DNA from: Phycisphaerae bacterium
Lineage (GTDB): Bacteria > Planctomycetota > Phycisphaerae > UBA1845
Assembly (NCBI GenBank): GCA_029260215.1
Contig: JAJDDQ010000063.1
Coordinates: 1-47,574, forward strand
DNA length: 47,574 bases
Direction: 5' to 3'
Positions 1 through 47,574 of this stretch are shown here, in pieces; positions within the stretch are counted from its first letter, which is position 1, and every line of letters begins with the position of its first letter. Made by a program: the position numbers and the translations under genes. The notes under the pieces were generated by a model. That model searched no databases. It saw only the letters and a list, made by a program, of their open reading frames with translations, and was not told the origin of the DNA.

Positions 1-98
1 CGAGATGGAACGTATGAAAAACTTCGCCCTGCTGATCGATTTTACCGCGCATCGTGAATCCTCCTTGAGTCAACACGATGCATTGTACGGATTGTTAA

Positions 99-866
99 GT
101 TTGGCGATATCCCAAAAGGGAGTTATTTAGCGACCTGCTAAGGAATGATGTCATTCCATTATTCAATCTTAGGAAGTATTTCGATTTGGGCTCCGCCACC
201 GAGGAGATTGAAGAAATTGTATTGGTTACGGAATTCAGCAAACTTCGTGCGGCCTTTCGCGTGGATGAAGTCGACCGAATCTACCGTGTTAGTTACCAGA
301 ATATTAAGGGTATTCCCGCAGCGGCGGGAGATGCCGAATCGGCAATTACTGGCATGGCTCGGCTGGGCGACGATGTCATCATGATGGTCGACTTCGAGCG
401 GTTCATCATGGAAGTCGGCGGTATGCAAGACTTCGAGCAGTGTGGCAACCAAGCCGGTGCAGCTGAGTTCAATCGTCAAGCATGCCATGTACTGTACGCC
501 GAAGATTCACCTTTCCTGCGCGCGGCGGTTGAAAAGACTTTGAAGAAGGCGGGTTACACGAATCTGTCGATCCACAGCGATGGAGAGCAGGCATGGAAGT
601 GGCTGGAGACAAACACGACCGATAGCGGCAAGCCGCCCGTAGACATCGTGATCACCGACATTGAAATGCCCAAGATGGACGGCCTCAACCTGACGAAGAA
701 GATCAAACAGCATTCCGTTTTGGGATCGCTACCCGTAATCGTGTTCAGCTCGCTGATCAGTCCTGACAACGAAAAGAAATGTCGTGCGGTCGGCGCCGAT
801 GCCCAGATCACCAAACCCGAACTCGGCGCGCTTGTAGACAAACTCGATCAAATGCTCCAGCGATAG
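99..866 (+). CDS. CheV-like chemotaxis coupling protein, CheW domain plus receiver, 5' end broken or missing
   Basis: The protein couples chemoreceptors to the CheA kinase through a CheW-like domain and is tuned by phosphorylation of a C-terminal receiver domain. The CheW part is recognisable from about position 144, reading DVIPLFNLRKYFDLG and then VTEFSKLRAAFRVDEVDRI. The receiver starts near position 484 (HVLYAEDSPFLRAAVE), with the acidic pair ED, the phospho-acceptor in TDIEMPKMDG, and the conserved lysine in ITKPE. The frame is open only from 99, just after a TAA at 96-98, and has no ATG or GTG. The first usable start is TTG at 186, which lies inside the CheW domain. The first third of a normal CheW domain is therefore absent from this frame. 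Frame 2 is open from position 2 to a TAG at 128-130 and may be an upstream gene end or the frameshifted N-terminus. Family call is firm; whether the gene is intact is doubtful. Confidence 0.75.
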   Translation, partial: VWRYPKRELFSDLLRNDVIPLFNLRKYFDLGSATEEIEEIVLVTEFSKLRAAFRVDEVDRIYRVSYQNIKGIPAAAGDAESAITGMARLGDDVIMMVDFERFIMEVGGMQDFEQCGNQAGAAEFNRQACHVLYAEDSPFLRAAVEKTLKKAGYTNLSIHSDGEQAWKWLETNTTDSGKPPVDIVITDIEMPKMDGLNLTKKIKQHSVLGSLPVIVFSSLISPDNEKKCRAVGADAQITKPELGALVDKLDQMLQR

Positions 867-901
867 GGACATTTGCGCCTCAATATTAAGCGGGCAGCAC
901 G

Positions 902-1093
902 CGCTATTCCGCTGGCATCAAGGGAATCGATTCGGACATCATCACACTCCTTCGCCGGGATCATCCCAACCTCCCCCGGGGTCCGCCAGCCCTGGGCCAT
1001 CGCAAGGTGATCAAGAGGATGGCATACGGATTCCGCGATGACGACTACTTCTTCCCCAAGGCCAGAGTTGCGTTCCCCGGAATTTCCGGATGA
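902..1093 (+). pseudogene. C-terminal relic of an ISL3-type transposase
   Basis: This open stretch has no start codon of its own. It ends in VIKRMAYGFRDDDYFFPKAR before a TGA, and that resembles the conserved C-terminal end of ISL3-family DDE transposases (K-R-x-A-Y-G-F-R-D followed by an aromatic pair). Only about 63 residues remain, and the catalytic domain is missing. It lies between the CheV-like gene and a tRNA, a common position for insertion and decay of mobile elements. The family assignment rests on one short motif. A stretch within it (957-996) resembles 36086-36125. Confidence 0.5.
957..996 (+). repeat. Dispersed repeat C, copy 1
   Basis: About 40 bp starting with the near-palindrome GGGATCATCCC, followed by a C-rich segment and GTCCGCCAG. 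A diverged copy in the same orientation occurs at 36086-36125, with roughly three quarters of bases identical by eye. This copy lies inside the ISL3-like relic, so it could be a fragment of the same element family. Confidence 0.35.
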
Positions 1094-1145
1094 CCCCTTT
1101 TTCAGGGTTATTCGCACCGAAGCAACTCCGTTCAAAACAGGGGGA

Positions 1146-1219
1146 TGGGCGATATAGGACTCGAACCTACGACCTCACGGGTGTGATCCGTGCGCTCTAG
1201 CCAACTGAGCTAATCGCCC
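1146..1219 (-). tRNA. tRNA-Val(CAC)
   Basis: Read on the minus strand, the sequence folds as a standard 74-nt tRNA. The acceptor stem GGGCGAT pairs with ATCGCCC, the D-arm carries AGCTCAGTTGG, the anticodon stem CACGG pairs with CCGTG around the loop ATCACAC, and the T-arm contains GGTTCGAGTCC. The anticodon is CAC, which reads the valine codon GUG. The discriminator base is A and the 3' CCA is not encoded. No intron or variable-arm extension is seen. Confidence 0.95.
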
Positions 1220-1324
1220 GACGATTCGACCGTCAATGATAACCGATTACGCACGACCGGCAAGCGGCTACGATTTCACCCATTCGAGGCGGGGCTTCGG
1301 GCAGCCGATACGAAGCATCAGCCG

Positions 1325-2296
1325 TCAATTCTCGTGAAAAATCCGGGCGATTGATTCCTCGATCGGCGGGTTCTCGATGCTGATATCGTTGATATCATAG
1401 CGTGCCAGCAGTTCGGTCGATTGGCGTGCGATCGACTCACGCGGCAGGCGCAGCGTCACCGTCGGCGGATCGACGCGCAAGACCTCCGCCCCGTCGAAAT
1501 CCGTCGGAACGTCGCCGTTCGCGAAACGCAGCTTGAGAATCTTGTGCGCGGCGAACCGATCCACGATGTCCGTAAGCGGGCCGTCGTGAATCATCCGCCC
1601 GTGGTTGATGACCATCACGCGGCTGCACAGGGATTCAATGTCCTGCATGTAGTGGCTGGTCAAGAGCACCGTCACATTGTTCCGCTCATTGTATTCCCGC
1701 AGGCATTGTCGAATCGACGTCTGAGCCACAACGTCCAATCCGATCGTCGGCTCGTCCAGAAACAGAATGTCCGGCGAGTGCAGCAACGCCGCGATCAACT
1801 CCATCTTCATGCGTTCGCCGAGGCTCAACTCGCGCACCGGCTGATTGAGCAGATCACGCACCATCAACAATTCCGTCAGCTCACCCTGAACACGCTCAAA
1901 GCGTTCGTCCTCGATTTCGTAGATTTCCTTGTGCAACCGAAACGATTCCGACGCCGGCAAATCCCACCACAACTGATTTTTCTGGCCCATCAGCAAAGCG
2001 AAGCGACGGCGATACGCATTCCTCCGTTCCCACGGAACGAAGCTCATCACGCTCACGGTGCCCTCGGTCGGATAGATTAATCCGCTCAGAATCTTCAGCG
2101 TCGTCGTCTTGCCCGCACCGTTAGGACCGAGGAAGCCGACCATCTCGCCGGATTGAATGTCGAAGTCGATTCCGTCCACCGCATGCACATGTTTGTACTT
2201 CCGCCGAAACAGCGACCGAATCGAACCGCCAAGCCCTTGAGCCTTCTCGTGGACCTTGTACACCTTCTTGAGATTTCGCACGCATATCGCTGCCAT
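1325..2296 (-). CDS. ABC transporter ATP-binding protein (COG4586-like, ABC-2 type)
   Basis: This 323-residue cytoplasmic ATPase would drive an ABC-2 type transporter of unknown substrate. Visible motifs are Walker A GPNGAGKTT near residues 57-65, the signature LSLGE near 157-161, Walker B ILFLDEP near 177-183, and the switch histidine in LLTSHYMQD near 215. The segment LMGQKNQLWWDLPASESF is characteristic of the uncharacterised COG4586 ATPases, which normally sit next to two membrane permease genes. No permease follows here: the next item downstream is a tRNA and a transposase relic. The residues after about 240 form the usual C-terminal regulatory extension. The gene starts with ATG at 2296. 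Family is certain; substrate cannot be told. Confidence 0.9.
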   Translation of the reverse strand: MAAICVRNLKKVYKVHEKAQGLGGSIRSLFRRKYKHVHAVDGIDFDIQSGEMVGFLGPNGAGKTTTLKILSGLIYPTEGTVSVMSFVPWERRNAYRRRFALLMGQKNQLWWDLPASESFRLHKEIYEIEDERFERVQGELTELLMVRDLLNQPVRELSLGERMKMELIAALLHSPDILFLDEPTIGLDVVAQTSIRQCLREYNERNNVTVLLTSHYMQDIESLCSRVMVINHGRMIHDGPLTDIVDRFAAHKILKLRFANGDVPTDFDGAEVLRVDPPTVTLRLPRESIARQSTELLARYDINDISIENPPIEESIARIFHEN

Positions 2297-2495
2297 GGGT
2301 GTGTATCCTATCGCCGTTTCAGTTGTTTGGGCAGCGAGACGCAGATTTCAATTCACCCGACCCTTTGAGGCATTACCACGCATCGCCGCTACGAACTCGT
2401 CGAAAACGACATGAACCGCCGACGCTCGATTATTCAGCTGTCGTCGACTACGATCCCATCGGCACAAACAAGAACACAGGCGTAAGGATCAAATC

Positions 2496-2912
2496 ATGGG
2501 CAATTCGGACATCACCAAGAGCGATGATGGTAAGCGAGAAAACCTCACGCCCGAGCAGTACAACGTCTGCCGGGAAAAAGGCACCGAACCACCCTTCACC
2601 GGAAAGTACTGGAATCACAAGGGCGACGGCTTGTACCACTGTGTCGCCTGCCGCCAAGCCCTGTTCGACTCCGACACGAAATTCGACTCCGGCAGCGGTT
2701 GGCCCAGCTTCTTCAAGCCGATAGGCCAAGACGGCATCGCCGAAGATGTTGACGTCAGCCACGGCATGCGACGAGTCGAAGTCACCTGCAAGAACTGCGG
2801 CGCACACCTGGGCCACGTGTTCGACGACGGACCCCAGCCCACCGGCCAACGCTATTGCGTCAACTCAGCCTCTCTGCAATTCGAAGAACGCGATCAGATC
2901 AAGACAGGCTGA
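2496..2912 (+). CDS. msrB: Peptide-methionine (R)-S-oxide reductase
   Basis: MsrB reduces the R epimer of methionine sulfoxide in oxidised proteins, normally using thioredoxin as electron donor, and acts in the cytoplasm. The 138-residue product has the full single-domain fold: [17 protein letters not shown] near residue 29, the motif SGSGWPSFF near 65-73, and the catalytic block RYCVNSASL with the active cysteine near 121. Two CxxC pairs (Cys49/Cys52 and Cys98/Cys101) should bind the structural zinc, so this is the zinc-containing subtype. It is a single plus-strand gene between two divergent neighbours, starting at an ATG after a 199-bp spacer. No msrA partner is seen in the window. Confidence 0.95.
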
Positions 2913-2966
2913 CGGATAGCTGCTGAGAAACACAAGACTACAGAGTCACGCATCTACAGTAGCCGG

Positions 2967-4220
2967 CTACCGGCCCTCTGCTCCAAAATCGATTGTCGTC
3001 GCCAGCCATTCCGCAATAAGCTCGCCCGCCAATGCATGCCCGCGCTCGTTCCAATGACCAAAGCCCGGCTTGCGCGCGAAACCGTGTAAGTATTCACCGC
3101 GCGCATCGACGCGATCACGCAGTTTTTCGGCGAGATTCAAAACACCAAAACCCTCGCGGGCACCAATCTCCGCCACGAGACGATCCGTATAAAACAAATC
3201 GTCCACATCGCACGCCTTCCGCAGACGCGCCCGCAACGCCTTATCCGGGTGAACCTGAATCGACGTGCTGAGCGTGACCACGGAAAACGTCACGCCCCGC
3301 GCGCGACATTCCCGGCTCATCTGACAGAGCAGCCGATCCGCCACCGCCCACGCCTCGCGCCACACTTGGGACTCGGGCGGTTTGTAAATGGCTGCACTTT
3401 GCCCAATCTCAACCAGCGGATCCGTTTCATCGCCCGACTCCGCCCGCCGCCCCGCAACCCGCATCTGGTACCGGACCCGGTTGGCTACCTGCAACAATCG
3501 CGAATACGGCAGGACCGCGAGCACAGCCCGAGAGACAAACCCTGTCCGCCGGCGAAACGCCTCCGACGTCCGAAACGAGTCATCGAGCACCAGCTCCTCG
3601 CCATCAAGCGTGAAATACGGAATGTTGGCCACCTTCTTGAGCGACCGGTGGCAGTCCGACACGTCATTGCCCAGACAGAACCCCAGCAACACAATATCGG
3701 GGTCATACTCCCAGACCCGATGCCGCAGCAGGAGGTATTCCTGCGCAGGGCCATACCCGCCGCAACTGAAGTTCAACACCTCGACGCGTTTTCCGCGATC
3801 AGCCCATCGACGCGTCAGCGACCGTTCCAGAACACTCCAATACGTGTCCTCCATCGCGACTTGCGAAGCCTCTGTGTACGAATCGCCAAGCACGGCGATA
3901 CGAATCGTCCCCTCCGGTTTTTCTATCGTGTGCTCGCGATCGCGAAAACCCCGGCTGTTGATGGTGACGTAGGCTTCCCCTTCCGTCCGCATCCAGCCCT
4001 CCGCGCCCGGAATCAACGACGTGCCCAGCAGTTCGTCAGGCTGATAGAGATTCGGAAACCCGATGCCAGCCACCCGCAAACCCAGCTCCGCCACAACGAC
4101 CGTCAGCGATAGCCCCGCAACAACCGCAAGCAGCTTCATCCACCACCGCCCGCGCGCCGGACGCGGCAGTTTCGGTTCGTCTGGTTTGCTCACCCACAGC
4201 GTTTCGGTATCGGTGCCCAT
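2967..4220 (-). CDS. Membrane-anchored SGNH/GDSL-type hydrolase or acyltransferase-like protein
   Basis: The 417-residue product has one N-terminal hydrophobic segment (about residues 28-52) followed by an SGNH-hydrolase fold on the outer side. The blocks seen are VLGDSYTEA near 110-118 (nucleophile Ser), CGGYG near 153, GND near 184-186 (oxyanion Asn) and a C-terminal HWNERGH near 389-395 (catalytic His). Such proteins act as esterases, or add and remove acetyl groups on surface polysaccharides. The substrate cannot be inferred here. The gene stands alone on the minus strand, 54 bp from the end of convergent msrB. A later ATG at residue 28 (WWMKLLAVV) is an alternative start that would leave a conventional signal anchor. 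Confidence 0.8.
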   Translation of the reverse strand: MGTDTETLWVSKPDEPKLPRPARGRWWMKLLAVVAGLSLTVVVAELGLRVAGIGFPNLYQPDELLGTSLIPGAEGWMRTEGEAYVTINSRGFRDREHTIEKPEGTIRIAVLGDSYTEASQVAMEDTYWSVLERSLTRRWADRGKRVEVLNFSCGGYGPAQEYLLLRHRVWEYDPDIVLLGFCLGNDVSDCHRSLKKVANIPYFTLDGEELVLDDSFRTSEAFRRRTGFVSRAVLAVLPYSRLLQVANRVRYQMRVAGRRAESGDETDPLVEIGQSAAIYKPPESQVWREAWAVADRLLCQMSRECRARGVTFSVVTLSTSIQVHPDKALRARLRKACDVDDLFYTDRLVAEIGAREGFGVLNLAEKLRDRVDARGEYLHGFARKPGFGHWNERGHALAGELIAEWLATTIDFGAEGR

Positions 4221-4326
4221 GATTCACCGACTATACCCGCTCGCCATCCCATCGCGAACGCCGGAAAAAATTGAATTACACCCGACAGTCATACCAAGCG
4301 CACTGTTAGCGTCTCGCCACACCTCC

Positions 4327-4355
4327 CCCGCTTAGCCGTGTCGCGTGCGACACGA
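4327..4355 (+). repeat. Dispersed palindromic repeat A, copy 1
   Basis: This 29-bp sequence is identical, in inverted orientation, to 23087-23115. Its core is the hairpin GTGTCG-CGTG-CGACAC, preceded by CCCGCTTAGCC. It lies in the spacer after the stop of the PQQ-like propeller gene (read on the minus strand) and before the SGNH gene. A partial third copy may occur at about 37668-37690. Confidence 0.75.
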
Positions 4356-4365
4356 GTCGAATGCG

Positions 4366-5871
4366 TCAATCACCAATGCAGTACAGATGCGTTCGGCTGC
4401 GAAGGTAAATCTCATCGCCCACGATCGCAGGTGACGCCGAAAAGTCCTCCTTGCCCAGCTTGTTGATCGCCAGCACCTCGAACTTCTCGCCCCGACGCAA
4501 GACATAGGTCACACCATTGCGCCCGACGATGTAAACCTTTCCATCCGCTCCGACCAGCGACGCATAAACGCCGTTGATTTCCTCAAGCCGCTGTTGCTTG
4601 TAATGCTTGCTGCCCGTGGCGGGGTCGAGGCAGGACAGGATGCTGGAGTTCTTTTGAAGATAGTAGAGTGCGTTGCCGTACAACAGAGGCGAAGGAACGT
4701 AGGGCGTGCCCTTGTCTTTGGACCACAGAACCGCATCCGTGTCGGTGACGTCGCCGCGTGCATTTTTGTAGCGAATCGCAAGCGCCGCCACATCGCGATG
4801 TCCGCTCATGACAATGGTCGTTCCGCTCACTGCCACGGGAGTCGGGACACAGTTCGTGCCTAAGCCGCCGCACTCCCAGACGACATCGCCGGTCGCCAGA
4901 TCGTAGCCGATCACGCGCTTGTCGCCGCTTACGATGGCCTGAGGCTTGGGCGTATCCGTCACAATCAACGGCGTCGCCCAGTTCGTAGCCTCATCGCGCG
5001 ATTTGCGCCACTTCTCCGCGCCCGTGCTGCGGTCGAGCGCTACGATGAACGACTCGTCCTCGTTGTCCCACGGAACAATGATCGTATCTTTGTACAATGC
5101 GGGCGTGCTGCCCTCGCCAAAGCCGGCCCGCGTCCGCATGTCGCCGAGATCCTTCTCCCACTTCAGCGTGCCGTCCATATCGAGACAGTAAAGACCGTGC
5201 GAGCCGAAATACGCGAAGACATTCCCGCCGTCCGTAAATGGCGAAGCGGGGGCTTGGCTGCCGTCCCGGTGACTCCCCTCGTGCGGAATCGTCTCGCGCA
5301 ATGTACGCTCCCAAACCGTCTCACCCGTCTTGCGATCCAAGGCCATGATGACATACCGATACGACTGCGTCGGCGGTTTCGCACGCCCCCGACGCCGCCC
5401 TCGCCGTCCACCACGTCGCATTCCCTCACCGCCGCGACCGCCACGCCGTTCGCCATCGGGCCGACTCTGCCACGTTTGGCCATCGGATGGCGAGCCATCG
5501 CGTCGGCTGCGTTCGTTGCGCTCGATGTGTCCACTGCGGTCGCCCTGACGATCCCGCGACGCTCCACCGCCGTCAGCCCCCTCATCACCAGCCTTCGCCT
5601 TCGGTTCGCCGACCGCGATGGCTGTCTGTATGTAAACCCGGTCCGCCCAGACGATCGGTGTGGAGAGACCCTGCCCCGGCAGAGCGCGTTTCCAGCGAAT
5701 GTTCTCACTCTCGCTCCACGTGACCGCCGGCTTGCCCTTCACCGCGACGCCGTTGGCAGCAGGCCCACGCCATTGCCCCCAATTCTCATCCCAGTTTTTC
5801 GACGCTCCGAACGTCGTAGCCGAGCCGATCAAACACACTGCCAACGCTCGCAAGTAGGATTTCCGAATCAT
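4366..5871 (-). CDS. Secreted PQQ-like beta-propeller repeat protein
   Basis: This protein of about 501 residues has a signal sequence (MIRKSYLRALAVCLIGSATTFGA) and then repeated PQQ-like blades. Examples are WRGPAANGVAVKG, DRKTGETVWERTLRETIPHEG, LDRSTGAEKWRKSRDEA and YDLATGDVVWECGGLG. These build a beta-propeller, probably a periplasmic scaffold rather than a quinoprotein enzyme, since no catalytic site is evident. A low-complexity insert of about 90 residues, rich in Gly, Arg and Asp, interrupts the first blades near residues 95-180. Proteins of this type are abundant in planctomycetes. ATG 5871 is preferred over the in-frame GTG at 5883 because AAGGA lies five bases before it. Its neighbours are single genes, so context gives no partner. 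Confidence 0.85.
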   Translation of the reverse strand: MIRKSYLRALAVCLIGSATTFGASKNWDENWGQWRGPAANGVAVKGKPAVTWSESENIRWKRALPGQGLSTPIVWADRVYIQTAIAVGEPKAKAGDEGADGGGASRDRQGDRSGHIERNERSRRDGSPSDGQTWQSRPDGERRGGRGGEGMRRGGRRGRRRGRAKPPTQSYRYVIMALDRKTGETVWERTLRETIPHEGSHRDGSQAPASPFTDGGNVFAYFGSHGLYCLDMDGTLKWEKDLGDMRTRAGFGEGSTPALYKDTIIVPWDNEDESFIVALDRSTGAEKWRKSRDEATNWATPLIVTDTPKPQAIVSGDKRVIGYDLATGDVVWECGGLGTNCVPTPVAVSGTTIVMSGHRDVAALAIRYKNARGDVTDTDAVLWSKDKGTPYVPSPLLYGNALYYLQKNSSILSCLDPATGSKHYKQQRLEEINGVYASLVGADGKVYIVGRNGVTYVLRRGEKFEVLAINKLGKEDFSASPAIVGDEIYLRSRTHLYCIGD

Positions 5872-6089
5872 GCTATCCTTCACCTTTCGCCAAATTCAAA
5901 ACGCACAACAGTCAGGCCGATATCGCGTCACCCCAACAGGATCAAACACGTCAACGAAGCCCATCTTGCGAAGGATAACAGAAATGCGCGCCGACTGACC
6001 AATCCCGCAGGAATTAGTCACACCAGAACCATTGTCCAGCCGAAGCGGCCAACTGTCCACGATGCATGGAGACCAAAGGTGCGTGCGGG

Positions 6090-8216
6090 TTAACCCGGCG
6101 GATCCGTGTCGATCTGCACCGCGAGATTCGTCGAGGTGTGGTATTGTGCTTCGATGGCGTGGCCGACCGTGACCTCTTCAACGGCCCCCGCCGCCCCCGA
6201 AAAAACCGTTTCCGCGTAGACGAAGACTGTCGTGAGGATGCCTCCGTCATCAATTGTGATGCTAAACGCTCCGGGATCGACACCACTCACCAACCCGGAC
6301 GTCTGGCCATCAACCTCCCCTGTTGGAAGGTCATGGGCTTCGAAGTCGATCCCGACGGAATCTCCGCCGACCAACGAAAGAACAACGTCAAATGGATAGA
6401 AGTAGCGCGCGGGGTCCGAAGGTGTGACGGTGTAACCACCGCCAAGAAGTCCCGAGAAGGAATAGACTCCGTCGGTATCGGTCGTCGTGGCTTCGATGCT
6501 CGGGCCGTCGAAGGATACGGTGACCCCGGAAGCGGGCGTTCCGTCGCCATGCGTGATGCGACCTTGAACGCTGTATGGCCCCAAGTCTACGAGAACGTTG
6601 GCGACAAGCCCCCCTTCGCCGATCACCTGAATTGAATTGTCGATCGACGGAGCGAACGGCTCTCCTGTGTCCACTTCGCCATTGCCATTCGCGTCCAGAA
6701 AGGCGGTCACGTCGTAATCGCCCGTACGCCACACTTCGAGGACGAACGCTCCCGGCGAATCCAGCGACGTGCTGTAGTCAAACCCATCTCCGTCCGAATC
6801 CGAGGCCACAACGTATATGACGCCTTGGTCCACCCCAGTGTACTCCACCGTACCCGTGACAATCCCCGGTTGGCTAATCTTAATCTGGAATCGCACGAAG
6901 TCGGCCATGTCAATGTCGTAGTCCAGATCGAAGTCGAACAGACGGATGCAGTTCGGGGAGAGCATTGGCAGCGTAGGGTCGGGGTCGGACCTGGGGCCAC
7001 CGTTGCAATCCGCGAATGCCGCGAAGTCGAATATATCCAAGTCGCCGTCATCGTCGCTGTCTGCGGTGATGATCGGTGTGAGAATCACTGTCTCGCCGCC
7101 CAGGGGCGTTAGTATTTTCCCCGAGTCGTTGATTCCCGTCGGAACGGTCACTGTACCACCGGCATCCGAGGGGATGAGCGTGTTCAGATCGACCATCGCA
7201 CCGTCTTTGTAAACAAACGCTCGCTTGATATTGTTCGACCAAACACTTCCGCAACAGGGCAGCCAGACCCACTCACCGAATGCCTGCCCGACCACCTCGT
7301 CGAGATTGCTCACCGCCGTGGCAATGGTGTACGACTTGCCCGGAATCGTACCCAGATTGGTCATGGCTGAGCCGTCATGCAGGAACGCACGCCCCCAGGT
7401 TTCGATGTTGCTGGACGCCCAACCCACGATGTGCCCGACATCGTTCAACGCCCATGCGCTGCCCGATGAATAGTCACCGGTGAGTTTGAGCATCGTCGCA
7501 TCCGGATCGCCCCAATCGAAAAGGAAGGGTACCGCCCATGCCTCTCCGAAAGACCCGACCAACGCCTCGCCAACAACAAGTCCAGCGGCATTGATCCCGT
7601 TCGCTTTGGTGTAATCAACGGTGTATCCGGGGGAGAGGTTGGTCGGCACGCCAAGATCGACCATGAGCCCACCACTGAAGAGAAAAGCGCGGTTTGGCGT
7701 GGAGGTCGGCATTTGCGACTCACCTACGACCTCACCGAAGATGTTGATCCCCACTCCGATGCTTGTGGGTCCACCCAGTGTTCCCAGAGATTCCAGCACT
7801 CCGGTGGCCGGGTCGTAAAGAAACGCTTCGCCGCTGTCCAGGTAACCGGCTACCAGCCCATTGTCGCTGATTGCGCGCGGATGCACGCCCGGACCGAGAT
7901 CATGCTTCTGTCCATCGTAGTAGTATCCGCTAGTCTGGCCACCGCCCGCCTGTGTCCACTCGCCCACGACATGCCCGTAGTTATTGATGGCGAATCCGAC
8001 GCTCGTTGACTCGTCCTGCATTGGTGGCAGATGAGTGACGAAATACTCCTGTCCCACCGCGCGAATGGTGCCGGTGAAAAAGAGCGCGCACAAAGCCATC
8101 TTACGCAAGAGGGCCCCAAAACCCCGGGAGTCGCGCAGAAGAGGGATAATCGCCTGCTGCTGTGGCAAAACCGTCAAATTGGCGGAGACGCGAACGGGGC
8201 TGTTTGCTCTGGTCAT
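6090..8216 (-). CDS. Large secreted protein with HAF repeats, dockerin-like and carboxypeptidase-regulatory-like modules
   Basis: The 708-residue product has a hydrophobic secretion signal (KMALCALFFTGTIRAVG, residues 39-55) after an unusually long N-terminal lead. Six or so HAF-type extracellular repeats follow (residues 65-380), for example AINNYGHVVGEW, GINIFGEVVGES, ALNDVGHIVGW and GINDSGKILT. A calcium-binding dockerin-like pair comes next (DSDDDGDLDIFDFAAFADC and FDFDLDYDIDMADFVRF). A carboxypeptidase-regulatory-like beta-sandwich follows (VQGRITHGDGTPASGVTVSF). The protein ends without a CTERM tail. The ATG at 8216 is supported by AGGAG seven bases upstream. The role is unknown; it is probably a surface or secreted adhesive protein. 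Each domain call rests on motif shape, not on a profile search. Confidence 0.85.
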   Translation of the reverse strand: MTRANSPVRVSANLTVLPQQQAIIPLLRDSRGFGALLRKMALCALFFTGTIRAVGQEYFVTHLPPMQDESTSVGFAINNYGHVVGEWTQAGGGQTSGYYYDGQKHDLGPGVHPRAISDNGLVAGYLDSGEAFLYDPATGVLESLGTLGGPTSIGVGINIFGEVVGESQMPTSTPNRAFLFSGGLMVDLGVPTNLSPGYTVDYTKANGINAAGLVVGEALVGSFGEAWAVPFLFDWGDPDATMLKLTGDYSSGSAWALNDVGHIVGWASSNIETWGRAFLHDGSAMTNLGTIPGKSYTIATAVSNLDEVVGQAFGEWVWLPCCGSVWSNNIKRAFVYKDGAMVDLNTLIPSDAGGTVTVPTGINDSGKILTPLGGETVILTPIITADSDDDGDLDIFDFAAFADCNGGPRSDPDPTLPMLSPNCIRLFDFDLDYDIDMADFVRFQIKISQPGIVTGTVEYTGVDQGVIYVVASDSDGDGFDYSTSLDSPGAFVLEVWRTGDYDVTAFLDANGNGEVDTGEPFAPSIDNSIQVIGEGGLVANVLVDLGPYSVQGRITHGDGTPASGVTVSFDGPSIEATTTDTDGVYSFSGLLGGGYTVTPSDPARYFYPFDVVLSLVGGDSVGIDFEAHDLPTGEVDGQTSGLVSGVDPGAFSITIDDGGILTTVFVYAETVFSGAAGAVEEVTVGHAIEAQYHTSTNLAVQIDTDPPG

Positions 8217-8370
8217 GGGCTACTCCTGGAGGGATAGTAGGTTTGCCTATCACAACCGACCAGCATTGAATCAAACACATTTTAGATCAATGGAGATTAG
8301 TCAAACCTAACACTGGGTTCTCCCAATATTGAGACTCATGGCAATGCTCGCGATCATCGAATGGCCCATT

Positions 8371-8663
8371 TCAAGCGGATAAGGAACTGAATATGCCGCG
8401 GGCGAAGGTCTCAGCCCGTGGGCGATTCGATCCGTCGCATGATTCGATGCTTCGCATGTTGGCCTTGTCTCCGCAAGGGCAGCCGGCATACGTCTTTGTC
8501 CGCAGGAAGTCCGCGTACTCTTCCCCGCCTCGAATTGCTCGCGAACGAAATCGAGACAGGCTTGGCGGCCCTCATCGCTAAGGAACACGCGAATCGATCG
8601 CACGCCGCGTTCGATCACACGACGCGGTTGGCCGGGAACAACTACGCATGCAATTCTAGCCAC
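8371..8663 (-). pseudogene. REP-associated (IS200/RAYT-like) Y1 transposase relic
   Basis: The minus strand opens with MARIACVVVPGQPRRVIERG and RVFLSDEGRQACLDFVREQF, which matches the conserved N-terminus of TnpA-REP/Y1 transposases (family form: MARIARVVxPGxPHHVxQRG...VFxSDED). Just after FVREQFEAG, a switch to the next reading frame gives a stretch containing CPCGDKANMRSIE, which resembles the C-terminal RTGRPxGxExFxxxLE block of the same family, ending in TGA at 8371-8373. The middle with the HxH and catalytic tyrosine is missing, so this is an internally deleted and frameshifted relic. It borders the HEPN gene. Confidence 0.55.
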
Positions 8664-8709
8664 GCCATAAACCGAGGGGCCGCGCCTGCGATTTCAACCA
8701 TCCCGGTCA

Positions 8710-10608
8710 TTAATCCCCTCCAAGCGCGGACACGATTCCCTGAATCTGCTTCTTGCATCGTTGAAGGAACTCTTGGCTCTTGGCTGGGATGTCACCGTGT
8801 ATTGGATGGGCGAGCATATTTCGTTCCTTGTTCACACGGACGAACCAAGATTCACAATTCTTCTTGCCTTGAACGCCTAACACTCGCTCAAAGGCTGGTC
8901 CGAATAGGCCCCAGTTCTTACTTACGATTTCGCTCATGCCGAGAAGATAGAAATAGGCTTCGAGCGGTGATCGGCAACTATCTTCCTCTCGGGCGGTAGC
9001 GGCATTCGTCCGAACTCGCAGAGGAATACCGTCCACCCACCAAGAATCTTCGCCGAATTCCTGCTTGAGCCGATTCAAAATTGCACGATGCAGTTCTCGT
9101 TCGATGGCGGCGACATCGTCACGCGGTCTAAGCAGGTTTGCGACCAAAATCAGAGTTTTGTCGAGCTCGACAAAACTGTCGATTGCACGCTTCCAGACTC
9201 CTTCAAGGCATCGTGGCGGAAGTGACCATCGATTGGATTCCGTCTGCAATTCCAGGCGATCATGAACAGTTTTCAATTCATCACGCAGTGCTTCGGCTAG
9301 TTCCTCCGCGTGTTCGGCGTCACGAATCAACTGGTCGTACTCTTTGATCGCCCTCTTCCTCTTCTCCTCTGTTGGCCAAGGAATCAAGGTCTCCCTGAGA
9401 ACGCGGGGCCTTATGATCGGTTCTTGTAGGGAACCTGACGCCCGGCAAATAATGTCCACTCGAACGATTCCGTCAGTCAAACACCGACCAAGGTATTCGA
9501 TATCATGATCATTTGCCGAATCGCACTTGATTGTCGCTGCTCTCGTCGCTCCGTCACGATTGGGTGCCCATCGATGCGGTATTCCTGACGAAGAACCGTC
9601 CAAAGGGCACCAAATAGAGTCCAAAAGTTCATCGCCAGTGCTCCAGTCCCGAATTTCCGTTACGCTCTTGCAGGCCTCTTCGATCGTCATCAGAGGACCA
9701 CGAAGTCGCATCTTAAAGTCATGCTGGATATCGACAAATCGGTCAACATCAGTGCCCCAGTATCCCTTGACCGCCATGTCATGCAATGGAATGAAGGAGT
9801 CATCATCTCCTCGAACATGGGAGCCCGTCGCGATGTCGAACAAGGCGCGTGCGTGCGTGGAGTCCGCAGACAAGTTTTTAGCAATCCGGGGCGTGATGTC
9901 TCGTACATGCACAGGCTTCGGCAAATTCTTAGCGCCGACAAACCAAAGCGTATTCCATCCGAAACCGGCGATCGCAGCAAATTCTGCGTCGGGGTCCGCA
10001 GGGTTGCTGTCGGAAGAGTCAAAGCGCCATACAAATGAAGGAAGAAGTCCGCCGTAGTTGATTTGTTTGTATTGAAACTTGAGCGAGCATTTCCCTTCTC
10101 CGAGTACGCCTGTCCAATGCAACGCATACGGAAAATCGTATATGCGACTTCCAACTTCTTTGCGAAAGGGCTCAAACTCGTCAGAAACGAAGTCCGAATA
10201 CTGCGCGGCACACATTGTAAGAGCCTCCCCACCGAGTAGCGAGGCAAGAATCAGATTTGGCGATGCGACAACAGCTCTTCCATTGGGAAAACTTCGAAAA
10301 TCTTTCGAAAGCGAGTCAAACACATCTAAATCGGGGGGAAGCGCAATTATGGCGTACCAATTCCGACTAGCTGTCCAATCATCATGAATGCGCAACGCGC
10401 TTTCGATGCTCAGCTGATCGTATGGAAAATGCAGGTTTTCGTTCTCGGAGTTCGCTAGTTCCTGAAGAATGTCCGGAGCATGCTCGCGTAAATGGTCACG
10501 CGTTGGACCGAATAAGCAGAAACGATCATTGGAACCGATTCCAACTCGTTCCTTCACCAGACCATTCAGCGTGGGTAGTGTATTTGCGAGGACTTGCTCG
10601 TATTCCAT
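8710..10608 (-). CDS. Protein of unknown function with C-terminal Swt1-like HEPN domain
   Basis: This 632-residue soluble protein has no signal peptide or membrane segment. Residues about 1-430 are not recognised. Residues 430-475 are strongly charged and probably coiled-coil (AEHAEELAEALRDELKTVHD). The last 130 residues resemble a Swt1/ApeA-type HEPN domain: ILNRLKQEFGEDSWWVDGIP, then YFYLLGMSEIVSKNWGLFG, then WFVRVNKERNMLAHPIHGDI. The segment RNMLAH (596-601) fits the HEPN ribonuclease motif R-x4-H. HEPN proteins often act as RNases in phage defence or toxin systems, but the HEPN fold also has non-catalytic versions. By eye its GC content is lower than that of its neighbours, and it lies between a transposase relic and nuoB, so it may have been acquired. 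No antitoxin-like partner is visible. Confidence 0.75.
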   Translation of the reverse strand: MEYEQVLANTLPTLNGLVKERVGIGSNDRFCLFGPTRDHLREHAPDILQELANSENENLHFPYDQLSIESALRIHDDWTASRNWYAIIALPPDLDVFDSLSKDFRSFPNGRAVVASPNLILASLLGGEALTMCAAQYSDFVSDEFEPFRKEVGSRIYDFPYALHWTGVLGEGKCSLKFQYKQINYGGLLPSFVWRFDSSDSNPADPDAEFAAIAGFGWNTLWFVGAKNLPKPVHVRDITPRIAKNLSADSTHARALFDIATGSHVRGDDDSFIPLHDMAVKGYWGTDVDRFVDIQHDFKMRLRGPLMTIEEACKSVTEIRDWSTGDELLDSIWCPLDGSSSGIPHRWAPNRDGATRAATIKCDSANDHDIEYLGRCLTDGIVRVDIICRASGSLQEPIIRPRVLRETLIPWPTEEKRKRAIKEYDQLIRDAEHAEELAEALRDELKTVHDRLELQTESNRWSLPPRCLEGVWKRAIDSFVELDKTLILVANLLRPRDDVAAIERELHRAILNRLKQEFGEDSWWVDGIPLRVRTNAATAREEDSCRSPLEAYFYLLGMSEIVSKNWGLFGPAFERVLGVQGKKNCESWFVRVNKERNMLAHPIHGDIPAKSQEFLQRCKKQIQGIVSALGGD

Positions 10609-10788
10609 CTGCGTCGATCCACGGTTGGGCTATTCACGATCCATGCCGAATCACACGGGCGAGTTCGTAGCGATTGTTGTTCTCCTGTGCTGTTGGCTTC
10701 CGTGGGAACACACAGCACCCGCATCGTCTCTTGGGCGAGAAGGCTCGGCCCGTGCGCGATCCAGCGCGACCGACCCACCGCCCAGTTA

Positions 10789-11418
10789 CTACGCCTCGCT
10801 GCCTGCCGGGACGCCGTTGTTGCTCAGCGCCCGATTCAGCCGTTCGGAATTGAGTTGGATGGTCGGCTGAACAACAAGTCCGAGTCCGCCGCGCTGGGCG
10901 CTGGGTTTGACGCCCTCATTCTCCACGAGGCGCTGGATAGCCATGATGCCCTCGATCAACGTCTCCGGCCTCGGGGGGCAGCCGGGGACGTACACATCCA
11001 CCGGCATAAATTGATCGACGCCCTGCACAACGGCATACGTGTCGAACACGCCGCCGGTACTGGCACACGCGCCCATGCTGATAACCCACTTCGGCTCGCA
11101 CATCTGCTGGTAAATGCGTTGCAGAACGGGCATCATTTTGATCGCGACGCGCCCGGCACAAATCATCAGATCGCACTGCCGCGGCGTGAAGCGCATCACC
11201 TCCGCCCCGAAGCGCGAAATGTCATACCGACTCGCCCCGGTGGCCATCAACTCGATCCCGCAGCACGCCGTCGCAAACGGCATAGGCCAGAGCGAGTTCT
11301 TCCGCGACCAGTTAGGCCCATGCTTGCGCAGCAGGCCGACAATGTGATCGAGGCGGGTGGACAGCGTGTCGTTCCTGCCCAGCATGTGCGGGGAAATCTC
11401 GGCCTTGCTCAATCCCAT
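10789..11418 (-). CDS. nuoB: NADH-quinone oxidoreductase subunit B
   Basis: NuoB holds the terminal N2 4Fe-4S cluster of respiratory complex I, which passes electrons from NADH to quinone at the cytoplasmic face of the membrane. The cluster ligands are visible in [24 protein letters not shown] and [10 protein letters not shown]. The product is about 209 residues from ATG 11418, which has a GGGGGA sequence seven bases ahead. An upstream in-frame ATG at 11439 is possible but has a poorer ribosome-binding site. It follows nuoA with a 10-bp overlap. The rest of the nuo cluster (C to N) is not adjacent: the next minus-strand gene downstream is the unrelated HEPN gene. Confidence 0.95.
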
Positions 11419-11831
11419 TGGAACATCCCCCGTCGCCATTCGTAAATAAACCCGACCACCAGAAAAGCCGCAAAAACCGTCATGCCCCCGAGCAGATAAG
11501 TCGCATCGGCTGTGTGACCGCTGGCAGACACGAACGGCTGCCCCGATTTCGCAACATTATGAAACAACGGTGCCCAAGGCCAAAGGAAGACAATCTCAAC
11601 GTCGAACAAAAGGAACAGCATCGCAACAATGTAAAAGCGAATGTTGAATCGGCCTCGGGCGTCACCGATGGTCGGCATGCCCGATTCGTACGTGCTGTCC
11701 TTAACGTCGCCCTTGCGCGCCGGCCTGATGAGGTGCGCGAGCAGCAGCATCACGCAAGCCATCGCCCCGATAACTGCAATCACAAAAACGATCGAAGCGA
11801 AAGGCCACAAATCCTGTGCGAGCATGGACAT
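11409..11831 (-). CDS. nuoA: NADH-quinone oxidoreductase subunit A
   Basis: NuoA is a small membrane subunit of complex I near the quinone-binding site. The 140-residue product has the family's three transmembrane segments (about residues 10-36, 66-92 and 110-130). It also has the conserved loop [20 protein letters not shown] and the motif [15 protein letters not shown], in which the acidic residues of the second helix are kept. It overlaps nuoB and the two are surely cotranscribed. The 359-bp region ahead of it should carry the promoter. Confidence 0.95.
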
Positions 11832-12190
11832 GATATTTCACCAACCAACGCAAGTAACCACGCGCCAAACGCAGCGCGCGAATCGACCACCGCTGAATTT
11901 GAACAGCGGATCGACGCGGGATCAACACCCGAATTCACAAGAAAGCGCAACCACCCACCACGATCGGATCAAGGTCTGCCAACCCCAAACCACCAATCGG
12001 CCAAGCCGATCGCTCAACAACGTTCCAAAACGCAGTCTAATTTCACCGCCCAAGGCGTCAACGAAGCGGAAACATTTTTGGCGAATAAAAGACAACTCCA
12101 TGTCCAGCCGCGAGTTACCGACACGAACGCAAGGCTGGCCCCCAGCGCAAGCGCTATGGCCGACTACGAGCGCCCCCGGCGGCGCCGGAA
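11832..12190. other. Intergenic region upstream of nuoA, no gene recognised
   Basis: The open frames here are short, overlap on both strands and show no family motif, so I call no gene. The region separates the MaoC gene from nuoA, both on the minus strand, and probably holds the nuoAB promoter. I could not pick a convincing -35/-10 pair. Confidence 0.5.
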
Positions 12191-12631
12191 TCACGTAAGC
12201 AGCTTTGTTTCTGCCGGTGGGATGATAACAGCGTTTCCAACGGCAACGTCTTCGCCGTGCTGATTAACGCAGGCTACGAGCAGTCGCACGCGCTTGGGAT
12301 TGATGATCTCGGTGACGGTGGCGTTCGCGGTGACCGTATCGAGGAAGTAGACCGGCTTGAGAAACCGGATGTGCAGTTCGACAAAAATCGTGCCCAGCCC
12401 GGGCAACTCGCTCCCCAGCACGGTCGAAATGATCGCCGCCGTGAGAATCCCGTGGGCCACGCGCTGGCCAAAGATCGTCTTCGATGCGTAGGCTTCGTCG
12501 ATGTGCAGCGGGTTGAAATCGCCCGACGCACCGGCGAACTGAAAAACGTCCTGCTCGTAGATTGTCTTGGAAAAAGAGCCGGTGTCTCCAACGGCGATGG
12601 TCTCGCGCGTGCGGGGTTCAATTCTGTTCAT
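12191..12631 (-). CDS. MaoC-like (R)-specific enoyl-CoA hydratase domain protein
   Basis: This 146-residue hot-dog-fold protein resembles PhaJ-type hydratases, which hydrate trans-2-enoyl-CoA to the (R)-3-hydroxyacyl form. The active-site block FAGASGDFNPLHIDEAYA contains the expected Asp and His, and RVAHGILTAAIISTVLG follows at the usual spacing. FLKPVYFLDTVTANATVTEI forms the later strands. ATG 12631 (MNRIEPRTRETIAVGD) is chosen because the longer frame to 12709 runs into the upstream methyltransferase and adds residues unlike the family. It lies 37 bp after the methyltransferase and may be cotranscribed. The substrate is not identifiable; a dehydratase role in fatty acid or other CoA metabolism is equally possible. 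Confidence 0.88.
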   Translation of the reverse strand: MNRIEPRTRETIAVGDTGSFSKTIYEQDVFQFAGASGDFNPLHIDEAYASKTIFGQRVAHGILTAAIISTVLGSELPGLGTIFVELHIRFLKPVYFLDTVTANATVTEIINPKRVRLLVACVNQHGEDVAVGNAVIIPPAETKLLT

Positions 12632-12668
12632 GTTTGATCGCCAATTTGAACTCCCCGCTGCGAGGTCG

Positions 12669-13439
12669 CTAACCGTTGCGACCGATAACCACGTAATCCT
12701 GCCCTGCACCGGGGACTTTTCGAATATCCGTCTCGGCGAAACCCGCCTCAGAAAACCAGCGGCGAATCTCGTCGGTTTCGAAAAAGTAGACCGGGCAATC
12801 CTTCATCCGATATCGCCACTCGCGAAACGGCGTGCGAAACCAGTGCTTGCTCGGCATGGAGAGAATCGCACTCTTTCTCACCAGCTTCTGAACGGTGTTG
12901 ATGAATGCGGGTGCGTCGGCCACGTAATCCATAACACCCGTAACGATCGCATGGTCGAACTGTTCGTCGGGCGCATCCTGCGGGAATGATCCTTTGACAA
13001 ACGCGCAGGCACCATCCACCTTGAACGCTTGGGCGCGGCGGCGAGCGATTTCGAGCATCCCGTCAGCCATATCCACACCAAGAACACGCTCCGCACCCCG
13101 ATTGGCAGCCTCGACACTATACGGACCGGAACCGCAGCCGATATCGAGAATCGACTTTCCAGCCGCGTCGCCGATCTCCTCAAACACCCATTCGAAACGC
13201 ACAAACACGTCCGAGCGAAACTTGCGGTCAACCCAACGCATGAACGGGCCTCGCTTGCCGTCGTAAAACGTGTCAAACGTAGCCGCCGCGTCCGTAAAAT
13301 ACTCACCGATACGATGATCGATCACAGCCTCTTGAGCTTTGGAATTCACTGGTCCAACACACCCCCGATAATGTTCCGTATCGCCGACGCATGCGATTAA
13401 CGACCGTCGTTTCCCCTCGCCGGCTTCCACGCCCGCCAA
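12669..13439 (-). CDS. Class I SAM-dependent methyltransferase
   Basis: The 256-residue product has the AdoMet-binding motif I ILDIGCGSGPYSVEAA near residues 96-111, followed by the acidic end of strand 2 (VLGVDMADGMLEIAR) and the motif IVTGVMDYV. It resembles small-molecule methyltransferases in the ubiquinone/menaquinone and Mg-protoporphyrin group, but no feature fixes the substrate. The start is uncertain: ATG 13439 gives an unusual Gly/Arg-rich lead, while GTG 13349 (residue 31) gives a more ordinary start. It is transcribed away from the deacetylase gene through a 184-bp divergent spacer and precedes the MaoC gene. Confidence 0.85.
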   Translation of the reverse strand: MAGVEAGEGKRRSLIACVGDTEHYRGCVGPVNSKAQEAVIDHRIGEYFTDAAATFDTFYDGKRGPFMRWVDRKFRSDVFVRFEWVFEEIGDAAGKSILDIGCGSGPYSVEAANRGAERVLGVDMADGMLEIARRRAQAFKVDGACAFVKGSFPQDAPDEQFDHAIVTGVMDYVADAPAFINTVQKLVRKSAILSMPSKHWFRTPFREWRYRMKDCPVYFFETDEIRRWFSEAGFAETDIRKVPGAGQDYVVIGRNG

Positions 13440-13623
13440 CTATCTACCCTCTCTGTCGGGTAGCCACGAGCGCATGTTTCGCAGGGACCGCCCGCGTCGG
13501 ACGCCGACACCTTTGACCGCGTCCGTACTTCCGATAATCTTAGGCACACGAAGTCGTCTTGTGTAGGCGCTTAAGGTCACAAGCCGATATGCGCGAAAGA
13601 TTCTCGATATTGAAGCCGTCCGC

Positions 13624-14541
13624 ATGCCCGAAAACACCCACAACGAAAATTGCCCGCCGCTGATTTTCAGCGTCGATGTCGAAGATTGGGCACAATCCAC
13701 GCTCGATACCGACCTGCCGATCGGCGAACACTGCGGCCAAAACACCCGGCGGCTCCTGCAAATCCTGCAGGAGTCCCCCGGCGCGACGGGAACTTTCTTC
13801 ATATTGGGGCTGTTCGCGGAGAAGCACCCAGCCGTCGTACGCGAGCTTCGCGACGCGGGTCACGAAATCGCCTGCCACGGCTACGGGCATGTGCAGGTGC
13901 ATCTGCTCGATCCGCAATCGTTTCGCGACGACCTCCGCCGGGCCAAGGACGTGATCTCCAGTATCACGGGTGACGTGCTGACCGGCTACCGAGCACCGGT
14001 GTTTTCAATCGGTGCGGGCAACCTGTGGGCGCTGGACGTGCTCTGCGATGAGGGTTTCCGCTACGACTCCAGCATCTTTCCCATCGCAGGGCCTCGGTAC
14101 GGCATCGGGGATTGGCCTCGGGAGACGAGCGTTGTCCGTTTGAACGACGGGCGATGCATCACCGAATTTCCGCTGACCGCACGGCGCATGGCTGGCCGCA
14201 ATCTGCCCATCTCGGGAGGCGGGTACGCACGCCTGTTTCCAAGCTGGCTGCTGCATCGACTGCTGCGTGCGGAAAGCGATGCCCGATCAACTTGGCCGGT
14301 GTTTTATTGTCATCCCTACGAGATCGATCCGGGCGAGTTCGCACGCACTTCGCCAACCCCGCCGTGGGGTGAGCAGAAACTGTCGCTGAAGCTGCGCTTG
14401 CACCAGGGCTTGGGCCGGCGCGGATTTGCCGACAAGCTGCGTATGCTCTCGCGGCGATTCCGTTTGCGGTCTTTCGCCGACGCACTGCGCGAATCGCCAC
14501 CGCTCGCCGAAACCAAAGCAGCCGACTACGCGATCAATTAA
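13624..14541 (+). CDS. Polysaccharide deacetylase, exosortase-system (DUF3473) type
   Basis: The 305-residue enzyme removes N-acetyl groups from a polysaccharide, with a metal-dependent NodB-type active site. Visible blocks are SVDVEDW (16-22, catalytic and metal Asp), the metal ligands in CHGYGH (His85 and His89), GYRAPVFSIG (121-130), and VFYCHPYEID near 240, with a C-terminal region typical of DUF3473. This combination is characteristic of deacetylases in XrtA/PEP-CTERM exopolysaccharide loci. No signal peptide is seen, which is usual for this subfamily. It stands alone, 14 kb from the exopolysaccharide operon of the window, and could act on that polymer. The start at ATG 13624 has only a weak ribosome-binding site. 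Confidence 0.9.
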   Translation: MPENTHNENCPPLIFSVDVEDWAQSTLDTDLPIGEHCGQNTRRLLQILQESPGATGTFFILGLFAEKHPAVVRELRDAGHEIACHGYGHVQVHLLDPQSFRDDLRRAKDVISSITGDVLTGYRAPVFSIGAGNLWALDVLCDEGFRYDSSIFPIAGPRYGIGDWPRETSVVRLNDGRCITEFPLTARRMAGRNLPISGGGYARLFPSWLLHRLLRAESDARSTWPVFYCHPYEIDPGEFARTSPTPPWGEQKLSLKLRLHQGLGRRGFADKLRMLSRRFRLRSFADALRESPPLAETKAADYAIN

Positions 14542-14614
14542 CACGAACGCAACAGGCCGGCCACATGCAATGCATGCGTACCTTCTATTCTTTCCTTGCG
14601 ACCGGGAACAATCT

Positions 14615-14714
14615 TTTCCCCCCTTACGAAGGGGGGAAACAGGGGGGGTTGAACCAGAGCAACGCGTCGTCTCGCAAGAAGAACCTCCCCCGGCCCCTCC
14701 TTCTAAAGGAGGGG
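14615..14714. repeat. Compound palindromic (REP/MITE-like) repeat
   Basis: Two GC-rich hairpins lie within 100 bp. The first has an 11-bp stem, TTTCCCCCCTT against AAGGGGGGAAA, around a 3-base loop (14615-14639). The second has CCCCTCCTT against AAGGAGGGG (14694-14714). A third inverted pair, AGGGGGGGTT (from 14641) and AACCTCCCCC (to 14691), joins them. It lies between the convergent ends of the deacetylase and the FG-GAP gene, a typical place for REP-like elements or a two-way terminator. Confidence 0.65.
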
Positions 14715-14834
14715 AGGAAAGAGGGTTATTATCGCATCCACGATATCAAGTAGTGTTTGTCGCCATTCGACATTGCACAAGGCTAAATTCTAACCTTCGG
14801 CGAAACCGCCCCGATTCGTGGTCGGCAGAACGGA

Positions 14835-17800
14835 CTACGGCGCGAATCCGTAAATCACATACGCTTCGCCCGCATTCTTCACGCTGTTGCCAACCGTGTC
14901 GATGCGCGTGTCCGCCAGAATGGACCCCAGAATGAAGTCGTCCCTGCCGTCGTTGTCAATGTCGCCGATGCCGGCGACACCGGTCGCACGACCGTTGGGA
15001 CTCTTGACACCCAGTCCGCCCATCGCGGCCTCGTGAGCTTGTCCACCGCCGAGGAAGTCGCCCATGATGCTGCCGCGTGTACCCTGTCGTCCCACGAAAA
15101 TGGCACCGGGGAGTTTGCCCGATCCCAGTTCATTGATGGCAATCAAACCGTCCGCGTCGTCCGCCAGATTGGTTGATCCGAGTACCAGATAGACCAGGCC
15201 CGCGTTAAGCAGTTGATCCGGGGCGCTGACCGTGTTGTCCGGGCGGCCCAGCAAGCCCGTAACGTCGTCCGCGTTGCCGTCGAAATCAATATCGACGCCC
15301 TGATTGGCCAGCGAAATCACATCGATGTTGTCGAATGGATTCCCGTCGAAAACCGGCGATGCGTTGGGCGCGGCGATGAGCAAGTCGTTCCGCCCGTCGC
15401 CATCAACATCGCCCGCGTTGGCGACGTTGAAGCCAAACTGCCCACCAGGGTTCAAGCCTCGAATGCGCACCGCATCGCCCGAGGCGATGAGGTCGTCGAT
15501 CGTGGAGCCGTTCTCCGGCGTCGCGTTGAGCGAACCGCCGAAGATGACGAAGACTTCACCGGTGGCGTTAGGATTAAACAACGCCCCGGGCGCCCCCACG
15601 ACGAGATCATCAATGCCGTCATGATTGAAATCCAACCCCGTCGCCAAGCTTGTGCCGAAGTGGGCACTAACGCCGTTCTGTGCGACGCCTGTGATGAGCG
15701 CACCGTTCAGGCGCTGGGCATCTGTAAACGGCAACGCAAGCTTCCCGAGCAGGTAGTCACCCTCAAGGGTAATAGAGCGCCGATAGACGATGTAAACCGA
15801 ACCGCTGCCGCCAAGCGAATCAGGCGCTGAAATGGCGATATCCTCGCGCGAATCGCTGTTGAAGTCGGATATGCCCAGCACGCGCTCAATGTTGTCATTC
15901 TCCCGTCCCACAATGGTCGTTGTATTGGCAGGGGACTCGCCGAGGCCTCGGCGCGCCGGGCGGGCAATGGTACCGCCCTGCAACATCATCACGCCCGGGT
16001 TCGGGCTGCCGACATAACTGCGCTGTCCGACGACGTACTGGTGCGGCTTGGGCGGAACCGCGCCGGAATTCGACGGTCCCCAGTAATCATCCATCGGGAA
16101 CATGTATGCCACACCGGAACTCGTCGTACTGCCGAACATCTCAGCCGCATCATCGCCGGTGGCAGACCGCGTGGGTGAGGACGCGATGAGAAACGTCGTC
16201 CCGTCAATCTGGCTTAGTGTCATGGAAGTGCCGAACCGGTCACCCATGCTCTTGCCGATAATCCGCGCACCGAGCGGGAAAAGCGGCGTGTTCATCAACG
16301 CAGCCTGAATATCGCCCGGGTTGGCGGGGTCGTAGATGCGGTCGGGGTAGTAGCCCGATCCCACCTTGTATTCTTCCATTCCGCCATCACAAATCGGCGG
16401 TATATCCTGCGATGGATCTGAACAGCCGATGGGCGCGGGAGGCGTTTCTGCAAGGCATTCGCAACTCGCGTTCGGATCACCCATCCCTGTAAGCATGATG
16501 TTCTCGGCGACTGGGCCAAGAATATCCCCAGGCTCGTTCGCGTTGCGTCCGACAACCGGGCACTCTGTCGGTGCAGGCGGCGGCGGACCGGCCAATTCGT
16601 TCACGTCGTGTCGCCGCGTGGGGCAAAGCTGTGGGAATCCGCAGGTCTGAACCATACTGGCGAAAATTGCGCCCGCGTCAGCCAACGCATAGGCGAATCC
16701 GAAACTCGGCTCAACCCACGTCTCAGGAAGACCGTCGGTTCCGAACACACACCCCGAGCATACGCCGAACAGGTCGCCGGCTGCAATGTCCGGCGCTTCA
16801 CCTGGCTGAAACATCTGGATATCCAAATACCAGCCATGCACATCAGGAAACACGTTTTCGTCCGCCAGGGTAAAGGCCCCTCCGCCATCCTCCCGACACA
16901 GATCTTGTCCAAAGGCCCCCGAGAATGCCGGATTGTTCTCGGGTTCCGGCACGGGGAAATCACGGCCGTACATCCGTCCCTGCTCAAACAATTGCCCGAC
17001 AAAGTCCAGTTGGATGCGCGTACCCGTCGTAAACAGATTGGTCGTAACGCCGGGAGGTACGGAGAAGTTCTGGCTGGCGGCCATCACTATGCCGCCGGCG
17101 CGGAATTGTCCGGGTTTGTCCAACGCTCGACCGGCGAACGGACCGCCGTCGGACGCAACGTCTGGCAGACCAAACACCAATTCACGATTGCCGTCCTCGT
17201 CAGCGTTCGGCACTATCATCACTGAGGCGATGCCCTCCGTGGTACTCAGATTCATCGGATCCGTCTCCACGCCCGTGAAGACAAGACCCGGCAGAAGTGG
17301 TGTGCCGATCGTGTTGAGGTTGAATTTGCCCACTCTGCGGCTGTCGGAACCCTTGACCAGATAAGCTTCGCCAATACCGATGCCCTGCGGGTTGTTAAAC
17401 TCGGGCTTGCCGTAGCGTGCCACCACCAGAAAATCATCGATATCGTCGTCGCCGGTAAGGTCCACACCGCCTACAAAGTCGTGACCGGCGTTGTCCTCAA
17501 AGTTCACACCTTCCAGAATCATGCCGGCGAGACTTTGCTGCGGCGCACCGGACGGCGGCGCGATGCTTCCCACCCAATACTGCATGGGCAACGTCGATCG
17601 CCGGATCCTCCCACTCGCATAGGCGATAAGCGTCTCATTCAACCCATCGTTGACCAAAGCTCCGATGGAATACGAAACACCTTTCTCGAATTGCGAGATG
17701 TCGAGGGCATACGTGGTCGAGGACGATGAGCCGGAGGCGATGAACACCTCGTCCCGAATCTGGTTCTCGTTACTCAGATCGAACAACCCGTCGCGATCGA

Positions 17801-18686
17801 AGAACACACGCACCTGATCCTGCGATCCCTCAAAAACCTCAGCCGTCACGGTGATCGATACCGACTGCGTGTCGAACTTCACCAGATTCGGCGCGGACTG
17901 CGCCGGTGCGGGAATGCTCACCATCACGGTCGGCGGCTGGGCATCTGCGGGGGCTTGCATGAACGTCGCGATCAAACTGACGCTCGAATTCATGAGCACC
18001 TGAATCGTAGGTGTCGTAGCCGATCCTGTCGAAATAAACTCAATGTCGCCGACCCACTTGTCGAACTGCTGCCCCTGCGGGATCACTGCCGACACATCGA
18101 CGGTCGTGCCGCGTTCATACGTACCCGATCCGACGCCACCATTCACGATCAATTGAAGCAATACGACCTCGTCCTCATTGTCGTTACCGTTGTCATTGTC
18201 GTTTTCATTGATATTGTCATTGCCGTTATCGTTGCCATTGTCATCGATAAGCGTGCCGTCCTCGCCGTTGCCGTTGTCGTCGATCAGCGTACCGTCATTG
18301 CCGTCATCGACCGGGCGATCGACGGTGTCAGACTCGGAAACGAAAACGGCTGTCACGGTCACGCCGGCGCCGGTGGCCACCATGATTGTGTTGCTGGTGC
18401 TGGCTGCACCCTCGAAACCCTCGAATCGCCATCCATCGGCGGCGGTAGCTGTCAGCGTCGCGAAACGGCGACTGTCGTCGCAGGAGACATCCACCGTCCC
18501 CATGCCCTGGGTCAAAACCTCTATTTGGCAGTCGCCCGGTGCCAGTTGCCCAGCCGACTGATCCGTCTCGCCTTCGCTTGAATCGGCGGCCAAGTCCATC
18601 GAGCCGGGGATCGGGCACCCGGTCGCGACGATCAGCACGGAAAAAATGCCAAGCGCATGCCATGTTTTGAGTCTGAGCAAGTTCAT
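14835..18686 (-). CDS. Giant FG-GAP repeat lipoprotein
   Basis: This 1283-residue protein starts with a lipoprotein signal peptide whose lipobox VATGC puts the acylated Cys at residue 24. Two InlB-like divergent beta repeats follow (around residues 53-115 and 175-240). They are separated by an Asp/Asn/Gly-rich linker made of DNGN units. The C-terminal half has FG-GAP/integrin-alpha-like blades with calcium loops, such as DFNSDSREDIAISAP, DFNHDGIDDLVVGAP, DVDGDGRNDLLIAAP and DIDNDGRDDFILGS, which should form a beta-propeller. A cysteine-bearing insert occupies the middle. It is probably a surface-exposed adhesin or scaffold. ATG 18686 is preferred to 18737 because GAGGA lies eight bases ahead and the signal peptide is then normal. 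It has no IPTL or PEP tail, although it lies next to exosortase H. Confidence 0.88.
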   Translation of the reverse strand: MNLLRLKTWHALGIFSVLIVATGCPIPGSMDLAADSSEGETDQSAGQLAPGDCQIEVLTQGMGTVDVSCDDSRRFATLTATAADGWRFEGFEGAASTSNTIMVATGAGVTVTAVFVSESDTVDRPVDDGNDGTLIDDNGNGEDGTLIDDNGNDNGNDNINENDNDNGNDNEDEVVLLQLIVNGGVGSGTYERGTTVDVSAVIPQGQQFDKWVGDIEFISTGSATTPTIQVLMNSSVSLIATFMQAPADAQPPTVMVSIPAPAQSAPNLVKFDTQSVSITVTAEVFEGSQDQVRVFFDRDGLFDLSNENQIRDEVFIASGSSSSTTYALDISQFEKGVSYSIGALVNDGLNETLIAYASGRIRRSTLPMQYWVGSIAPPSGAPQQSLAGMILEGVNFEDNAGHDFVGGVDLTGDDDIDDFLVVARYGKPEFNNPQGIGIGEAYLVKGSDSRRVGKFNLNTIGTPLLPGLVFTGVETDPMNLSTTEGIASVMIVPNADEDGNRELVFGLPDVASDGGPFAGRALDKPGQFRAGGIVMAASQNFSVPPGVTTNLFTTGTRIQLDFVGQLFEQGRMYGRDFPVPEPENNPAFSGAFGQDLCREDGGGAFTLADENVFPDVHGWYLDIQMFQPGEAPDIAAGDLFGVCSGCVFGTDGLPETWVEPSFGFAYALADAGAIFASMVQTCGFPQLCPTRRHDVNELAGPPPPAPTECPVVGRNANEPGDILGPVAENIMLTGMGDPNASCECLAETPPAPIGCSDPSQDIPPICDGGMEEYKVGSGYYPDRIYDPANPGDIQAALMNTPLFPLGARIIGKSMGDRFGTSMTLSQIDGTTFLIASSPTRSATGDDAAEMFGSTTSSGVAYMFPMDDYWGPSNSGAVPPKPHQYVVGQRSYVGSPNPGVMMLQGGTIARPARRGLGESPANTTTIVGRENDNIERVLGISDFNSDSREDIAISAPDSLGGSGSVYIVYRRSITLEGDYLLGKLALPFTDAQRLNGALITGVAQNGVSAHFGTSLATGLDFNHDGIDDLVVGAPGALFNPNATGEVFVIFGGSLNATPENGSTIDDLIASGDAVRIRGLNPGGQFGFNVANAGDVDGDGRNDLLIAAPNASPVFDGNPFDNIDVISLANQGVDIDFDGNADDVTGLLGRPDNTVSAPDQLLNAGLVYLVLGSTNLADDADGLIAINELGSGKLPGAIFVGRQGTRGSIMGDFLGGGQAHEAAMGGLGVKSPNGRATGVAGIGDIDNDGRDDFILGSILADTRIDTVGNSVKNAGEAYVIYGFAP
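18180..18310. repeat. Short tandem repeats coding for Asp/Asn/Gly linker
   Basis: The region encodes the repeated units DDGNDGTLIDDNGNGEDG and DNGNDNGNDN in the FG-GAP lipoprotein. At DNA level it is a mixture of GTCATTGCCGTT-like hexamer and dodecamer units with slight variations. Such arrays can expand or shrink by slippage. All copies here keep the frame. Confidence 0.7.
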
Positions 18687-19002
18687 CGATGGAATCCTCG
18701 TTTTACAGAATAAGCCGCGTTTGCGCCTGGTTTTCATCTATACCGCCTCCGCCGCCATTCCTGGCGGTATCGAGTTCCTGCTAAGGTATTGCGATGTAGG
18801 ACTTTAGCCCAAGCAGGTCCGACGTGGCAAGCACCGATATTGACGCACGTCCGAGCGACAACACCCCAGCACCGCCCCGTCGCATAAGCCGGCAACGGTT
18901 ACGTTCTCGACGATTGATAATAATGCATCGTAAGTGTCCGGTTAAGGGGCTGACGCGGATTGCGAAAGTGTGACTGAACGATTCGCACGAACGCGAGGGC
19001 GA

Positions 19003-19806
19003 TCACCGCTGGAATTTGAATTTTTCCCGAAATGCCCGCCTGCGTTTTTCGGACGTCAGAGCGTCCGATTCCAGCCGCCTCGCCCCGATTTCGTCGCCGG
19101 CCAAACGGAGCAAATGCAACTTCAGGTAGCTCAGGGCGGCGTTGGTTCGTTGGATGGCGAGCATGTGATCGACGGCTTCGATCGCCCGCGGGCTGTCCCC
19201 GGCGGCGATTAACCTGCCGGCGGCGCGACGCGCCTGATTGAGCGAGGGTGTGCTTTGCGAAGCGGTCAACGGGACCACCAAAGTCACCGCGACGCTGAAA
19301 ACCAGCGTGCCGACGACCACAAACGCGGTTTTTCGCGATTCGCGAGCGTTCGGATCGCCTGCCCGACGGGAAACTCCGGCGGAAGGTGGGCCGCCGGTGG
19401 CCAACAGCCAGAAAACGACCGGAACCACGATCGTGTTCAGGGCCACGAGCATCGATAGCGTATACGCCCTAGTGGAAGAAAGGGTGAGATAGGGGCTGTA
19501 GGTTATCGCGATTTGGAGCGAGACCAGATACCAGAAGGCGGCCAGCCCGATGGCGATTCCGGTCAGGCGGCTGCGGAACGTCAGCCAGGTCGATGCGAGC
19601 GTCAAGCCGACGAACGGGGGGAAAAGCGGCGCGAACCAGTAGAAATCGTCCAGGTCGGCCAACAGGTGCGGGGCGGGATATCCCGCGAGCCTGTGCAGCC
19701 ACTTGGCACCGGTGACCGTGGCGATGCACGTCCAATCGGCGGTCATCCACCACGCGACCGTCGCAGCCAGGCTTACCAGCAGTGCTCTGGCTACAAATCG
19801 CGACAT
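19003..19806 (-). CDS. Exosortase H-associated membrane protein
   Basis: The 267-residue product has about four hydrophobic segments (around residues 5-28, 55-78, 80-102 and 117-138), a further one near 163-182, and a charged C-terminal helical region of about 80 residues (ALSYLKLHLLRLAGDEIGARR). Its start ATG is only two bases after the TAA of the exosortase gene, so the two are translationally coupled. Proteins of this size and shape are the regular companion of exosortase H loci, and their function is not known. The N-terminal block TADWTCIATVTGAKWLHRLAGYPAP is well formed. I identify it from context and general shape more than from a recognised motif. Confidence 0.75.
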   Translation of the reverse strand: MSRFVARALLVSLAATVAWWMTADWTCIATVTGAKWLHRLAGYPAPHLLADLDDFYWFAPLFPPFVGLTLASTWLTFRSRLTGIAIGLAAFWYLVSLQIAITYSPYLTLSSTRAYTLSMLVALNTIVVPVVFWLLATGGPPSAGVSRRAGDPNARESRKTAFVVVGTLVFSVAVTLVVPLTASQSTPSLNQARRAAGRLIAAGDSPRAIEAVDHMLAIQRTNAALSYLKLHLLRLAGDEIGARRLESDALTSEKRRRAFREKFKFQR

Positions 19807-19808
19807 GG

Positions 19809-20450
19809 TTACCCGACTTTCGTGGCTGATGACTGGGCGGATTGGGTGTTATCGGCTGGCCTGTTGGTGGTGAACATCCACAGAATCCACAGTGGTGCGA
19901 CGAACAGGATGAGGAATCCCTGCATCAGAACGGCGTGTACCTGATCGAAACTGTCGTGGTGGTAGCCCGCCACCCAGGCCAACACGGTGATGCGGCCTAC
20001 GTTCAGGATTCCGACCCCGATGAGTCCCATCGCGATGCCCAGTGCTTTGGCTCGCCACACGCAGGGGAAGGCTAACACGCCCGCACAGAAGATGGCGGTG
20101 GCTTTGATGCCGGTGCATTCCAGGGCTACGTCGACTCTGGCTGACTTGATTCGGATTGTAGTGCCAATGACGTCCGAATTCATGCCCAATGCGCTTGTGA
20201 CCCCAACGACGGCTTTGGCGACGATGGTCTGGTAGCTGCGGGCGGATCGGCCTATCGATGCTCGAATGGAGTTGGTCGCGTTTTCGGACGGGATGGCTTG
20301 GCAGCGTTGCAGGAACAGTTCGCTCGCGGCAGCCAGTGAAACGAGGAGCGTGAAGAGGACGACGAAGCGCGCGATGCGCCAGCGCGACAGCCGATTCGCA
20401 CCGGAGTCGGCTGTGGTCGTTTTCGGTTTTTGGGGCGGGCTCTTGGGCAA
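19809..20450 (-). CDS. xrtH: Exosortase H (IPTL-CTERM transpeptidase)
   Basis: Exosortases are multi-pass membrane cysteine proteases that cut C-terminal sorting tails of exported proteins. The catalytic triad is visible: Cys112 in VALECTGIKA, Arg153 in LNVGRITVL and His172 in FDQVHAVLMQ. About four transmembrane segments surround these. The IPTL-specific H type is assigned from the length (213 residues), the partner gene that follows after two bases, and the IPTM-tailed protein at 39.6-40.9 kb. The only possible start is TTG 20450, since a TAA lies two codons upstream; GGAG nine bases ahead supports it. The gene precedes the FG-GAP lipoprotein in the same direction, 316 bp beyond the partner gene. 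Confidence 0.88.
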   Translation of the reverse strand: MPKSPPQKPKTTTADSGANRLSRWRIARFVVLFTLLVSLAAASELFLQRCQAIPSENATNSIRASIGRSARSYQTIVAKAVVGVTSALGMNSDVIGTTIRIKSARVDVALECTGIKATAIFCAGVLAFPCVWRAKALGIAMGLIGVGILNVGRITVLAWVAGYHHDSFDQVHAVLMQGFLILFVAPLWILWMFTTNRPADNTQSAQSSATKVG

Positions 20451-20603
20451 CGCTTAGGCTCCGGTCTTCGGTTGCGAGCATGATACCCGACGCGCGGTGC
20501 TTTCGTCACGCGAGGCGTTTTCATCACACGAAGCACTTCGATTCGTGCGAAGCCTGTTTGTCGGGCGGGGCGGAGCGTCTTGTTGTGGGTTCTGTCGGGT
20601 TGG

Positions 20604-20786
20604 CTATTCAGCCTGTGCCCGGGCGGTGACTTGGCCGTCGCTTTCGAGGGTGACGTGTATGACATTCGCTCGGCAGCAGACGGGACAGTCTTCGACATAC
20701 CGCTGGGAAGTGCCGGCAGAGCGGTCGATTGGAATCACGATTTCCTCACCGCAAGTGTCGCAGATGTATTCAGCTTCTTCGATCAT
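20604..20786 (-). CDS. CPXCG motif-containing cysteine-rich protein
   Basis: This 60-residue protein has two pairs of cysteines, CDTC near residue 9 and CPVC near residue 34, which form a zinc-ribbon-like site. Proteins of this family are short, cytoplasmic and of unknown role, with the arrangement CxxCGE...DCPVCC seen here. The gene is on the minus strand and its stop lies 153 bp from the exosortase start. The reverse-strand frame here is the shadow. Recognition rests on the motif and size. Confidence 0.88.
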   Translation of the reverse strand: MIEEAEYICDTCGEEIVIPIDRSAGTSQRYVEDCPVCCRANVIHVTLESDGQVTARAQAE

Positions 20787-20942
20787 GGGGTGTACTTTTC
20801 ATTGTCTGCAAAGATAAATTTGGCAACAATCGTTCTTAGGCGGGTACAATCGGCAAGGCCGATACCCGCTTCTATGAACCCAGCAGACCTCGGGCATCGA
20901 GAGAACCTCCCATGAATACCGAACCTTCGGAGGCTGCTCGAA

Positions 20943-21677
20943 TCACTTAAGATTGATGGACGCACCGCTTGCGCCAGGGAACCGATCAAGAAAACGGCGA
21001 AACTCGTCGTTTTTCTTCATCCAAATATGAAACTGTTCAACTGCGATTTCGCGAGCCAACTTTCGGCTCTTCATCAGGTCGATACCGTCACATTTTCCCG
21101 GAATGCATATCGGATGCTTCACGCCACTGATAGAGCAGCCATCAAGCGGGATTGGGTGCGTGATGACAATGTCATAGATCGCTCCTGCCTTCAGCGACAG
21201 CCCTCCACTGCTCTCATCGAAGCTGGCGTCTGCTTTCACTCGTCGCCATAAAACAGGCTCCTTCGTCTGCCCTTGGCTCGCCGGTGGCTCAAAGCTGTAG
21301 ACGGGGATTCGGGCCTCGTATTGAACGAAAAAGCAGCGTTTCCGCGTCTCGTCCTCTCGGCGAAACACCATAAAATGTCTTCCGTTGAGAACGTTGAGTT
21401 GAAACTTGATCAGTAAGGGGCCGTAGCGATTTCCACGTTGGTAATCATTGAGGCCCGTCCACGTACCAGGCGCGGTGCAAAGACCGTGCTTCGGCAGGCG
21501 CAACGACCATTTGCTTCTGAGCCCCAACTTGCCTTCGTCGAGGATTTTGCGAAGCTCATCTTCGTGGCACGCGTGATATAGATAGCCGCCCAGTTTTTGG
21601 GTGAGTTCCTTGTTCCACCGAAAGTAGCCGCGAAAATCCGCTTGTGCGAAGGGACGCTTGTAGTCTGGTTCGGTCAC
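20943..21677 (-). CDS. Hypothetical protein, possible ADP-ribosyltransferase-like fold
   Basis: The 244-residue soluble protein is not recognised with confidence. Residues 30-50, GGYLYHACHEDELRKILDEG, resemble the start of ADP-ribosyltransferase-like and phosphotransferase folds (LYHxTxxEnLxxILxxG). These occur in enzymes such as DarT-type toxins and tRNA 2'-phosphotransferase. The rest (TWTGLNDYQRGNRYGPLLIKF, RCFFVQYEARIPVY) gives no clear catalytic residue. It starts at GTG 21677 with AGGAT eight bases ahead. It stands alone, with no antitoxin-like neighbour, between the CPXCG gene and hemC. By eye, codon use is less GC-rich than in neighbouring genes. Confidence 0.6.
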   Translation of the reverse strand: MTEPDYKRPFAQADFRGYFRWNKELTQKLGGYLYHACHEDELRKILDEGKLGLRSKWSLRLPKHGLCTAPGTWTGLNDYQRGNRYGPLLIKFQLNVLNGRHFMVFRREDETRKRCFFVQYEARIPVYSFEPPASQGQTKEPVLWRRVKADASFDESSGGLSLKAGAIYDIVITHPIPLDGCSISGVKHPICIPGKCDGIDLMKSRKLAREIAVEQFHIWMKKNDEFRRFLDRFPGASGASINLK

Positions 21678-22148
21678 CTGAATCTATCCTATATTGAAAA
21701 CCAAGCTCAACCGGCCATATTCCGATAATTGCACAGCATACACAGAACTGTCAAGCGACACCTACTCCGAGGCGTGCGTGACAGTATTGGCGGAGCCAGA
21801 AATCCCGTATCGGATCGGGTGGTGCGGACGAAGAAACCTGTGACATGCTCGCGGCTTGGCCGCTCCATTACTGTCGCGGTTCTGATAGGCTGTAATCGCC
21901 CCGCCGGAAGTGTCATGCACCCGATTCTGGGAAGTGTAATAGTATCGGCGGAACTAGCGGTACAGCGCAAAATCGCACTTCAGAACGCGTGCCGCTGCAC
22001 GGAACACGTGGTTTCGGGATCGAAGCCCCAAGCGACCGCTCCCTACGCGATCCCTCACCGGTCGCCCTCGGGGTCACGGCTCCGATTACTCTGCGCTGTA
22101 CTGTTTGGGCGCTTGATCGGGGTCGAGGGGTCGGGGAGACTTGTGGGG
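21678..22148. other. Long spacer before hemC, no gene recognised
   Basis: About 470 bp between the divergent hypothetical gene and hemC. The frame of hemC is open through it, but the residues before ATG 22149 do not resemble porphobilinogen deaminases. No RNA gene or repeat could be identified. The hemC promoter presumably lies here. Confidence 0.45.
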
Positions 22149-23033
22149 ATGATTCGGATTGCTACGCGTGGGAGTGCGTTGGCCCTTGTGCAGGCGAGGC
22201 TTGTGGCGGGGGGGCTGCGCGCGGTGGGGGGGGGTGAGTGCGAACTGGTTGTGGTGTCTACGGCGGGGGATGATGATCCGGATCGGCCTATTCATGAGTT
22301 TGGCGGGGCGGGGGTTTTTACGAAAGCGGTTGAGCGGGCGGTGCTTGACGGGCTGGCGGACGCGGCGGTTCACAGTCACAAGGATCTGCCGACCGAGGGG
22401 ACACCGGGTTTGTGCATCGCGGCTATTCCGGAACGGGCGGCGGCGGGGGATTTATTGCTGATTCGGTCTGCGGCGGTGGATCGCGGGCGGCGGCCTTGGA
22501 TGCTGCGGGCGGGGGCTTGCGTGGGGACGAGTTCGGCGCGGCGGCGGGCGCAGCTCGTCGAGCGTGACGGGCGGGCGGTTCCCGTGGATATTCGCGGAAA
22601 CGTTCCGACGCGGCTGGCTAGGCTGCGCGATGGGGTGGTGGATGGATTGATTGTTGCTCGCGCGGGGTTGGATCGACTTAGGGCGGACGTGTCCGCGTTC
22701 GAGGCGGTGGATTTGCTGGCGCTTGATGTTCTGCCCGCACCGGCGCAGGGGGCGATGGCGGTTCAATGTCGGGTGGATGATGCGGAGACAGCCGAGGCGC
22801 TTCGGGCGATTCATCACGAGGTGACGGGGACGGCGGTTGCGGCTGAGCGGGGGTTGCTCGCGTTGGTTCAGGGGGGGTGTTCGGTGGCGTTGGGGTGTTT
22901 GGCGACGGTGTCGGCGGAGGGGGTTTCGATGCGGGCTTACTTGCATCGTGATGGTATTGCGCGACGATGCGTGGTTGAGGGCGGGTCGGCTGAGGATGTG
23001 GCGGGGGCGGCGCTTTTGGCGTTGACGCGGTGA
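22149..23033 (+). CDS. hemC: Hydroxymethylbilane synthase (porphobilinogen deaminase)
   Basis: HemC joins four porphobilinogen units into the linear tetrapyrrole of heme synthesis, in the cytoplasm. The 294-residue protein has IRIATRGSALALVQAR at the start, HSHKDLPT near 75-82, GTSSARRRAQL near 126-136, and GGCSVALG near 242-249, whose Cys244 binds the dipyrromethane cofactor. ATG 22149 follows GGGGAG at a suitable distance, and the longer open frame to 21729 is rejected. Use of GGG and GCG codons is heavy: the coding strand carries runs of seven G (22208-22214) and nine G (22226-22234). hemB follows after 125 bp. Confidence 0.97.
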   Translation: MIRIATRGSALALVQARLVAGGLRAVGGGECELVVVSTAGDDDPDRPIHEFGGAGVFTKAVERAVLDGLADAAVHSHKDLPTEGTPGLCIAAIPERAAAGDLLLIRSAAVDRGRRPWMLRAGACVGTSSARRRAQLVERDGRAVPVDIRGNVPTRLARLRDGVVDGLIVARAGLDRLRADVSAFEAVDLLALDVLPAPAQGAMAVQCRVDDAETAEALRAIHHEVTGTAVAAERGLLALVQGGCSVALGCLATVSAEGVSMRAYLHRDGIARRCVVEGGSAEDVAGAALLALTR

Positions 23034-23086
23034 AGGGGAGACCCATTGAGATGGGCGTCGCTTGCTGATCTGTGTGTAAGTTTTGA

Positions 23087-23115
23087 TCGTGTCGCACGCG
23101 ACACGGCTAAGCGGG
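23087..23115 (-). repeat. Dispersed palindromic repeat A, copy 2
   Basis: The same 29 bp as 4327-4355 in the opposite orientation, placed in the 125-bp gap between hemC and hemB. It can form a hairpin with a GTGTCG/CGACAC stem, but has no U-tract, so it is not a typical terminator. Confidence 0.75.
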
Positions 23116-23158
23116 CGGATGTGACACGGGATTTGAATGGTGTAACTGGGAATGGTTT

Positions 23159-24130
23159 ATGCGGTATCCGACAACGCGAACGCGACGATTGAGGACGAGT
23201 GCGTCGCTTCGGCGGCTTGTGGCTGAGACTCGGCTTACGGCGGCGGAGTTTGTTCAGCCGGTTTTCGTGGTTGGGGGCGAGGGCGTCGAGCAGCCCATCG
23301 ACGCGATGCCGGGGCAATCTCGCTATTCCGTGGATCGATGCGTTGAGTTTTGCAAATCGGTTTCGGATGCCGGGGTGGCGGGTGTGCTTATCTTTGGTGT
23401 GCCGGATCGCAAGGATGAGTCGGCTTCGGGTGCTTACGATGAAGGGGGCTTGGTGCAGCGTGCGGTGGCAGCCATCAAGGAGCGTGTTCCGAATCTTTTG
23501 GTCATTACCGATGTCTGTCTTTGCGCTTACATGAGCCACGGTCATTGCGGCGTGGTTCATGACGGTCGTATTGAGAACGATGCTTCGCTTGCTTTGTTGG
23601 CGCGGACGGCGGTCAGTCATGCTCGGGCTGGTGCCGATATCGTGGCACCTTCGGACATGATGGACGGTCGCGTGGGGGCGATACGGGCTGCGTTGGACGA
23701 GGGTGAGTTCGTCGAGACCGCCATCATGAGTTATGCGGTGAAGTATGCGTCTTCATTCTTCGGGCCTTTTCGTGAGGCGGCGGGTTCTGCTCCGGAATTC
23801 GGCGATCGGCGTGGCTATCAGATGGACCCTGCCAACGCGCGTGAGGCTGAGAAGCTGGCAAAGATGGCTGCGGAAGAGGGTGCGGACATTCTCATGGTCA
23901 AACCGGCAATGCCATATCTTGACATTGTGCATCGGGTGCGTGCGTCGAGTGCGTTGCCGCTGGCTGCTTATCAGGTTTCGGGCGAGTATGCGATGATCGA
24001 AGCTGCGGCGGCGCGTGGTTGGATCGACCGGGTGAAAGCTGTTCGGGAGTCGCTTCTTGCGATTCGTCGGGCGGGGGCGGACATTCTCATTACGTACTTC
24101 GCGCGCGAGTTTGCTTCGCGACTTGATTGA
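23159..24130 (+). CDS. hemB: Delta-aminolevulinic acid dehydratase
   Basis: HemB condenses two 5-aminolevulinate molecules to porphobilinogen, the step before HemC. The 323-residue product has the zinc ligands in DVCLCAYMSHGHCG (Cys120, Cys122 and Cys130), so it belongs to the zinc-dependent type. The active-site lysines lie in SYAVKYASSFFGPFR (near 195) and ILMVKPAMPYLD (near 248, Schiff base). It starts at ATG 23159 with a weak ribosome-binding site, and tadA follows 10 bp after its stop. Confidence 0.97.
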   Translation: MRYPTTRTRRLRTSASLRRLVAETRLTAAEFVQPVFVVGGEGVEQPIDAMPGQSRYSVDRCVEFCKSVSDAGVAGVLIFGVPDRKDESASGAYDEGGLVQRAVAAIKERVPNLLVITDVCLCAYMSHGHCGVVHDGRIENDASLALLARTAVSHARAGADIVAPSDMMDGRVGAIRAALDEGEFVETAIMSYAVKYASSFFGPFREAAGSAPEFGDRRGYQMDPANAREAEKLAKMAAEEGADILMVKPAMPYLDIVHRVRASSALPLAAYQVSGEYAMIEAAAARGWIDRVKAVRESLLAIRRAGADILITYFAREFASRLD

Positions 24131-24140
24131 GTATCCAGAC

Positions 24141-24641
24141 ATGTGTTCCGAAGAACTCGACATTGAATCGCAATTTCTGGACGACTGCGAGCGCTTCATC
24201 GGCGTCGCGATCGACGAAGCCCACGCTGCACTGGAGAAGGGCGACGTGCCGGTCGGGGCGGTGATTGTACATGAGGGACGCATCATCGGCAGAGGTCACA
24301 ACCAGCGCGAGCACCTTCAGGATCCGACGGCGCACGCCGAGATGCTGGCATTGACGGCGGCGGCGAGTTATTTTCAGAGTTGGCGACTGCTGGACTGCAC
24401 TTTGTATGTCACGCTCGAGCCGTGCATCATGTGTTCCGGGGCATTGTTGCAGGCCCGGGTGCCGCGGTTGGTGTTCGGTGCGTGTGATCCGAAGGCGGGC
24501 GGTTGTGGATCGGTTTATTCGATCACGTCCGATCCGCGATTGAACCACATTGTCAGCGTTGAGGGGGGGATTCTGGAACACGAATGTGCTGCGCTGCTGA
24601 AGGATTTTTTCGCGCAACAGAGATCACTGGGGAAGAAATAG
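24141..24641 (+). CDS. tadA: tRNA-specific adenosine deaminase
   Basis: TadA converts adenosine to inosine at position 34 of tRNA-Arg so that it can read several codons. The 166-residue protein has the cytidine/deoxycytidylate deaminase zinc site, HAE near 65-67 and PCIMC near 94-98. These are followed by SGALLQARVPRLVFGACDPKAGGCGS, which is typical of bacterial TadA. It begins at ATG 24141, ten bases after hemB, and is probably cotranscribed with it. The longer open frame that starts inside hemB is not used. Confidence 0.95.
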   Translation: MCSEELDIESQFLDDCERFIGVAIDEAHAALEKGDVPVGAVIVHEGRIIGRGHNQREHLQDPTAHAEMLALTAAASYFQSWRLLDCTLYVTLEPCIMCSGALLQARVPRLVFGACDPKAGGCGSVYSITSDPRLNHIVSVEGGILEHECAALLKDFFAQQRSLGKK

Positions 24642-24691
24642 GGCAATTGCACGGAAATCGTAGCGTATCGAGGATCGTGTTTATTCGGGAG

Positions 24692-24730
24692 TCCGCGCGA
24701 ACTGAAGTTCGCAGCTCGTTGCGTCGGGAA
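24692..24730 (+). repeat. Dispersed repeat B, copy 1
   Basis: About 39 bp, beginning TCCGCGCGAAC and ending GCTCGTTGCGT plus GGAA. Nearly the same sequence is at 41188-41224 in the same orientation. Both copies are between genes. This one is in the convergent gap between tadA and the VanZ-like gene. Confidence 0.6.
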
Positions 24731-24756
24731 TGAGATCGCTCCGGCGAACGGGTGAA

Positions 24757-26253
24757 TCACACGCGGTGCGGTCGGCGTGTCTTGCGATCCGTTTGGGCAG
24801 ATTCCGTCGGCGCGTCAGGATTGGGCAAGGGGATTTCCACGTTGAGAATCACGCGGTCTGACGCGACGAACGTTTGCGTTGACGATTGCGCGTATCGATC
24901 GAACAAAGCCGATCCGATCAACATGCCGGTGGCGGCACCGATTCCAGCGATGATGATGTCGGTCATTGACGGCACGCGGGCCGGCAGGAGGCATTGAGCG
25001 ATTTCGGTTGCAGTCGTGACGGCGGCCCAGACTGCGGCGAAAGTCATACACGATTCGAGCCGCACGCGGCGACCGCTTACGCGAAAGAGCAGGCCAACGA
25101 GCGTCCCCAGCCACAGATAGCGGAAGGATTTATGCATGGCGTCCAGGAGGGCGTTGGGCAGTTTGGCGAAGGTGTAACTCGCCATCGGCAGCCATTCGAT
25201 GCCCGCGATCGATTCGCGCAGCCCGCGCGATGACAGCTCAAAAGGTGCCAACTGTCTCATGCCGATGTAGGCCACCGCGATGACGATGCTTCCCTTCAGG
25301 AATCGCGTCGTCGCCCGGCGAAGTTCATCCGGCTCTGCGTCAACGCGGCCCATCGCTCCGCGCATCGCCCAATGGTTCGCCCACGCTCCGAGCACGCCCC
25401 CCATCCCGCGCGTCAGCATGTGTGTCACGTCCAGCGGGACCGAGCGAACGAAGACAGCCAGCACGGTCAGCAGAATGCCAAACAATACGGAGGCGGAGCC
25501 GGAGACTGATTTCGCGGTCGCGGAATCGAATCGCCATGCGATCATGTTGCGTATGAGCAGCACGCTCAGCATGAAATGCAGAAACACATCCGACACGTAG
25601 TCCAGTCGAAGCTGCCACAAATCGACATGGGCGGCTTCATTGAACTGACCGAATGCCCAATCGGCCAGCCGCTGATGTCGGGCGAAGGGGACGAGGTCGG
25701 CTTCGCGTGCGCCGTCCATTATAATCGAAACGTCGAACGTCAGATCGAGGGGTGCGAGCGCTGCAACGCCGAGGACGATGACCCAGATACCGGCCAACAC
25801 CGCTGTCGGATCCCGCCGGATTTCGCGATTCAGCGCCGGCGTGAGCTTCCCGGTTATGATCGAATTGGGTATCGCAAAGGCCACACCCATGATGGTGCCG
25901 ATGACGTTGCACACCGCATCCGGGAAAGAGGCTACGCGCGAAGCGAGCACGGTTTGAGCCGTCTCGAGCGCGTAGGCGGTGACGATTGCGTACGACACAA
26001 CGATGACTGCGTTGGCCAACCCGCGAATCCCACGACGGCGAAGAAAGGCGGTGCCAAGCAACCCGAGCGGCATGTAGAGCAGGATGTTGCTCATGACGTC
26101 CGGCAGGCCCGTATCGCACAGGGGCAGCCCGAGGAAACTCGGCAACGGATCAGGGTCGGCTGCGAAGGAGACATCAAAAGGCATGAGCGTGCCGTACGCA
26201 ATCAGCAGCACGTAGAGAAGGGTCAGGATTTCGATCCAGGTGACTTTGCGCAT
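24757..26253 (-). CDS. VanZ-like membrane protein with duplicated VanZ domains
   Basis: The 498-residue integral membrane protein appears to contain two VanZ-like units. The first spans about residues 5-150 and ends in ETAQTVLASRVASFPDAVCN; the second spans about 330-480 with TATEIAQCLLPARVPSMTD. Each has the family's polar start (GTLMPFD and APFELSS) and several hydrophobic helices, and a longer linker membrane region lies between. VanZ proteins occur often in exopolysaccharide and exosortase loci, with an unknown biochemical role. It is the last gene of the minus-strand polysaccharide run, 20 bp after the unknown gene. No convincing ribosome-binding site precedes ATG 26253. Confidence 0.8.
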   Translation of the reverse strand: MRKVTWIEILTLLYVLLIAYGTLMPFDVSFAADPDPLPSFLGLPLCDTGLPDVMSNILLYMPLGLLGTAFLRRRGIRGLANAVIVVSYAIVTAYALETAQTVLASRVASFPDAVCNVIGTIMGVAFAIPNSIITGKLTPALNREIRRDPTAVLAGIWVIVLGVAALAPLDLTFDVSIIMDGAREADLVPFARHQRLADWAFGQFNEAAHVDLWQLRLDYVSDVFLHFMLSVLLIRNMIAWRFDSATAKSVSGSASVLFGILLTVLAVFVRSVPLDVTHMLTRGMGGVLGAWANHWAMRGAMGRVDAEPDELRRATTRFLKGSIVIAVAYIGMRQLAPFELSSRGLRESIAGIEWLPMASYTFAKLPNALLDAMHKSFRYLWLGTLVGLLFRVSGRRVRLESCMTFAAVWAAVTTATEIAQCLLPARVPSMTDIIIAGIGAATGMLIGSALFDRYAQSSTQTFVASDRVILNVEIPLPNPDAPTESAQTDRKTRRPHRV

Positions 26254-26273
26254 GGCTTAACGAAGGCTGATCG

Positions 26274-27125
26274 CTATCCGGGTCCGTCGTCGAGATCGGC
26301 AATGCGAAGCCGATGCAGCAACGGGTCAAGATCGTAATAGGCTTGCATAGCCTGGCCTTTGGACATGCCCTGCTTCCATAGTTGCCACGGCATGCGACAG
26401 TGTCCGGATTCGTCCGGAAAGACGCGCTTAACGCGCCCGCCGAAATGTTTTCCCCAATACCAGATTCCGCGCCCCGTATCCCAGTCACAATCGGGCACGG
26501 GGACAGGTCCGTTGAAATTCGGATGCTTGCGGAACCATTTCCACCATCCGCAGCCGTGCTCCCATTGATTGAGACTGGCGGCGCGCGTGGTTGCACAGGC
26601 CAACCCCGGACACGGTAGCCCCTTCTTCAACCACCACCCGCGTGGGCGGTAGGCGGCAGTCTCGCCATCGTCCAGCGCGTTGAAGCTGCGTACGAGACGT
26701 TCCATGTTTTTTCGGGACACGAGTAGGTCACTGTGCCAGCAGGCCAGCCGATCCGTATAGGCGTAGACGAACTCCATAGGGAAGCTGACCCAGACGGTGG
26801 GAAGATTAAGCAGGCGATTGACGTCGAATCGGACGGCTCCAGGCAAGATGGTCGGCGTATCGCCGAGCGGATCGGCTCCGACCACGGGTGTCCAGCCGAA
26901 CTCCAAAATCAACTTCTGCTGGATGCGGCAGAAGCGGTCAACAACGCCCCAGCAAAGCCACGGTTTCTCGATTCCGGCGAGCTGTTCCCGCCAGTCATCG
27001 AGCACGTCAGCGAGCGACGTGACATCCGGCCCCCAGGATTCCCAATCGCCGGTTCCGCGATGATGCCACTGGTATTGCTCGGGTGAAACGACCAGCGGAC
27101 CCCGTGTTTCTATTACATCAGACAT
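26274..27125 (-). CDS. Tryptophan-rich protein of unknown function in the exopolysaccharide operon
   Basis: I do not recognise this 283-residue protein. It is soluble by sequence, with no signal peptide, and is unusually rich in tryptophan, for example in YQWHHRGTGDWESWGP, PRGWWLKKG, HGCGWWKWFRKHPNF and GRGIWYWGKHFG. A polar motif, FVYAYTDRLACWHSDLLVS, is near its middle. ATG 27125 is chosen over the TTG at 27128. It lies 55 bp after the receiver-domain gene and 20 bp before the VanZ gene, so it is probably part of the same operon and may act on the same polysaccharide. No function is assigned. Confidence 0.75.
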   Translation of the reverse strand: MSDVIETRGPLVVSPEQYQWHHRGTGDWESWGPDVTSLADVLDDWREQLAGIEKPWLCWGVVDRFCRIQQKLILEFGWTPVVGADPLGDTPTILPGAVRFDVNRLLNLPTVWVSFPMEFVYAYTDRLACWHSDLLVSRKNMERLVRSFNALDDGETAAYRPRGWWLKKGLPCPGLACATTRAASLNQWEHGCGWWKWFRKHPNFNGPVPVPDCDWDTGRGIWYWGKHFGGRVKRVFPDESGHCRMPWQLWKQGMSKGQAMQAYYDLDPLLHRLRIADLDDGPG

Positions 27126-27180
27126 CAACGTAATATCGGTCGTTGGATGCGCGGACTTGGGTTGCGCTGAGAAGCCGGGT

Positions 27181-28638
27181 TTACGATTCGATTACACCTG
27201 ATTTGCGATGGGTAACCTGAAGAATAACGCTGATAATCCGGCTTCGATCGATTGGTTTGGAGACGCAATCGTCGCAACCAGCCGACAAAGCCGTTTTGCG
27301 ATCATCTCCCATCGCGTGCGGTATGAGTGCGATGATGGGCACGTTGCAGTTTCGGCCTCTGAGTTGGCGCGTGGCTTCGTACCCATCGAGAACGGGCATT
27401 TGTGTGTCCATGAGTATGACGTCGAAGGATTGCTGCGCGTCGAGAGCGTCCTTCGCTTTGCCAAATGCCTGCCAGCCATTGACGACGACGGAAACCTCCG
27501 CGCCGGCTCTTCTGAGCGTGTGCGAAATCATGCGCTGATCGTCGGGTTCATCCTCCGCCAACAGTATGTGCAATCCTTCGAGGGGGTTTTCATCCGCACG
27601 CGGTGCCGGTTCGGTCGGTCGCGATGGCTTGGCCCGGTCGGAATTCGATGTTGAATCGTCGATGCCGAGAGACACTCTTACGTCACTGCGTAGCTTGGCC
27701 AACCACGCATGCCTTGCGGCGACCGCCATTGCACGAAGGCGCGCATGGTTCGACTGAATGAAGCCAGCTAACACACCCATCGCCGGGACCATGCAGGCCA
27801 GCAACTTGGTCGCGTGGGCGATATTGAAAGCGGAATCAAATGGATATGCGGACCCGAAGGCCATGTAAAGCTGGGTGGCCAATTGCGGGATAAGGGAAAG
27901 CAACAGCGAGATCGAAAATGGCGTTCGATTGCGATGGTGGTAAATGGGAAAAACAATGGTCAAACACAACAGGTACGGCCCGATCGGAAGAACGTCGTAC
28001 GGGCGCTTGACAGCACCGGTCGCTAAGATCGTCTGAGGAAGGTCTTCCCATAACAGACTGAAGCCGATTGTCGCGATTGCGCTCAATACACAGGTGGCCG
28101 AAACGGCTGCACGCAATGTGCCGGCCGCCCCACCCGCCGCTCGCTCCGCTGGCTGAAGCGCGAACACGCTTACGATAAAGAGAAATATCATCGCGTTGAA
28201 CATGCGGGAGGCGACCCATGAGAACATCATGATATCCCCGTCGAAAGCTGCCCCGTGAACGATGCCGTCTGTCAAGAGAATGTGAAAAACGTCCAGGACT
28301 CCGGTGCAAGCCAGTGCGACACCAATGACACAGAGCGATGATTCTTTCCTTATTCCGTAATGTATGAACAGGAGCATCGCGGAAAAAAGCGCGGCACAAA
28401 TCGCGGACCATTCGAGAAGCGCGTGCGTAAAACCGCCGTCCACCGTCTGCCGCACAGCCAGGAGGGGGTCGATGCCAACCGGCGGATTGTCCAGCGTGGC
28501 GAAGTTCACCCCCGCGCCCATCAGCGCTAGCGGAGCTGCAGAAATGACGACAAGAAGCACCGCCCAAGCCCAATTGGACGCGAATCGCGATTCGCTCGTG
28601 CGAGGTTTGGTTGTTCCACTGGTGCGCAACATGGGCAT
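27181..28638 (-). CDS. Membrane sensor domain fused to a response-regulator receiver
   Basis: The 485-residue protein has about seven hydrophobic segments in residues 25-310, similar to MASE-type membrane sensor domains, then a short linker and a receiver domain (residues 355-475). The receiver shows HILLAEDEPDDQRMI at its start, the phospho-acceptor in VILMDTQMPVLDGYEATR, and the lysine in CVSKPIDRS. There is no histidine kinase, ATPase or GGDEF part, so it would pair with a separate kinase or act through protein contacts. It sits within the exopolysaccharide run, 55 bp after a glycosyltransferase gene, and could tune synthesis in response to a membrane signal. That role is inferred. Confidence 0.82.
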   Translation of the reverse strand: MPMLRTSGTTKPRTSESRFASNWAWAVLLVVISAAPLALMGAGVNFATLDNPPVGIDPLLAVRQTVDGGFTHALLEWSAICAALFSAMLLFIHYGIRKESSLCVIGVALACTGVLDVFHILLTDGIVHGAAFDGDIMMFSWVASRMFNAMIFLFIVSVFALQPAERAAGGAAGTLRAAVSATCVLSAIATIGFSLLWEDLPQTILATGAVKRPYDVLPIGPYLLCLTIVFPIYHHRNRTPFSISLLLSLIPQLATQLYMAFGSAYPFDSAFNIAHATKLLACMVPAMGVLAGFIQSNHARLRAMAVAARHAWLAKLRSDVRVSLGIDDSTSNSDRAKPSRPTEPAPRADENPLEGLHILLAEDEPDDQRMISHTLRRAGAEVSVVVNGWQAFGKAKDALDAQQSFDVILMDTQMPVLDGYEATRQLRGRNCNVPIIALIPHAMGDDRKTALSAGCDDCVSKPIDRSRIISVILQVTHRKSGVIES

Positions 28639-28693
28639 CCCCGGACTTGGGTCTGGTCACGCTATGGATCGGCGGTCCGAACGGTTCGGTGCA

Positions 28694-29938
28694 TTACCAA
28701 TTCGTCGTCGGCTGAGCTGGGGTCGCATTATCGGCGAAAACCGCTGCCGGCCCGGTTTGTTCGACGTTTCGATTCGGCGTGAATTCCTCGGCAGCCTCGG
28801 TCAACACCTGTATCGCTCGGGCGGCTGTCTCCTTCCAGCTACGCCGACAGCCGTCGCGTGCGATCCGCTCCCGATCGAAAGGTTCATTCAGGCAGCAACT
28901 GACGGCGGCTTCGAGCAATTCACCGTCGCCAAACGGCACGAGTTGGCCGCTGCCTTGCGTGACAAGCTCGCGATTGCCCCCGACATCGGTCGCGACGACG
29001 GGCAGACCGACGGCCAGTGCTTCGCAAATCGCGTTGCAACAACCTTCATTTGAAGTCGGAAGCACGAAGAGGTCGGCTGCGTTCAGCCACTTGGCCACGT
29101 CATGTGCTTGAAGATGCCCGAGGAAGTCAACACGGTCAGCCAACCCCAGCTTGCTCGCCAAGCGCCGCAGTCGATGCTCGAATCGCCCCTCGGCTGCGTC
29201 GGCGCCAATCACGACGTACCGCAGCCGCGGGTGGCGATCTATCATGCTGGGCAGAATATCGAGCACACGGTGGACGCCTTTGCGTTCGCACAGATGTCCG
29301 ACGGTGACGAGCACCGTGTCGCGCCCGTCGCAACCCACCGCCGACCGCGCCGCATCGCGATCCATCGGAGTAAAAATGTTCGTATCAACGCCGTTCGGGA
29401 TCACGTGGATACGATCCGGATGTACGCCGGCTTCTCGCGCTTCTTCCGCTAACTGTGACGAAACTGCGACAACAGCCGTTGCACCGCGCAGCGACGCAAC
29501 AACCTGACGCTTCGTTAGCGGATTGTGCGAGTATTTTCCGAGCAGCCCTCGAAGGGTGATCGCATACGGCAGGTTGAACCGTTTTGCGAGCAGCGCAACC
29601 GCCCCGCCGTCGGGCCAGCAAAAGTGCGCATCCAGAATGTCGACGCCGCCTTGGGCGACGAGGCGCTCGATGGTCAGCGCGACCGCTCGGGCATACAGTT
29701 TGGCATTGAAAGGCAGGCTCAGCCCGCGTACGTAAGGCATGGGGATGTGCCATGTTTCGGGCGGACCGGGGTGCGCCACAACCTCCCGTGGACGACGCGA
29801 AAACCATCGGACCGGCTGCGGACTGATGACGCGAACATCGGCGAGCATGTTCATGGCGGACAATCGTTCGCGCACGAAGAACCCCGCGTTCGGCGCGTCG
29901 GGCGACGGGTAGCACAAGCTCAGTGAGACGATTTTCAA
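28694..29938 (-). CDS. Family 4 glycosyltransferase
   Basis: The 414-residue cytoplasmic enzyme transfers a sugar from a nucleotide donor. It has the GT-B fold with two Rossmann halves. The N-terminal half holds DAHFCWPDG, and the C-terminal half holds VGHLCERKGVHRVLD and LPTSNEGCCNAICEALAVGLPVVATDVGG, where the E-x7-E-like donor site is seen. It starts at TTG 29938, overlapping the TGA of the upstream glycosyltransferase (TTGA), with GAGG nine bases ahead. The acceptor and sugar are not predictable. Confidence 0.9.
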   Translation of the reverse strand: MKIVSLSLCYPSPDAPNAGFFVRERLSAMNMLADVRVISPQPVRWFSRRPREVVAHPGPPETWHIPMPYVRGLSLPFNAKLYARAVALTIERLVAQGGVDILDAHFCWPDGGAVALLAKRFNLPYAITLRGLLGKYSHNPLTKRQVVASLRGATAVVAVSSQLAEEAREAGVHPDRIHVIPNGVDTNIFTPMDRDAARSAVGCDGRDTVLVTVGHLCERKGVHRVLDILPSMIDRHPRLRYVVIGADAAEGRFEHRLRRLASKLGLADRVDFLGHLQAHDVAKWLNAADLFVLPTSNEGCCNAICEALAVGLPVVATDVGGNRELVTQGSGQLVPFGDGELLEAAVSCCLNEPFDRERIARDGCRRSWKETAARAIQVLTEAAEEFTPNRNVEQTGPAAVFADNATPAQPTTNW

Positions 29939-31146
29939 GCCGGAATACCTCGTGAATCGCCGACCTGAATCCTGCCTATCGCACGACTCGCTCTATCGGC
30001 GAGCAACGCGCGATAGTAGTCCGCGTATCGATCAGCCATGCTGTCGAGATCGTATTTTTGCTCTACACGCAATCGCGCCCGCTTTCCCGTCTCTTGACGC
30101 AAGCCAGCGTCTTTGACAAGTCGGGTTATTGCGTCAGCGAGCGCTTGCGGGTCTCGCCTGGGAACGACCCACCCGCTGCGCCCGTCTTGAACGACAGCAG
30201 CATTGTCGCCGACATCGGTAGCCACCACCGGCACACCGCAAGCCATCGCTTCCAAGAGCGCGATACTCATTTGTTCCTGCACGCTGGCGAGCACGAAGAC
30301 GTCTGTGTTGCGAAGGATGTCGGGAATATCGCTGCGATTCCCCAAAAGTTCGAGGCGAATGTTTGATGGCAGAGTCCGTGCCTCTTGTTCGATCCGGTTT
30401 CGCAAAGGGCCTTCGCCTACGATGCGAAGCACGAACGAACCACTGGCCTGAGCAACCAGCTTTACGGCTTCGATGAGATCGAGGTGCCCCTTGATGGGTA
30501 TGAGCGATCCGACGGACGTAATCACAACAGGCCGTCCCACAGGCAGAGTTTCCGTTTCGCTCGGTTGAAATCGGCGCGTATCAACACCGTTGGCCAGCAG
30601 GCGGATTCGCGATGGTGAAATGCCAAGCTGTGCTTCGAGCAAATCCATTCCACATCGAGAGACGGACGTGAAATGGTGATGATTTAGCCCCAACCATCTC
30701 GCCAGCCTTCGGCGCGAGGGTTCGAATCCCGCATCCGATTCGACACCGTGAAACCCGAACACCAGGGTCGGGGCGTGCGCCCCAAGGAGAAGGGTCGCCA
30801 TCGCACTGTCGGGCCAGGTGTTCCAATTGCGCGCGTGGACCAAGTGGGGTTGCTGTTGTGCGAACAGGCGCGCCAGCCTGATCGCCGCCCACGGCGCGCG
30901 CCCTCGAAAATTCAAGGCCACACACGTCACATGCTGCGGAAGCTCAGTTTCCAGTGGCCCGGGCGAGCGCAGTGTGCAAACGACATGCCGCGCGAACGAC
31001 ATAGCCGGCCGACTCAACAACGTGACCAGACCGCGCTCCATACCCCCGACACTAAGCGAGTGAACCAAATGCAGGATTACGGGCCGCGAGCGGGTTGCCC
31101 ATCGCCCAGGCTTCTTCGTCAACACATGAGACGACCTTTTTTGCAT
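29935..31146 (-). CDS. Family 4 glycosyltransferase, exosortase-locus type (TIGR03088-like)
   Basis: The 403-residue enzyme begins its fold with PVILHLVHSLSVGGMERGLVTLL, the hallmark of sugar transferases in PEP-CTERM/exosortase exopolysaccharide loci. Later it has ITSVGSLIPIKGHLDLIEAV, VGEGPLRNRIEQEA and EQMSIALLEAMACGVPVVATDVGDN. These fit a GT-B retaining transferase. I choose ATG 31146, with AGAAAGG ahead, which overlaps the end of the polymerase gene by 95 bp. A longer frame to 31269 is unlikely. It ends in an overlap with the next glycosyltransferase. Confidence 0.88.
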   Translation of the reverse strand: MQKRSSHVLTKKPGRWATRSRPVILHLVHSLSVGGMERGLVTLLSRPAMSFARHVVCTLRSPGPLETELPQHVTCVALNFRGRAPWAAIRLARLFAQQQPHLVHARNWNTWPDSAMATLLLGAHAPTLVFGFHGVESDAGFEPSRRRLARWLGLNHHHFTSVSRCGMDLLEAQLGISPSRIRLLANGVDTRRFQPSETETLPVGRPVVITSVGSLIPIKGHLDLIEAVKLVAQASGSFVLRIVGEGPLRNRIEQEARTLPSNIRLELLGNRSDIPDILRNTDVFVLASVQEQMSIALLEAMACGVPVVATDVGDNAAVVQDGRSGWVVPRRDPQALADAITRLVKDAGLRQETGKRARLRVEQKYDLDSMADRYADYYRALLADRASRAIGRIQVGDSRGIPA

Positions 31147-32428
31147 CGGACGCCTTTCTCGAATCTGCCACGATGATGCGCCGCAAGCAGCCCGGCAGCG
31201 CCAAAACCCACCAGAATGACTCAGTGTACAAACGTTCAGTGAACAACTGCGTTCCGAATGAAATCGCAATTGACAGCAGCAGCCCGTAGGCCATGTATCG
31301 ATACCATTTCGGGTCGGACGACTTCCCCGCGCGTAACAGGCAGGACAGTGAACACACGATCGATGTCGTCAACGCAATACCGAATAGAATGATGCCCTGC
31401 AAGCCAAGCTCCGCGACGCACAGAATGATCGTGTTGTGTGCCGCGCGACGCCCGAGTTCGGGGTTTGTTTCCTGGAGAACACGCGGGAAATTCCCAATGC
31501 CAACACCAAGCGGATGTTCAGCCACAATTCTGCGCGCAGCCCCCCATATCTCAACGCGCCCCATAGCTGCACGGTCGTTCGCCAGCTCCGTGCGGTTGGT
31601 CAGTGTGTTCATGCGGTCCCAGAAAGAATTGTCGGTCAGCGCAAACGCACAGACAGCCGCGACCGCCATCGTCGTGTACGTACGCATACGCAGTCGCTTG
31701 GGCGCGAACAGAACCGCCACGATCGCACCGACACACAACCCGACAAACGCCGACCGCGTCCGGCAGAGCACCACAGTGTTGACCGTCAGCGCACCACTGA
31801 GAAGTGCCACCGCTTTCAATGATTTGTAGCGTATGGTTAGAAGAGCCGCTCCGATCAGCGGAAGCATAGCCGCCATGTGGGCCGAGAGGCCGGATGAATG
31901 CCGGAAGTCAGGCCCGCCAACGCCTTCAAGACGACCACGCGAAAACGCGCCGCGCGGAGCAGTCCAAGCATCGTACCCAATATACATACTTCCAAGAACG
32001 AGTGCCCACAACACGATCGTGAAGTTGCGACGCGTCGTTGTGACGCGGGTCAGGCAGAACACAAATACCATCATCTTCACGAATTTATCAGTAAGTGCGG
32101 CACTTTGTATCGACGGGCCTATACCTGTAAATTCGCTGACAATGACGACGAACACCATGCACAGAACAGCAATATCCCACACGCCGAGCATTGGCCTGAC
32201 CGATGGCATTCTCGGAAGGTTGATCAAGATACCCAGCATCAGGCAGACGGCGGCCGTCATCGAATAGCGAATACCCAACGACTCGATCGGAATGTGCCAC
32301 CACGCATGCTCCGGATACACCTGGTAGATCAGCATGTAATTCGCAACACCCAGCACCGGAACGAGCAGCGACAACACTGACGCGCTCCAAAACGAAAGCA
32401 GAAATGCGATGGTTCTGAGTGGCAGCAT
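31052..32428 (-). CDS. O-antigen ligase/polymerase-like membrane protein
   Basis: The 458-residue integral membrane protein has about ten to twelve hydrophobic segments and a large outer loop carrying RVEIWGAARRIVAEHPLGVGIGNFPRV, typical of Wzy/WaaL (PF04932) enzymes that polymerise or ligate lipid-linked glycans. ATG 32428 (MLPLRTIAFLLSFW) is chosen because it lies 5 bp after the upstream gene and begins directly with a membrane segment; the longer frame to 32548 overlaps that gene and starts with a Cys-rich stretch. In this operon it is the likely polymerase of the exopolysaccharide. Whether it polymerises or ligates cannot be decided here. Confidence 0.87.
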   Translation of the reverse strand: MLPLRTIAFLLSFWSASVLSLLVPVLGVANYMLIYQVYPEHAWWHIPIESLGIRYSMTAAVCLMLGILINLPRMPSVRPMLGVWDIAVLCMVFVVIVSEFTGIGPSIQSAALTDKFVKMMVFVFCLTRVTTTRRNFTIVLWALVLGSMYIGYDAWTAPRGAFSRGRLEGVGGPDFRHSSGLSAHMAAMLPLIGAALLTIRYKSLKAVALLSGALTVNTVVLCRTRSAFVGLCVGAIVAVLFAPKRLRMRTYTTMAVAAVCAFALTDNSFWDRMNTLTNRTELANDRAAMGRVEIWGAARRIVAEHPLGVGIGNFPRVLQETNPELGRRAAHNTIILCVAELGLQGIILFGIALTTSIVCSLSCLLRAGKSSDPKWYRYMAYGLLLSIAISFGTQLFTERLYTESFWWVLALPGCLRRIIVADSRKASDAKKVVSCVDEEAWAMGNPLAARNPAFGSLA

Positions 32429-32433
32429 GATGA

Positions 32434-33702
32434 CTAAGTCGGTGCAACAACAGCCGAAGACGCCGAAACGTGTTCCGTGGTTCCCGTCGGATGGGATGTC
32501 GCATGTGCAGGCCCGACACGCAGACGCTCGATCATTCTCCGCATCCACACATCGGACTGAAGCCGGTCCAGAGCTCGCTTGCCGGATTGGGCGAGCGAGC
32601 GGCGAACATTCACGTCAAGCAACTGATCCATCGCATGACGAATCGACGCTTCATCGCCTGGCTCGGCACACAAACCTATGCCCTCGGATCGCACAAATCG
32701 ATCGACGAAGCATCCTTTCGGTACGACAGCCAAAATCGGGCGCTCGGCCCGCAAATAGTCGAGTATTTTCGTCGGAAAGCAGACATGCACCTCCTCCGGA
32801 CAAGGTGTTTTCGCTCCGAGAAAAACCACGCCCACATCGGCACGGTCAATTTCGCCAGCGACTTCGGCATGCGACACCCAGCGAGCGCCCATGCGTCCCA
32901 GCAGCCCCTTGCATGCCGACGGCGGCGACAGAAAAGTTGCGCGCGCCGACGTTCCCTCGATCGCGCGAATGAACGAAAGAGCTGCGTCCTCGTGTGGCTC
33001 GTAAATCGCACCGCAGTAAATAAAGTGTAAAGATCGTCTCTCCTGCGGCGGCGTACTTTCAACCGAGATTTGAGACACCGTATGCGGCAATACCCAGCAT
33101 CGCGAAACACCACGTTGAGCATAATGTTGCGAGAAACCCTCCGTGGGCGTCATCACCATCCACGCTTGATTCAATGCGATACGATCCACGAGTTTCCAGG
33201 CTGCACGCTTCACCAGGTTGCAACCTGCCATAGCCTCAGCAAAAAGATCGTGCATATAGAGCACAAGCGGCAGATTCAATTGCCGCGATGCCAAAACGCC
33301 GGCCAGCAAACTGTAACGGTGGGGATAGACAGCCAGAATGCGCGTCGCGCCCCAGTCTCGCGCGACGCGGCACGACGCGCTCACCATTCCGTGAATCGTC
33401 CGAAACACAGCGCCGCATTGCGTCCAGGTCGGCTGAGCTTGATCGTCGCTGGGCCAGGGCACGAACGTCGGCGGCACACGTGCGTCCAGGTCTGCCGATG
33501 TAGCGCGACGGTCGGAAACCGCATACTCTGGAAACGAGCGCGTCACCACACGGAACACGCCCGGCGGCGCAGCCGAGAACAACGTCCCCAACACACCAGC
33601 GGACGCCCGATTGGACGGCGGCCAATGCCACGAAACGATGACCGTTCGCGGATCGCTGTCGTTCGCTCGCGTTGCAACTGTCTTCTTGAGCAAGCCGTTC
33701 AT
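32434..33702 (-). CDS. Family 4-like glycosyltransferase
   Basis: The product of about 422 residues has a GT-B layout with TVIVSWHWPPSNRASAGVLG at the N-terminus, then YMHDLFAEAMAGC, and a C-terminal half with FIYCGAIYEPHEDAALSF and CFPTKILDYLRAERPILAVVPKG. This fits transferases that act on undecaprenyl-linked chains. ATG 33702 overlaps the preceding stop (TGATG); a GTG at 33705 is also possible. The protein belongs to the same tightly packed operon. Donor and acceptor cannot be told. Confidence 0.86.
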   Translation of the reverse strand: MNGLLKKTVATRANDSDPRTVIVSWHWPPSNRASAGVLGTLFSAAPPGVFRVVTRSFPEYAVSDRRATSADLDARVPPTFVPWPSDDQAQPTWTQCGAVFRTIHGMVSASCRVARDWGATRILAVYPHRYSLLAGVLASRQLNLPLVLYMHDLFAEAMAGCNLVKRAAWKLVDRIALNQAWMVMTPTEGFSQHYAQRGVSRCWVLPHTVSQISVESTPPQERRSLHFIYCGAIYEPHEDAALSFIRAIEGTSARATFLSPPSACKGLLGRMGARWVSHAEVAGEIDRADVGVVFLGAKTPCPEEVHVCFPTKILDYLRAERPILAVVPKGCFVDRFVRSEGIGLCAEPGDEASIRHAMDQLLDVNVRRSLAQSGKRALDRLQSDVWMRRMIERLRVGPAHATSHPTGTTEHVSASSAVVAPT

Positions 33703-35222
33703 CACCCCCGTCGAAGCAGATCGGTGCGCGATTCTCCGGCCCTTTTTATCGGCGGATCGGCGGAGCCGATGAATGCTTTTCCGCGCTTCTCTCTGAACGC
33801 CATATCATCCGTTGGAGCCTTGGAATTGAGATGTTCGCGCCGCACAAGGTACAACGGCCCGCGGTAATTGCCGTCCGCTCTTGCCAAGACTTCACCGGCA
33901 CCCAGAGTCCACGTCAGGTACAATGCCCCATCCGGCACGTCGATGGCCGCCACGCGCGTTCGTGAAAGCAGGTTGAAATGCCCGTTGTCCGTTCCGATGA
34001 CCGCGATCGCGTTGCGTCGCGCGTGGCTCATAACAGCCAGGTCGTTCACGTCGGTATAGACCAATGTGTCCGCCGGAAACTTTTCGATGCTTGGAATCAA
34101 CTCGATCACCTGCGCCATCGGGTCGTTTACGCGATCACTGATCTCCCACAGCATGTTGCGGCTCGGCATAGCCCCGATCACACCCACCGCCAACGCAGGC
34201 CAGGCCAAGCGGGAAACCCACGGAAAACGACGTGCCCCACGGGCCGCCAACACCACCGCCGCCAGAACGACCAGCGGAATGAGCGGCACGAGAAAGCGAC
34301 CATCCTTGGGCGTGACGATGTGCATCGGGACAAGCTGCCCCGTCGCGAGCAGAATAGCCGAGAGACAAAGAATGTACGCACCCGTTTCACGAAAACGACG
34401 CCATTGGACAACAAGCACACCGCACGAAACCACAAACGCTGCCACCAGCGGAGCATGTGTGCCGGGCAACGTACGCCAGTAAAAATCAATGTCGTTGACC
34501 TTCGGTATTCCGTGCTCAGCGTGACCGAACGCGTTGAGCGCAAAGTTTGCGAGAATGGGATAAAGCGGGTTGCCGTAAGCGATGATGGATGCGAACGCAA
34601 ACGGCGCGATCGTGATAGAGACACCGGCCACAAACCTCGGAAGGCACTTCGCCCGCCCCGTCAGCATGTAGGTCGACGCAATCGCTGGAAACACCACAAG
34701 CATCTGCCAGTGGTTCATAGACAACAGCGCCGCCAACACACCGACGATCAACGTTTTCCGATGCACCAAAGCCAGAATCAGGACAAGCAGGAGAAGCGTG
34801 CTGAGCGTCTCCGTCATAACCAGCATGCCGAAAAAACGCAGGTCGCCGCACAGAACCATCAACGCAGCCCCGAACAGAGCGACGGCCGGCGAAGCCATCC
34901 GTCGAAGCAAACAGAACATCGTCAGAACGATCCCCGTATGGACGCCGGCTAGCATGACACGGTAGCAATCGCCCGACATCGCCAGGAGCAACGGAAACAG
35001 CGGCGGGCGGAGGTGAGCATAAGATAAACGATCGTATCCGCGAAGATGCGCCGCGTTGGTGAGATAAACATTTTCATCCCAACCGATCACCGGATTGAGA
35101 TACAGCGACAGGTAGGTAACGACGAGATCCACATACAGAAGAATCCCGAGCACCGCCCAGTGAAAAGGCCTCAACGCCGGTCGCGGGGTGAGACACTTGG
35201 CTGGATCGAGAGCGGTATCCAT
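33702..35222 (-). CDS. Membrane glycosyltransferase of the GT39/ArnT-like group
   Basis: The 506-residue protein has about ten to eleven transmembrane segments and the early loop motif WDENVYLTNAAHLRG. That acidic pair (D-E) is the catalytic site of ArnT/PMT-type transferases, which use lipid-linked sugars outside the membrane. HLRPPLFPLLL follows, as in this group. The C-terminal soluble part (from about residue 390) includes FPADTLVYTDVNDLAVMSHARR. It follows the methyltransferase after 6 bp. Its role is likely to decorate the polysaccharide or a protein; which one is unknown. Confidence 0.83.
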   Translation of the reverse strand: MDTALDPAKCLTPRPALRPFHWAVLGILLYVDLVVTYLSLYLNPVIGWDENVYLTNAAHLRGYDRLSYAHLRPPLFPLLLAMSGDCYRVMLAGVHTGIVLTMFCLLRRMASPAVALFGAALMVLCGDLRFFGMLVMTETLSTLLLLVLILALVHRKTLIVGVLAALLSMNHWQMLVVFPAIASTYMLTGRAKCLPRFVAGVSITIAPFAFASIIAYGNPLYPILANFALNAFGHAEHGIPKVNDIDFYWRTLPGTHAPLVAAFVVSCGVLVVQWRRFRETGAYILCLSAILLATGQLVPMHIVTPKDGRFLVPLIPLVVLAAVVLAARGARRFPWVSRLAWPALAVGVIGAMPSRNMLWEISDRVNDPMAQVIELIPSIEKFPADTLVYTDVNDLAVMSHARRNAIAVIGTDNGHFNLLSRTRVAAIDVPDGALYLTWTLGAGEVLARADGNYRGPLYLVRREHLNSKAPTDDMAFREKRGKAFIGSADPPIKRAGESRTDLLRRG

Positions 35223-35228
35223 GAGCCG

Positions 35229-35996
35229 TTAGTCGCGGATACTCGTGGACCACATCCAATGATCGTGCCCAACGCCGACTTCAACAGACACAGGCCTCAA
35301 TTTGCGGGCGGCCAGCAGCTTCCGCCATTCCGCAGGTCTGTACGTAAGCCCGCCGAACTGGACGGCCCGCGTCATCGCCCATCGCCAATAACGCGGGCTT
35401 CGGTAACGCTCACGACCCAATACAGGCCTGATGATGTCCTTGACCGCTTCAGCCATAGGCCTGGGCGCTTCCCGGCTGGTTTGAATGCGACAGTATCCGC
35501 CCGGCTTGAGCACGCGGGCGATCTCCGAGAGGTACGAATCCACCACTTCCGGCAATGTCATGTGCTGAAACGCGAGATGTGAAAAAACGAAATCGACGGA
35601 CGCACTCTCGACGGCTTCGAGCGTCCGCCCGTCGTTGACGATCAACTCGACATTTTCGACGTCCGACAGGTATTCTCGAGCCCAACGCACCATCGGCTCG
35701 CTCAGATCGACACCGATGACCTTTCGGCAACGCCGCGCTATGGGCCTCATGAGTCGCCCGATCCCGCAGCCGATCTCCAAACACACCCATTCAGGACGAA
35801 TCGGCACGCTGCGCAGAATGACCGGCATCATGCGGTCCGTCTCACGCTCCCACAGACGACTCAGCTCGCCTTCCTCGGTCGTCCGGTCAAACTCCGGCGA
35901 CGAGCAAATACGGCGGTATTTGGCGTCGAAGGCGTTATCGACATCCCAGAACCTTCGCGTAGCCGCCAGCCACTTTTCATGCGTTTCGACATCCAC
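35229..35996 (-). CDS. SAM-dependent methyltransferase, first gene of the exopolysaccharide operon
   Basis: The 255-residue enzyme has motif I VCLEIGCGIGRLMRPIARR near residues 68-86, then VIGVDLSEPMVRWAREYLSD, and DFVFSHLAFQHM at motif IV. It resembles methyltransferases that modify sugars or lipids in polysaccharide loci. No gene precedes it on its strand for several hundred bases. The stop lies 6 bp before the start of the ArnT-like gene, so the operon appears to begin here. The substrate is not known. Confidence 0.87.
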   Translation of the reverse strand: MDVETHEKWLAATRRFWDVDNAFDAKYRRICSSPEFDRTTEEGELSRLWERETDRMMPVILRSVPIRPEWVCLEIGCGIGRLMRPIARRCRKVIGVDLSEPMVRWAREYLSDVENVELIVNDGRTLEAVESASVDFVFSHLAFQHMTLPEVVDSYLSEIARVLKPGGYCRIQTSREAPRPMAEAVKDIIRPVLGRERYRSPRYWRWAMTRAVQFGGLTYRPAEWRKLLAARKLRPVSVEVGVGHDHWMWSTSIRD

Positions 35997-36085
35997 AGAC
36001 GATCTCCCGGCGGATCCACAGAGTCCGCTAACGTTTGATCGTCAGGACAAAGACGCAGCTTTAACTCGCGAGGAATTCGCATGGA

Positions 36086-36125
36086 GGGATCATCCCTGGC
36101 TCCCTCGAAGTCCGCCAGTCCTGAG
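36086..36125 (+). repeat. Dispersed repeat C, copy 2
   Basis: Begins with the near-palindrome GGGATCATCCC and continues as GGCTCCCTCG, AAGTCCGCCAG; see 957-996. It lies 90 bp upstream of the methyltransferase start, in the spacer before the DUF1772 gene. Confidence 0.35.
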
Positions 36126-36146
36126 TTGCCGCGCTACAACAGACCG

Positions 36147-36623
36147 TTATCCCATAGCCGCTATGAATGAAGCCGCCGCTGCCAACGATGTGGTTGTTCG
36201 GACGTGATTCCACCTGCTCCAACGCACAAGATAATGCGTCCACACTGCGAAACCATCGGCACTCTCGGGATCGACCTTGGCCAATCGATTATTGAGCGGC
36301 ACGTTGAAAACGATGGTCACGAGGAGCGTGCCCAACAAATAGAGTGTGCTTCCCACAACCAAGTAAATCGGTTGGTCGCCGGTCTCGCCCGTCAAAGCCA
36401 GCACCGCCAAGACCAGGCATGCAGCAGCCGTGCCGAAGAAGGCTGTAAAGAACCATGTGTTAAGCACCGTGACGTTGATGGCCTGCATGGCTGCAATCCC
36501 CTCCTTCGCCGGCAGCCGGCTCAGCGCACGCATCACAAAAGTTGAGAACGCAAAGAAGATGCCAGCCACCAGCCCGCATCCCAGCACAGCAACGGGAGTC
36601 AGAAAATCAACGATCGTATTCAA
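36147..36623 (-). CDS. DUF1772 family membrane protein
   Basis: The 158-residue product has four hydrophobic segments, with the polar features FFAFSTFVMRALSRLPAKEGIAAMQAIN in the first loop and NVPLNNRLAKVDPES after the third. These are characteristic of DUF1772 (anthrone oxygenase-like) proteins. Their bacterial function is largely unknown. The gene is on the minus strand, just beyond the polysaccharide operon and beside the IS element, with no clear operon partner. Confidence 0.85.
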   Translation of the reverse strand: MNTIVDFLTPVAVLGCGLVAGIFFAFSTFVMRALSRLPAKEGIAAMQAINVTVLNTWFFTAFFGTAAACLVLAVLALTGETGDQPIYLVVGSTLYLLGTLLVTIVFNVPLNNRLAKVDPESADGFAVWTHYLVRWSRWNHVRTTTSLAAAASFIAAMG

Positions 36624-36659
36624 TATTCAGTTCACCTTATAGAATAAAGGGGTCGGGAT

Positions 36660-36687
36660 CAATCCTGTTCGGCACACAGCTTGCATG
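36660..36687 (+). repeat. Left terminal inverted repeat of the IS4 element
   Basis: Begins CAATCCTGTTCGG and ends CTTGCATG. The inverted partner is at 37777-37804 and matches 27 of 28 bases. Confidence 0.75.
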
Positions 36688-36774
36688 TGGGCGGTAGCGG
36701 GGCTGCTTTATGTTTTCGCGCCACACTTTACTTGCGCGCTGGGCGGGCAGCGCGCATACTGTCCGACGGTGGCT

Positions 36775-37652
36775 GTGACTCCAAAACAGAAGATCAGAGC
36801 GCTGGACCTCCACGGCTTCAAGCATTTCAAGCTGCTAAGCCCCATCCTCGAGAAGCTCCATGACAACGCCTGTCGCCGCGACCGGGGCCACAATCGAAAG
36901 CTCCATTACGATCAGTATGCAGCCCTCATCCTGCTCTACTTCTTCAATCCCATCGTCACCAGCCTCCGCGGCATTCAGCAGACCAGCCAACTCATGTAGC
37001 CAATGCCAATGAGACGGCTGTGTCGGAAGCCTCCCTGCGGTCCGATCGTGTCTATGTGATGGATCGCGGGTATGCCAAGTTCGCCTTGTTTCGAGCCATT
37101 CTCGACGCGAAGTCTTCATTCGTCTGCCGCATTCGCGACAACAGTGTCTTTGACAGTATCGAGACGCGCTCACTGTCGGAGGCGGCCATCCAAGCCGGCA
37201 TTACCCAGGACGCCGTAGTGTGTTTTTCCGGCAACCAAGCGGCCAGAGCGGGTATGGATCAGCCGATGCGTGTCGTCAAGGTGACCTGCACGCCGCATCG
37301 CAATACCAATCCCAAAACCGGACGCGGCGGGCCTCAGCAAGGCGACACACTCCTGATCGCCACAGACATCCTGGACGTTCCCGCAGAAGTGATCGCCCTG
37401 ATCTACAAACACCGCTGGGCCATTGAAACTTTTTTTCGATTCTTCAAGCACGTCCTGGGTTGCCAGCACTTGATAAGCCACGCCGCCAACGGAATCGAAA
37501 TCCAGGTATTCCTGGGCATGATTGCCTGTTTGTTGATTGCGTTGTGGACCGGCAAGAAACCGACGCTGCGCACCTACGAGATGATCTGTCATTACTTCAC
37601 GGGTTTAGCCGACGAGGAGGAGCTTCTCGCCCATATCGAAAAACTGGCTTAG
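36775..37652 (+). pseudogene. Deleted IS4-family transposase
   Basis: The first part (36775-36999) starts at GTG with TPKQKIRALDLHGFKHFKLL and reaches LHYDQYAALILLYFFNPIVT, then stops at TAG after TSQLM. The second part, in another frame from 36999, reads ANANETAVSEASLRSDRVYVMDRGYAKFALF and runs to 37652. It contains the second catalytic Asp (MDRGYAK), and the IS4 signature YKHRWAIETFFRFFKHVLG carries the R-x3-E-x6-K pattern and the catalytic Glu. The first Asp region is absent. From the size of family members I estimate about 100 or more residues are lost. The element is inactive on its own. Confidence 0.85.
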
Positions 37653-37776
37653 CAATCCTAACCAGCCGTGTCGCCCGCACGGGTCGGCCATCGATGCTGC
37701 GCGCATCTAACGAGCGTTGTACCCCAACCCCCCCGCACCCATCCGCCGCCCCCGCCACACCGCACACCATCCTCGC

Positions 37777-37804
37777 CATGCAAGTTGTGTGCCGAACAGG
37801 ATTG
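37777..37804 (-). repeat. Right terminal inverted repeat of the IS4 element
   Basis: Reads CATGCAAG and ends in GAACAGGATTG on the plus strand. Inverted partner of 36660-36687. Confidence 0.75.
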
Positions 37805-38078
37805 GGTCGGGAGTCGTCTCTTGTGGATCAGGTCATGATCCGGCGGTGGTACGAACGCAAAACCGAAACCCACAGGCGCACGCTCCGCAATGCACGAATC
37901 CAGACGCCCGCCCGGTAGGGTGCATTCCCAATGACAAGTAGCAATTCGTAGCGCAGTGTGGCACCGTCTACTGGATAAAACGGCAGGCCGTGGGAGTTGC
38001 AAGACGCTACAGCCGGACCGAGCCACTCGTTCCGGCATTTTAGACGCGTCGGAGTACAGGGCGCATTCATTGCCACTC
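37805..38078. other. Spacer between the IS element and the helicase gene, no gene recognised
   Basis: About 270 bp. Open frames here are short and carry no known motif. The frame covering much of it on the minus strand (37658-38200) has composition unlike a real protein. Confidence 0.45.
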
Positions 38079-38098
38079 AGCCGTGAGGCCTCACGGCT
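38079..38098. terminator. 20-bp perfect palindrome at the helicase stop codon
   Basis: AGCCGTGAGG pairs with CCTCACGGCT without a loop. The palindrome overlaps the TAG of the helicase (minus strand, 38097-38099) by two bases. It has no T-run, so it may act as a REP-like element or RNA stabiliser, not a classical terminator. Confidence 0.4.
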
Positions 38099-39407
38099 AC
38101 CGTCTGGAGACTGCGTTGCCAGGTCCGCGTCGACTGCGACGAGGTCGGCTGCGGGCACCGTTCTTGTTGGCAAAGCGGCTTCCAGGCCTGCGCGCGTCAC
38201 CGTTCCCGCGCGAGCGCGTACTGTCGTGCGACCGCATAATCGGAGTCTTCGGAGCGACGTATCCCGGGATGTCGGTTGCGGGCTGAAGCTCCGCGCGAAT
38301 CAGTTGTTCGATGGCGCGGAGGCTGCCGTAGTCTTCACTGCTGATGAAAGACAGAGCAGCCCCGGTCGCCCCGGCCCGGGCGGTTCTGCCGATGCGGTGG
38401 ACGTAGGTCTCCGGCTCGGTGGTCAGGTCGTAATTGATGACATGGGAGATGTTGTCGATGTCCAGCCCGCGTGCTGCAATGTCGGTCGCAACTAGGACAC
38501 TCGTCTTGCCCGATCGAAAGCCAGCCAACGCACGCGTGCGGGCGTTTTGACTCTTGTTGCCGTGAATCGCCGCGACGGAAACTCCGGCACGGGCCAGATT
38601 GCGAACGACCTTGTCCGCTCCATGCTTGGTACGCGTGAAAACCAAAGCCTTCGAATACGGTGTGTGCTCTAGCACGCTGCACAACAGATTCGGCTTATCC
38701 TGCTTCTCAACACGATAGGCCCAGTGCTCGACGTTCTCTGCCGGTGCGGACACCCGCGCGACTTCAATCGAAGCCGGGTTCGTCAGGATGTTCTTCGAAA
38801 GCTCCCGAATGGGGGGCGGCATGGTGGCTGAAAACAGAAGCGTCTGCCGGCGCTGCGGCACCTGCTTCAAAATCCGTCGAATGTCCGGCATGAAGCCCAT
38901 GTCCAACATGCGATCGGCTTCATCCAGAACCAAAATATCGACGGCGTCGAGCCGGACAGTGCCGTCGGACATGTGGTCCAGGAGACGCCCAGGTGTCGCC
39001 ACCAGAATATCGACACCGTTGCGCAAAGCCCGCGTCTGCGGGTTCTTGTTGACCCCACCGAAAACGGCGGTGTACCTCTGCCCGCTGAAACGCCCGTAGG
39101 TCGAAAAACTGTCCAAAATCTGAACAGCCAGCTCACGCGTGGGGGCCAGCACCAGCGTGCGAATGTGTCGCACACGCGGCCGACCGCCTTCTCTGCGGCT
39201 TGGCGACTGCCCCGTACCCAATCGCTGCAAAACCGGCAAAGCGAACGCAGCCGTCTTGCCCGTACCCGTTTGAGCACAAGCCAGGACGTCTTGTCCGTCG
39301 AGAATCAACGGAATCGCCTCAGCCTGAATCGGGGTGGGGGTCTCGTAGCCAGCGGAATGGACCGCATCCAAGAGCGGCTTGTTGAGCCGCAGGTCTTCAA
39401 ATCTCAT
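38097..39407 (-). CDS. DEAD-box RNA helicase, RhlE-like
   Basis: The 436-residue ATP-dependent RNA helicase has all core motifs: Q motif region [18 protein letters not shown], motif [12 protein letters not shown], Ia [12 protein letters not shown], motif [15 protein letters not shown], motif III SATMPP, motif V DIAARGLD and motif [12 protein letters not shown]. The C-terminal 60 residues are rich in Arg, Ser and Gly, as in RNA-binding tails of RhlE proteins (RNA decay, ribosome assembly). Single gene, starting at ATG 39407. Confidence 0.94.
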
Positions 39408-39620
39408 GCAAAAAGTGCTTTCTGATGTATCTACAGGCGGGACGTGTCAAACGCGCGGTGCATCTGTCAAAATCATCAATGCCCAGCTGAGCAGATTCTA
39501 TCGGCGATACCACCGTCCGTCAATCTAAATCCCTCGCGCGGCAAAATCGCCGAGAACGGTCAAATATCCCGGCAGTTCGGGAAACCGGTTCGATGTTGAG
39601 CAGTACGGTCCGATAACAAA
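39408..39620. other. Spacer between the helicase and IPTL-CTERM genes
   Basis: 213 bp with no open frame of coding character. The helicase promoter and the 3' end of the IPTL gene should lie here. I see no strong hairpin. Confidence 0.4.
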
Positions 39621-40928
39621 TCAGCTCGTGGCGGTGTCCTTCCGCCTGAAAACGATCGTACCGGCGGCCAGCACCAGAAGAATCATCACGAAAACGCCCC
39701 ACTGCGACATGGTCGGGATTCCCGGGGGAATACACGCGCAGGACAGGCAGACGTTGTCGATGGGGCAATCGCTGTCCTGCTCACAATCTTCGCCGGGGTC
39801 CACGGTGCCATCGCCGCAGAAGGGTTCGATCTGGCAATTTTCGTCGCAGCCGTCGCCTGGATCGATATTGCCGTCATCGCATTCCTCGCCGACATCCTGA
39901 GTTCCGTCGCCGCAGACGCCCGGCTCACAGGCGTCGGCGGTCATGTTATTGTCGGCGTCGGTGCAGTCCGTACTCAGCCCCGCCCAACTGGCGTTTGGTA
40001 TGGCTGTGCAATCGGTTTCGTTCAGAAACAGGCAATTTCCGTTGCTCAGGCAGCAGGCTCCGCTGGGTGCCGGGCAGCTAATCAGCAGGCAATCGGTGTC
40101 GTCGCCCTGATACGTGCCGCCCGCCGTGCCGCAGTCCGAGGGGCTGAGGTCGGGCATACAGTTGCCGTCCGGCATGCAGCATGCACCGATCGGGAAGCAG
40201 TTGAATGTATTGCAGTCCGTACCAGGCCCCTGAGGGAAGCCGCTCGCCGTTCCGCAGTCGGCGGCGGTGAGGTTGACGCAGGTGTCGGCATCGAAGCAGC
40301 AGGCCTGCGTGGGGTTGCAATCTACCACCGCCCGAATGACGAAATCGCCCGTCACGCCCAGCAAACACGCACCGAACCAACCGCCGGGCACCGCAAAAAC
40401 GCCGTTTTTGCCCGTTTGGCAGCCGTCAGAGTCCGTGACCACGCTTGGCCCCAAGACGGGCGATGGGGTGTTGAGAAATTTGAACGAAACGACGAACACA
40501 TCGTTGGCCAACACAGGTACGCTGAGCGGGATGACCATGTTTTCGTCGAGGAAGCGGAATTCGTTGATGACACCGTCGGTCATTACGGGCCCTAAGATTT
40601 CCGCCGGCTGCACGCCGCTGTTCAGCAAGACGCTCCCGGGCGTTGCGAATACGCCGCCGTCGAAAATCGTGATCGAATCTTCCAGTGACGGCGGTGAGCC
40701 GCCAATGAGGGAACGCCAAAACACCTGGACTGCGACAATGTTGCCATTGCAGGGCGAAGTCAGCCAAGCGGCTGCGCTCTCGCCCGCGATGAACCCAGCT
40801 TGAATTGTGCCCTGATCGCCGCCCGCCAACGAGTCGTTCTGAACGGTCGTCTCCTGGGCATTCGATATTCCCGCGACGGTCCACACCAAAATCCATGTGA
40901 CCGACATCAGTGCTTTCCGCTGCATCAT
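39621..40928 (-). CDS. IPTL-CTERM secreted protein, cysteine-rich
   Basis: This is a likely substrate of exosortase H. The 435-residue product starts with a signal peptide (MMQRKALMSVTWILVWTVAG) and ends in the sorting tail IPTMSQWG (near 404), a hydrophobic helix, and RRKD. The middle has three repeats of the form GACCxxDGxC...C..AGGTYQGDDTDC, seen from about residue 205, and two DUF4215-like units (CGDGTQDVGEECDDGNIDPG and CGDGTVDPGEDC). Start ATG 40928 has AGAGGGG six bases ahead; the longer frame to 41180 is rejected. A promoter candidate lies at 41014-41041. The protein is presumably cut and attached at the outer surface. Confidence 0.93.
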   Translation of the reverse strand: MMQRKALMSVTWILVWTVAGISNAQETTVQNDSLAGGDQGTIQAGFIAGESAAAWLTSPCNGNIVAVQVFWRSLIGGSPPSLEDSITIFDGGVFATPGSVLLNSGVQPAEILGPVMTDGVINEFRFLDENMVIPLSVPVLANDVFVVSFKFLNTPSPVLGPSVVTDSDGCQTGKNGVFAVPGGWFGACLLGVTGDFVIRAVVDCNPTQACCFDADTCVNLTAADCGTASGFPQGPGTDCNTFNCFPIGACCMPDGNCMPDLSPSDCGTAGGTYQGDDTDCLLISCPAPSGACCLSNGNCLFLNETDCTAIPNASWAGLSTDCTDADNNMTADACEPGVCGDGTQDVGEECDDGNIDPGDGCDENCQIEPFCGDGTVDPGEDCEQDSDCPIDNVCLSCACIPPGIPTMSQWGVFVMILLVLAAGTIVFRRKDTATS

Positions 40929-41013
40929 TCGTCCCCTCTGTTGTCCGATTGCCCGCTGGAACGCCGCGTTCCCCGTCGCCGGCTGACTCGATAAGTCGCC
41001 CGGTCCGGCACCC

Positions 41014-41041
41014 GTTATAAGGCCCGAGCCTGTTTGCTCAA
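41014..41041 (-). promoter_or_regulatory. Candidate sigma-70-type promoter of the IPTL gene
   Basis: On the minus strand TTGAGC (-35, 41041-41036) and TATAAC (-10, 41019-41014) are 16 bases apart, about 86 bases upstream of ATG 40928. Consensus is good for the -10 and fair for the -35. Confidence 0.4.
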
Positions 41042-41187
41042 CCCGCCATGATACCAAACCGGCCTCCCGATTCCATAAATTCCAGTACCAATTTTGAATA
41101 AAGCGTCTGATTCGGTTCGCATAAGCCCTTAATCGCGTTCTCGAATCAGGCGCAGGCAAAGCGGTCTGCAATTTCTGCATGTGGAAA

Positions 41188-41224
41188 TCCGCGCGAACCG
41201 AGTTTGCGGCTCGTTGCGTTAGGA
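41188..41224 (+). repeat. Dispersed repeat B, copy 2
   Basis: About 37 bp nearly the same as 24692-24730 (TCCGCGCGAAC...GCTCGTTGCGT). It lies in the spacer between the der stop and the promoter of the IPTL gene. Confidence 0.6.
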
Positions 41225-41237
41225 ACGAAAACCTCTC

Positions 41238-42566
41238 TTAACGACGGGTGGTCGCTTGGCGGCGCGGCTTTAGGAATATGCGAATCGGCACTTCGCCGAA
41301 GGGCAGCATCGCCTGGAAGCGATTGTGCAGGTAGCGCTTGTACGTCAGCGAAAACGCTGAAACACGATTGACGAACAAAACGATCGTCGGCGGGGCGGCG
41401 GACACCTGCGTGGCGAAGAATATCCTCGGCGCGTGAGGCCCCTTCGAGGGTGCGGGGCCACGATCGGCGGTTGCGTCTGCCAGAACCTGATTCAGCTTTC
41501 CTGTTGAGACACGCTGGTGGTATTGCTTGAACAACGATGAAGCTGTGTCGACGGCGGCGTCGACGTTGTGGCGATCGATGGACGATGTGAACGCGATGGG
41601 CGCGTGTTCCAAACCGGGCAGAACCTTGGTCAGGTATTCCCCGTATTCCTCGGTCGATGTGCGACCCTTAGCCAAGTCCCACTTGTTCACCACGATGACG
41701 ACCGGCTTGAATTCCTCGACCAGGGTTCGGGACAGCCTCTTGTCCACCTGCCCGACCGGCACGGTTGAATCGATAAAGAACAGCACGACGTCGGCCCGCG
41801 TGATCGATTGTTCTGCGCGTGTGAACGCGTAGAATTCGATCGAGCCGTCCATCTTACCTTTCTTGCGTATGCCGGCTGTATCGATGATGAGGAAAGTTCG
41901 CCCGCCCATCTCGACGCGTACGTCGATGGAATCGCGCGTCGTGCCAGCCACCTCGCTGACGATGACGCGATCCTCCCGCGCGAGCGCATTGACGAATGTG
42001 CTCTTGCCTGCGTTGCGCTTGCCGATCACCGCGATTTTCATCACCGGCTCGATCGGCGGCTCGTTGTCGCCCGAGAGGCGTTCGATGATCCGCTCGCGCA
42101 AGTCCCCCTTGCCCAGACCGTGCTCAGCCGAGACGCACAGCGGCTCACCGTACCCGAGCTTGGAAAACTCGACAGCCTGAATCGCGATTTGCGGGTCGTC
42201 GGCTTTGTTCGCGACAATCTGGACGCGGTCGTGATACCGGCGGAGCAGGGTGGCCATGCTCTGGTCGAGCGGCAGGATGCCCGTGCGGGTGTCCACGGTG
42301 AAAAGGATGAGGTCAGCCCGTTTGATGGCGTATTGAATCTGTTTTTCGATGTGCTCGGTGAGGTCGTCCTTGTCCTCGATGCCGTATCCGCCGGTATCGA
42401 CCAGCTCGAAATAGGTGTCGCGGTACGTGCAGATATCGCTGATGCGGTCACGCGTGACGCCGGGCGTAGCCTCCACAATGCTCGCCCGCCGCCCGATCAG
42501 GACGTTAAACAGGCTGCTTTTGCCGACGTTGGGCCGGCCCACGATCGCGACGATAGGTAAGGACAT
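41238..42566 (-). CDS. der: GTPase Der (EngA)
   Basis: Der is a double-GTPase needed for 50S ribosome assembly. The 442-residue protein has two G domains. The first has GRPNVGKSS, DTGG and NKAD. The second has GKRNAGKST, with DTAGIRKKGK and NKWD. A KH-like C-terminal domain follows (RIFFATQVSAAPPTIVLFVNR). Gly-Lys-Arg-Asn-Ala replaces the usual Gly-Arg-Pro-Asn-Val in the second P-loop, but lysine and serine are kept. It starts at ATG 42566 and stands alone. Confidence 0.96.
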   Translation of the reverse strand: MSLPIVAIVGRPNVGKSSLFNVLIGRRASIVEATPGVTRDRISDICTYRDTYFELVDTGGYGIEDKDDLTEHIEKQIQYAIKRADLILFTVDTRTGILPLDQSMATLLRRYHDRVQIVANKADDPQIAIQAVEFSKLGYGEPLCVSAEHGLGKGDLRERIIERLSGDNEPPIEPVMKIAVIGKRNAGKSTFVNALAREDRVIVSEVAGTTRDSIDVRVEMGGRTFLIIDTAGIRKKGKMDGSIEFYAFTRAEQSITRADVVLFFIDSTVPVGQVDKRLSRTLVEEFKPVVIVVNKWDLAKGRTSTEEYGEYLTKVLPGLEHAPIAFTSSIDRHNVDAAVDTASSLFKQYHQRVSTGKLNQVLADATADRGPAPSKGPHAPRIFFATQVSAAPPTIVLFVNRVSAFSLTYKRYLHNRFQAMLPFGEVPIRIFLKPRRQATTRR

Positions 42567-42683
42567 AGCGAATACTTACTCACGCTCGCGACAAAACGCA
42601 ACGGGTGAGGCTCTTGAATGAAATCGGCGGGGGTGGCGGGGAAGGTGACGATTCGCCGAGAAAAGGGGCTGTCGAGACGAATG

Positions 42684-42714
42684 AGGCCCGGAGATTGGAA
42701 CGATCCCCGGGCCT
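42684..42714 (-). terminator. GC-rich hairpin after the beta-helix gene
   Basis: AGGCCCGG (42684-42691) and CCGGGCCT (42707-42714) form an 8-bp stem with a 15-base loop, 34 bp beyond the stop of the beta-helix gene on the minus strand. The T-run on that strand is poor, so it is a weak terminator candidate. Confidence 0.4.
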
Positions 42715-42747
42715 TTGTGGCCTCCATGCCGCAAATCTAAATGCGAA

Positions 42748-45225
42748 CTACGGCCGTCCGCTCGCCATGGTGACGCCGAGCCATACCTGAGTCGCGGGCG
42801 ACACGCCGTCGAGCAGTTGCCGAAGCGAGAGCACATCAAATGGATCGAGCGAACCATTGCGATTGATATCCGTGTAATCCAAAACAACACCCATAGGGGG
42901 CGTGGCTGACCCCTGTATGTATTGACTGAGCTTCAGAAGGTCGAATACATCGCATGCTTGGTTCTGATTCACGTCGCAAGGCAAGAAACCAATGTCCACA
43001 CGATCCGGCTCGTCGACGCCGACGCCCGCATCTCCGTTGTTGGCTTCAATCTCCACGATCGCGTAGCCCGTGGCGTTGCTGGAGACGTTGGCTTCGATCG
43101 TTGTCCATTCTTGTACGGGAAGAGGTCCGCTGAGCAGGATCGAGACGGTTGGGTTGTTCGATGAATCGACGGCTGTGATGGTTGGGGCCGTCCCGCCGGT
43201 GGAACCGATTTCGAAGTCCCCGATTTGCAAGCTCTGGTTTGCCCCAGCCAAGCCGTAAACCGATTCGGTAAAGACGATCGTAATTTCTTCAATGCTCTCG
43301 TTGAAATCAACCCCGTTGTTGCTCTCGCGGCGCGGGTCGACGTATCCACCGTAAGCGTGCGCGGCAAAGGATGTGTTCGCCGCTCCGTGGACAATCGCCG
43401 GCTGACAACTGTCCAAGCCGCCGTTTGCGTCCATATCGAGGCCCGGCATCAGATCGATTTCGCACAGATCGACTTCGCTGTTCGAGTCGCAGTCCAGTGG
43501 ATTCGCTGGGTCGCACGCAATCTGCACACCGAAACAACGATCGTACTCATACGTGCCCATGTCCACATAGGTCGGCGTGCCGGTGCCCGTGTCCGTGGTA
43601 CACGGATCGTCGATACGACGCGTACTCTCAGCCAAATCGTCCGTCACACCCGACGGCAGATCGGTCGAGTCGGACGCGTCGATACACGGCGAATCCTTTT
43701 TCAGCCAGAAGTCATTCAGCGTGTCTGCGTCCGCTCCGGTCGGGTCGAGAAAGTCAGGGTCGTCGTCGATGTTCCCGTCCGTACCGGGGTTGGGAATGTT
43801 CTTGACACAACTGTAATCCACATTCGCACTGCCCGACCCGGCGTCGCGTATCTGAGCGGCGTAGTTCGTTTGCACGCCGGCTTTGTTGTCCCATACGATC
43901 GAACTGACCACCTTCACGCCGCAGTCTTCGAAGTAAATACCACCGCCGCCGTTTGAACCAGCCTCATTCTCGACCAGCGAGCACGCGATGAATTCCGGAA
44001 TCAAGCCGGTCTGCCCTTCGTCGGACAGGTATACGCCGCCGCCATTGTTGTCGGCTTGGTTGCGCAGAAACAGTGTGTTGATGAATTGGATATCATTTGC
44101 CGGACCGGGGACGAACCCCTTAATGTGCGCCCAGACCGCCCCGCCGTCGCCGTCCGTCGTGCCCTCATCGAGGGCTTTGTTCTCGATGAACTCGCAGAGC
44201 GTAAACGTCGCAGTGGAACCGGGTAAATAGACCGCACCGCCGACGGTGGCCTAGTTCCGCCTGAAGTCACAGTCGACCAGGTTGGCAACCCCCGTGGCGA
44301 AGGCTATCGCGCCGCCGGCCCCAACTATCCCGGTTTCGCCGGCGACATTTTCCACGAAGATACACTCGGTCATCGTCCCGGCCGCCTGATTGCTCTTGTA
44401 GTTGATGGCCCCGCCCGACTGGCCGGCCTGATTGTTCCGAAACCTGCATCGGGTGAGAACCGGCATGCCGGAATCGATGTCGATGGCCCCACCACGGCCC
44501 GAGAAGAACGCCAAATCCCGTGCGATGTTGTCCTCAAACACACAGTCGGTAATCGTCGGATCGCTGCCACCAAAGAGGTTCATCCCGCCGCCATACTTGG
44601 CGAAGTTGCTGCGGACCAGGCAGTTTGTGATGGTCAGGTCGCAGTCGTTGACAAGGTAAAGTCCGCCGGCGATGTCTCTGGGCGGGCCGTTGCCGTCGGC
44701 ATTGCCGCCGTAGACGGTTACCCCGTCGAGAATGGTGCCCGACGTAACCTGAGCGTCGGGTGCGACGACGTGATAATTGTTCTCCGCGCGCGACGAGTGG
44801 TCCGCGCCGAAGGCTGGATTGTCGTCCCCATGCAAATCCCCGCTGAGCGTGGTCTCGTACAATACGAAATCACGCGCGTCGGGATCGGGAGCACCGCACC
44901 CCGCATAACCGCCGTAGACTTCGACATTGTTGTGCAGCACGAAGCTCGCGTCGCGATCGGTTGAGGTGCAGTTGGGTGCGCAGGTGCCGGTAATGTACAC
45001 GCCCTGAGCCACGCGAATGATATCACCGGACGAAGCGCTGCCCAACACTGCACGCAGGTCGGTCTTGGCTGTACACCATGTCGTTCCGTCTCCGTTCGGC
45101 CCGTCATCGTCTACGTAAATGGTTGCTCCCTGCGCGGTCAACGCCGGCAACATCGCAAGGATTGCGACACCACAGATTCGAGCGCGCGTACTCCGCGCCC
45201 CGGTCCTATAATAACTGAACCTCAT
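42748..45225 (-). pseudogene. Secreted right-handed beta-helix/dockerin-like protein interrupted by one amber codon
   Basis: The coding frame from 45225 to 42748 is continuous except for a TAG at 44253-44251. The N-terminal part (324 residues) has a signal peptide, the start of a parallel beta-helix (ATIYVDDDGPNGDGTTW) and repeats such as DPTITDCVFEDNIARD and LTRCRFRNNQAGQSGGAINY. After the TAG the frame resumes with ATVGGAVYLPGSTATFTLC. Comparison with FRNNQAGQSGG suggests the TAG replaced a CAG glutamine (FRRNQATVGG). The C-terminal part has FN-like and dockerin-like ends (CDVNQNQACDVFDLLKLSQY). AGGAGG lies nine bases before ATG 45225. Alternatives are read-through or a sequencing error. 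Confidence 0.85.
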
Positions 45226-45295
45226 CGTATGTACCTCCTGTACAAACAGCCAAGGAAATCACGCGCAGCGCACAAGCGCCGACGCTTCTATTGAT

Positions 45296-46063
45296 TCAAG
45301 AGAGCCGTCGGCGACGGCGTAGGAAAGTACAGGCCAAGCCTGCTATGAACATCCCGAGCGCACGCGGCTCGGGGACTGTGAATTGCGTTCGAAATTCGGA
45401 GGCGTATATTTTTTGTGACCCCGGCCCCATGCTGCCTTGGCCCATCATTTGCGATGTGATGCGAATCAGGTCGCCCTGCGCCCCGCGCAGGATCGTGGCT
45501 ACATTGGGCGTCTCGGAGTCCAATTCGAGCAGGGTCTGAGACTGCGTGACGTTTTCCACCACGATGCTGGTCGAACCGGTGAACGGGTTGGGTTGCAGGT
45601 TGTCGATATCGAGTCGGTATTCCCACTCCAACGTGTCGGCGGGCATCTCGAACTCGATGATGGAGAGAAGCTCCCCCTCCGCCGTGCCGCCGGGATTGTC
45701 CCCACCGGGTGAAAACGACGGAAAATACCCGGTCAGCAGGTCAACACGGATCCCCAGCAGGTCGTCGATGAAATTAGAGACATCCACACCGCCTGAGGCG
45801 ATCGCGCCTGCTCCGCCTGAACCGGGTTGTGTAAAATCAGACTGCGAAATGATGAACCCAGACGCCTGATCGATGCTCCCGCTGCCACAGGCATACTCAG
45901 ACACGTGCGGTCCGCCGCCGTCGAACACGTTGGCCGACCCCGACCCGCAGGTACTGATCCAAGTTGAGTCGAACGCGCCCGCCCCCTCGCCCGCCCAGGC
46001 AACGGACACGGATGCGGACAGAACGATACACAACAACAAACCGCGCGCTGAATTGAACTTCAT
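45296..46063 (-). CDS. PEP-CTERM-like exported protein
   Basis: The 255-residue product starts with a signal peptide (MKFNSARGLLLCIVLSASVSVAWA) and ends in VPEPRALGMFIAGLACTFLRRRRR, a PEP-type sorting tail. This is a motif, a hydrophobic helix and an arginine-rich end, recognised by exosortases of the PEP type. The middle is a beta-rich Ser/Gly/Asn-rich domain of unknown role. ATG 46063, with GGAG and GGGG shortly ahead, is chosen over the ATG at 46084. The beta-helix gene follows 70 bp later on the same strand. No matching XrtA is in the window. Confidence 0.87.
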   Translation of the reverse strand: MKFNSARGLLLCIVLSASVSVAWAGEGAGAFDSTWISTCGSGSANVFDGGGPHVSEYACGSGSIDQASGFIISQSDFTQPGSGGAGAIASGGVDVSNFIDDLLGIRVDLLTGYFPSFSPGGDNPGGTAEGELLSIIEFEMPADTLEWEYRLDIDNLQPNPFTGSTSIVVENVTQSQTLLELDSETPNVATILRGAQGDLIRITSQMMGQGSMGPGSQKIYASEFRTQFTVPEPRALGMFIAGLACTFLRRRRRLS

Positions 46064-46084
46064 AACCCCTGCTCCTTCCCACAA

Positions 46085-46491
46085 GCCACCCTTATCCTTG
46101 CGATCCCCAAGAGTCGCGTCCAGGCAATTCGTTCAATTGAGGCGCGGCCCCCCGCGTCGTTACTGCCGCCTCAAGAGCCCGCCGATAACCACGGCGGAAG
46201 GGTAGAGGGCAAGTAGGGAAGCGATATATCCGCAGCGGAGTTGTCACGGCACGATGCTCAAGGGGAAACACAAGCACTGCCCGCAATTGTCGCCGAGCGG
46301 ACGGGCGAGGATTTTGCCCGGGGACGTCCCAAATGTGCGTAACGCCCGCATAGTGTGAATACGCTTCTCATAACCGTCGATTTGCGAAAGTGGTTCAAAT
46401 CAAGCCCGTTCCCCGACGATAGGCTGCCAATGGAATGATGGCTGCCCAATCGGCTGGGTGGTCCGGGTAACTCATCGGAGCGGGAAAATTC
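46085..46491. other. Divergent spacer, no gene recognised
   Basis: About 400 bp between the PEP-CTERM gene (minus) and the secreted-protein gene (plus). Open frames here are shadows of one another. Promoters for both genes should lie here. No pair of -35 and -10 boxes stands out. Confidence 0.45.
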
Positions 46492-47271
46492 ATGAATAAA
46501 CAAGTGTCGATTCTCATTGTGCTTGCAGGGATCCTGACAGTCAGCGCTGCGGCTGGCGACGCGGAGAAGTCGTCGGGCGTTAAGGCGGAACTGGTAAAAG
46601 TGCAGGATGTTCGCCGGGTGAAGCTGGCTGGCCACAAGTCCGATAGCCAGTCGTTCGATTTCAACAAGCCGGGTCTGGAACTGTCTTTTCGGCTGACGCC
46701 GCCCTCGGGCAAGACGGTGGTCAAGATCGAGCAGCCGCAGACGATCAAGGCCAAGGACTCCATGAACAACGACCTGACCAAGGTTGAAGCCGGGTTTATG
46801 GGTCGCCACTCGTTCGTCTCGCTGGAGCAGTCGTTCAACGGGCCACCGAATTCGATAACCATCACACTTGGACGGCCTCACCGGTCGGCCACGAGTTTTG
46901 ATCTGGCGACATCGTTTACGGTCTGGGCGTTTGACAGCCTGGACGAGATCACATTCAAGCCGGAGCAGGGAGAGGCGGAGCTTGACGCCAAGCTGCTGGG
47001 CGAGGACGTCACGTGCCAGATCACTCAGAACGGTAGCAACCTGGATTTGAAATTCACACCCGGCGACGTGAAGCATCGCATTGAATCAATACATTTATCG
47101 GACGATGGCCGCTTGTTCGACGACTCGGGCGCGATGTGGAACGATCAGATGGTGTCGTACTCGTTCCCCAACACGACGCTTACGCGGACGCTGAGAGTGG
47201 TCGCGACGAAGCGAAGCGGTATGAAGTCGTACCCTTGCAAGGTGGCGTTCAAGAAGCAGCCGCTGCCCTGA
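46492..47271 (+). CDS. Secreted protein of unknown function
   Basis: The 259-residue product has a signal peptide (MNKQVSILIVLAGILTVSAAAG), and the mature part is rich in beta-strand-like sequence without cysteine pairs. Segments such as LELSFRLTPPSGKTVVKIEQ and SFTVWAFDSLDEITFKPEQGEAELDAKLL look like two similar beta-sandwich domains. I recognise no family. ATG 46492 has a plausible GGAGCGGG upstream. It ends before a strong hairpin at 47325-47371. Its location next to CTERM proteins may suggest a cell-surface role. Confidence 0.8.
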   Translation: MNKQVSILIVLAGILTVSAAAGDAEKSSGVKAELVKVQDVRRVKLAGHKSDSQSFDFNKPGLELSFRLTPPSGKTVVKIEQPQTIKAKDSMNNDLTKVEAGFMGRHSFVSLEQSFNGPPNSITITLGRPHRSATSFDLATSFTVWAFDSLDEITFKPEQGEAELDAKLLGEDVTCQITQNGSNLDLKFTPGDVKHRIESIHLSDDGRLFDDSGAMWNDQMVSYSFPNTTLTRTLRVVATKRSGMKSYPCKVAFKKQPLP

Positions 47272-47324
47272 TTCTCACTTTTGGCTCCGAAAACCGCGGT
47301 TGACAAACCGCACCAGCATAACAG

Positions 47325-47371
47325 CCTGCCCACCAAGCACTTAAGTGGTGCTTGGTGGGCAGGTTTCGTTT
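47325..47371 (+). terminator. Rho-independent terminator candidate
   Basis: A 16-bp perfect stem, CCTGCCCACCAAGCAC (47325-47340) with GTGCTTGGTGGGCAGG (47348-47363), around a 7-base loop, is followed by TTTCGTTT. It lies 54 bp after the stop of the secreted-protein gene on the plus strand. Confidence 0.75.
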
Positions 47372-47469
47372 GGTCACGTCGAAAATCACAAAACCCCTTT
47401 TGAATGCTGGAGTTAGCGGTCGCTGGATCAACAACGGGTGTGGCTATTTCCTTCGGCGCTGTGGAATAA

Positions 47470-47492
47470 TTCGCGCCTCACTTTACTTGCGC
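47470..47492 (+). repeat. 23-bp repeat shared with the left end of the IS4 element
   Basis: TTCGCGCC, then ACTTTACTTGCGC, matches 36715-36737 (inside the IS4 element, just after its left terminal repeat) except for one base. No IS terminal repeat precedes it here. It may be a sequence shared by chance or a relic of the same element family. Confidence 0.4.
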
Positions 47493-47556
47493 AGGGCGCG
47501 GGGGGCTGTCAGAATTCCGGGCGTGTTACGATCTTTTATTCAATCGGGAGATAGTC

Positions 47557-47574
47557 ATGGACAGGGAAGTTTTG
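47557..47574 (+). CDS. Start of an unidentified gene cut by the window end
   Basis: ATG 47557 is preceded by GGGAGA six bases upstream, a good ribosome-binding site, and the frame reads MDREVL before the window ends. Only six codons are visible, so no function can be given. Confidence 0.4.

What the first reader, a model, noticed from the sequence alone, without database searches (positions are those of the whole stretch)
8710..10608. Candidate HEPN-domain defence or toxin gene in a possible acquired island
The C-terminus carries a Swt1/ApeA-like HEPN domain with RNMLAH (R-x4-H), and the first 430 residues are unknown. It is next to a RAYT transposase relic and by eye has lower GC than its neighbours. 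HEPN ribonucleases are common effectors of phage defence; function here is inferred. No partner gene is seen, so it could be a single-gene system with the N-terminal part as the sensor.
Basis: partly seen in the sequence, partly recalled or inferred. Interest (0 to 1): 0.6.

Follow-up and report, generated by a model that had tools for sequence, protein, structure and literature searches.

The report
DNA-reader fused to RNA-cutting toxin domain
A gene in a Phycisphaerae-type bacterium appears to join a DNA-sequence-reading module of the kind used by restriction enzymes to a toxin-like RNA-cutting domain, suggesting a one-gene virus alarm that reads DNA but would damage RNA; its function is untested.

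Summary
Its C-terminus is a Swt1-like HEPN domain. R596 and H601 are kept in 10 of 10 aligned rows. The gene has the lowest GC3 of 27 window ORFs I compared. It follows nuoB, where 26 of 29 loci of other family genomes carry nuoC, so acquisition is supported; a chimeric contig join is not excluded.

New: part of the 'unknown' front is recognisable. Residues 328-446 match the target-recognition domain and dimerisation helix of type I restriction S subunits (HsdS): hhalign probability 95%, score 61 against at most 22 in 150 column shuffles. The only solved structures this profile finds are two HsdS entries, at weak E 0.005. One relative shares this front, has no detectable HEPN behind it, and lies in a defence island.

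Best reading: a single-TRD, methylase-less 'S-subunit-HEPN' protein that reads DNA and triggers an RNase. Residues 1-303 remain unassigned, and no activity has been shown. It is a new variant of the known R-M/HEPN theme. I found no HEPN-TRD fusion in the papers searched.

The parts
8710..10608 (-). Whole gene, 632 aa: N-domain, HsdS-like TRD, spacer helix, HEPN
9700..10608 (-). Residues 1-303: unassigned N-terminal domain, alpha/beta in a low-confidence model; part of it is shared with L013, the only relative found
   Evidence: no significant N6-methylase match
9382..9699 (-). Residues ~304-409: HsdS-like target-recognition domain (the aligned part starts at residue 328; outer limit by eye)
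9364..9384 (-). [quoted passage not shown]
   Evidence: IPLPP hallmark described in PMC3874165 (passage)
9244..9369 (-). Residues 414-455: long helix, counterpart of the HsdS dimerisation/spacer helix; overlaps a sub-cut-off DUF7620 hit at 411-462
   Evidence: alignment to HsdS to residue 446; helix in the low-confidence model; DUF7620
8725..9114 (-). Residues 499-628: Swt1-like HEPN domain
8806..8823 (-). RNMLAH, R596 and H601 of the HEPN motif
   Evidence: 10 of 10 rows keep both
8310..8663 (-). Possible RAYT N-terminal relic next to the gene
   Evidence: 65% over 37 aa to another frame in the genome; no profile hit
10789..11439 (-). nuoB: nuoC expected next, HEPN gene found instead

Best explanation
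A horizontally acquired single-gene defence protein. A single HsdS-like target-recognition domain and its proline-motif spacer helix (residues ~304-455) bind a DNA sequence, presumably as a homodimer through the helix, as single-TRD S subunits do. The C-terminal Swt1-like HEPN domain, brought into a dimer, cleaves RNA and shuts the infected cell down when foreign or unmodified target DNA is bound. Shown here: the intact ORF, HEPN homology and R/H conservation, HsdS-like homology of the middle, low GC3, and the unusual nuo neighbourhood. Inferred: DNA binding, dimerisation, RNase activity, the trigger, and defence. The role of residues 1-303 is unknown.
For: HEPN: PADLOC PDC-M34B E 5.9e-6 at 502-602; a nine-relative profile finds it at 98.9%, E 1.9e-17; R596/H601 in 10 of 10 rows. 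TRD: two-row profile A5 against 29 HsdS segments (36 less seven dropped): probability 95.3, E 2.3e-8, score 61.0; maximum 21.8 in 150 column shuffles; 13 other window proteins reach probability 1.0 at most. P0001 alone and L013 alone each hit the same place (81.8 and 92.3; 56.3 and 91.7 with the 29 segments). The PDB hits of A5 are two HsdS entries only, E 0.005. P0001 itself hits PADLOC Specificity_I weakly (E 0.013). The relative L013 hits Specificity_I (E 2.3e-4) and mad5 (6.1e-4) and NCBIfam MAD5 (6.4e-4, far below its cut-off) there. Front and back are separable: L013 keeps the front with no detectable HEPN at its back; the HEPN is elsewhere joined to DGQHR domains and, in L014, to an HTH-like start. 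L013 sits among Fic PDC-S24, HNH, SspB and SspC-like genes. Acquisition. Homodimeric single-TRD S subunits exist (PMC3874165 passages).
Against: No activity data. The protein misses Pfam's HEPN_Swt1 cut-off and has no Methylase_S hit; its only Pfam hit is DUF7620 over the helix. A HEPN profile (A2) found no HEPN structure in the PDB (best hit an alginate lyase, E 0.14). The front module was found in one other genome only: 1 in a class draw of 397, none besides the own genome in a phylum draw of 392, none in 28 genomes of that relative's family besides itself, none as full module in 294 phylum genomes with profile A5. The gene is not in a recognisable defence island; own-genome HsdS and HsdM lie on other contigs. 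Codon-usage distance is not extreme. Structure models are weak (pLDDT 37.7 and 66.1).
Confidence: 0.5

Rival explanations
1. PrrC-like satellite: the HsdS-like part docks onto an HsdM or HsdS of one of the genome's own type I systems encoded elsewhere, and the HEPN fires when that system is disabled. It works by binding a protein partner, not by reading DNA itself.
For: The own genome holds HsdS and HsdM on contigs C26 and C7. The CR-TRD connection is one proposed HsdM contact in HsdS (PMC3047542 passage). PrrC is held in check by EcoprrI (PMC3710099 passages; PMC3874165 passage).
Against: No N6_Mtase match lies on the window's contig. Around the one front-module relative, none of nine neighbours scanned hit an N6-methylase in Pfam at E <=0.05; in PADLOC the GHKL ATPase there gave a weak MTase_I hit, E 0.014. 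Not all ORFs of that stretch were scanned.
Confidence: 0.2
2. Degenerate DNA methylase: residues 1-303 are a dead gamma-class N6-methylase (lost SAM and NPPY motifs) that still recognises methyl state, so the protein is a methylase-TRD-HEPN fusion which senses unmethylated DNA.
For: By eye, the 'LLPPGGGVLAVCPDSEL' stretch of L013 resembles the strand after motif IV; full-front L013 alone picks that place in two methylase groups.
Against: Not significant: probability <=1.5, and 4 of 60 shuffles scored as high. P0001 alone aligns elsewhere in both groups, and trimmed L013 does so in the second.
Confidence: 0.15
3. Toxin relic or domesticated remnant: the gene was carried in by a rearrangement at nuoB and is not functional, or the contig join is chimeric.
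For: Next to it is a possible transposase relic; nuoC does not follow nuoB here; the assembly is a draft of 88 contigs.
Against: The 632-codon frame is intact and the catalytic residues are kept.
Confidence: 0.15

Closest known systems
Type I restriction S subunit (HsdS, e.g. PDB 3okg/5ybb) and single-TRD S subunits of 'type 1 1/2' methylases
   Same: TRD, proline-rich motif, dimerisation helix
   Different: One TRD, no methylase gene on the contig, extra 303-residue front and HEPN back
Swt1-like bacterial HEPN proteins (PF18731; PADLOC PDC-M34B)
   Same: HEPN sequence, R-x4-H pair
   Different: The members scanned here carry DGQHR, HTH-like or other fronts; none of the eight scanned in PADLOC hit an S-subunit model
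PrrC/EcoprrI
   Same: HEPN RNase linked to type I restriction logic (PMC3710099 passages)
   Different: No ATPase part found here; here the DNA-reading part is fused to the HEPN chain
BrxX and gamma N6-methylases with C-terminal TRD and helical spacer
   Different: No detectable methylase domain; HEPN at the end

Membership tests
HEPN superfamily, Swt1-like | R-x4-6-H motif conserved in homologues | tested here: met
   10 of 10 rows keep R596 and H601
HEPN superfamily, Swt1-like | Over Pfam HEPN_Swt1 cut-off (27.5 bits) | tested here: not met
   14.9 bits for the domain; relatives L131 and L132 pass
HEPN superfamily, Swt1-like | Helical-bundle fold | tested here: inconclusive
   Model pLDDT 66.1; HEPN chains among the top 20 rows at Z 4.9-6.1, rmsd 3.4-4.7 over 94-104 residues, mixed with unrelated helical proteins up to Z 7.1 (several named HEPN from recall); no Foldseek E <=0.001
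HEPN superfamily, Swt1-like | Ribonuclease activity | not testable with these tools
   no bench data
Type I S subunit (HsdS) | TRD followed by proline motif and helix | tested here: met
   profile comparison; PDB profile hits are HsdS only
Type I S subunit (HsdS) | Two TRDs in one chain, or a single TRD paired with an HsdM gene | tested here: not met
   one TRD found; N6_Mtase hits of this genome (E <=1e-8) are on C26, C7 and C14, none on the window's contig C60
Type I S subunit (HsdS) | Pfam Methylase_S match | tested here: not met
   not among hits at E <=1 or, for the front, E <=10
PrrC/RloC anticodon nucleases | N-terminal ABC-type ATPase | tested here: not met
   no ATPase family among Pfam hits
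N6 DNA methylase with TRD (BrxX, type IIG) | N6-methylase domain | tested here: not met
   no Pfam methylase hit; hhalign probability <=1.5, within shuffles
PADLOC PDC-M34 | HMM match of component B plus its partner component | tested here: inconclusive
MNT-HEPN toxin-antitoxin | Adjacent nucleotidyltransferase gene | tested here: not met
   Pfam on the neighbours gave nuoB (Oxidored_q6), a DUF3466-like protein and no hit for the relic

The most novel reading that the evidence does not exclude
A restriction-like immune protein that reads a DNA sequence (and perhaps its methylation) with an S-subunit module but answers by cutting RNA. It would do so in one chain, without methylase, helicase or DNase, and belong to a family whose sensor front is shared while its killing back is swapped.
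Probability: 0.3. Interest if true: 0.75.

Novelty: new variant of a known kind. Interest (0 to 1): 0.52.

Why it matters
The 2013 HEPN survey states that HEPN domains tied to restriction systems fuse to nucleases, helicases and ATPases but not to methylases (PMC3710099 passages). A HEPN fused directly to the sequence-reading module would give a physical link between DNA recognition and suicidal RNA cleavage in one chain. It would make 'does a restriction target signal trigger an RNase?' testable with one gene.

Tried and rejected
N-terminal matches L005, L006 and L007 (E 0.005-0.009) were rejected as chance: reading the frames, two look like adenosylhomocysteinase and one like an alpha/beta hydrolase (by eye). 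Of the three non-self hits of profile A5, two are HsdS by eye (L023, L025) and one looks like urocanase (L024). N6-methylase origin of residues 1-303: not supported. HEPN at the back of L013: not detected (score 13.4; shuffles up to 22.5), although LRNRYHGHG was noted by eye. P0001 compared with L131 and L132 alone is not significant (score 15.0, shuffles up to 21.5); the link to Pfam HEPN_Swt1 runs through L011, L014 and others. PDB by sequence: P0001 alone gave only chance-level hits (flavodoxins, E 0.17), the HEPN profile A2 none below E 0.14, L013 none. Viral contigs: no relative. Phage records: none. Plasmids: HEPN part only; L013 none. Genome collection: 0, then 1 locus, L012, the contig already seen as L002 (same length and frame). 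PHROGs: nothing useful. Full-length AlphaFold model unusable (pLDDT 37.7). Papers naming PDC-M34: 0. The MADS search returned mostly unrelated papers, none opened.

Full report
What is there. Window 8710-10608 is a single open frame of 632 codons on the minus strand. The upstream neighbour on the same strand is nuoB (Oxidored_q6, E 2.5e-27) and the downstream neighbour is a 708-residue DUF3466-like protein with dockerin-like repeats (dockerin by eye). It has no profile hit and one 37-residue, 65% match elsewhere in the genome, itself without a Pfam hit. I regard the name as possible but unproven. The host is a Phycisphaerae-type bacterium, judged from the title of L012's record, whose genome (as G015) is in the same family.

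HEPN domain. Full-length profile searches give PDC-M34B at E 5.9e-6 and 5e-5, and no HEPN in Pfam or NCBIfam. Homology searches found HEPN relatives in 2 further genomes of 60 relatives (the same 2 in 51 family genomes), 1 further genome in a 392-genome phylum draw (L011) and 2 further in a 397-genome class draw (L014 and L015, besides L002, L003 and the front relative L013). On plasmids the protein hit 5 records, all over the HEPN part; with L011 as query 10 records matched, 5 of them annotated 'Swt1 family HEPN domain-containing protein'. Four of six alignment members, the window's own included, hit HEPN_Swt1, and L131 and L132 pass its cut-off. In an alignment of ten rows (the window protein plus L002, L003, L008, L009, L011, L014, L015, L131, L132) R596 and H601 are identical in all ten, while the neighbouring N597 is not. 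Left out of that alignment were L012 (the same contig as L002) and six further plasmid records that were not aligned: NC_009426, CP072139 and CP072175 (DGQHR proteins) and CP142674, CP115967 and CP033227 ('Swt1 family' proteins). A profile of the nine relatives finds the window protein at 98.9%, E 1.9e-17; a profile of L131 and L132 alone does not. A profile of six members found no HEPN structure by sequence in the PDB. A two-sequence AlphaFold model of the domain has pLDDT 66.1. HEPN chains appear among its top 20 VIA-align rows at Z 4.9-6.1, but so do unrelated helical proteins at Z up to 7.1, and Foldseek gives no significant match. So the fold is compatible, not proven.

The front. Full-length or front searches found no relative of residues 1-470 among 60, 51 and 392 genomes (nominal hits at E 0.005-0.009 are chance by reading). 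One relative appeared in the class draw of 397: L013 in genome G509, E 3.5e-17, 31% identical over residues 233-463, with a weak second match over residues 4-62 (E 0.001). L013 hits type I specificity-subunit models (best 2.3e-4) and mad5 (6.1e-4) in the same place, and NCBIfam MAD5 (6.4e-4, 18.7 bits against a 400 cut-off). P0001 itself hits Specificity_I at E 0.013; its only Pfam hit is DUF7620, below cut-off, over the helix at 411-462. I then compared the two-row profile A5 with HsdS segments taken from Methylase_S-bearing loci of relatives plus L023 and L025. With 36 segments: probability 95.3, E 2.4e-8, score 60.8, against a maximum of 19.7 in 40 column shuffles. Three of the 36 were visibly not TRDs (by eye). 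With 29 segments (seven dropped by a motif rule): probability 95.3, score 61.0, maximum 21.8 in 150 shuffles; the window protein alone scored 37.0 (probability 56.3) against a maximum of 23.6 in 150 shuffles; 13 other window proteins reached probability 1.0 at most. The alignment covers residues 328-446 and puts IPWPTEE on the proline-rich motif and the following residues on the dimerisation helix. In the PDB, A5 finds only 5ybb_D and 3okg_A, both S subunits, at E about 0.005. In 294 phylum genomes the three non-self hits of A5 include two HsdS by eye. Residues 1-303 stay unassigned. A dead N6-methylase was tested and is within noise: one short stretch of L013 picks the same place in two methylase groups, but the window protein alone aligns elsewhere.

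Modularity and context. L013 keeps the front but its back shows no HEPN. Its ~20 kb neighbourhood holds a Fic protein (PDC-S24, E 2e-178), an HNH nuclease, a uracil-DNA-glycosylase-like protein, a GHKL ATPase, a DUF4145 protein, and SspB- and SspC-like genes. Conversely, the same HEPN is joined to DGQHR/DndB-like domains on plasmids and in L015 and to an HTH-like start, below Pfam's cut-off, in L014. Sensor fronts and HEPN backs exchanged is what effector modules of defence proteins show; it is circumstantial evidence for defence.

Acquisition. The gene's GC3 (0.522) is the lowest of the 27 window ORFs I compared, the next being 0.609; its codon-usage distance is third highest, so not extreme. 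Of 51 family genomes 47 had a nuoB match and the best 30 became loci. In the 29 of these from other genomes, nuoC follows within 135 bases (or overlaps slightly) in 26, at 999 bases in 1, and was not found in 2, one of which ends after 204 bases. In the window nuoC and nuoD are absent and the HEPN gene starts 180 bases after nuoB. Within about 1.5 kb of nuoB none of these 29 loci matched the HEPN protein at E 1e-10. Whether nuoC lies elsewhere in the genome I could not test, so a misassembled join is not excluded.

Mechanism. From the reviewed biology, each TRD of an S subunit reads one half of a bipartite site; the helix after the proline motif dimerises, and S subunits reduced to a single TRD work as homodimers (PMC3874165, passages). 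HEPN RNases act as dimers (established knowledge, recalled). A single-TRD chain with a C-terminal HEPN would therefore pair both functions through one helix. I propose that DNA binding arranges or releases the HEPN pair, which cuts RNA and stops the infected cell. The trigger (target sequence, its methylation, or a protein of the phage) is unknown. The main rival is a PrrC-like satellite that docks on a type I enzyme of the same cell, whose genes exist on contigs C26 and C7.

Novelty. The HEPN survey (PMC3710099; 12 of 21 places found were shown) says that R-M-linked HEPNs fuse to nucleases, helicases and ATPases and not to methylases; in the passages I saw, TRD appears only as an abbreviation in a figure legend. 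The BREX and Dnd surveys (PMC12839542, 12 of 18 places; PMC10853773, 12 of 15 places) mention HEPN as standalone or fused to DUF499 ATPases, nucleotidyltransferases or DndF. I searched for HEPN with HsdS or specificity subunit (138 papers with two of three terms, 20 listed), with target recognition domain (4 papers; PMC5720513 not opened) and for related terms (184 papers, 10 listed). No listed title or abstract start named a TRD-HEPN fusion; most listed papers were not opened. Supplements and subscription papers were not searched. I rate it a new variant of a known kind.

Noticed in passing
L008 6096-16399 and L009 2442-12830 (alphaproteobacterial plasmids): Repeated gene set: DGQHR-HEPN fusion, second DGQHR protein, radical SAM protein, two ATP-binding proteins, PIN-like protein; looks like a DndB/DpdB-related candidate defence island.
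   Followed up: partly
L131 4951-7529, L132 4957-7535, L133 5098-7529: Swt1-like HEPN protein directly upstream of (in two cases overlapping) a tyrosine recombinase on sphingomonad plasmids; neither recombinase scanned (L131, L132) hits PADLOC at E <=1e-5.
   Followed up: partly
window 20949-21677 (-): 243-codon ORF in a local GC dip with no PADLOC hit at E <=0.05 and only a sub-cut-off Pfam hit (Lipase_C, E 0.022); by eye its start recalls ADP-ribosyltransferase-like proteins.
   Followed up: partly
L130 9070-15215 (own genome, contig C7): Type I system genes next to an AAA_13/PDC-S06 ATPase with some PrrC similarity.
   Followed up: no
window 10608-10789: nuoC does not follow nuoB in this genome, unlike 26 of 29 loci of other family genomes.
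   Followed up: partly
L016 8450-11080: Relative of the front module (876-877 residues) with an unassigned back that carries LRNRYHGHG (R-x5-H by eye) but no detectable HEPN similarity.
   Followed up: partly
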